DNA from: Candidatus Gottesmanbacteria bacterium RIFCSPLOWO2_01_FULL_39_12b
GTDB taxonomy: Bacteria > Patescibacteriota > Microgenomatia > 2-02-FULL-39-11
Direction of reading: 5' to 3'
Assembly (NCBI GenBank): GCA_001780955.1
Contig: MFJR01000005.1
Span: 135-33,639, forward strand
DNA length: 33,505 nt
Under the pieces are notes generated by a model. The model worked only from the letters and a program-made list of their open reading frames with translations, did no database searches and was not told the origin of the DNA. Both the position numbers and the translations under genes were made by a program. Below, piece by piece: positions 1 to 33,505 of the stretch; position 1 is the first letter of the stretch; every line of letters begins with the position of its first letter.

Positions 1-263
1 ACTCCAGCCAGCAGATATTGCCACCACGGCCGAGGAGCCGCAGGGGCGCGGGGAGCCGCGGGAATAGCCGGCAAGTTCGCCGGGTCAATCCCGCTCGGTG
101 TGGCATCCGTCGCCAATGTATTGATTTGGGCGTTAAGGCGCGCACGAAGTGTGACCATGTCGCCCACCGTCCGCAGCCCGAGCGCCAAGCAGGCGCGTCT
201 GAGCTCCTCCTCTGTCCGAGCGGCATCCGCCACCCAGGCGAGGGCGTCAACTTTATTGAGCAT
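1..263 (-). CDS. SAP-like domain protein, C-terminus cut by window edge
   Basis: An open frame of 87 codons runs from the ATG at 263 to the left edge with no stop. The start has a good ribosome site, AAGGAG, about 8 nt upstream. Residues ~17-50 (TEEELRRACLALGLRTVGDM, then VTLRARL) resemble a SAP helix-extension-helix motif, a small DNA/RNA-binding fold. A Pro/Ala-rich linker follows (~60-80) and then WWQYLLAG, which could begin a membrane helix or another domain. The gene is clearly richer in GC than the rest of the window. It lies 31 nt downstream of a 36-aa ORF on the same strand, so the two are probably cotranscribed. The SAP call rests on pattern only; the full-length function is unknown. 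Confidence 0.7.
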   Translation of the reverse strand, partial: MLNKVDALAWVADAARTEEELRRACLALGLRTVGDMVTLRARLNAQINTLATDATPSGIDPANLPAIPAAPRAPAAPRPWWQYLLAG

Positions 264-294
264 TTCCTCATCTCCTTGTTTTATGCTCTTCAAG

Positions 295-405
295 TTAGAT
301 CTGCCTCAATTCCTCTTCCGAAGGAATTTTTGGCGCGCACGTGCGTATCCGTCCGATCTCGCTTTCGTTGTTTTGCCCGATTGCAAAACAGTAAGCGAAG
401 CCCAT
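295..405 (-). CDS. 36-aa hypothetical protein
   Basis: Short frame starting MGFAYCFAIGQNNESEIGR and ending ELRQI-stop. It is preceded by AAAGGAG about 10 nt before the ATG and followed after 31 nt by the SAP-like gene, which has its own ribosome site; this arrangement and the shared higher GC support a real two-gene unit. There is no signal peptide or membrane segment. I do not recognise the family. It could be the decayed start of a longer gene. Confidence 0.45.
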   Translation of the reverse strand: MGFAYCFAIGQNNESEIGRIRTCAPKIPSEEELRQI

Positions 406-440
406 TTTTAGGTTTTCTCCTTTCTAGGGCACTTAATCGT

Positions 441-923
441 GGATACCGGAAACACGATAGACAATTGTTGTGAGTTGTGGGTTGTTGGTTGTGGGTTTAA
501 AATAAATTATGAGTAAGATTACAAAACTATCAGATATTGAAATCTATAAAGACGCTCTTGTTCTTGCAAGAGATATTTATTCTCTCACAAGAAATATAAA
601 ATTGTCAAAAGATTTTTCAATTATTGATCAATTACGTCGCGCTTCATTATCTGTTCCCGCAAACATTGCAGAAGGATATGGAAGAAAGTCAAAAAGAGAT
701 TTTGCTCAATTTCTATCAATCGCACTTGGTTCTATCAATGAACTCATTACATTCCTTGATTTTGTCCGTTTAGAATACGACTTAGATACATGTCAAACGA
801 TTGAAAAATACAATATTCTTGCAAAACGAGTTTTTTCTTTTCGATCTTATCTTCTTAATTCTTAACTCACAACTCACCACTCACAACCCATAACTTCTAT
901 TGTCTACCAAATTCCCGGTACCC
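441..923. mobile_element. IVS-like element: inverted arms enclosing a four-helix-bundle gene
   Basis: The left arm (441-497) and right arm (867-923) are imperfect inverted repeats. Outer parts: GGATACCGG with CCCGGTACC, then TAGACAAT (458-465) with ATTGTCTA (899-906). Inner parts are GTTGTGAGTTGTGGGTTG-type repeats on the left and their complement on the right. A transcript could fold into a long stem with the coding region in the loop. This is the layout of intervening sequences inserted in 23S rRNA of some bacteria, which encode the same protein family. Here it sits between protein genes, not in rRNA. Mobility is inference. Confidence 0.5.
509..865 (+). CDS. Four-helix-bundle protein (23S rRNA intervening-sequence protein family)
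   Basis: 118 aa, the usual length for the S23/IVP family. Hallmarks are the early aromatic/charged helix (IEIYKDALVLARDIY), the central RRASLSVPANIAEGYGRKSK stretch at ~43-62 and the late FLSIALGSINELITFLDF helix. Family members form small four-helix bundles, often pentameric, of unsettled biochemical role; several are encoded inside 23S rRNA insertions. Here the gene fills the space between two inverted repeat arms (441-497, 867-923), and no obvious ribosome site precedes the ATG. The family assignment is firm; a role in element maintenance or RNA binding is inference. Confidence 0.9.
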   Translation: MSKITKLSDIEIYKDALVLARDIYSLTRNIKLSKDFSIIDQLRRASLSVPANIAEGYGRKSKRDFAQFLSIALGSINELITFLDFVRLEYDLDTCQTIEKYNILAKRVFSFRSYLLNS

Positions 924-986
924 TTTAATCTGTTACCCAAAAGAAAGGAAATACTGTACCCTGAGGACTTAACTGCCTATTAACTA

Positions 987-1015
987 TTGACCGCCTATTT
1001 TTCACTTGTTAAGAT
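987..1015 (+). promoter_or_regulatory. Sigma70-type promoter for a leaderless 49-aa ORF
   Basis: TTGACC (987-992), a 17-nt spacer and TAAGAT (1010-1015). The ATG at 1022 begins 7 nt after the -10 box, so transcription should start at or next to the start codon and no ribosome site would be transcribed. Confidence 0.6.
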
Positions 1016-1021
1016 GTAAAC

Positions 1022-1171
1022 ATGATCACAAAAAATGATTTCGGTAAATTTGAAAAGCTCATCAGACAAGTAGTTGATGATGAACTGGACAAAAAAATCC
1101 CAAACTACATAAAATATTTACCCACAAAAGACGATTTCTTCGGTAAGATGGATGAACTTAGAATAGGATGA
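1022..1171 (+). CDS. 49-aa small charged protein, probably shortened paralogue of the 60-aa protein at 2509
   Basis: Starts MITKNDFGKFEKLIRQVVDD and ends KMDELRIG. The N-terminus matches the 60-aa protein at 2509-2691 (MITKKDISE...), and both have the same promoter layout with the -10 box about 7-8 nt before the ATG. The sequence is charged and helical, with no signal peptide. The 60-aa relative continues into a second coiled-coil-like helix that this one lacks, so this copy may be truncated at its 3' end. Function unknown. Confidence 0.5.
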   Translation: MITKNDFGKFEKLIRQVVDDELDKKIPNYIKYLPTKDDFFGKMDELRIG

Positions 1172-1202
1172 TTTTAATAAGCAAATAAGTCCCCAGGGAC
1201 CC

Positions 1203-1243
1203 TTTTAAAAATGGATGTAAAACTTTACCAGGTTTTACACCAT
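1203..1243 (-). terminator. Probable intrinsic terminator of the candidate RNA
   Basis: On the minus strand ATGG and TGTAAAAC (1243-1232) pair with GTTTTACA and CCAT (1223-1211) around an 8-nt loop, with one bulged base, followed directly by a run of five T. The stem is AT-rich, as expected in this genome. Confidence 0.5.
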
Positions 1244-1475
1244 AGATGAGAGTATTTCTAAACTTTCAGTTTAGAAACTCTCATCGATATAGAGATAATT
1301 TTTTCTATCCCACAAATCTTTCGATTTAGAGGATAGTCTATCCCACTCATCTTACCGTTCGGCTTTTCAGTACTATTCGTACACGCCTCACGGAGCGATG
1401 TTAGCGGGATAGTCCACTGTAGTTCTAAACTAAAGTTTAGAAACAGTGTCCTACCTTCTCGTTTGTTAAAGAGCT
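1203..1475 (-). ncRNA. Candidate structured non-coding RNA downstream of a boxA-like element
   Basis: Reading the minus strand 5' to 3' from the boxA-like site (1475-1461), the sequence folds into successive helices. P1 (1448-1415) pairs CACTGT and TTCTAAACT with their complements. P2 is long-range, CTATCCC (1412-1406) with GGGATAG (1344-1338), plus CATC/GATG inside. P3 (1336-1305) is CTATCC..GGATAG with an inner AAATC-GAAA-GATTT GNRA tetraloop. P4 (1285-1245) is a long hairpin reusing the TTCTAAACT core of P1. A terminator-like hairpin ends the series (1243-1211). The GAAA loop exists only on the minus strand. A 103-codon minus-strand frame crosses this region, but its reading through hairpins and repeats argues against protein. 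Identity unknown; it does not match an RNA family I recognise. Confidence 0.4.
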
Positions 1476-1616
1476 TCCCGACTGAGTCGGGATGGTTGTG
1501 AGTTGCTTGTTGTAAGTTGTGAGTGCAAATACCCACAACACATAACTCATAACCCACAACTATTTTCAATCCTTCAAGATTTCATAACCGCAATTGGTTA
1601 CTGATCTTTTCGGAAT
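1455..1616 (-). repeat. Structured repeat unit, copy A, with boxA-like element
   Basis: On the minus strand the unit is a hairpin core (1611-1573: AAGAT, then AACC/GGTT around the loop, then ATCTT), a TTGAAGG stretch, an inserted palindrome (1494-1560), a CCCGAC/GTCGGG hairpin (1477-1491), then AGCTCTTTAACAAAC (1475-1461), which contains the boxA sequence of rRNA operons as known from E. coli (GCTCTTTAACA). Copies B (2191-2358) and C (2738-2812) share the order. It is located just upstream of hicB on the opposite strand. Confidence 0.6.
1494..1560. repeat. GTTGTGAG-type imperfect palindrome, inserted in repeat copy A
   Basis: Two arms of about 30 nt (GTTGTGAGTTG... and ...CATAACCCACAAC) are separated by a few bases. 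The arms resemble those around the four-helix-bundle gene (466-497, 867-893), so this looks like an ORF-less derivative of the same repeat. Copy C of the host unit lacks it. Confidence 0.6.
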
Positions 1617-1679
1617 GATCTGGTTTTACCCAGAATGAAATTCACGATTCAAACATGAATTTCATCCCAGATAAAAATG

Positions 1680-1688
1680 TGCTATACT
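1680..1688 (+). promoter_or_regulatory. Extended -10 promoter of hicBA
   Basis: TGCTATACT: a TG dinucleotide one base before TATACT (1683-1688). No good -35 box is visible, which fits the extended -10 class. The chosen hicB ATG at 1695 lies 7 nt after the -10, implying a leaderless message and ruling out the in-frame ATG at 1677, which precedes the -10. Confidence 0.5.
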
Positions 1689-1694
1689 TTTTGT

Positions 1695-2009
1695 ATGAGA
1701 TTTTTTAAATATACCGTTGTTTTTACTCCTGAATCTGACGAACCGGACGTTTATAACGTTTCAGTTCCTGCTTTTCCGGAAATATGCACTTTCGGCACCT
1801 CTTACGAGGAGGCAAAATTCATGGCTCAGGATGCTCTTGAACTGGTAATCTTATCACGTCTTGAGGACGGGGAAGAAATCTCTTCTGATAAAAAACCAAA
1901 AAAGATGCCAATAAATGCGAAAGTAGAAGAGATTTTTATTTCCGTTAGTCATCAAGTTACAGCATCACCAGCTAAACATGTCAAAACTGCCATCTTTCAA
2001 AGCGCGTGA
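1695..2009 (+). CDS. hicB: HicB family antitoxin
   Basis: 104 aa from ATG 1695. The N-terminus (FFKYTVVFTPESDEPDVYNV) and the middle (SVPAFPEICTFGTSYEEAKF) are the typical partial RNase-H-like HicB fold, with the GxxxEEA helix at ~36-48. HicB binds and masks the HicA ribonuclease. The C-terminal part after ~80 is short and does not show a clear helix-turn-helix or ribbon-helix-helix, so autoregulation by direct DNA binding is uncertain. The gene overlaps hicA by 32 nt, which gives translational coupling. An upstream in-frame ATG at 1677 is disfavoured because it lies before the -10 box. Confidence 0.85.
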   Translation: MRFFKYTVVFTPESDEPDVYNVSVPAFPEICTFGTSYEEAKFMAQDALELVILSRLEDGEEISSDKKPKKMPINAKVEEIFISVSHQVTASPAKHVKTAIFQSA

Positions 2010-2190
2010 AATACTTGAAATTCTTTTTTCTAATGGTTTTGAAAAAGTAAGAATTTCAGGAAGTCATATCAGACTTCGCAAAGGTAGTGTATACGTTACT
2101 GTTCCTTTTCATACAAAAGATTTACCAACTGGTACTTTAAGAAATATAATACGCCAATCACAGCTACCAATTGATTCGTTCAAAAAATAA
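1978..2190 (+). CDS. hicA: HicA family mRNA interferase toxin
   Basis: 70 aa with the complete HicA double-stranded-RNA-binding-like fold: KAREILEILFSNGFEKVRIS, then the catalytic GSH motif (His30), then TVPFHTKDLPTGTLRNIIRQ at ~41-60. Known HicA toxins cleave mRNA during translation and are held inactive by HicB. All key parts are intact, so the module looks functional. The antitoxin-first order with overlap is less common than hicA-hicB but known. It sits between structured repeat copies A and B, like a self-contained cassette. Confidence 0.9.
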   Translation: MSKLPSFKAREILEILFSNGFEKVRISGSHIRLRKGSVYVTVPFHTKDLPTGTLRNIIRQSQLPIDSFKK

Positions 2191-2358
2191 CCTCTCGTTT
2201 GTTAAAGAGCTTGTCCCGATTTGATCGGGACGGTTGTGAGTTGTTGGTTGTAGCTGTGAGTGCAAAAAGTACCCACAACCCATAACTCATAACACACAAC
2301 TATTTTCAATCCTTCAAGATTTTGTAATCGCAAATGATTACTGATCTTTTCGGATAGA
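2191..2358 (-). repeat. Structured repeat unit, copy B, with boxA-like element
   Basis: Same order as copy A on the minus strand: hairpin core (2350-2316) with GTAATC/GATTAC pairing, a palindrome insertion (2232-2300), a TCCCGAT/ATCGGGA hairpin (2214-2230) and AGCTCTTTAACAAAC (2211-2197). Relative to copy A the inner stems differ in both partners (AACC/GGTT against AATC/GATT; CCCGAC/GTCGGG against CCCGAT/ATCGGG), that is, paired changes that keep the helices. It starts one base after the hicA stop. Confidence 0.6.
2232..2300. repeat. GTTGTGAG-type imperfect palindrome, inserted in repeat copy B
   Basis: Arms GTTGTGAGTTGTTGGTTGT and ...ACCCACAACCCATAACTCA with a short loop, closely similar to 1494-1560 in sequence and in its junctions: AGCTT plus a hairpin on one side, CTATTTTCAATCC on the other. 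Confidence 0.6.
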
Positions 2359-2471
2359 CCTAAGTCTTCCACCTACGCATAAAGCTTCGGCGAGATAAAT
2401 TAAACTCAGGATAAAAATCACTCATCGCGATCTTTACTCTGGGTTTAAAAGATCAAAAAATCAATTTATGA

Positions 2472-2500
2472 TTGACAATCATTTACTAAGTGAATATGAT
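2472..2500 (+). promoter_or_regulatory. Sigma70-type promoter for a leaderless 60-aa ORF
   Basis: TTGACA (2472-2477), a 17-nt spacer and TATGAT (2495-2500); the ATG at 2509 is 8 nt beyond. Near-consensus, and the same geometry as the promoter at 987-1015. Confidence 0.7.
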
Positions 2501-2508
2501 AGCTTTGT

Positions 2509-2691
2509 ATGATTACCAAAAAAGATATTTCAGAAACTATTCGAGCAGAACTCAATCCTGTCAAACAAGATATTGCAAAAATAAGAAAAGACGTCAGTAT
2601 GATCGTCGGATACTTTGACAAAGAATATCTCGATCTACGAAAACGTGTCGAATACATCGAAAAACATCTTGGTATCACAATTCCTTCTTAA
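2509..2691 (+). CDS. 60-aa coiled-coil-like small protein
   Basis: Starts MITKKDISETIRAELNPVKQ. Residues ~5-35 and ~40-55 are charged, heptad-like helices (IAKIRKDVSMIVGYF; RKRVEYIEKHLGI). There is no signal peptide. It has a strong dedicated promoter and shares its N-terminus with the 49-aa protein at 1022. Small proteins of this look recur in CPR genomes, from general knowledge, and have no assigned role. It lies between structured repeat copies B and C. Confidence 0.6.
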   Translation: MITKKDISETIRAELNPVKQDIAKIRKDVSMIVGYFDKEYLDLRKRVEYIEKHLGITIPS

Positions 2692-2737
2692 TGATCATCT
2701 TCAACCAAACTCAGATATAAGCGATATATAGAGAAAT

Positions 2738-2812
2738 ATTTCTCGTTTTTTAAAGAGCTTTCAAACCTTCAAGATTTCATAGCCGCATTTGACTACTAAT
2801 CTCTTTCGATTG
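2738..2812 (-). repeat. Structured repeat unit, copy C (short form without the palindrome)
   Basis: On the minus strand: hairpin core (AGATT...AATCT, loop TTGACTA/TAGCC region, 2803-2771), TTGAAGGTTTG, then AGCTCTTTAAAAAAC (2759-2745). The palindrome and the CCCGAC-type hairpin of copies A and B are absent, so C shows the unit before insertion. A perfect palindrome, GAGAAATATTTCTC (2731-2744), abuts it, and a GTGCGAGA/TCTCGCAC hairpin (2837-2863) lies on the other side. Confidence 0.55.
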
Positions 2813-2886
2813 ACCCGGGTTTGAACCCAGGATTAAGTGCGAGAGGAGAGATTCTTCTCGCACCTAACTCTAAGTTCAAACTCCCA

Positions 2887-2945
2887 ACAAAAACCTCCTG
2901 CTTCTCTTAGTAGAGTCGTCAGGAGGATAATTTGTTATCCTGCTG
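2887..2945 (-). terminator. Terminator with a competing upstream hairpin
   Basis: On the minus strand CCTCCTG (2926-2920) pairs with CAGGAGG (2900-2894), with an inner CTCT/AGAG stem, then TTTTTGT. It follows the stop of the DUF11 gene (2983). The same CCTCCTG can instead pair upstream: CAGCAGGATAA (2945-2935) with TTATCCTCCTG (2930-2920), 10 of 11 pairs. The two hairpins exclude each other, as in attenuators. Confidence 0.6.
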
Positions 2946-2982
2946 GCTCTCTCTACCAGAGGAAAAAAATAATTTTCAATTT

Positions 2983-3690
2983 TTAATTTCCGATTTTCAA
3001 AGAAGCTGTAGCTTTTTTACGAAGGTATAATCCAATGGTCAAAGCGGTACCTATACCTACAAGAGACAATATCCAATGTTCCGGTCCTGCTTTGGGCACT
3101 TGGGGTACCACCAGTTCTTTTTCGATACAAAACTGGCTTTCGTCATGGTCAGTTTGACCGTTACTGGCTCTGGAATCGACGATATTGACCGGTTGAGGAT
3201 TACCGGCTATAGGACAAATGACGTTTCTGTCAGCCGGAAGAAGTGAAGGATGGACAATTCTCCCTCTTAATTGAAAGAGTTGTGAACTGCCCCCTGTCAG
3301 GTTTGAGACTGTCCAGGTAAGGGTACGGGTGGTACTGTTATAATTGCCTGTAGCTCCAGTCAAAGACATATAGTCCATGTATTGGGGTAAAGTATCGGCG
3401 ACAGTAACCGTATCAAGCGTTTCATCGCCCGGATTTTTGACCACAATATTAAAGGTAATAATCCATTCGGGACGATATCTGGGGTCATTGGGACCGAGAT
3501 TGTCAACGTATACTCCGGTTGAGGGATTGCGGACGGTTTTGTCTATGAGAACCTGTCCGGGTCTGGGACACTGTACACCGCCGCCATAGACAGGGACGCA
3601 TCCACCACTTGCAGAAACATAAGAGATATTTGTTACTAAGGTTAAAACGACAGCAGTCAAAAAAAAGACTGCCCCGCTAATAATTTTCAT
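2983..3690 (-). CDS. Secreted DUF11 repeat protein with sortase-like sorting tail
   Basis: 235 aa. Signal peptide at ~1-28 (hydrophobic FFLTAVVLTLVT, then SYVSASGG). Residues ~74-145 form a DUF11/CARDB-like beta domain (ITFNIVVKNPGDETLDTVTV; ADTLPQYMDY), typical of bacterial surface proteins. The C-terminus has VPKAGPE (198-204), a hydrophobic span (~205-223) and RKK, a variant of the LPxTG-type sorting signal as in the PKTGPE tails common in CPR surface proteins. Unusually, nine residues follow RKK. Expected at the cell surface, single domain, perhaps a subunit of an S-layer or adhesion structure. No sortase is in the window. It is transcribed alone from a consensus promoter at 3737-3765. 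Confidence 0.8.
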   Translation of the reverse strand: MKIISGAVFFLTAVVLTLVTNISYVSASGGCVPVYGGGVQCPRPGQVLIDKTVRNPSTGVYVDNLGPNDPRYRPEWIITFNIVVKNPGDETLDTVTVADTLPQYMDYMSLTGATGNYNSTTRTLTWTVSNLTGGSSQLFQLRGRIVHPSLLPADRNVICPIAGNPQPVNIVDSRASNGQTDHDESQFCIEKELVVPQVPKAGPEHWILSLVGIGTALTIGLYLRKKATASLKIGN

Positions 3691-3736
3691 ATAAAAAATT
3701 TGACTAATATTTGGGCAGAAATATTAAGTTTTGGGG

Positions 3737-3765
3737 ATTATAGCACTGGAAAAACTTCTTGTCAA
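3737..3765 (-). promoter_or_regulatory. Consensus sigma70 promoter of the DUF11 gene
   Basis: Minus strand TTGACA (3765-3760), a 17-nt spacer, TATAAT (3742-3737): a perfect match in both boxes and spacing. The ~40-nt leader contains an AATATTT/AAATATT hairpin and no clear ribosome site. This implies strong constitutive expression. Confidence 0.9.
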
Positions 3766-3768
3766 GTA

Positions 3769-4392
3769 CTATAGGGTATGAAGAGCTTGCTCTCTTTGAA
3801 TGATAGAAGTGGTCCCATGCCCGGGATAAATACTGATTTGTGGATCAAGTTGAAATATCTTCGCCAGTGACTTTTCTAAATCAGAAGGACTGCTGTAAGA
3901 AAAGTCAGTCCTTCCTACTGCCCCATCTGCAAAAAGCAAATCACCGGTAAAAAGTATTTTATCTTTTTGGGAAAATAAGCAAACGCTTCCTGGCGTATGG
4001 CCCGGTGTGTGGATTACCGTTAATTTATTTTCTCCGATTTTAAGAACATCACCATCAGTCAGGTACTCATCTATGACAGGTTTTATCGCTTCCATATTTA
4101 AAAAGTGTCTGGCAGAAGCTTTAAGACTACCCACCAAAAACTCATCTTCTTTATGAACTGCAAATGGAATCGAGTAAGCCAGTTGTAATTCGTAAACGGC
4201 CATAATATGGTCAAAATGGCCGTGGGTGGCAATAATTTTTAGAGGTGTTAATTCCAGATCTTTGATTTTTCTCACGATAAAATCCGCTTCGTCACCGGGA
4301 TCAATTATTAGCGTCTGATTTGATTGGGAATCAACAACTAAGTAACAGTTTGAAAGCATCTGGCCCAATGGAAAAGTATGTATTTGAAGCAT
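3769..4392 (-). CDS. MBL-fold hydrolase, glyoxalase II-like
   Basis: 207 aa, the usual length for the short GloB-like group. Metal ligands are in place: THGHFDH (56-62: His57, His59, Asp61, His62), His132 in HTPGHTPGS, Asp151 in FTGDLLF and His192 in PGHG. Such enzymes hydrolyse thioesters (hydroxyacylglutathione-like) or related substrates; the true substrate is not readable from sequence. The C-terminal substrate-binding extension of classical glyoxalase II is missing. It is a single-gene unit, divergent from the MacA-like gene with 26 nt between the starts. Confidence 0.88.
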   Translation of the reverse strand: MLQIHTFPLGQMLSNCYLVVDSQSNQTLIIDPGDEADFIVRKIKDLELTPLKIIATHGHFDHIMAVYELQLAYSIPFAVHKEDEFLVGSLKASARHFLNMEAIKPVIDEYLTDGDVLKIGENKLTVIHTPGHTPGSVCLFSQKDKILFTGDLLFADGAVGRTDFSYSSPSDLEKSLAKIFQLDPQISIYPGHGTTSIIQREQALHTL

Positions 4393-4399
4393 TTTGTTA

Positions 4400-4409
4400 T
4401 ATAATTATA
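4400..4409. promoter_or_regulatory. Overlapping divergent -10 boxes
   Basis: TATAAT on the plus strand (4400-4405), 13 nt before ATG 4419, and TATAAT on the minus strand (4409-4404), 11 nt before the ATG at 4392. No good -35 on either side. The shared core means the two promoters probably compete. Confidence 0.45.
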
Positions 4410-4418
4410 CCCTATTTT

Positions 4419-5432
4419 ATGATCGGGAAACTTATCACCAAAAAGCGCCTCGTTATCGCCATCCTTCTAATTGTTATAGGGTTTGCAGTCTATAATTATT
4501 TTTTTGCCTCTTCTAAGACTAAAAATGGGGAAACAGCCCGGGTGAAAAAAGGAACACTTGAGGAAAAATTAACGATATCAGGAACAGTGGACGCCGAAGA
4601 AAAAGTTACCCTTCGCTTTCAAACTTCGGGAAGGCTCACCTGGGTAGGGGTAAAAGAGGGAGATTATGTCGGGAAATACCAAAGCATAGCTTCACTTGAC
4701 CCACGAGAAGTCAAAAAAAAATTACAAAAAGAACTGAATGATTATCTTAACCAGCGAGGAGATTTCGATCAAAAAAACAAAGATGACTATCGGGATAAAG
4801 TGATGACAGATACAATCAAACGAATTCTTGACAAAGCTCAAAACGATTTAAATAATTCGGTCCTCGATGTTGAGATTCAGAATTTAAGCGTGGAATACGC
4901 CAACCTTTGGACGCCAATTGAAGGTATCGTCACTAAAATCACCAGTCCCTACGCGGGAACAAATATCATTCCGACTCAAGCAGAGTTTGAAATCATTAAC
5001 CCCAACTCAATTTTTTTCGAAGCCTCTGCCGATCAGTCAGAAGTGACCAAACTTTATCAGGGAATGACAGGTGAATTAATTCTGGATGCTTATCCGCAAA
5101 CTTCCCAAAGCGGCACGATCAATAATATCTCTTTTATACCTAAATCAGGAGAAGCTGCTACTGTCTACCTGGTCAAATTTATATTCAATCCTGATAATTC
5201 CGATTATAAATATCGGATAGGTATGGGAGGTGACCTGACTTTTATCCTGAAAAAGAAAGAAGATGTACTTTATACACCTGCCAAATATATTAAGAGTGAT
5301 AATGGTAAGAAATTTGTCAAAGTTAAAGAACAAAATCAAGAATTAAAAAAATATGTCGAAACCGGTATGGAGACGGATAACGAAGTGGAAATTACCTCCG
5401 GTCTAAATGAAGGAGAGACAGTTGTCAATTAA
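4419..5432 (+). CDS. HlyD/MacA-family exporter adaptor (system 1)
   Basis: 337 aa from ATG 4419. An upstream in-frame ATG (4320) would extend into the divergent gene and past the promoter, so it is rejected. N-terminal basic stretch and one membrane helix (~9-27, VIAILLIVIGFAVYNYFF), then a barrel-sandwich domain (KVTLRFQTSGRLTWVGVKEG), a short charged helical hairpin (~105-165), the second half of the barrel (WTPIEGIVTKI) and a beta-barrel/membrane-proximal domain. In diderms MacA links an ABC permease to TolC; here it probably works outside a single membrane. The stop overlaps the ATPase start by one base (TAATG), so translation is coupled. Confidence 0.85.
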   Translation: MIGKLITKKRLVIAILLIVIGFAVYNYFFASSKTKNGETARVKKGTLEEKLTISGTVDAEEKVTLRFQTSGRLTWVGVKEGDYVGKYQSIASLDPREVKKKLQKELNDYLNQRGDFDQKNKDDYRDKVMTDTIKRILDKAQNDLNNSVLDVEIQNLSVEYANLWTPIEGIVTKITSPYAGTNIIPTQAEFEIINPNSIFFEASADQSEVTKLYQGMTGELILDAYPQTSQSGTINNISFIPKSGEAATVYLVKFIFNPDNSDYKYRIGMGGDLTFILKKKEDVLYTPAKYIKSDNGKKFVKVKEQNQELKKYVETGMETDNEVEITSGLNEGETVVN

Positions 5433-6103
5433 TGATCACGCTTTCAAATGTCTACAAAGAATATAAACTGGACGGGGAAGTTTTTACCGCTCTAAAAAAT
5501 ATCAATCTTAAGATTCTAGAGGGTGAATTTACGGCCATAGTCGGTCCATCGGGATGCGGCAAGTCTACTCTGATGCATTTGATCGGGCTGCTGGATATTC
5601 CTTCAAAGGGCAATATCTCCATATTTGATAAAGATGTCTCAAAACTTAACGATAATCAGCTATCAAAACTCAGAAACGAATTTATCGGCTTTATCTTTCA
5701 GCAATTTAACTTAATCAATAAACTTAACGTCCTGGAAAATATTTTGCTCCCTACAATCTATAGCCGAGCAAAACTTGATTTTGATCCTTTAAAAAGAGTC
5801 TGGGAACTTTTAAAACGATTTGGTATCGAGGAAAAGGCAAAATCTTTTCCCAATAAACTTTCGGGGGGTCAGCAACAAAGAGTGGCTATCGCCCGGGCAC
5901 TGATCAATAAACCAAAATTAATTCTGGCAGATGAACCCACGGGTAACCTTGATTCCAAAAACGGAGCAATGATCATTTCCCTCCTGAAAGAGCTTAATAG
6001 GAAGGATAAAATTACGGTAATTATAGTCACTCATGATGTTCATATCGCCGAAAATACCAGGCGGAAAATCAGAATGCTGGACGGAGAGATAGTCAAAAAA
6101 TGA
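5432..6103 (+). CDS. ABC exporter ATPase, MacB/LolD type (system 1)
   Basis: 223 aa, a stand-alone nucleotide-binding domain. Walker A is GPSGCGKST (38-46), Q-loop IFQQFN, signature LSGGQQQR (143-150), Walker B LILADEPTGNLD (163-174) with an intact D-loop, switch His201. The subfamily drives mechanotransmission exporters or lipoprotein/peptide release with FtsX-MacB permeases. Adaptor upstream and permease 1 nt downstream form one operon. Confidence 0.93.
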   Translation: MITLSNVYKEYKLDGEVFTALKNINLKILEGEFTAIVGPSGCGKSTLMHLIGLLDIPSKGNISIFDKDVSKLNDNQLSKLRNEFIGFIFQQFNLINKLNVLENILLPTIYSRAKLDFDPLKRVWELLKRFGIEEKAKSFPNKLSGGQQQRVAIARALINKPKLILADEPTGNLDSKNGAMIISLLKELNRKDKITVIIVTHDVHIAENTRRKIRMLDGEIVKK

Positions 6104-6104
6104 G

Positions 6105-7310
6105 ATGAATTATTTGCTTTTTATAATTAAATCATCGATAGAAGACTTTCGCCGTAACAAAGTCAGGACCTTTTTGACTTCGCTAGGTATTCTCATCGGA
6201 GTTTCCTCGGTAGTACTTCTGATTGCTTTAGGCTTGGGCATGAAAAAATATATCGAAAACCAGTTCGAGAGTCTGGGAACAAACCTTTTAAGAATTGTCC
6301 CGGGAAAAATTTTACAGGGTGGAGGATTTCGAAGTGGTCCGGGATCACTCGGCGGAGTCAGATTTGATGAGAAAGATTTAAATACGTTAAAAAGAATCAG
6401 GGGTGCGGAATATATCGTACCTATCTTTAGCAAAACCGTAACCGCGACTTTTGGAAGCAACACAGAAATAGCCGATCTTTATGCTACTACCGCCGATGTT
6501 TTTTCAGGTATTAATCTTAAAGTTTCAACTGGAAATGTCTTTACCAGAGAGGATGTAGAAAAAATGGCAAAAGTGGCGGTCATCGGACCAAAAATAGCCA
6601 AAAATCTATTTGGGCAGGAATCCCTGGCACTCAATAGACTGATCAAGGTCGAAGAACAAAGTTTCAAGATTATCGGCGTTCTCGAAGCAAAAGGCGGAGG
6701 TTTTGGCGGTCCGGATCTGGATTCCTTTATTTACGTGCCTTACAAATCAGCTTTGGCTTTTAATCCCGGCAAACAATTTGTTGCCATCGTGATCAAATCT
6801 GCAGATGGGGTTGATCTTTCTAACATTAAAAATGAAGTCAGTCAAAAATTACTTAAAAGATACAAAGAGGATGATTTTTCTGTGATTGAACAGGCAGAGT
6901 TAATCAGTGCCATTTCCTCTATATTTTCTGTAATCAATACGGTCCTGGTTGGCATTGCTGCCATTTCACTAATTGTCGGTGGTATTGGCATCATGAATAT
7001 CATGTATGTTTCAGTTACCGAAAGAATCAAAGAAATTGGAATCAGACGGGCTATCGGTGCTACCAAAAAAGATATTTTATACCAGTTTCTTTCGGAATCG
7101 GTAATACTCTCTCTTCTCGGCGGATTTCTAGGGATTATGCTGGCTTTTATGATCGTCTTTATTTTAAATAGATTTTTCCCTGCTTATATCAATCTGGCCT
7201 CAGTCTTAATCGCCACCGGCGTCTCCAGCGCGATAGGGATAATATTTGGAATTTTTCCAGCCAAAAAAGCGGCTGATTTATCGCCTATTGAAGCGATCAG
7301 ATATGAGTAA
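6105..7310 (+). CDS. ABC exporter permease, MacB/FtsX type (system 1)
   Basis: 401 aa with the family topology: membrane helix ~20-43, a large outside MacB_PCD domain (~48-265), three helices near 270-300, 330-355 and 366-386, and the conserved end PIEAIRYE. The motif GGIGIMNIMYVSVTERIKEI marks the FtsX-like segment contacting the ATPase. Likely substrates are antimicrobial peptides, lipids or lipopeptides, as for relatives; unproven here. The last 8 nt overlap the start of the glycosyltransferase gene. Confidence 0.93.
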   Translation: MNYLLFIIKSSIEDFRRNKVRTFLTSLGILIGVSSVVLLIALGLGMKKYIENQFESLGTNLLRIVPGKILQGGGFRSGPGSLGGVRFDEKDLNTLKRIRGAEYIVPIFSKTVTATFGSNTEIADLYATTADVFSGINLKVSTGNVFTREDVEKMAKVAVIGPKIAKNLFGQESLALNRLIKVEEQSFKIIGVLEAKGGGFGGPDLDSFIYVPYKSALAFNPGKQFVAIVIKSADGVDLSNIKNEVSQKLLKRYKEDDFSVIEQAELISAISSIFSVINTVLVGIAAISLIVGGIGIMNIMYVSVTERIKEIGIRRAIGATKKDILYQFLSESVILSLLGGFLGIMLAFMIVFILNRFFPAYINLASVLIATGVSSAIGIIFGIFPAKKAADLSPIEAIRYE

Positions 7311-8814
7311 AATTAAGGCCAACAGGTATCATATTGCGGTCATTCTGATTGTTCTCGTGAGTTTCATTCTCAGGTTTTATCGTCTTTGGGATCGCTGGGG
7401 CATAGGCAGCGATGATGCCAGAGATATCACCATCGCCATGGAATCGATCAGACGGCGGCAGTTGCCTCTTTTTGGTTCTTTCAGCTCAGCCGGTCCGTTT
7501 GTTTTCGGTCCGCTTTTTTATTGGTTCATCATCATAAGCTATCTTGTCTTTCCGTTTGGGATACCTACTCCCTGGATAATCCTTTCACTAATCGGAGTAA
7601 TCAATGTTTATCTGCTGATTTTAATTGGAAAGATGCTTGGAGGAAATAAATTGTCGTTGATAACCGGCGTACTGGCCGCCACTTCACCGCAACTTATTCT
7701 CCGTTCATCATTTTTATCTCAACATTCTTTGGTTTTAATTTCTACTATTTTTCTTATTTATTTCTTTATTCAATTTTGGCAAAAGGGGAAGTTAATCAAT
7801 ACCTTCTTTATGGGAATAAGTTTAGGAACAGGTTTAAGCATGCATTACCAGATACTTAATCTTTTCATTTTTCTTCCTTTCATCTTGTTTGGTGCATCTT
7901 TAACTATTCGAAAAAAAATATTAGGGGTGATTTGTTTTATTACAGGATTAATCATTCCTTCTCTTCCGCTTCTTATATGGGACTCACACCAGCAATGGGC
8001 AAATCTCAGAAATATAGCCGATTACCTTCTGATCGGACAATATCGAATTTATGTTCCCAACAGCTGGAAGTTGTTTTTGTCTCAATTCTTTCCGGACTAC
8101 TGGTCTTTTGTCACAGGAGGCCAACCCGTTTTCGGATTTGGAATTATGATTAGCTTTTTGGCATTTTTTCTTTACAACCTTATCAAAAAACGTTTATCAA
8201 ACCCGGCTTTTATCCTGATGGTAATTTTTATCCTGTTACTGACAGTTAACAGATATTATCGTGGAGAAAGGTTCGAAGGGTATATGCTATACCTTACTCC
8301 TTTTATCATAATTTTTAGCGCCTGGACATTAAATATTTTTATAAAAGGAAAAAAGATTATTATTAGTTCCCTTCTAATCTCTCTTATAACCATAGCCAGT
8401 TTATTCAGGATTAAAAACGATCTTCTCTATTACCATAATAATTATAAGGAGGCAGAAAAAACTGCAAATTTACTCATAGATAAATATAAAGGAAAAAAAA
8501 TTTCGCTTTATGATTACCACTGGCTAAATTCGGGTTTAAGCTATCCATTAACAGTGGCTCTAAACCAAAGAAAACTCTCAGGTAAAAACGGCATACCGCT
8601 GGGAGTTACCTGTAAGGATTGTCCTATAAACTATCCGGTTGTTACCACCATTTTGGACCTGCCCATTGTAGAATTGGAGAGTGATCAGGCATTAATCAAA
8701 AAAGAAGATTGGAATCCGGTAACTGGGGAAGACATCTACGACGGCCTTATCACCCGCTGGACATATAATAAACTTCAATCCAGTTTCCATTTTATAAAAC
8801 AGCACCCGGAATAG
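7303..8814 (+). CDS. GT-C membrane glycosyltransferase, PMT/ArnT (GT39)-like
   Basis: 503 aa from ATG 7303, within the ATGAGTAA overlap with the permease; an upstream in-frame start (7246) would overlap the permease more and is disfavoured. About ten or more hydrophobic helices. The first outside loop carries GSDDARD, with the acidic pair typical of GT-C enzymes that use polyprenyl-phosphate sugars, followed by FVFGPLFYWF. The C-terminal ~130 residues are soluble and outside. It likely glycosylates a lipid or surface protein. Coupling to an exporter operon suggests envelope building or modification. It ends in a strong terminator that overlaps the stop codon. Confidence 0.75.
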   Translation: MSKIKANRYHIAVILIVLVSFILRFYRLWDRWGIGSDDARDITIAMESIRRRQLPLFGSFSSAGPFVFGPLFYWFIIISYLVFPFGIPTPWIILSLIGVINVYLLILIGKMLGGNKLSLITGVLAATSPQLILRSSFLSQHSLVLISTIFLIYFFIQFWQKGKLINTFFMGISLGTGLSMHYQILNLFIFLPFILFGASLTIRKKILGVICFITGLIIPSLPLLIWDSHQQWANLRNIADYLLIGQYRIYVPNSWKLFLSQFFPDYWSFVTGGQPVFGFGIMISFLAFFLYNLIKKRLSNPAFILMVIFILLLTVNRYYRGERFEGYMLYLTPFIIIFSAWTLNIFIKGKKIIISSLLISLITIASLFRIKNDLLYYHNNYKEAEKTANLLIDKYKGKKISLYDYHWLNSGLSYPLTVALNQRKLSGKNGIPLGVTCKDCPINYPVVTTILDLPIVELESDQALIKKEDWNPVTGEDIYDGLITRWTYNKLQSSFHFIKQHPE

Positions 8815-8830
8815 ACCAGGCGCTGTTTTA
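8796..8830 (+). terminator. Intrinsic terminator of the exporter/GT operon
   Basis: AAAACAGC (8796-8803) pairs with GCTGTTTT (8822-8829), with further GC pairs inside around a 6-nt loop. The stem has A upstream and T downstream, so it could work in both directions; the stop codon of the minus 45-aa ORF lies in it. Confidence 0.8.
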
Positions 8831-8965
8831 TGCCTTACGAATTATCGACTGGTATGCCCCTTTTCGTTCTTGAGCATAGGTATTTACTGCTCCAAATATT
8901 GCTATTCCCGCTAGCGTTAGTGTCAAAGTTATTAAGATAATCCTGCTTTTACTTTTTATTATCAT
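8828..8965 (-). CDS. 45-aa exported peptide, possibly a truncated secreted protein
   Basis: Starts MIIKSKSRIILITLTLTLAG and continues to a likely signal cleavage near NTYAQ, leaving about 19 residues ending SIIRKA. AAGGAGGTGAT, a very strong anti-16S match, sits directly before the ATG, only 2 nt away, so initiation may use this ATG or an ATA codon slightly downstream. Longer CPR exported proteins continue after a similar AYQSIIRK start, so this may be a shortened copy. A box resembling those of the response-regulator operon lies upstream (8999-9016). Confidence 0.5.
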   Translation of the reverse strand: MIIKSKSRIILITLTLTLAGIAIFGAVNTYAQERKGAYQSIIRKA

Positions 8966-8998
8966 CACCTCCTTCCTACTTTCTACTTTATCCTATCA

Positions 8999-9016
8999 AG
9001 CTGAAGAAACGCTTAA
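8999..9016 (-). promoter_or_regulatory. Possible response-regulator box upstream of the 45-aa gene
   Basis: Minus strand TTAAGCG (9016-9010) and TTCAGCT (9005-8999) start 11 nt apart; then 7 nt to a weak -10 (ATAAAG). Compare 18852-18869 and 17074-17091. The first half-site matches TTCAGCT in 5 of 7 bases. Confidence 0.4.
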
Positions 9017-9110
9017 AATGATGTAGGAAAATCAATAATGTGGTAACATTTTATTACTCAATTCTTAAATAAGTCATTCAAATTATAATCATACTTGGGT
9101 TATCGAAATA

Positions 9111-10268
9111 ATGATGCGTAGAAAATTGTTCGGTATACTATTAATCGGTGCCATTCTTTTATGGGGTGCAAAATTATGGCTCCGAAAAGAACAGAATAAA
9201 AATGCGACATCGCAATCTACTAATACTATTAATATAGAAGCAGAAATCCCACAGGATGCGGCTATGCAAAATGACAGCTCTACAGTAACAACAGTTGCTG
9301 AAAATCTCGATACACCGTGGGGAATAGCTTTTTTGCCGGATAAAAGCATGTTTGTTACTGAAAGACCGGGCAGAGTGAGATTTATTGATAGTAACGGCAA
9401 TCTCGATCCCACACCTGTTGGTGAACTTAAAAAAGTAAAAGAAATAGGTGAGGGCGGACTGCTCGGAATAACTCTTCACCCGGATTTTCCCGCAAACCAT
9501 TATGTATATCTGTACTATACGTATAACAGTCGCAGAAACGATACTATGAACCGCGTGGTCAGAATGACTTATGAAAATAACCAACTTACCGGAGAACAGA
9601 TAATCGTAGATGAAATTCCCGGGGCAGCTAATCATAACGGAGGACGCATAAAATTCGGTCCGGATAAGTACCTGTATATTACTACTGGTGACGCCCAAGA
9701 ACCTTCTCAAGCCCAAAATACCAATAAACTCGGAGGGAAAATCTTAAGAGTAACGGATAAAGGTGATCCGGCTCCCGGAAATCCCTTTAATAATTCAGTG
9801 TTTTCTTACGGTCATCGCAATCCGCAGGGATTAGCCTGGGACGGAAACGGAAGACTTTGGGCAACAGAACACGGGCAGTCCGCTCTGGATGAACTGAATC
9901 TGATCGAAGCGGGAAAAAATTACGGTTGGCCGACTATTCAAGGCGATGAACAAAAAGCAGAAATGGAAAAACCGCGACTTCATTCTGGTCCAGTTACTTG
10001 GGCGCCGGCCGGATCGGCTTTTATCGATACTTCCCTCTTTTTCGGCGGTCTAAGAGGCCAAACGCTATATGAGGCAGTTATAAAAGATGATCAGATTACG
10101 ACCTTAAAAGAACACTTAAAAGGACAATTTGGTCGGATTAGGGACGTTATTTTAAGCGATGACGGCATACTCTATTTAACGACAAGTAACCGCGACGGCA
10201 GAGGCACTCCGGCTTCTTCAGACGATAAAATAATCAAAATCAATCCCTTGACCCTCCCGTCATCCTAA
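9111..10268 (+). CDS. PQQ-dependent sugar dehydrogenase-like beta-propeller protein, membrane-anchored
   Basis: 385 aa (ATG 9111 or 9114). One N-terminal membrane helix (~6-23), a linker, then a GSDH/soluble-glucose-dehydrogenase propeller: NLDTPWGIAFLPD, EGGLLGITLHPDF, NHNGGRIKFGPDKYLYITTG, YGHRNPQGLAWDGNG, LWATEHG. The His of NHNGG and the Asp of the TTGD segment match the family's active-site region. Relatives oxidise aldoses outside the membrane with PQQ. No PQQ synthesis gene is in the window and CPR cells are not expected to make it, so cofactor scavenging or another role is possible. The 3' end overlaps the convergent gene by 29 nt. Confidence 0.85.
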   Translation: MMRRKLFGILLIGAILLWGAKLWLRKEQNKNATSQSTNTINIEAEIPQDAAMQNDSSTVTTVAENLDTPWGIAFLPDKSMFVTERPGRVRFIDSNGNLDPTPVGELKKVKEIGEGGLLGITLHPDFPANHYVYLYYTYNSRRNDTMNRVVRMTYENNQLTGEQIIVDEIPGAANHNGGRIKFGPDKYLYITTGDAQEPSQAQNTNKLGGKILRVTDKGDPAPGNPFNNSVFSYGHRNPQGLAWDGNGRLWATEHGQSALDELNLIEAGKNYGWPTIQGDEQKAEMEKPRLHSGPVTWAPAGSAFIDTSLFFGGLRGQTLYEAVIKDDQITTLKEHLKGQFGRIRDVILSDDGILYLTTSNRDGRGTPASSDDKIIKINPLTLPSS

Positions 10269-10668
10269 GTTGTGGATTCAACTGAATATTTTGAGCTGAA
10301 ATACTGCCGTCTGAATTTTCTGTTCCGAATACCGCTACTTTTTCTCCGGCTTTCAAATCAACAACGTTAGCCTTATCAGCTTTATTAATCTCGGTCTTTT
10401 CTGACAACAGAACAATTTTACTGCTGCCATCGGCAAGTTTAACCGTAATCGATTTGTCATCACTCCCAATTATTTCTCCAGCAACTGGCCTGAAACCGCT
10501 CCGGTTCCTATTCTGAAATTGTCCGGTACCACTCTGATGCTGACCATCGCCAAATTGTCTAGCAACACTTTGCGCTTTACTTTCCTGATATTTCATGCCG
10601 GCATAAAAAGAACCTCCTCCTAAAACGATGAGAACAGCTATAATTGCAATTAATTTTGGATTCTTCAA
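10240..10668 (-). CDS. Membrane-anchored OB-like (DUF5666-type) protein
   Basis: 142 aa, starting at TTG 10668 inside a TTGA overlap with the upstream hydrolase stop; GAGG sits 4 nt before it. One membrane helix (~5-24), a Gln/Gly/Arg-rich linker (~33-60), then a small beta domain (VAGEIIGSDDKSITVKLADG; KVAVFGTENSDGSISAQNIQ) of the kind annotated DUF5666 in CPR proteins. Last gene of the nine-gene operon. Function unknown; probably an extracytoplasmic binding domain. Confidence 0.7.
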   Translation of the reverse strand: MKNPKLIAIIAVLIVLGGGSFYAGMKYQESKAQSVARQFGDGQHQSGTGQFQNRNRSGFRPVAGEIIGSDDKSITVKLADGSSKIVLLSEKTEINKADKANVVDLKAGEKVAVFGTENSDGSISAQNIQLNPQLRMTGGSRD

Positions 10669-11675
10669 TTTCCCTCACCCCACTTCAGATATTTGTCAAA
10701 AAAGTCAATGGTTCTTTTAGAAATTTTATCCCAGCCTAAATTCTTGAAGTTGTGGTCCTGTCCTTCATATTCAAAATACTCAACAGCTTTACCCTCTTTT
10801 TTTAATGCCTCATTTAGGTTTTTTGACCATTCTGGTTTTACCTCTTTATCTGCTAATCCCTGGTGTAAACTAATGGGGGTAAAGATGTATTTTAGATAAT
10901 TGATTGGTGATGCGCCATCAAGGGCAGGATTAGAGGACACTGCAGGAGAACGCCTTCCGCCATAAAAACTAGCATTATCAGCAGCTCTTCCACTAGTTGG
11001 AGCCCAAAGCACCAGCGCTTTTACTTTATCTGTTGCCTCAACCGTCCTTAAAGATACCTCGCCTCCCATTGAATGTCCCCACATCCCAATTCTGTTTTGA
11101 TCCGCTTTTGGTAAACTTTTGACTGATGCAATTAAATTTAGTACATCAATTGCATATTCCGGCTTGTGGCCTCCAGCTCTTTGCGCGGGAGTGTCTTCTG
11201 ATTTTCCAAATCCTCGGTAATCAGATGCTAGAGTAATATATCCTTTGGCTGCTAAAATATCTGCCATTGCATGACTGCCATCCCCGCTATTAAATGATTG
11301 AGTATTGAAATAACCGTGGTTTAAGACGATGACCGGAAATGGCCCATTGCCATCCGGCACATTCATCATGCCATAGATTTTTAAGTTATCAGAAGGATAG
11401 GAGAAGACATAACTTGTGTAGTTACCTTCTTTAGATAGTGTTTCCTCTATTTTAATTTCGCCACCTTGATATTGCCTTCTGCGTAAGTCTTCAATAAATG
11501 AAGATGAATTTTGCGTAGTACTTTCCAGTGAGTGGTTACTTTCTAAATTACCATTATCAGATGTTTGAGAAGTACTTATTTGTTGATTGGCCTGAAAAAA
11601 TCCTCTTTGCCAAAGTATATATCCAGCAAAACCTATAATGACTATTACAATTAAAGTTAAGTATAGAGACTTCAT
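10665..11675 (-). CDS. Membrane-anchored alpha/beta hydrolase (S9/dienelactone-hydrolase type), copy 2
   Basis: 336 aa. N-terminal membrane helix (~5-22), a Ser/Asn-rich linker, then an alpha/beta hydrolase with an intact triad: GHSMGG nucleophile elbow (Ser202), Asp276 (GLADKEV) and His308 (GQDHNF); oxyanion region LNHGYF. The active domain should lie outside the membrane. It may act as an esterase or peptidase on envelope or imported molecules. It is a paralogue of the gene just upstream (11704-12762), from which it is 28 nt away. Confidence 0.88.
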   Translation of the reverse strand: MKSLYLTLIVIVIIGFAGYILWQRGFFQANQQISTSQTSDNGNLESNHSLESTTQNSSSFIEDLRRRQYQGGEIKIEETLSKEGNYTSYVFSYPSDNLKIYGMMNVPDGNGPFPVIVLNHGYFNTQSFNSGDGSHAMADILAAKGYITLASDYRGFGKSEDTPAQRAGGHKPEYAIDVLNLIASVKSLPKADQNRIGMWGHSMGGEVSLRTVEATDKVKALVLWAPTSGRAADNASFYGGRRSPAVSSNPALDGASPINYLKYIFTPISLHQGLADKEVKPEWSKNLNEALKKEGKAVEYFEYEGQDHNFKNLGWDKISKRTIDFFDKYLKWGEGN

Positions 11676-11703
11676 TGTTTATGCTTTTAGAATAACCATG
11701 AAA

Positions 11704-12762
11704 CTATTTAAGATACCTATCAAAAAATTCAACTGACCTCTGCATTGCAATGCCAAAGTTATTAGGAATATCGTGATCGTCTCCTGGATAAAGGTATAAT
11801 TCAACATCTTTTCCTGCTTTTTTCATCTGCTCTGTTAAAGTTTCAGAAAATTCAGGTGGAACAGAGTGATCAGCTGTGCCATGATGAAGTTGTAATGGAC
11901 CGGATATATCAGTAAGATAAGAATTTGCAGAAATAGAATTCCAAAATTGAGGATTCTCTTCCGGTGTACCATACTGTTCAATAAGTCCTCTTCTCCAACC
12001 ACCTCTTGTTGAGTTTGTAGGGAAAGGAGATGGTGTTGTTGTACCGCGTCTCCATCTAGCAATCAGATCTGGGTACGACGCAACAACCCCTGCCCAAATA
12101 ACTCCGGCTTTAATATCTTTATTTGCCACCATAGCTCGTAGAGTAATGTGCCCACCCATTGAATGTCCCCACATCCCAATACTATTTGGATCAGCGTCTT
12201 TGTACTTTTTCATAGAAGAAACAGCATTCAAAACGTCAATTGTATAAGCATTTGACCCATATGCACCGATTGCTTGTCCTTCTGAATTATCATGACCCCG
12301 GTAATCAGGCTTAATAACTATATAACCGTTTCTGGCAAATCCATCGACATAAGCTACATATCTTTCTGTAGTCCTATATTCAGCCGGTGGAATATATCCG
12401 TGATTAAATATTATCGCCGGCCATCCGCCAGCTGGCGGATCACCATTTGGCACTGTCAAAAAAGCATATATCTTTAAACCATCAGATTTATATGAGGCAA
12501 TATAGCGCTGATAATTGCTACCAGGTTCAAGCGTTTGCTCAATAGCAATGTCACTTCCTGGGTATTCACCCTTTTTTAAGCTTTCTATAGAAAGAGGCTG
12601 CGGTTGTGTATCATCAAGTCCCCCCATATCATCATTTTGGTTTAGATTATCGGTTACTGTGCTCACAACCTTTTTGACATTATCACTATTTAAGTAGGTT
12701 ATTAGACCAAAACCTATAATAGTAAACACAATGATAATTAAGACTAGTTTAATCTTATTCAT
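11704..12762 (-). CDS. Membrane-anchored alpha/beta hydrolase (S9 type), copy 1
   Basis: 352 aa, the same architecture as its downstream neighbour: membrane helix (~6-24), linker, hydrolase with Ser201 (GHSMGG), Asp298 (GTADHS) and His330 (GDDHDI). It shares the segments IGMWGHSMGG and SDGLKIYAF-like with the neighbour, so the two arose by duplication, but its lid region (~230-285) is longer and carries Arg/Trp residues, hinting at a different substrate. The start overlaps the stop of the serine hydrolase gene by 8 nt. Confidence 0.88.
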   Translation of the reverse strand: MNKIKLVLIIIVFTIIGFGLITYLNSDNVKKVVSTVTDNLNQNDDMGGLDDTQPQPLSIESLKKGEYPGSDIAIEQTLEPGSNYQRYIASYKSDGLKIYAFLTVPNGDPPAGGWPAIIFNHGYIPPAEYRTTERYVAYVDGFARNGYIVIKPDYRGHDNSEGQAIGAYGSNAYTIDVLNAVSSMKKYKDADPNSIGMWGHSMGGHITLRAMVANKDIKAGVIWAGVVASYPDLIARWRRGTTTPSPFPTNSTRGGWRRGLIEQYGTPEENPQFWNSISANSYLTDISGPLQLHHGTADHSVPPEFSETLTEQMKKAGKDVELYLYPGDDHDIPNNFGIAMQRSVEFFDRYLK

Positions 12763-13750
12763 TTTTGTTTTTCAAATACTCATATACTGCTTTTGAAACC
12801 TGCGCTATTCGATCTTCTGCTCCTGGTGGTGAATCACTTTCAGATAAAATTACAATTATGTAATCCCCATTTGGCGAATAGACTATTCCTGCATCATGGC
12901 TAAACCAGCCTATCTCACCTGTTTTATGAGCTACAACAGTATCTTGTGGTAAATATTTAGGCAGCTTATCATTAAGCTGCTGACTTTTAAGCAAATCAAT
13001 CATCTTATTGGTATATTCTTGATTAGCAAGTTCTCCTTTATAGAGTTTTTCAAAAAACAATGCCATATCAGATGGAGTAGTTGTAGGAGCCTCACCTCCT
13101 GTGCCAACTTTGGATTCTTTAAAACCATTTTGCGTCAGAAATGTGGCTATTGTAGACAGCTTTACTTTTTCAGTTAAAAGCAGGGCAGGCAAGTTTGCAG
13201 AGATAGTAATCATTTGCTTAAGTCCGTTGCCCACTGAAAATGTAACAGTTCCACTTGTTTGTTCTGCCAACTCCGGTTCAATATCAAATTTATCATTTAG
13301 TACACTGACACTTTGGCTTAATACTTTATCCTCTTTTAACTCTCCGCTTTCAAGTTGATTTATTACAACTGTCATGGTCCATAATTTATATAAACTCCCT
13401 GCCTCAAACACTCTGTGTTCATTTGCAGAGTATGTCTCACCAGTTTTTAAGTTTCTAACAACTACTCCGTAAATACCATTAGTTCCTTCTAATGCTTTAG
13501 CGATCTTTTCTTTAAGGGGTTTACTTATTTCTTGAGGGTTTACAGTAGTAATGGGAATAGCTGTAGACTGAGACGTCATTAAACTAGTAGCGTTTTCTAT
13601 TAGACTTGGCGTTTTTTTCATAAAATGATTAAATAAAAAATACATACCTATTACTCCTATAAAAATATATATCAGTAACTTAACTAGCTTTTTTCGCCTC
13701 CGTCTTTTTAGGCGTTGTGATTGGAAATTATAGGCTGATAAACTTTCCAT
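12755..13750 (-). CDS. Membrane-anchored class A beta-lactamase-like serine hydrolase
   Basis: 331 aa. Very basic cytoplasmic start (RLKRRRRKK), one membrane helix (~24-40), then a penicillin-recognising domain. SxxK is S119-LY-K122, SxN is S184-A-N186, and K276-T-G278 is followed by GWFSHDAGIV. The TTTPSDMA segment after the omega-loop region is class-A-like, but the loop is short and I see no counterpart of the general-base Glu of true beta-lactamases (GTGGEAPTTTP is the only candidate). A D,D-peptidase or esterase on the cell wall, or a slow lactam-binding protein, is therefore as likely as a beta-lactamase. One-base overlap with the permease gene. Confidence 0.82.
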   Translation of the reverse strand: MESLSAYNFQSQRLKRRRRKKLVKLLIYIFIGVIGMYFLFNHFMKKTPSLIENATSLMTSQSTAIPITTVNPQEISKPLKEKIAKALEGTNGIYGVVVRNLKTGETYSANEHRVFEAGSLYKLWTMTVVINQLESGELKEDKVLSQSVSVLNDKFDIEPELAEQTSGTVTFSVGNGLKQMITISANLPALLLTEKVKLSTIATFLTQNGFKESKVGTGGEAPTTTPSDMALFFEKLYKGELANQEYTNKMIDLLKSQQLNDKLPKYLPQDTVVAHKTGEIGWFSHDAGIVYSPNGDYIIVILSESDSPPGAEDRIAQVSKAVYEYLKNKNE

Positions 13751-14973
13751 TATTCATATCTCAATGCTTCAATTGGTTGTAAATTAGCGGCTTTTTGAGC
13801 AGGATACCAACCAAATAGGATTCCAATTGCCGCCGAAACTGCAAAGGCTAAAATAATGGAATCTGGAGAAATAACAAAAGGAAAGCTGGTAAAACTTGAA
13901 ATAATATATGAAGCTAGGATTCCTACTCCAGTTCCTATTATTCCTCCTACAAAAGTTAAAATAATGGATTCTACTAAGAATTGAGTAATAATAACTTTCT
14001 TTTTTGCACCTAAGGCTTTTCTTAGACCTATCTCTCTAGTCCTTTCTGTTACGGTAACTAACATAATATTCATAATCCCTATACCCCCGACAAGAAGTGA
14101 GATCGCTGCCACTCCTGCCAAGAGGGTAGTAAATGTTCCTGTTGTTTGATTGACCGTATTTAATAGATCTTGCTGATTAAAAATAGAGAAGTCCTTATCA
14201 GCTGGGTCAGATAATTTGTGCCTTGCGAGTAATAAGTAACCGACTTGATTTTGAGCATCTACCATTACATCTGCAGATTTGGCCTCTAAAGCAATAGAAG
14301 TTACATGAGATGCTCCAAATAATTGCTTTTGAGCTGTGCTAATGGGAACCCAAACTATGTCATCTTGATTTTGAAAACCTGTTCCGCCTCTAGATGCAGT
14401 TACACCTATAATGGTAAATGTTTGCCCACTAATCCTAATTGTTTGTCCGATTGGATTGGCGTTTTCTCCAAACAGATTTTCTACAACTGTCGGACCTAAA
14501 ACTGCTACTTTAGCCATACTATTTATTTGAGCCTCATTAATAAAATTCCCAAGATCCATTTGCACCTTACGGATCTCTGCATAAACAGGGGTAACTCCAA
14601 TTACTTGGGTATTAGTATTAGTTCTGCCTGTAGTCACCTGAGTCCTGCTGGAGTATTCAGGAGATACTTTGTTAATAGTGGTTATTTGAGAAGATTTTTG
14701 AATAGCTTCTGCATCTTCTAAAGTTAAGGTTGTACCGCCTCCAGCTGCACCACGGACACCTCCCTGATTTTGGCCTGAAGGTTGAACTGTTAAAAGGTTT
14801 GACCCTAAAGATTGGATTTGTGATTGGATAGCTTGAGCACTAGCTTGTCCTAAAGAAATTAAGGCAATAACACTACCAATACCAATCACAATGCCCAAAG
14901 TTGCCAAACCCGTACGAAGTTTATTAACGGTTAGCGTACTAATAGCCTCAGTAACAATTTCTGTGTATTCCAT
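13750..14973 (-). CDS. ABC exporter permease, MacB/FtsX type (system 2)
   Basis: 407 aa. Membrane helix ~18-42, outside MacB_PCD domain (~45-275) including a Gly-rich loop (~70-83), then helices around 280-310, 333-358 and 370-392, and the family end PIEALRYE. GGIGIMNIMLVTVTERTREI is the conserved FtsX segment. Partner of the ATPase (20 nt upstream) and the adaptor. Similar in plan to the 6105-7310 permease but clearly diverged, so not a recent duplication. Confidence 0.93.
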   Translation of the reverse strand: MEYTEIVTEAISTLTVNKLRTGLATLGIVIGIGSVIALISLGQASAQAIQSQIQSLGSNLLTVQPSGQNQGGVRGAAGGGTTLTLEDAEAIQKSSQITTINKVSPEYSSRTQVTTGRTNTNTQVIGVTPVYAEIRKVQMDLGNFINEAQINSMAKVAVLGPTVVENLFGENANPIGQTIRISGQTFTIIGVTASRGGTGFQNQDDIVWVPISTAQKQLFGASHVTSIALEAKSADVMVDAQNQVGYLLLARHKLSDPADKDFSIFNQQDLLNTVNQTTGTFTTLLAGVAAISLLVGGIGIMNIMLVTVTERTREIGLRKALGAKKKVIITQFLVESIILTFVGGIIGTGVGILASYIISSFTSFPFVISPDSIILAFAVSAAIGILFGWYPAQKAANLQPIEALRYE

Positions 14974-14993
14974 ACTGAATTTTCAATTAGAAA

Positions 14994-15692
14994 TTATTTA
15001 TTAGCCTTCTTCTGTTTATGATTATTACCATCATTAACTATCCTTCCATCCCTGATATGGATGGTCCTTTTGGCGTGCTGGGCAATATCAGCTTCATGGG
15101 TAATCATTATGATGGTGTGCCCCTCTTTATTCAAATCTTGAAAAATCTCCATAATCTCTGCCGCCTGTGAACTGGCAATATTTCCAGTCGGCTCATCTGC
15201 CAGAAGAATTGCCGGATTCAGCACTAACGATCTTGCTATAGCTACTCTTTGTTGTTGCCCTCCTGAAAGTTGGTTTGAGGTATGTTCTAGTCTATCGGAG
15301 AGCCCTACCATATCTAGGTACTTTTTTGCCCGCTCAATTCTTTCCTCTTTTGGAACTCCTGCATAGACTAGAGGTAACATTACATTCTGCAGCGCTGTTC
15401 TGCGAGGCAAGAGATTAAACGCCTGGAAGACAAAGCCTATTTTTCTGTTTCTAATTTCAGCCAGTTGGTCATCAGAAAGTTTTTCTACGTTTTCTCTATC
15501 TAAAATATATGTTCCTGATGTGGGGGTATCAAGCGCTCCTAAGATATGCATTAAGGTTGATTTTCCACTCCCCGAGGGTCCCATGATAGCTGCAAATTCA
15601 CCCTTTTTAATTTCAAAAGAGACATCATTTAGAGCAACTGTTTCAACTGTTCCGCTTTTGTATATTTTTGATACATGTGATATTTGGATCAT
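14994..15692 (-). CDS. ABC exporter ATPase, MacB/LolD type (system 2)
   Basis: 232 aa. Walker A GPSGSGKST (38-46), Q-loop VFQAFN, signature LSGGQQQR (142-149), Walker B ILLADEPTGN (162-171), switch His199. The D-loop reads NIAS where the family, and the system 1 ATPase, have NLDS, so the usual D-loop aspartate is replaced by alanine; this may alter coupling between the two ATP sites. The Lys/Asn-rich tail (~222-232) is extra. 2 nt from the adaptor gene. Confidence 0.92.
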   Translation of the reverse strand: MIQISHVSKIYKSGTVETVALNDVSFEIKKGEFAAIMGPSGSGKSTLMHILGALDTPTSGTYILDRENVEKLSDDQLAEIRNRKIGFVFQAFNLLPRRTALQNVMLPLVYAGVPKEERIERAKKYLDMVGLSDRLEHTSNQLSGGQQQRVAIARSLVLNPAILLADEPTGNIASSQAAEIMEIFQDLNKEGHTIIMITHEADIAQHAKRTIHIRDGRIVNDGNNHKQKKANK

Positions 15693-15694
15693 TT

Positions 15695-17047
15695 TTAGTG
15701 CTGATCTCCGCCTCCGCCACGGCTTGCGCCTCCGCCACCAAAACCTGGCCTTAAGCCTCCGCCACCAAAACCTCTACCACCAAATGGGGAGCCTTGCTGC
15801 TGACTTGCTTGCGAACCAGCGTCAGTGGATATACTTCCTGTTACCACTGCATCTCCTTCACTTACTCCTGAAATAATTTCTGTCTGAGTATCATTGGAGT
15901 CACCTACTTCAACTGGAACAGAAATAACTTGTCTACTTCTTAATACTCTAACAGTTGATTGTCCATTACTGGTTTGAACTGCTCCCGAGGGAACTAGTAT
16001 CACATTATCCTTCACTTGAGTAATGATGTTAGCCTGAGCTGTCATGTTGGAAAAAATATCCGGAACTTCCGTATCAAGCTTAATCACGGCCGGATATGTC
16101 GTCACTCCGGAACTAACGGCTCCAATTGTATCTATACTGACTATCTTACCCGTAAATGTTTTTCCGGGAAAAGCATCAAAGGTGAGTGTGGTGCGGTTTC
16201 CAATTTTCACCTTGGGCGTATCGATTTGAGTAAGATTAACCTGTGTTATGGGAGAAGCGCCCGTCTGGATGCTGGCAATTTTTTGCGAAGTGGCAGTCCC
16301 TGAAGTATTAGACTGGGAAGTCAAAACAGAGCCGATTTGAAGTGAAAGACCCGTAACTGTACCTGAAATTGGCGCATAAACAGTTGATGAGCTTTGCTGA
16401 TAAGACAGCCAGACGGTGTTTAAAGCGGTTTGGGATTGACTAACGACATTAGATTGATTTTTATACTTTGCTTCGGTAGCCAACCAATCGTCATTTATGC
16501 TCATGAATTGCGGCAGTTGTCTGGTGTCGTTTTTAGGTGAGTTGTCAGAATTTTGGTATAAAGAACTTTGCGCAATATCCATGTATGATTTCCATTTGGT
16601 CAACATATCCGATTGAAGTGTGTAATAATTTATTTTTGCACTTTCCAAAGAATTCTTGGCACTTTGGTAATTTGCCCAGGCAGAAGATGCTCTTTGTTTG
16701 CCAATCAGATCCAAATCGAGCTCAAGAACTTTGTCTCCCGCTTTTACTTTTTGGCCATTTTCTACATAAATTTTTCTGACTACCCCGGAGGCCTGGGTAT
16801 CCACCGTCGCGCTATTTGCTTCGGATACTTGGCCGGAAGCAGCAACTACAACCATCAACGTACCTTTTTCTGCTTGTGCTGTCTGATATTGCGGTTGTTG
16901 GGATTTGCTGTTATTGAATTTGTTGAGAATCAGCCCACCAAACGCGATGATAACAGCAATAATAATTATTTTTACTACAAGTGATCTTTTGATAAACCAA
17001 TCTTTTAGATTATTTATCTTTTTCAGAATGATTTGAATAAAATTCAT
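15695..17047 (-). CDS. HlyD/MacA-family exporter adaptor (system 2) with Gly-rich tail
   Basis: 450 aa. One membrane helix (~24-41), then barrel-sandwich halves (VVVAASGQVSEANSATVDTQ; STVYAPISGTVTGLSLQIGS) around a helical hairpin (~115-215), a beta-barrel domain (KIGNRTTLTFDAFPGKTFTG) and a membrane-proximal domain. The last ~35 residues are Gly/Arg-rich (GGRGFGGGG repeats), not typical of the family, perhaps a wall- or polysaccharide-contacting tail. Tandem regulator boxes lie just upstream (17074-17091), so the gene may have its own inducible promoter within the operon. Confidence 0.87.
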   Translation of the reverse strand: MNFIQIILKKINNLKDWFIKRSLVVKIIIIAVIIAFGGLILNKFNNSKSQQPQYQTAQAEKGTLMVVVAASGQVSEANSATVDTQASGVVRKIYVENGQKVKAGDKVLELDLDLIGKQRASSAWANYQSAKNSLESAKINYYTLQSDMLTKWKSYMDIAQSSLYQNSDNSPKNDTRQLPQFMSINDDWLATEAKYKNQSNVVSQSQTALNTVWLSYQQSSSTVYAPISGTVTGLSLQIGSVLTSQSNTSGTATSQKIASIQTGASPITQVNLTQIDTPKVKIGNRTTLTFDAFPGKTFTGKIVSIDTIGAVSSGVTTYPAVIKLDTEVPDIFSNMTAQANIITQVKDNVILVPSGAVQTSNGQSTVRVLRSRQVISVPVEVGDSNDTQTEIISGVSEGDAVVTGSISTDAGSQASQQQGSPFGGRGFGGGGLRPGFGGGGASRGGGGDQH

Positions 17048-17073
17048 ATTATTATTAATAGTTTAAAAGACAA

Positions 17074-17091
17074 AACTGAAAACTAGCTGAA
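17074..17091 (-). promoter_or_regulatory. Tandem response-regulator-like box before the exporter genes
   Basis: Minus strand TTCAGCT (17091-17085) and TTCAGTT (17080-17074) start 11 nt apart, overlapping the end of the histidine-kinase gene. An 11-bp direct repeat is the classic OmpR/PhoB-family operator. It lies 27 nt before the adaptor ATG; the -10 is unclear (TATTAA-like). Confidence 0.5.
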
Positions 17092-18153
17092 AAATGGAGG
17101 CTTAGTAATACGGGCAGTTTGGTGTATGGGTAAGCGGATAGTAAAAACGCTGCCTTTGTCTGGCTTACTTTTGACATTTATTGAGCCGTGATGGATGTCA
17201 GTTATTTTTTTGGCAATAGACAAACCAAGCCCATACCCTCCAGCATTTGTTTTAGACCGGGCAACATCAGTTCGATAGAATCGGTCAAAAATATGAGGAA
17301 TGTCTTTTTTATCGATTCCTATACCCTGATCTGCAACGGAAATCTCGATAGAACCGTCGTTTTTTTGAGAACTAATCGTGACTGACGCCTTTTCCGGACT
17401 GTATTTAATAGCGTTGTCCAAGAGGATGGTAAATAGATCGCATAATCCGTGTTTGCTTCCATCAATTTCAATATCCAAAGTATTGTTCTGAATTAACATG
17501 TTTTTTTGTTTCGCTATCGGTTTAATTTTACGGATTGCTTTTTTAACCAGATTTGCCAGAGATAGTTTTTCAAATTTTGCTAGATCCTGAGTTTTCTGAT
17601 ACTGGGCCAACTGCAATAGCTCGTCAGATAAAGATTGGAGTTTGTTGACCTCTGAAATACTTTCAGTAATTAAGACTTTTGCTCCTTTTAGAGTAAGGTG
17701 TTTATCACGTAGGTTTACTTCCATAGCACTCTTAAGAGAAGTCAAAGGCGTGCGAAGTTCATGCGAAGAGTCGGTAATAAACCGGTTTTGCTCATCAAGC
17801 ATATCCTGAATTGGTTTTAAGGTTCTTCCTGCAAAGACATATCCAAATCCACCTGAAACCAATAAAATGCCACTGTTAACAGCAATAAGTATCAAGATTA
17901 TGCGACGTTTTATCTCTTCAACCAACTCAGGATCCATAATTGAAGTATGAGGAAGCATTCCCCTGAAATGTATTTCCGGAGGGAAGAACTCTCCTTCACG
18001 CAACCGTCTCTCAATTCTTGACCGTTGAATACTTACAAAACGTTCTAATTCACTTACCAACACTTTATAAATTGCTATACTAAATGACATACTAATAAAC
18101 ATGATGATGAGTAAGTACCAGGCTGTAAGTTTTAGACGAGCTGAACGAAACAT
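17083..18153 (-). CDS. Sensor histidine kinase
   Basis: 356 aa. Two membrane helices (~9-29 and ~84-107) flank a short outside sensor region of ~55 residues; a HAMP-like linker is reduced. H-box SSHELRTPLT with His131, N-box LFTILLDNAIKYS, G1 DQGIGI, F-box IFDRFYR, G2 GGYGLGLSIAKK: all catalytic parts present. The small sensor loop fits kinases that detect membrane or envelope disturbance, often with help from an ABC transporter, rather than a ligand-binding sensor. Partner of the regulator 1 nt upstream. Confidence 0.93.
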   Translation of the reverse strand: MFRSARLKLTAWYLLIIMFISMSFSIAIYKVLVSELERFVSIQRSRIERRLREGEFFPPEIHFRGMLPHTSIMDPELVEEIKRRIILILIAVNSGILLVSGGFGYVFAGRTLKPIQDMLDEQNRFITDSSHELRTPLTSLKSAMEVNLRDKHLTLKGAKVLITESISEVNKLQSLSDELLQLAQYQKTQDLAKFEKLSLANLVKKAIRKIKPIAKQKNMLIQNNTLDIEIDGSKHGLCDLFTILLDNAIKYSPEKASVTISSQKNDGSIEISVADQGIGIDKKDIPHIFDRFYRTDVARSKTNAGGYGLGLSIAKKITDIHHGSINVKSKPDKGSVFTIRLPIHQTARITKPPFFS

Positions 18154-18154
18154 A

Positions 18155-18832
18155 TTATTTTTTACCTATCTTATACCCAAATCCTCTAACTGTATGGATC
18201 AATGATTTAAATTCCTTAAAAGGATGGTCAATTTTTCTGCGCAGATTGCGGATATTAACCTCAACGGTATTGGGAAGAACATTGGCTTCATAGTCCCAAA
18301 CATGACTGATAATTTGCTCTTTGGTGAGAATTTTGTTGGCGTTTCTCATCAAGTATTCAGTCAGGGAAAATTCTTTATTTGAAAGTTTTATCGGCAAATT
18401 TCCTCGCTCAACTACATATTGTTTTGGATCAAGTTTGAGATCCGCCACTGTGAGAATTGTGTTGATAGAGTTTTTTGGTCTTCGTAAAAGTGCCCTTATT
18501 CTTGCCAGCAATTCTTCAAATGAAAAAGGCTTTGTCAAATAGTCATCTGCTCCGGAATCTAATCCCTCAACCCTGTCCTGTATTTGTCCTTTAGCGGTCA
18601 GAATTAATATGGGAGTGTGGATTTGTTTTTTCCGCAGTTCTTGACAAATCGTTATCCCATCCATGCCCGGAAGCATCAGGTCAAGAATCAGAAGATCATA
18701 TTCCTCTGTGGAAGCCAGATCAAAACCGTCTGTGCCGTTGTATGCCACATCAATCGCATACCGCTCCTGTTCCAAACCTTTTTTGATTGAACTGGCGATA
18801 CGGTGCTCATCTTCAACCACCAAAATTCTCAT
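18155..18832 (-). CDS. OmpR/PhoB-family response regulator
   Basis: 225 aa. Receiver domain 1-118 with acidic pair Glu7/Asp8, phospho-acceptor Asp51 (LDLMLPGMDG), Thr79 and Lys101 (YLTKPFSFEEL). Winged-helix output domain ~125-223 (LSNKEFSLTEYLMRNA; VDYEANVLPNTVEVNIRNLR-like wing region). First gene of the nine-gene operon. TATAAT lies 6 nt before the ATG, so the message should be leaderless, and tandem TTCAGCT boxes overlap the -35 position, consistent with positive autoregulation. Confidence 0.95.
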   Translation of the reverse strand: MRILVVEDEHRIASSIKKGLEQERYAIDVAYNGTDGFDLASTEEYDLLILDLMLPGMDGITICQELRKKQIHTPILILTAKGQIQDRVEGLDSGADDYLTKPFSFEELLARIRALLRRPKNSINTILTVADLKLDPKQYVVERGNLPIKLSNKEFSLTEYLMRNANKILTKEQIISHVWDYEANVLPNTVEVNIRNLRRKIDHPFKEFKSLIHTVRGFGYKIGKK

Positions 18833-18838
18833 ACCATT

Positions 18839-18869
18839 ATTATACCGCTAAAGCTGAAAAATAGCTGAA
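18839..18869 (-). promoter_or_regulatory. Autoregulated promoter of the two-component/exporter operon
   Basis: Minus strand: two perfect TTCAGCT half-sites (18869-18863 and 18858-18852) start 11 nt apart, then 7 nt, then TATAAT (18844-18839). The repeats take the place of a -35 box, as in promoters activated by PhoB-type regulators. Confidence 0.65.
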
Positions 18870-18890
18870 GATTTAAATGCGTAAGTAACT

Positions 18891-18909
18891 TTCCACTTCG
18901 GAAGTGGAA
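18891..18909. repeat. 19-bp perfect palindrome between two operons
   Basis: TTCCACTTC-G-GAAGTGGAA. It lies 22 bp upstream of the regulator boxes and 47 bp past the stop of the 89-aa gene. No T-run follows on either strand, so it is a better candidate for a protein-binding site or RNA 3'-end structure than for an intrinsic terminator. Confidence 0.6.
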
Positions 18910-18955
18910 CAGATACGGCATATCGGGAGGAGGATAAAATTTATGAGATCAAAAA

Positions 18956-19225
18956 TTAAAAGTTTGAGGCGTCGGAATCATTCTCACTCAATCCCTGGTC
19001 AATCTGATTTATGTCAGAACTTTCTAATTCAGTTAATGTTTTATCAAGGTCGGAAACGCTGTTAACGGTTTGAATACTAGTATTCTGGTAAGTGCTATCA
19101 GGAGGGGAGGCTTGGGGTAAGTAGTTTTTCGCTTGTTGAATATAGTATATCACGGTAACGATTACTACTATAATAATTACAAATACGATCAGTTGAGTTT
19201 TCTTATTTTGATTCTTTTTTGTCAT
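18956..19225 (-). CDS. 89-aa membrane-anchored protein
   Basis: Lys/Asn-rich start, one membrane helix (~12-29, LIVFVIIIVVIVTVIYYI), then an acidic, Ser/Thr/Asp-rich outside tail with no recognisable domain. AAGGAAG about 8 nt before the ATG. 12 nt after the 185-aa gene; last gene of the ECF-sigma cluster. Function unknown. Confidence 0.65.
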   Translation of the reverse strand: MTKKNQNKKTQLIVFVIIIVVIVTVIYYIQQAKNYLPQASPPDSTYQNTSIQTVNSVSDLDKTLTELESSDINQIDQGLSENDSDASNF

Positions 19226-19237
19226 AAAAACTTCCTT

Positions 19238-19795
19238 CTATTTAGTCGGATTAGCCCTATTTTCCTCTCCAGTAACGGAATGCACAGCAACAATAAGATT
19301 TTTGATTGCTGTTCTGTAATCATTTAGCGCCTGCTTCACAGATTTCATATCTTCACTAAACTTCTTTAGTAAACCTTTCGGATCACTACCGGTACAACTG
19401 AAACCTGATATATCTGTTTGCGCCTTTGTTAAAGCTGTCTGAATAGCACTTTTCTTAGTCTGGATATCTGCCACTAAAGCGTCGTAATTACTGACTGTTT
19501 TACCAGCAGGAACTAATTTTGAAGTGTAGTAATCTTGAACTTTTGCTGCAATTGCGTCAAATTTTTCCTGCATGGCAGTTACATACCTGGTTAACTGTTC
19601 TGATCTTTTCTTAATGGCATTTTCTCTGGCCTGACAGGATTGCAATTTAACGGGAAGACTTGGCCGGGCAAATGATTGTGTTGGTCGATTACCGGGTTTA
19701 TTCGCTGGCGGAGCTGCCATTACAGTTGTGGTAAATACTAAAGTGAAGGTAATTGCTGCAATATTAATAACTAAAACTGGAGATAATTTATTCAT
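19238..19795 (-). CDS. 185-aa secreted helical protein
   Basis: Signal peptide ~1-28 (VLVINIAAITFTLVFTTTVM then AAPPA), a Pro/Arg/Asn-rich stretch (~29-50), then long charged helices (~52-170) likely to form a coiled coil, with two cysteines (~54 and ~133) that could pair outside the cell. No family recognised. Its place in the sigma/anti-sigma cluster suggests it is a target of the ECF sigma factor and works at the cell surface. Confidence 0.7.
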   Translation of the reverse strand: MNKLSPVLVINIAAITFTLVFTTTVMAAPPANKPGNRPTQSFARPSLPVKLQSCQARENAIKKRSEQLTRYVTAMQEKFDAIAAKVQDYYTSKLVPAGKTVSNYDALVADIQTKKSAIQTALTKAQTDISGFSCTGSDPKGLLKKFSEDMKSVKQALNDYRTAIKNLIVAVHSVTGEENRANPTK

Positions 19796-19885
19796 AAACT
19801 CTTATATTAGAGTAATATATTTAAACTAATTAATCAACATTAATACATTATATCTATAGGGCAGAAGGGCAGGATTTTGGGTAAA

Positions 19886-20197
19886 TTATGGTCTTCTGAT
19901 ATTACTGCGTGCTGAAACTGCTGTTGATTGACCAAATGCTTGTCCGTCTGTTTTTGCACTGTCTGGTTGAGAAATTGCAATTCCCTGACCAAATGATGCA
20001 TTGGTATTTGCATTACTACTGCCTTGACGATTCTGATTTTGCGGGTCAAGATTGGTTGCTACTCCTGAAACAGCACTACCGTGTACTGAAGCATCTTGCT
20101 GATTGACTGGTGGCAGTGTTGCTGGTTTGCCTCCGTGAGTAAAACTTGTTGATATACTCATGGCCATTGCTACTAAAGCTTGAATAAATTGTGGCAT
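19886..20197 (-). CDS. 103-aa low-complexity protein
   Basis: A strong ribosome site (AAAGGAG, 10-11 nt spacing) precedes the ATG. The N-terminus (MPQFIQALVAMAMSISTSF) is hydrophobic and could be a signal or anchor; the rest is Gln/Asn/Ser/Gly-rich (NQNRQGSSNANTNASFGQGI) without fold signals. Start 21 nt after the DUF5667 gene stop. The composition resembles surface-exposed disordered proteins. Function unknown. Confidence 0.6.
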   Translation of the reverse strand: MPQFIQALVAMAMSISTSFTHGGKPATLPPVNQQDASVHGSAVSGVATNLDPQNQNRQGSSNANTNASFGQGIAISQPDSAKTDGQAFGQSTAVSARSNIRRP

Positions 20198-20218
20198 ATA
20201 TTTTTCAGCTCCTTTCTC

Positions 20219-21046
20219 CTATTTTTTCTTATTTTCATTGGCTTTATTTCGTCCGAAATCGCTATTATTATTTTGGTTATTTTGAGGTTGAGTAGGCAGT
20301 TGTATGGATGGAATGTTTTGTTCTTGACTATTTGACGATCCTGGATTATCTACATGGTTTTGCCCGGATTGTGGTGTATTGGTAACTGGTATTGCCGTTG
20401 GTAAAGTATTTCCTGATGGATTATTTTGTATCACTTCTTGAGCTTGCTGTTGCCCTTTTTCTGATACGGTAATGGCTTTATTGATGGCCGCTTGAGCGGG
20501 TGAAGGGACCTGATCCTTTACTTGTTCTAATGTTTGCGTATGCTTCTCAAGAGTCTGATCTATTGTCTTAGCGGTTTCTATGTTTTTTTGATTAAGATTT
20601 TGTGTTTCCTTTAGAGCATTATTCACGTCATGTTCATAATCACCTACAATACGATTAGCATTCATATTATTCTCGTCCTCTGCTGCTTGTTTTAACTCTT
20701 CAATCTTATCTTCTCCTTTTTCAAGATGAAGCAAAGCTTTTGCAGTTTGGTTTGATGTCAGTGCTAGTTTTGCGTTTTTAACAACCTGTTTGATCGGATA
20801 AAGAAGTGAGCCTGGTTTACTCTGTTCTGCAGCCAAAACGATACCTGTGCTGCTAAAAACAGTAATAGCTATTATTAGAATCGCCAATCTGAAAACATAG
20901 CCAAAAAGGGGGACTCGTGCTGCTTTGGATAATAAGGCTGGAATCAGGAGTTTTTCAAAGCGGGATCGGAATTCTGCACTGGGAGTAACATTTCTTAAAG
21001 AATCTAATTTACTTAGAATATCTTGATATTTATTCAGGTTTTCCAT
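20219..21046 (-). CDS. DUF5667 transmembrane protein, probable anti-sigma factor
   Basis: 275 aa. Cytoplasmic N-terminus (~1-45, with PSAEFRSRFEKLL, as in zinc-free anti-sigma heads), membrane helix ~49-72, then the DUF5667 helical region (KPGSLLYPIKQVVKNAKLAL, followed by LHLEKGEDKIEEL) to ~175 and a Gln/Asn/Pro-rich tail. The start overlaps the sigma gene by 17 nt, the usual coupling for a sigma and its membrane inhibitor. The anti-sigma role is inferred from position and topology. Confidence 0.8.
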   Translation of the reverse strand: MENLNKYQDILSKLDSLRNVTPSAEFRSRFEKLLIPALLSKAARVPLFGYVFRLAILIIAITVFSSTGIVLAAEQSKPGSLLYPIKQVVKNAKLALTSNQTAKALLHLEKGEDKIEELKQAAEDENNMNANRIVGDYEHDVNNALKETQNLNQKNIETAKTIDQTLEKHTQTLEQVKDQVPSPAQAAINKAITVSEKGQQQAQEVIQNNPSGNTLPTAIPVTNTPQSGQNHVDNPGSSNSQEQNIPSIQLPTQPQNNQNNNSDFGRNKANENKKK

Positions 21047-21629
21047 AACTGGTAAGCATTTTGTGTAATTTTTTTAATGCCCGAAATTGAAGGGCCCGTA
21101 CGGCATTTTCCTTTTTCCCTAATACGCTACCTATCTCCTGGTTTGATAATCCTTCAATAAATTTCATAATAATTATTTCCTTCTGATCAAGAGGCAACTT
21201 CTCTATGGCTTTTAATGTATGCTCGTGTTCTAGATTCTGTAATACGTTCTCTTCGAGATTTTGTTTTTCATCGATGACTGTCTCATCTAAAGTAGTTTTC
21301 CTGTTGTCTTTTTTGTAAAAATCAATTACTTGATTATGGGTAATTTTATATATCCATGCCCGAAAGCCTGCTCTCTCTTCGTCAAATGCTTCAAATCCTT
21401 TCCACGCTTTGAAAAAGACAATCTCTGTTATATCCTCTGCATCTTGCCGATTTTGATTTACTCTAAAAAAGATGTACCGGTAAATTGAATCGAAATACTT
21501 GAGATATAACTTCCCGTATGCCTCTTTGTCTCCTTTTTTTACTTTGTAGACTAAGATTTTATCTGTAAATATGTTCAAAGCGCTTTTCTTTTTCTTATAT
21601 AACGATAAAAGATGCATTTTGTTACGCAT
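21030..21629 (-). CDS. ECF-type RNA polymerase sigma factor
   Basis: 199 aa from ATG 21629 (a second ATG at 21617 is also possible; neither has a good ribosome site). Region 2: YLKYFDSIYRYIFFRVNQNR, then DAEDITEIVFFKAWKGFEAF and the DNA-melting WIYKITHNQVIDFYKK. Region 4 helix-turn-helix: LPLDQKEIIIMKFIEGLSNQ-EIGSVLG, then RALKKLHKML. Regions 1 and 3 are absent, as in the ECF group. It likely responds to an envelope signal through the overlapping DUF5667 protein and drives the downstream secreted-protein genes. Confidence 0.92.
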   Translation of the reverse strand: MRNKMHLLSLYKKKKSALNIFTDKILVYKVKKGDKEAYGKLYLKYFDSIYRYIFFRVNQNRQDAEDITEIVFFKAWKGFEAFDEERAGFRAWIYKITHNQVIDFYKKDNRKTTLDETVIDEKQNLEENVLQNLEHEHTLKAIEKLPLDQKEIIIMKFIEGLSNQEIGSVLGKKENAVRALQFRALKKLHKMLTSYGKPE

Positions 21630-21631
21630 AG

Positions 21632-21653
21632 AAAATAAAAACTCTCCCGAGAG
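21632..21653 (-). terminator. Short hairpin with T-run before the sigma gene
   Basis: Minus strand CTCTCGGGAGAG then TTTTTATTTT. The stem is only 4-5 bp. It may end the protease transcript or act as an attenuator in the sigma-gene leader. Confidence 0.4.
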
Positions 21654-21724
21654 GCAGGTAACATGGGGAAATTATCGTAATTTTATATGAAGGAATAACA
21701 ACCTATATAGAGACTTTCTTTCTA

Positions 21725-22489
21725 TCAATCCTCCGCCCAAATGATGAAAGTGAAGAGTTTGTGACCTTCGCCAAAATCGCGCTCGTACACTGCAACTTTT
21801 CCGTTGTTTTTCAACTCCTTGCCCCAGTCACTACGGTTTTCGAAATTCCCGCTGGCAATACTTGACTTAGTTTGACTTACCGTGGTGATACTGTCAAGAT
21901 GTTCGTAAATGATTCCTAACTCCTCATAATCATGGGCGTTTGGATATTCATTACTCGGTGGACCAGCTGGATTGTTTGTGTAATCCATGCACGTTCCCAA
22001 GTTGGTGTTACTGAAGTTTTCGTCCTGATGATCTAGCCCCAACGTATGACCAACTTCCTGGCACATGACGAGATTCTTCCATGCGGGTGTATTATATTTC
22101 GTTGTGCTGAAATACGTGTCATTAACTTTCGTCACGCCCTGGTAAATATGACTGCCGCTTGCCCAAATTTGCGCCAAACCCAGCCAACCGTTTTTGCCAT
22201 ATTTACTATTACATACTTCTACCCGTCCGCTGGTGGGCCGGCAGTTTTTCGGGTTGGCCAACCCAGGAACGATAGACGTATCTAAAACTGCTGACTGACT
22301 CCAATCAGAAGAGGTCGTACCAAGAAAGGAATCCCATGCATTCGATACATTATCACCAAGCTTAAGGGTAAATGGATTTGCAGTACGTCCCCAGTGATAA
22401 TTTCCCCATGAATGAGTTGCGCTAACGATTGGAGCAAAAGAGGCTAAAAAGACGACTAGTAAACTCAATACAAAGAATTTTCTTATCAT
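21725..22489 (-). CDS. Secreted matrixin-like metalloprotease with QExxH motif
   Basis: 254 aa. Signal peptide ~1-24 (FVLSLLVVFLASFAPIVSA). The zinc region reads QEVGHTLGLDH (144-154), matching HExxHxxGxxH except that Gln replaces the first His; the catalytic Glu145, His148 and His154 remain, and a Met-turn-like TCMDYT follows (166-171). Cys143/Cys167 and Cys83/Cys93 could form disulfides. My recollection is that similar QE-containing proteins exist in actinobacteria, which suggests a real subfamily and not a random mutation. Activity cannot be judged from sequence. Single gene with its own promoter (22509-22536). Confidence 0.75.
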   Translation of the reverse strand: MIRKFFVLSLLVVFLASFAPIVSATHSWGNYHWGRTANPFTLKLGDNVSNAWDSFLGTTSSDWSQSAVLDTSIVPGLANPKNCRPTSGRVEVCNSKYGKNGWLGLAQIWASGSHIYQGVTKVNDTYFSTTKYNTPAWKNLVMCQEVGHTLGLDHQDENFSNTNLGTCMDYTNNPAGPPSNEYPNAHDYEELGIIYEHLDSITTVSQTKSSIASGNFENRSDWGKELKNNGKVAVYERDFGEGHKLFTFIIWAED

Positions 22490-22508
22490 TTTATATTAAC
22501 TGCTATGT

Positions 22509-22536
22509 AGCATAACATACGAAAACCCGTTGTCAA
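22509..22536 (-). promoter_or_regulatory. Sigma70 promoter of the metalloprotease gene
   Basis: Minus strand TTGACA (22536-22531), a 16-nt spacer, TATGCT (22514-22509). A TGCTATGTAGCA palindrome (22501-22512) overlaps the -10 and start site and could be an operator. The leader is about 13 nt without a ribosome site. Confidence 0.75.
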
Positions 22537-22654
22537 GTCAGGATTTAGTGCCTTTTGCACAAATGTTATTTGACTGATATTATAACTGAGCTATCTTTAA
22601 AAACAAAAACAAAGCTTAAACCTTATATAAAAGAATTGTATAAAAGTATTAGTT

Positions 22655-25342
22655 TTAGCTGGTAGACAGCTCCGGATAGTGACACTTCTTCCATTTCTTA
22701 CCACTTCCACACCAACAAGGATCGTTTCTACCTAAGTTCGTCTTTTGTGACGATGGTTTAGAACCGGATCCGGTTGACTGTTTATTAAATTGTTGCTGGG
22801 CCGATTGTGAAATAGCGGTTTGTTGCTGCTGTCTCATAGCCATAATCTGATCCGGGGAAAGTTGCACCTGCACCTTAAAAATTCTGCGGGTGATTTCATA
22901 GTCAATACTCGAAACCAGTCGCTCAAACATCGAGAATGCTTCATTTTTATACTCAACAAGAGGATCCAGCTGTCCATAACCACGAAGTCCTATACCCTCA
23001 CGTAAATCATCTATGGCGTCCAGATGTTCCATCCAAAGATTATCAACTACCGAAAGTCCCACCCATTTCTCTATCTGGTGCATTATTTCAATCCCTACCT
23101 GATTTTCTTTTTGCTGATAGGTATCGTTAACTATTTGAGTAAGAAATTTGGTGACGTCTTCTACCCCTTTCAGTTGTTCCAGATGGTTAATCAGATTTTT
23201 TTGGGATTCGGGATCAAAGGGAACAATCGTAATAAACTCCTGTATAATCTTTTCTTTTTCGCCGGAAGTTAAACCTTCAATACTATACGTGTTTACCAAA
23301 CCAGTAGTTTGGTTAATCATTTTATCTAAAATCATTTCCTTAAGATTTTCCTCGGCCACTATCTGGCGTCTTAGTTTATAAATAATTTCTCTCTGTTTAT
23401 TTAAAACATCATCATATTCAACCAGATGTTTTCTTGAATCAAAATTAAATCCCTCTACTTTTACCTGTGCTTGCTCTATGGCCCGGCTGACCATCCCATG
23501 TTCAAGGGGTACATCCTCCGGCAGTTTAAATATGGTCATAAGACGCGCTACCTGCTCGCCTCCAAAAAGTCTCATAATGTCATCATCCAGGGCTACATAA
23601 AAACGGCTGGCACCCGGATCTCCCTGCCTGCCGCTCCGGCCGCGGAGCTGATTGTCGATCCTTCTCGACTCATGTCTTTCCGTTCCTATCACACACAGTC
23701 CTCCGAGCTTTACAACTGCTTCGTGATCGATCTTCCACTGCTTCATTAACTGGTCATATTGATCTAATTGGGCAGTACTGGACGGAGGAGAACCACCAAG
23801 TATGATATCGACTCCTCGACCGGCCATGTTAGTAGCCACAGTTACCGCCCCTTTTTTCCCTGCATTGGTAATAATAGCGGCTTCTCCCTCATGATTTTTA
23901 GCATTAAGCAGTTCATGAGGTACTCCAGACTTTCGAAGAATTTCTGACAGCAACTCATTTTTTTCAATCGAGGTAGTCCCGACTAAAACTGGTTGGCCTT
24001 TCTTGTACAGATTGGCAATCTCGGTTGCCACCGCTATAAATTTAGCTTTTGTCGTTTTATAGACCATATCCGGCGAATCATGCCTGATCATCGGTCTATG
24101 AGTAGGAATTATGACTACATCAAGGTTATAAATCTTATGGAATTCTTCTGCTTCAGTAGCTGCTGTTCCGGTCATGCCGGAAAGTTTTTCATACATCCTG
24201 AAATAATTTTGAAGTGAAACCGTGGCCAGCGTTTTTGATTCTTGCTGGATTGTGACTCCTTCTTTAGCTTCAATTGCCTGATGTAGTCCTTCCGAAAATC
24301 GCCTGCCTTGTAAAAGTCTTCCCGTAAACTCATCTACGATGACCACCTGATTATCTTTGACGACGTATTCTTTGTCTTTTCTAAAAAGTGTTTTAGCTTT
24401 CAAAGCCGCTTCAATATGATGAACTGTGGCAAAATCTTTCTCATAAAGATTAGTCACACCCAGCATCTTTTCTACCTCACTAATTCCCTTCTCTGTCAAA
24501 TGAGCCGTATGCAATTTTTCATCTATCACAAAATCTGATTCTTTACCAAGCCTCTCAACAATACGGGCATAATCATAGTATTTTTTGGTCGGTTCCATAT
24601 CAGGAGCAGAAATAATATGGGGAGTCCTTGCCTCATCGATCAGTACTGAATCGACTTCATCAACTACCGCGAAATGAAAACCACGCTGTGCCAGCTGAGA
24701 TGATTCAGATATCATGTTGTCTCTAAGGTAATCAAAACCGAATTCGCTATTTATGCCGTAAGTGACATCTGACAGGTAAGCTTCTTTTCGCGTCACTGGC
24801 CGCAGATGTATTAACCGCCAATCAGTAGCATTTTTATCCTCATAAGAGGGATCATAGATAAAAGACTGATCATGGATGATGGCTGAAGTTGATAAACCTA
24901 AAAGATGAAAAATCGGACCCATCCAGCCGCAGTCGCGCCGGGCCAGGTAATCGTTAACGGTTACGAGGTGTACCCCGCGACCGGTAAGCGCATTTAAATA
25001 GAGGGCTGGAATAGAAGATAATGTTTTACCCTCACCCGTCTTTTGTTCGGCGACAGCTCCCCTATGCAGGCATATTGCCGCAATCATTTGCACGTCAAAG
25101 TGGCGTTCACCGATTGTCCGTTGGGCTGCTTCACGCACCAGGGCGAAGGATTCGGGTAAGATATCATCAAGAGTTTTTCCGTCAGCCAGTACATTTTTAA
25201 ACTCAGCCGTTTTTTGACCAAAATCACTATCTTTTATTTTTCTTATCTTTTCCTCAAACGAATTTATGGTGGCCACAAGAGGTCTAATCCTCGTTAATTC
25301 TTTTTCGTTAGAATCAAATAATCGACCTAAGAACTTAAGCAT
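22655..25342 (-). CDS. secA: Preprotein translocase ATPase SecA
   Basis: 895 aa, full length. Motor domain with TGEGKT (102-107), DEVD (228-231) followed by SVLIDEARTP, the MTGTAATEAEEF segment, NMAGRGVDIILGG and ERHESRRIDNQLRGRSGRQG. The C-terminus has a Gln/Ser linker and a complete zinc tail (CWCGSGKKWKKCH) that binds SecB or ribosomes in other bacteria. It drives export through SecYEG, which this window needs for its many signal-peptide proteins. 22 nt downstream of the ATP-grasp gene, so probably cotranscribed from the promoter at 26436-26464. Confidence 0.98.
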   Translation of the reverse strand: MLKFLGRLFDSNEKELTRIRPLVATINSFEEKIRKIKDSDFGQKTAEFKNVLADGKTLDDILPESFALVREAAQRTIGERHFDVQMIAAICLHRGAVAEQKTGEGKTLSSIPALYLNALTGRGVHLVTVNDYLARRDCGWMGPIFHLLGLSTSAIIHDQSFIYDPSYEDKNATDWRLIHLRPVTRKEAYLSDVTYGINSEFGFDYLRDNMISESSQLAQRGFHFAVVDEVDSVLIDEARTPHIISAPDMEPTKKYYDYARIVERLGKESDFVIDEKLHTAHLTEKGISEVEKMLGVTNLYEKDFATVHHIEAALKAKTLFRKDKEYVVKDNQVVIVDEFTGRLLQGRRFSEGLHQAIEAKEGVTIQQESKTLATVSLQNYFRMYEKLSGMTGTAATEAEEFHKIYNLDVVIIPTHRPMIRHDSPDMVYKTTKAKFIAVATEIANLYKKGQPVLVGTTSIEKNELLSEILRKSGVPHELLNAKNHEGEAAIITNAGKKGAVTVATNMAGRGVDIILGGSPPSSTAQLDQYDQLMKQWKIDHEAVVKLGGLCVIGTERHESRRIDNQLRGRSGRQGDPGASRFYVALDDDIMRLFGGEQVARLMTIFKLPEDVPLEHGMVSRAIEQAQVKVEGFNFDSRKHLVEYDDVLNKQREIIYKLRRQIVAEENLKEMILDKMINQTTGLVNTYSIEGLTSGEKEKIIQEFITIVPFDPESQKNLINHLEQLKGVEDVTKFLTQIVNDTYQQKENQVGIEIMHQIEKWVGLSVVDNLWMEHLDAIDDLREGIGLRGYGQLDPLVEYKNEAFSMFERLVSSIDYEITRRIFKVQVQLSPDQIMAMRQQQQTAISQSAQQQFNKQSTGSGSKPSSQKTNLGRNDPCWCGSGKKWKKCHYPELSTS

Positions 25343-25364
25343 AAGGAACTAATTGTATCACGTT

Positions 25365-26423
25365 TCAGAGGCGTGCAGAAGCTGTTTTGACTATTTCTTT
25401 TAAAAAAGACTGGTAATCATATCCGGCGGCTTTTGCGCTTCTAATAGCGCCGTCAGTTGGTCCTATACCAGGATTAAGATTAACTTCCAGAAAAAATGGG
25501 GTATTGTCTGTGCCAAGTCTGACGTCAATTCTCGCATAATCTCTACAACCGCATTTCTTGTAAGCTTTTAGAACTAGCTCTTTTATTTTCTGTTCTATGA
25601 TAACGTCTAAATCAGCCGGACATACTCCGGGCGTATCCTTGTAACTATCAGATTGCTTTAACCATTTTGCTTCAAAATCAACAATTTTCCACTTCTTTTC
25701 TATCTTAAAAGATGAGCCAAAAATAATTTCTGATATAGGTAATACTTTTGCATGTGAATTATTACCAATAATCGTGATATTTAATTCTCTTCCTTCAATA
25801 TATTCTTCTACAAGGAGTGGTTCACGATATGTCCTGATAAGATATTCAAGCCTTTCTCCAAGTCCGGCTTTTGAGATCACCACCGAATTATTATGAATTC
25901 CCAAACTGCAATCTTCACCTTTGGGTTTTACTATTAAGGGAAATTTTAATTGCGGTTCCAGCTGGTCCTCCGGTGAAACAAAAATTTGGAATTTAGGAGT
26001 CGGAATATTATTATCAATAAATTTCTTCTTGGTGGCAACTTTGTCTGTTGTCAGTATTATGGCCCGGCTTCCTGCTCCGGTAAAGGGTAATTGTGACTTT
26101 TCCAGTATTTTTACAACCTCTGCTTCAGTTTTGGTTACTGAGCCGATTCCATAAGCTAAATTAAAAATAAGATCTGTTTTAAGTTCAAAAATCTTTCCGA
26201 CTGTTTGTTCATTCAATTCAAATAAATCTACCGCAAACCCCGATTCTTTTAGTGTCGTAAAAATTTCACGGGCGGTAGAAACCGTATCTTCATCTGCCAA
26301 GAGATCTTCTTTTTCGCCATAATTCAAATTCTGCACCACATTATATATAACAGTAATATGTCGGATTCTTTTTTGGGGAAGAACAACTCTCGGAACGACT
26401 AAAAGAGAAGGGTCAGGATTCAT
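25365..26423 (-). CDS. ATP-grasp ligase, D-alanine--D-alanine ligase-like
   Basis: 352 aa. ATP-grasp core: DKVATKKKF (127-135), KPKGEDCSLGI (166-176), VEEYIEGREL (205-214), then metal-binding ARIDVRLG and EVNLNPGIGP near 317-330. The order matches Ddl, but the N-terminal lobe lacks the usual Ddl Gly/Ser-Glu signature and the metal loop reads NLNPG where Ddl has NTxPG. It may make D-Ala-D-Ala for peptidoglycan or another dipeptide-like product. A near-consensus promoter lies directly before the ATG. Confidence 0.75.
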   Translation of the reverse strand: MNPDPSLLVVPRVVLPQKRIRHITVIYNVVQNLNYGEKEDLLADEDTVSTAREIFTTLKESGFAVDLFELNEQTVGKIFELKTDLIFNLAYGIGSVTKTEAEVVKILEKSQLPFTGAGSRAIILTTDKVATKKKFIDNNIPTPKFQIFVSPEDQLEPQLKFPLIVKPKGEDCSLGIHNNSVVISKAGLGERLEYLIRTYREPLLVEEYIEGRELNITIIGNNSHAKVLPISEIIFGSSFKIEKKWKIVDFEAKWLKQSDSYKDTPGVCPADLDVIIEQKIKELVLKAYKKCGCRDYARIDVRLGTDNTPFFLEVNLNPGIGPTDGAIRSAKAAGYDYQSFLKEIVKTASARL

Positions 26424-26435
26424 GGTATATCAAAA

Positions 26436-26464
26436 AACTTAAGCTATTTTTATTTACTTGTCAA
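26436..26464 (-). promoter_or_regulatory. Sigma70 promoter of the ATP-grasp/secA unit
   Basis: Minus strand TTGACA (26464-26459), a 17-nt spacer, TAAGTT (26441-26436). The ATG at 26423 is about 12 nt past the -10, leaving a leader of only a few bases. Confidence 0.6.
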
Positions 26465-26494
26465 GAGAGTAATTTATAATTTGTTTAGGAGAAA

Positions 26495-27058
26495 TTAAAG
26501 TCCTAACTCTTGATGGATATTTTGCATTGCGGTTAACGCAAGACGGATAAATTCCGATAAGGGAATTCCCAATTTTTCCTCACAGGTTTTGATCTGTTCC
26601 CGATGAACTCCGGCCGCAAAGGCTTTCGTATCCCATTTTTTCATTACCGAATCAACAGTAACGGTATTTAATTTCTTTTCCGGACGTACTAAAGTCACCG
26701 CCACAATCAAACCCGTTAATTCGTCACAACAATAAAGAGACCATTCTAAATTATTTTTCGGAGGGTATTGTCCTGTATGAGCGTAGTTATGAGAAAGAAT
26801 CGCGTTTAAAATATCTTGGTTAGTTTCACCTGTTTCCTTAAGCCATTGGTTCATTTTGATGGTATGTTGTTTGGGGTCGTTTTTTGTCTCCTCGTAATCT
26901 CCGTCGTGAAGTAATCCGACAATACCCCATATTTCTTCATCCTCACCGAAATGCCTTGCTAATGCCCGCATAACTGCTTCTACCGAGTAGCAATGACGAC
27001 GCAAGTTAGGATTTTGCATATGACTATGAAGTAAATTTAAGGCTTCTTCTCTTTTCAT
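26495..27058 (-). CDS. HD-domain phosphohydrolase
   Basis: 187 aa. The HD metal-site residues are visible: His22 (RRHCYSVEAVMRAL), His51-Asp52 (GLLHDGDYEETKND), His near 90 (AILSHNYAHTG) and Asp near 112 (CCDELTGLIVAV). Proteins of this group cleave phosphoester bonds of nucleotides or other small molecules; the substrate is unknown. The ATG sits in a 4-nt overlap with the LysRS stop, so it is the last gene of the lysine/LysRS operon. Confidence 0.85.
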   Translation of the reverse strand: MKREEALNLLHSHMQNPNLRRHCYSVEAVMRALARHFGEDEEIWGIVGLLHDGDYEETKNDPKQHTIKMNQWLKETGETNQDILNAILSHNYAHTGQYPPKNNLEWSLYCCDELTGLIVAVTLVRPEKKLNTVTVDSVMKKWDTKAFAAGVHREQIKTCEEKLGIPLSEFIRLALTAMQNIHQELGL

Positions 27059-29373
27059 ACGACTACTCCTTCAAATTCAACTTTTCCACCAGCGTATTCT
27101 ACTATATTGATAACTGCTTCGTGAAGGGTCTCCCAAACTCTTTGAGGAGTTATATCAAAAATCCCATCAACATTGATCCATATATTGGTCGTATCTACGG
27201 TAACCATGGTTCGTTTGGCATCGCGGTAATTAAAATCGATATTGTATCCTCCTTCTTTATCATAATAAGCCAGTTCTTTTGAAGTGTATTTTGTAGGTTC
27301 TTCATCTCCTAAGAGCAAAATTTCATCTCCTTCTTTGGCAAATCGAAGTATCGTAGGAAATTTCAGCCGGTCGAAATCAAAAGCACCCACCGATACTTTC
27401 TGTTTCATTACCACTAGATTGTAAGCATCAACACAGGTATTGATGGAGTATAAACCTTTTCCTAAAACTACACGCCTCAGCAATGCTTCAGGAGACGGCC
27501 GGCGGGAATGCCAATCGATACCCATCTCCTTATATAATTTCCGGTAACTCTGAATCTCCCTATACTGACCCAGCTGTTCTGTAGTCAACCCTTTCAAATT
27601 AGCAAGAAATTTTTCTTTTTCTTTCTCTAGTACAGCATCTCTTCGGGCAATTGTAACATTTTTGATTAAGGCAATTCCAACAGAAACAGACGGATACATT
27701 TCTTTAACCTTTCTTTCAATTGAAAACAGGCTAGATCTGGAAATGGATTTAATTGTTGCAAATGAAGACTCCTTTTCTACTTCTTCCTGCGAAGCTTCCT
27801 TCAGTCTATGAATTATTTGATCTTTGTCATAATGCAATAAGAACCACGCAGCTTTAGGACCGTGTTTTTTGCCTAAAAAGGCAGTATAGATAGCTGTAAA
27901 TGCTTTGTTTGAATCCAAATTTAATTCTTGAGAAAGATTATAAAGAGCAATCTGTAATTTATCCGCGTCGTTAATTCTGCTTATAAGATCTATTACTCTT
28001 TGAAGGTACTCTTTCTGTTTATCACTAAGTTTTACGGCTTCCTCAGGTAATTTTTCCGTCATATGAAACCTGTATTCATCCGGAGAATATTTTTTTATCC
28101 ATATCCTGGCGTATTTTTCTCTCTCGGAAAGTATACTTTTTTCTTCCGTGGTTAATTCTGATCCTTTTATTTCTGAAAATCTTGAACCTAACTCAACTGC
28201 CGGATGCTGGAAATAGTTTGCAACGCCTCTGAAACGCGGAATGAATAGTTTAGGATTTTTTTGTGGTAAATTATTTAACTGAGAATACTCAAATATTCGG
28301 GATAAGGTTTCATCCGAATCAGTATTAAACGCCTGCCAACATCTGTCGTATTCATCGAAAAGATCCGGAATAACCATATTTCCTACAGGATCAAAATTTA
28401 TCGCTCCACGGTAGTCACTTCGGGTAAATAGAAACCGCAAGAGATAAGGCGGAATGATATCCGATACTTCCTTTGCCGAAGTCCCAAGACCTTTGGAAGA
28501 AGACATTTTTCTGCCTCCTATGAGGAAAAACTCATAAGGCACCGGGTATGGCACAGGATAATTCAAAACTCTTTCACAAACCAGTTTTGCCACATCATGG
28601 CTGCCGCCAGCGCTCATGTGATCTTTACCTGCCCCTTCAACGGTTACCCCAATTAACTGCCATTTTACTGGCCATTCGACTTTCCAGGATAATTTACCTA
28701 CAAATTTGCCGTTACCGCTGAACGGAGAAACTTCCGCTTCTAAACCGCACCCTTTAGTCCAAGTAACGGCATCCTCCTGACAGAAAAATTTAACTTTTTC
28801 TCCATTCCAAGCATTTACTCTAGTTGTTGATTCCTTCATACACCGGGGACAGACTATCTGAAATGGATACCAGTCGGGAGCCATTTTTTTCTTATACATT
28901 TCCTCATATATTTCTCGTATCTCCGCTGCCTTATCTAAACAAATTTTTATATAATCATTCATTTTTCCCGTTTTATAAAATTCGCTCGACCAAAGAATTT
29001 TTGCACGGCATCCTAGCCTGTTGAAAACCTCTATAAACTCTTCGGCAAAATGCCTGGCGTAGTTTTCACTTTTTTCATCAGGTGAGGGAACCGTAAAAAG
29101 AGGCTGACCTAAATATTTATCCCATTTTTCTTTCTCTAAATACACAGGCAGCGCATCCATCGGATCGTGATCGTCAAAAACGTAAGTAAACGTGGCCTCC
29201 TCTCCGGCGTGTTTGAGAGCCCGCCAAACCAATTCATGAATAAGAACTCCGCGTAAAGATCCCACGTGGATCCTTCCCGAGGGTGTTTTCATGTCATCCA
29301 CCCAGTAGGGTTTGTATTTTCCTGATCTTATTATTTCTTTGGCAATTTTATCGGCCCAATACATATCAGTCAC
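27055..29373 (-). CDS. lysS: Class I lysyl-tRNA synthetase fused to a B3/B4 domain
   Basis: 772 aa; class I (archaeal-type) LysRS is normally about 500-550. Residues ~1-530 are the synthetase: PSGRIHVGS (31-39, HIGH motif), a zinc-like pair CPRC (175-178) with Cys198 and Cys209, GGRKMSSSKG (286-295, KMSKS), then the helical anticodon-binding part. Residues ~545-772 match the B3/B4 fold found in the PheRS beta chain and as free-standing proteins: MYPSVSVGIALIKN, RRPSPEALLRRVVLGKGL, VDAYNLVVMK, VGAFDFDRL, NYRDAKRTMVTVDTTNIWI. In PheRS this fold edits mischarged tRNA; the same job here is inference. Overlaps the genes on both sides by 4 nt. Confidence 0.92.
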   Translation of the reverse strand: MTDMYWADKIAKEIIRSGKYKPYWVDDMKTPSGRIHVGSLRGVLIHELVWRALKHAGEEATFTYVFDDHDPMDALPVYLEKEKWDKYLGQPLFTVPSPDEKSENYARHFAEEFIEVFNRLGCRAKILWSSEFYKTGKMNDYIKICLDKAAEIREIYEEMYKKKMAPDWYPFQIVCPRCMKESTTRVNAWNGEKVKFFCQEDAVTWTKGCGLEAEVSPFSGNGKFVGKLSWKVEWPVKWQLIGVTVEGAGKDHMSAGGSHDVAKLVCERVLNYPVPYPVPYEFFLIGGRKMSSSKGLGTSAKEVSDIIPPYLLRFLFTRSDYRGAINFDPVGNMVIPDLFDEYDRCWQAFNTDSDETLSRIFEYSQLNNLPQKNPKLFIPRFRGVANYFQHPAVELGSRFSEIKGSELTTEEKSILSEREKYARIWIKKYSPDEYRFHMTEKLPEEAVKLSDKQKEYLQRVIDLISRINDADKLQIALYNLSQELNLDSNKAFTAIYTAFLGKKHGPKAAWFLLHYDKDQIIHRLKEASQEEVEKESSFATIKSISRSSLFSIERKVKEMYPSVSVGIALIKNVTIARRDAVLEKEKEKFLANLKGLTTEQLGQYREIQSYRKLYKEMGIDWHSRRPSPEALLRRVVLGKGLYSINTCVDAYNLVVMKQKVSVGAFDFDRLKFPTILRFAKEGDEILLLGDEEPTKYTSKELAYYDKEGGYNIDFNYRDAKRTMVTVDTTNIWINVDGIFDITPQRVWETLHEAVINIVEYAGGKVEFEGVVV

Positions 29374-30032
29374 AATAATAGTATTTCACTTTTTTTCATA
29401 TTTCTCCACTGGTATGAACCGATAGGTTCGGAACAAACAAGAGTTATATCGTCATCCTGATAATACCTGATCCCAAAATAATCTTTATTACTTTCATATT
29501 CACAGAGCACGTAAAATTTACCGTCGTAGACTACGCCGATGTTCATACCTTCGACTTTCTTGGCATTATTGACTATCAATCGGTCAACTTGGCGAAGTGC
29601 CTCGTCAGTAGAATTTTTTCTTATATTCTGTTTCAAAAGCGAAAATATTTTTTGTGCTCCTATTTTTCCGTCAAGCGGCATTGACAGACTGACGCCGCGA
29701 ACCATACCGTTAAAAACGAAACATAAAGAATCTTCAATATATGGCTGGTTATATTCAATTATCCCTTTCTGATTGGGAAAACATGAACTCCTGGCATGAA
29801 CCGCAAAAAGTTTTGTTTTCGGAATAGTCTCGAACCGGTTAATCTCATCCCAAACTGGAGTTAATGATTTCTTCAATTCCCATTTACCGGCCATCCGCCA
29901 GGCAATACCGTAACCGTCTCCCTGCCAGTCGCCATCGGGAGCCCGGCTTTTTTCACACATTGAAGCAAACTCATCGAGAAGTTTTTCTGGTTTAATTTTA
30001 TTTTTTGATCTAACTAGTAAAAATCGGCACAT
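29370..30032 (-). CDS. Class II glutamine amidotransferase (YafJ/EgtC-like)
   Basis: 220 aa starting MCRFLLVRS, so Cys2 becomes the N-terminal nucleophile after Met removal. Other family marks: GDGYGIAW (~39-46), VHARSS (~79-84), NQPY, FVFNGMV (~105-111). These domains release ammonia from glutamine or act as gamma-glutamyl hydrolases; no synthetase partner is fused. It is packed between lysJ (7 nt) and the LysRS gene (4-nt overlap), so it may act on a LysW-glutamyl or amino-acid intermediate, which is inference only. Confidence 0.88.
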   Translation of the reverse strand: MCRFLLVRSKNKIKPEKLLDEFASMCEKSRAPDGDWQGDGYGIAWRMAGKWELKKSLTPVWDEINRFETIPKTKLFAVHARSSCFPNQKGIIEYNQPYIEDSLCFVFNGMVRGVSLSMPLDGKIGAQKIFSLLKQNIRKNSTDEALRQVDRLIVNNAKKVEGMNIGVVYDGKFYVLCEYESNKDYFGIRYYQDDDITLVCSEPIGSYQWRNMKKSEILLL

Positions 30033-30039
30033 TTTAACG

Positions 30040-31191
30040 TTAAGAAAAAATCTTTTTTAATTCTTTTATCACCCGATCAATCTCTTTTTCCGTAATAAGA
30101 TATGGAGGTAGAAATCGCACAATATTACTTCCTGCCGGAATTGCTATAATTTTTTCCTGCTGCAAAGCTTTTAAAACCGGGGTCACATTTTCGTTTAATT
30201 CTAGACCTAACATCAGACCTATTCCTCTAGTGTCAACAATTTTAGGGTGTTTCAATTTTTTTAGTTCGGTGAGAAAGAAATTACCCATTTTTTTAATGTG
30301 ACTTAGTAATTGACCATCCTCAAATTCTTTTAAGACGGCGATTATTCCCGAACAGGCCAAGGGGTTTCCGCCGAAAGTCGAAGTATGAATATGTAACGGT
30401 ACTTTCAAAGCAATTGCTTCGCTAACTAAAGTAATACCAATGGGTACACCTCCAGCAATTCCTTTCCCCAGACAAATAATGTCAGGTGTAAGCCCGTGCT
30501 TCTCGCTGGCCAAAAACCTGCCTGTTCTACCGACACCTGTCTGTATCTCATCAATAATCAGTAAAACCCCTCTCTTGCGACAGACTTTTTGGATATATTC
30601 CAGATAACCTGCAGGAGGAGGATAGATCCCGCCTTCACCCTGAACCGGCTCGATGATTACCGCAGCGGTGTCAGAATTAATATTTTCATCTATGCTTTTT
30701 TTCTCTCCAAACGGCAGATGGATAAAATTCCATACCAGTGGCATAAATGGATCTCTGTACTTTTCTCCGGAGGTTGCCGAAAGAGCTCCAAGCGTTTTTC
30801 CGTGATAGCTGTTTTCTAAAGCCAGAAAACGTAGCTTACCAGTATAAAGTTTTGCGAATTTTATGGCTGTTTCGATTGCCTCAGCACCGGAATTGGAGAA
30901 AAAGACACGAGAGACTCTTCCTCCACATGCCTCTACTAATTTTTTGGCGGCTTCGGTCCTAACATCACTACCGAATGATCCATGAACATTAATCAGTTTA
31001 TTAAGCTGGCTAATAAGATTCGGTGTTATTCTTGGATGACGGTAGCCAAATACGCTTACTCCGTATTGACTCCCCAGGTCAAGATATTTTTCTCCATTTT
31101 TTCCGATGAGATACATACCTTCTCCCGCAACAAAAGTGACTCCTCTGTTAGGATAAGAATTGACTAAATAGTTTTTTGTGAGTGTGTCCAT
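30040..31191 (-). CDS. lysJ: [LysW]-lysine/ornithine aminotransferase (LysJ/ArgD type)
   Basis: 383 aa class III PLP aminotransferase. SNSGAEAIETAIKFA (99-113) binds cofactor phosphate, EPVQGEGGIYPP (181-192), IIDEIQTGVGRTG (212-224) and the Schiff-base Lys243 (LGKGIAGGVPIG) are all intact. It converts the carrier-bound semialdehyde to the amine, giving LysW-lysine or LysW-ornithine. The specificity is set by the neighbouring LysX-type gene, not by this one alone. 10 nt after lysZ, same operon. Confidence 0.9.
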   Translation of the reverse strand: MDTLTKNYLVNSYPNRGVTFVAGEGMYLIGKNGEKYLDLGSQYGVSVFGYRHPRITPNLISQLNKLINVHGSFGSDVRTEAAKKLVEACGGRVSRVFFSNSGAEAIETAIKFAKLYTGKLRFLALENSYHGKTLGALSATSGEKYRDPFMPLVWNFIHLPFGEKKSIDENINSDTAAVIIEPVQGEGGIYPPPAGYLEYIQKVCRKRGVLLIIDEIQTGVGRTGRFLASEKHGLTPDIICLGKGIAGGVPIGITLVSEAIALKVPLHIHTSTFGGNPLACSGIIAVLKEFEDGQLLSHIKKMGNFFLTELKKLKHPKIVDTRGIGLMLGLELNENVTPVLKALQQEKIIAIPAGSNIVRFLPPYLITEKEIDRVIKELKKIFS

Positions 31192-31201
31192 AATTTTCTG
31201 A

Positions 31202-32002
31202 TTAATGAATAATCGTCCCTTTTCCTTCCAGCGTATTTAGAATAGGATGTTTTATTCTTCCATCACCCAAATAGACTTCCTGCACCCCAAAGGTGAATGC
31301 TTCTTTTATTCCCAATAGTTTCTTGCGCATCCTTCCGTTTGCCATTTCCAGATATGTATCTATCTCTTCTTTTTTTATTTCTTTGAAACGTGAAGCTTCA
31401 TCTGATGGATCTTTCAACAATCCAGGCGCTTCAAAAAGCATGACAATTTTTTCCACCTTTAATTCTTTTACCATCACCGCTACCGCCCTATCATTATCTA
31501 CGTTGATCAACTCTCCATTCTGAGTAATAGCAGGAATAGTTAAAACAGGTGTATACCCTTTGTCAATCAGAAGTTTTATCAGATTAGCATTCACTGATTC
31601 CACATTTCCGGTCCGAGAATCACGGATGACTTTCACTTTCCCATTCTCTCTTGACAAAATTGTTTCTTTCTTTTTTCCCAGCCAAATCCCACCATCGGCT
31701 CCACATAAACCCACGGCATTAATACCGTATTTTCTTAACGTCGCCACAATCTTTTTATTCATCAGACCGCTATATGTCATCAATAAAATTTCCATAGTTT
31801 TTTCATCAGTATAACGGCTCGTATGCCCTGATGGAGAAGTAATTATTTTTTCAGTAACTCCAAGTTTTGCTGAGATGTCTTTCATCAAATAATTTGCGCC
31901 GTGAACTATTACCACCTGATCTTTAAGGTTTTTCAAGTCCGAGGCGATATAATCCCAGTTAATTTCTTTTCCGCCGCCAACTTTCAAGATAATCATATTC
32001 AA
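31202..32002 (-). CDS. lysZ: [LysW]-aminoadipate/glutamate kinase (LysZ/ArgB type)
   Basis: 266 aa amino-acid kinase. LKVGGGKEI near the N-terminus for ATP, VIVHGAN (~32-38), AVGLCGADGG for substrate, NVDNDRAVAVMVKELK (~165-180) and KLLGIKEAFTFGVQEVYLGD. It phosphorylates the side-chain carboxylate of the carrier-bound amino acid. Start ATG 32002 or the second Met at 31996; the first makes a 4-nt overlap with lysY. Same operon. Confidence 0.9.
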   Translation of the reverse strand: MNMIILKVGGGKEINWDYIASDLKNLKDQVVIVHGANYLMKDISAKLGVTEKIITSPSGHTSRYTDEKTMEILLMTYSGLMNKKIVATLRKYGINAVGLCGADGGIWLGKKKETILSRENGKVKVIRDSRTGNVESVNANLIKLLIDKGYTPVLTIPAITQNGELINVDNDRAVAVMVKELKVEKIVMLFEAPGLLKDPSDEASRFKEIKKEEIDTYLEMANGRMRKKLLGIKEAFTFGVQEVYLGDGRIKHPILNTLEGKGTIIH

Positions 32003-33051
32003 ACAGGATGTAATCCTGGAAATTCCAGTCCGGTTTTCTCTTCAAAACCAAACATAATATTCATCGCCTGGACTGCTTGACCGGCCGTGCCTTTACCCAG
32101 ATTATCAATTGCACCTATGGCAACTAAACGGTTCTCTCTATGGCTTAACTCAAAACCAATGTCACAAAAATTCGTACCAATAAGTATTTTTGGCTCCGGG
32201 TAACGATAATTTCCGTCTGTTTCTTTGACTATACGGATAAACGGTTCATCAATGTATTCAGTTCTATACGCTCTCCATACATCTTTAAGTGAAATTCCCT
32301 TCTTAATACCCGCATGAATCGTAACCAATAAACCCCGGACCATCTCAATCGTCGTTGCTGTCACGGAAACATTTATTTTATTTGTGTAAGGAGCTAATTC
32401 CTGTTCGATTTCCGCAGTATGTCTATGATCTGTTGGTTTATAAGTTCTGACTACTCCATGTCTCTCCGGATGGTGGGAAGCAAGACTTGGGGAATTACCG
32501 CCCTGCGAACTACTCATTTTGGCATCAATTATAATATTGTCAGTTTTAATTATGTGATGCTTGATTAAAGGGTAAAGAGTAAGAATTGAAACAGTGGCTT
32601 CACACCCGCCACAAGCTACAAATTTAGCTTTTCTAATTTCATCTCGATGCAATTCGGAAATTCCATATACGAATTGTGGCAACATGTTTGGCAGAAGATG
32701 TTTTTTCCGATACCACAACTCAAACGTTTCTTTATTTCTGAGACGAAAATCAGCTCCCAGATCAATTATTTTGGAAGCTTTATTTTTATATTGAGACATT
32801 AATCCCATAGAAACTCCATTTGGCAATGCTAAAAACAATAAATCGCATTTTGGGATTTTAGAAGGGTGGCAAAAGGTTAGATCGGTAATTTTCCGTAAAT
32901 TTGGATGGGCACGGGTAACACTTTGTCCTTCGAAACTTCGTGAGGTTACCCCAACAACATTGATTTGCCTATGGCAAAGAAGTATCCGCAAAAGCTCACC
33001 ACCTGCATATCCGGATCCGCCGATTATGGAAACGTTAATTTTGCTTTTCAT
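31999..33051 (-). CDS. lysY: [LysW]-aminoadipyl/glutamyl-phosphate reductase (LysY/ArgC type)
   Basis: 350 aa from ATG 33051. A TTG 12 nt further upstream is in frame but would overlap lysX; the ATG gives a 1-nt gap (TAATATG) and has AGG before it, so it is preferred. NADPH loop GGSGYAGGEL near the start, active-site Cys in ACGGCEAT (residue ~150), and HRHTAEIEQEL (~215) with the catalytic His. The Cys context GGCEAT differs from PGCYPT of ordinary ArgC and fits the LysW-dependent branch. It reduces the acyl phosphate to the semialdehyde. Confidence 0.9.
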   Translation of the reverse strand: MKSKINVSIIGGSGYAGGELLRILLCHRQINVVGVTSRSFEGQSVTRAHPNLRKITDLTFCHPSKIPKCDLLFLALPNGVSMGLMSQYKNKASKIIDLGADFRLRNKETFELWYRKKHLLPNMLPQFVYGISELHRDEIRKAKFVACGGCEATVSILTLYPLIKHHIIKTDNIIIDAKMSSSQGGNSPSLASHHPERHGVVRTYKPTDHRHTAEIEQELAPYTNKINVSVTATTIEMVRGLLVTIHAGIKKGISLKDVWRAYRTEYIDEPFIRIVKETDGNYRYPEPKILIGTNFCDIGFELSHRENRLVAIGAIDNLGKGTAGQAVQAMNIMFGFEEKTGLEFPGLHPV

Positions 33052-33052
33052 A

Positions 33053-33505
33053 TTACCTGACAATTGAAATACAGTAATTCATAATATATCCTGCCACATC
33101 TATCTCTGTTACTCTCTGTACGTTTTTAAATTCCATGGTGTGATTAACTTCGTTTACTAAATAGCCTTTTTCGGTTTCAAAAATATCTATACCTAATATT
33201 CCTTTTCCAATTGCCTCCCCTGTGTATAAAGCAATTTTTTCCAGATCCCGATCTATTTTGCATGGGTGAGCTTGAGCACCACGGGCTGTATTGGTAACCC
33301 AATGACTGCTTTGCCTGTAGATTGCTGCGATCACTTTTCCTCCGATGACATGAATTCTGATATCTCTTCCCGGTTTTTCAATGTATTCCTGAATATAGAT
33401 GGCATGATGCGCAGGGCTACCCAACACGGTTTTCTGCTCAATAACTGCCTCAAGCGCGTGCTCATCATTCACCCGTGCAACAAGCCTCCCCCAAGAACCA
33501 GAAAC
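33053..33505 (-). CDS. lysX: [LysW]-aminoadipate/glutamate ligase LysX/ArgX, N-terminus cut by window edge
   Basis: The frame is open to the right edge (151 codons seen); an internal GTG at 33472 is not the true start because the family sequence VSGSWGRLVARVND continues across it. ATP-grasp features: YIQEYIEKPGRDIRIHVIGG, IYRQSSHWVTNTARGAQA and the metal site NEVNHTMEFKN. The enzyme joins the amino group of alpha-aminoadipate or glutamate to the C-terminal Glu of the carrier LysW. The residues that separate LysX from ArgX lie partly in the missing half. First gene seen of the lys operon; lysW itself is not in the window. Confidence 0.92.
   Translation of the reverse strand, partial: VSGSWGRLVARVNDEHALEAVIEQKTVLGSPAHHAIYIQEYIEKPGRDIRIHVIGGKVIAAIYRQSSHWVTNTARGAQAHPCKIDRDLEKIALYTGEAIGKGILGIDIFETEKGYLVNEVNHTMEFKNVQRVTEIDVAGYIMNYCISIVR

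Follow-up and report, generated by a model that had tools for sequence, protein, structure and literature searches.

The locus and its fold

The window, i.e., the whole stretch of 33,505 nt analysed here (Candidatus Gottesmanbacteria bacterium RIFCSPLOWO2_01_FULL_39_12b, contig MFJR01000005.1), carries in its first 3 kb hicBA, a 60-aa ORF and three copies of a hairpin repeat containing a boxA-like string. The feature under study (positions 1203-1475) lies at the end of one of these copies, in the order hairpin A, hairpin B, shortened B and A-like hairpin (Table 1). The shortened B (mini-B) may derive from B by internal deletion, as judged from a tandem array in locus L339 and a short B in L064, while the A-like hairpin is probably related to hairpin A on account of a 29-nt, 93% match to the A hairpin that adjoins a B copy in L256.

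The helices and motifs listed on the minus strand by a previous, sequence-only reading are indeed present, and these 273 nt fold at -100.7 kcal/mol (z = -9.28 versus 200 dinucleotide shuffles). The plus strand of the same stretch is as extreme (z = -9.27, dinucleotide shuffles), so that folding energy alone cannot designate a strand. Rfam 15 gave no family above the gathering threshold in the window or in locus L024, a permissive Rfam search of positions 900-2900 returned weak, irrelevant matches only, and no tRNA or tmRNA was matched in the window. The terminator proposed at the end of the structure is present, with stem and T-run, but it is a weak one: its stem has 10 pairs, of which only 3 are G-C, and two such sites were found against 1.1 expected by chance.

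Table 1. Features in and beside positions 1203-1475 of the window
Feature	Position	Strand	Basis
GCTCTTTAACAA, boxA-like	1474-1463	minus	
BoxA-like terminus (AAGCTCTTTAACAAACGAGAAGGTA) of another hairpin repeat, abutted by A/B	1452-1476	minus	24 nt matched exactly at the corresponding place next to the element in L038
Copy 1 of the boxA-associated hairpin repeat (model R3)	1564-1627	minus	
Hairpin A, variable stem-loop just upstream of B, apparently moving with B	1415-1448	minus	fold; A and B copied jointly in L289/L290
Long-range helix, i.e., the helix of hairpin B, two pairs longer	1412-1338	minus	
Hairpin B (71 nt), the element's conserved core, with helices P1-P5 and core CGTGTACGAATAGTACTGAAAAG	1340-1410	minus	matches to covariance models R1/R2
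Mini-B: closing stem ATCCTC...GTGGGAT, GAAA-capped core replacing the conserved core	1305-1336	minus	sequence
A-like hairpin (GATGAGAGTTTCTAAACTGAAAGTTTAGAAATACTCTCATC)	1245-1285	minus	
Weak terminator-like stem and T-run, outside the conserved element	stem 1241-1214, tail to ~1204	minus	

Distribution and covariation of hairpin B

A second locus was found by BLAST in the same genome (G000:C7:336267-336337), with 23 identical core bases and compensatorily altered flanking stems; between this copy and hairpin B of the window, 7 of 21 pairs are changed on both sides and 42/42 cells pair. The first covariance model, made from two own-genome sequences, detected the element in 14 of the 15 genomes of the family, with up to 10 copies each. 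The second, made from 29 copies, detected it in 156 of 374 genomes and 132 of 279 genera of the class (Microgenomates); carriers hold 1-16 copies of B, the maximum of 16 being reached in one genome, and high values in the 374-genome search are to be read as at least 13. In a sample of the phylum, B was present in 13/380 genomes, 11 of which belong to the same class. Two genomes outside the class, G471 with five copies of B and G580 with one, may reflect transfer or misbinning. Named records with the element comprise Gottesman-, Levy-, Roizman-, Woese-, Curtiss-, Shapiro-, Davies- and Collierbacteria, all of them Microgenomates, the class to which nearly all named contigs belong; one confirmed copy lies in a record labelled Parcubacteria, and a pattern match in a Hydrogenedentota-labelled record received no confirmation from the model. 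A viral origin was discarded, the core pattern occurring in none of 2.9 million viral contigs.

Among 74 copies from named contigs, standard pairs make up 95% of the pair cells, and 379 cells show double changes, versus 101 in shuffles and 17-36 when slid. Homologues with compensatory changes, whose absence would have told against the sequence-only reading, do exist, both as covariance-model matches and in this covariation. The feature is thus a real, previously uncatalogued two-hairpin element, no description of which was found in Rfam or in the literature searched, Microgenomates hairpin repeats included.

Anatomy of the element

The element measures ~105-125 nt and consists of A and B. B is an irregular hairpin in which P1 ([AG][TC]CC[GT]CC) is followed by loops, CGCTC, P3/P4, CGTNTNCGAATAGNANTGAAAAG around P5, TAAG and P1'. 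The A hairpins, located directly 5' of B, are of unrelated sequence, and a hairpin of -5 kcal/mol or lower abuts the A side in 86/148 copies versus 7/148 on the other side. Two near-identical A+B units are found in G272 (L289/L290), on the same contig at 47.7 kb and 450 kb, with unrelated flanks; they differ at two positions in the A region, are identical in B, and their identity extends from TGTCAAG to GGCGGGAAG, ending abruptly on both sides. Such joint copying implies that A and B travel together. The tandem array in L339 reads A-B-A-B-A-miniB, with a period of 123. An inverted pair in G362:C33 (L341), apparently an assembly palindrome, was left out of the evidence.

The sequence-only reading had taken everything from boxA to terminator as a single RNA unit. 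The conserved unit is reduced to hairpins A and B, as copies elsewhere lack the upstream boxA, the GAAA hairpin and the terminator, and the boxA-like string taken as the start of the structure is part of another repeat, the hairpin of which is also found where B is absent.

Insertion sites

On its A side, the element sits tight against functional boundaries: stop codons, antisense -35 boxes, antisense Shine-Dalgarno sequences, terminator T-runs and tRNA or rRNA ends. Sorting 222 copies by simple patterns placed 57 at an antisense Shine-Dalgarno sequence, 29 at a terminator T-run, 27 at an antisense -35 box and 10 at a stop codon, the other 99 being left as 'other', with tRNA and rRNA ends among these unclassified copies. 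No uniform target duplication was found, with an excess only of 4-mers and 6-mers. Copies adjoin or lie inside rpoD, gyrB, rplL, rpsI, secA, tRNA, 16S, 23S and RNase P genes, and face either way relative to the neighbouring gene; gene names (rpoD, gyrB, rplL, rpsI, L33, secA, atpE and others) are those we take to apply from family knowledge of the protein sequences. Helix P3 of RNase P RNA is occupied by B in two genomes, in opposite orientations. Other copies immediately precede the Shine-Dalgarno sequence of atpE, HU, glnA, ilvC and others, or lie between promoter or terminator and gene at argG, cysK, DAHP synthase and hisG, and in 16S leaders a true boxA stands just downstream of B (L069, L083), where a link with Nus-factor leaders is conceivable. 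A lysozyme-like gene shows the same placement in two families (L047, L292; 40% identity), and such placement, common to orthologues of different families, hints at a function or a hotspot.

Several loci deserve mention for their arrangement. The 16S leader of L069 (120-461) begins with a promoter-like sequence and a terminator-like hairpin, after which come A+B, boxA, a processing stem and 16S, so that B stands between a leader terminator and boxA. In L154 (328-595), B comes directly after, or seemingly inside, a cobalamin-riboswitch sequence matched by Rfam, and likewise in L160 (6957-7026), there by eye only. In L132 (118-1915), two copies facing outward enclose a ribosomal operon whose last gene is rplL; the first copy is at an antisense -35 box, the other at the rplL stop codon.

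Duplicated gene ends

Ten genes have the coding sequence for their C-terminus on either side of an element inserted at the 3' end. Nine of them have their last 6-20 codons twice, in frame before the element and again after it; these copies score 6-20, while shuffled left-right pairings reach 3 at most (bar one true pair drawn by chance), and tandem gene ends as mere noise were ruled out on that basis. Codon differences in these nine ends are 57 synonymous versus 2 non-synonymous, and the tenth case, a gyrB-like end in L301, follows the same pattern. For rpoD, a match was obtained in 14 family genomes, and the insertion is present in G013 alone, where the end occurs three times. Across the family, the C-terminus of rpoD hardly varies while its codons are saturated, and the end copies differ in 15/20 codons and in no residue. 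Duplicated ends, together with this single occupied rpoD, show insertion; they also show that one of the two ends has evolved either in a different lineage or under prolonged selection.

In L054 (~1340-1600), three rpoD C-terminal coding ends follow one another (20, 20 and ~11-13 residues), with B and a short GC-rich hairpin as spacers, an arrangement that suggests two insertions at a single site.

Probable mobility and possible routes

We consider it probable, with some reserve, that the feature is one copy of a non-autonomous mobile A+B hairpin element, which would take the form of folded single-stranded DNA and be moved in trans. B indeed looks mobile in view of the L289/L290 pair, the tandem array, the two orientations in RNase P, the one rpoD occupied out of 14 and the gene-end duplicates. 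Mechanistically, folded single-stranded DNA would be the moving form, and an enzyme of the host or of a mobile element would recognise the conserved loops of B; the unit would then settle with its A side close against a functional boundary. At coding ends, the insert or an accompanying exchange would bring its own in-frame last codons, and the host gene would stay working, with its native end left on the far side of the element.

As regards a partner, no mobilising gene was found, presence of Y1/RAYT being only weakly associated with the element (odds 3.1). RAYT was rejected as a required partner, being neither sufficient nor necessary: 36/156 carrier genomes have no Y1_Tnp match, and B is near 0/30 RAYT loci.

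Another route to the same mobility would be hitch-hiking through homologous exchange or integrase action, B marking the outer edge of transferred conserved gene ends; the duplicate ends would then have arisen when a donor-type gene end was brought in, either by homologous recombination on one side or by a tyrosine recombinase. tRNA genes, rRNA genes and conserved 3' ends are typical integrase targets, and the sites of the element match them. Exchange would also account for the conserved gene on the A side, and the gene-end copies differ about as orthologues of different genera do, as seen above in rpoD. However, no larger cargo-bearing version was found, no further gene-end copy was seen beyond ~150 nt downstream in the loci examined, and there is little homology to be had at -35 boxes or Shine-Dalgarno sequences. 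Such exchange, whether homologous or of the integrase type, could be the route actually taken at conserved gene ends, though we hold this to be rather unlikely.

The mobile reading could be carried further, to a protein-less homing element in which A+B DNA would carry the recoded end of an essential gene and be moved in trans by a hitherto undescribed B-specific recombinase, the variable A recognising conserved functional boundaries and thereby making insertions harmless; we regard so specific a scheme as unlikely.

Single-stranded DNA or RNA

In the pair cells of B, G-U amounts to 2.5% and A-C to 1.5%, versus 6.1% G-U in tRNA helices of the same loci, this comparison relying on one control (tRNA) and on a model-based alignment. 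Since the pairs are almost purely Watson-Crick and G-U is scarce, the pairing is suggestive of a single-stranded DNA hairpin.

A cis-acting RNA would be the other way to explain such a conserved structure, A+B serving, once transcribed, to stabilise the 5' or 3' end or to exert leader control in strongly expressed genes. This would fit the copies just upstream of Shine-Dalgarno sequences, the lysozyme-like gene arranged alike in two families, and the order terminator-A-B-gene seen before argG, cysK, DAHP synthase, hisG and 16S (in the last case before boxA). Orientation to the gene is nevertheless opposite between the Shine-Dalgarno and leader classes, and A-C is nearly as common as G-U. Moreover, the antisense class does not show the switch to an A-C excess predicted if the other strand were the functional RNA, the G-U/A-C asymmetry per class designates no clear RNA strand, and insertion is shown by gene-end duplications and empty sites. 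A role of this kind is, in our opinion, improbable. The occurrence of copies in either orientation to the neighbouring gene, and in both within RNase P RNA, together with the scarce G-U, agrees better with a DNA hairpin than with a dedicated transcript of the kind initially put forward.

A strand bias against GC skew (76/108) was dropped as proof of single-stranded transposition because it is mostly explained by gene orientation (Shine-Dalgarno class, once split by class).

Comparison with known systems

Like REP/BIME palindromes, which are mobilised by RAYT (Y1) transposases, the A+B element consists of short intergenic imperfect hairpins in many copies, non-coding and probably acting at the DNA level; it differs from them by a larger two-hairpin unit, long conserved loops, the absence of RAYT linkage and the many carriers devoid of RAYT. 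IS200/IS605 elements and their palindrome-only derivatives, for which single-stranded DNA hairpins are described (PMC6006769), share with it hairpins near the ends, a short adjoining motif in some classes and no clear target duplication. At the ends of the A+B element, an AAG-type motif (CAAG, GAAG) is found on both sides in some classes, and other motifs in other classes. It differs from IS200/IS605 in having no tnpA/tnpB, no fixed target motif, and a second in-frame gene end alongside.

Small mobile sequences, such as bacterial MITEs and Rickettsia palindromic elements, are, like A+B, ~100-150 bp long, non-coding, foldable and found in both protein and structured-RNA genes (PMC2229807, PMC10969869). 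Rickettsia palindromic elements add residues inside the protein, whereas A+B is placed at gene ends, next to another version of the end that is likewise in frame: its coding copies abut stop codons and the original C-terminus is kept, with no residue-adding insertion inside their reading frames. A+B also differs from MITEs and Rickettsia palindromic elements in its conserved internal loops and its near restriction to Microgenomates.

If the single-stranded form is as proposed, integron attC sites would be similar in being folded single-stranded DNA with a structure conserved beyond sequence. The attC R boxes RYYYAAC/GTTRRRY are absent from the foot of B, which reads [AG][TC]CC..CC / GG..GG[AG][TC] in the alignment, and no integrase or cassette array was seen beside the copies. 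With regard to group II intron domain V, B was unmatched by Rfam intron models in 20 loci, the one D1-D4 match, in L138, lying ~1.1 kb off. At that locus (1850-3030), an insertion close to the 3' end of the 16S rRNA gene holds an intron-like match (RF01998) together with an ORF, YLVGLVDGEGCFSV, resembling a LAGLIDADG endonuclease.

Small mobile palindromic sequences are known as a kind; new here are the two-hairpin anatomy with conserved loops, the placement at boundaries and the duplicated, recoded gene ends. Microgenomates genomes are reduced (here ~0.5-1.7 Mb), and the element is present in ~40% of the class genomes sampled. If mobile, it would show how a non-coding element survives in compact genomes by sparing essential gene ends, and a new recombinase specific for the hairpin should be encoded in some of the carriers; if regulatory instead, it would represent a new class of leader or stabiliser RNA. 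The covariance model makes both readings testable.

The boxA-associated repeat and neighbouring modules

The boxA-like string also occurs at 2188-2212 and 2736-2760, each time at the end of a longer repeat. Outside the window, this hairpin repeat has one copy in G005 and weak matches in two more genomes of the family, G014 and G008; covariation among its four sequences is not significant. In one of these two genomes (L360), its hairpin is again followed by GCTCTTTAAAA. A 16-mer of the string in C14, outside any rRNA context, was set aside as a chance match. Two modules of the window, hicBA and the 60-aa ORF, are additional relative to G005, and each is followed by one repeat copy.

That the string opens a long untranslated structured RNA under Nus-factor antitermination, ending at 1203, is very improbable: GCTCTTTAACAA is kept along with its repeat in L038 and is similar to the boxA that precedes 16S in L069, but the conserved element includes neither boxA nor mini-B nor terminator, this last being weak, and most other copies have no upstream boxA. 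Antitermination is therefore not a property of the A+B element and, for the boxA-like repeat, is an unproven idea.

The repeat copies (1452-1627, 2188-2367 and 2736-2822) alternate with hicBA and the 60-aa ORF like the modules of a cassette array, and in G005 (L038) a single copy lies between a DUF11 gene and the element. At 456-905, a gene for a 23S rRNA intervening-sequence protein (PF05635) lies between GTTGTGAGTTGTGGGTT-type inverted repeats, and the same palindrome, without the gene, is inserted in a MITE-like manner in copies 1 and 2 of the boxA-associated repeat (~1490-1565 and 2230-2304).
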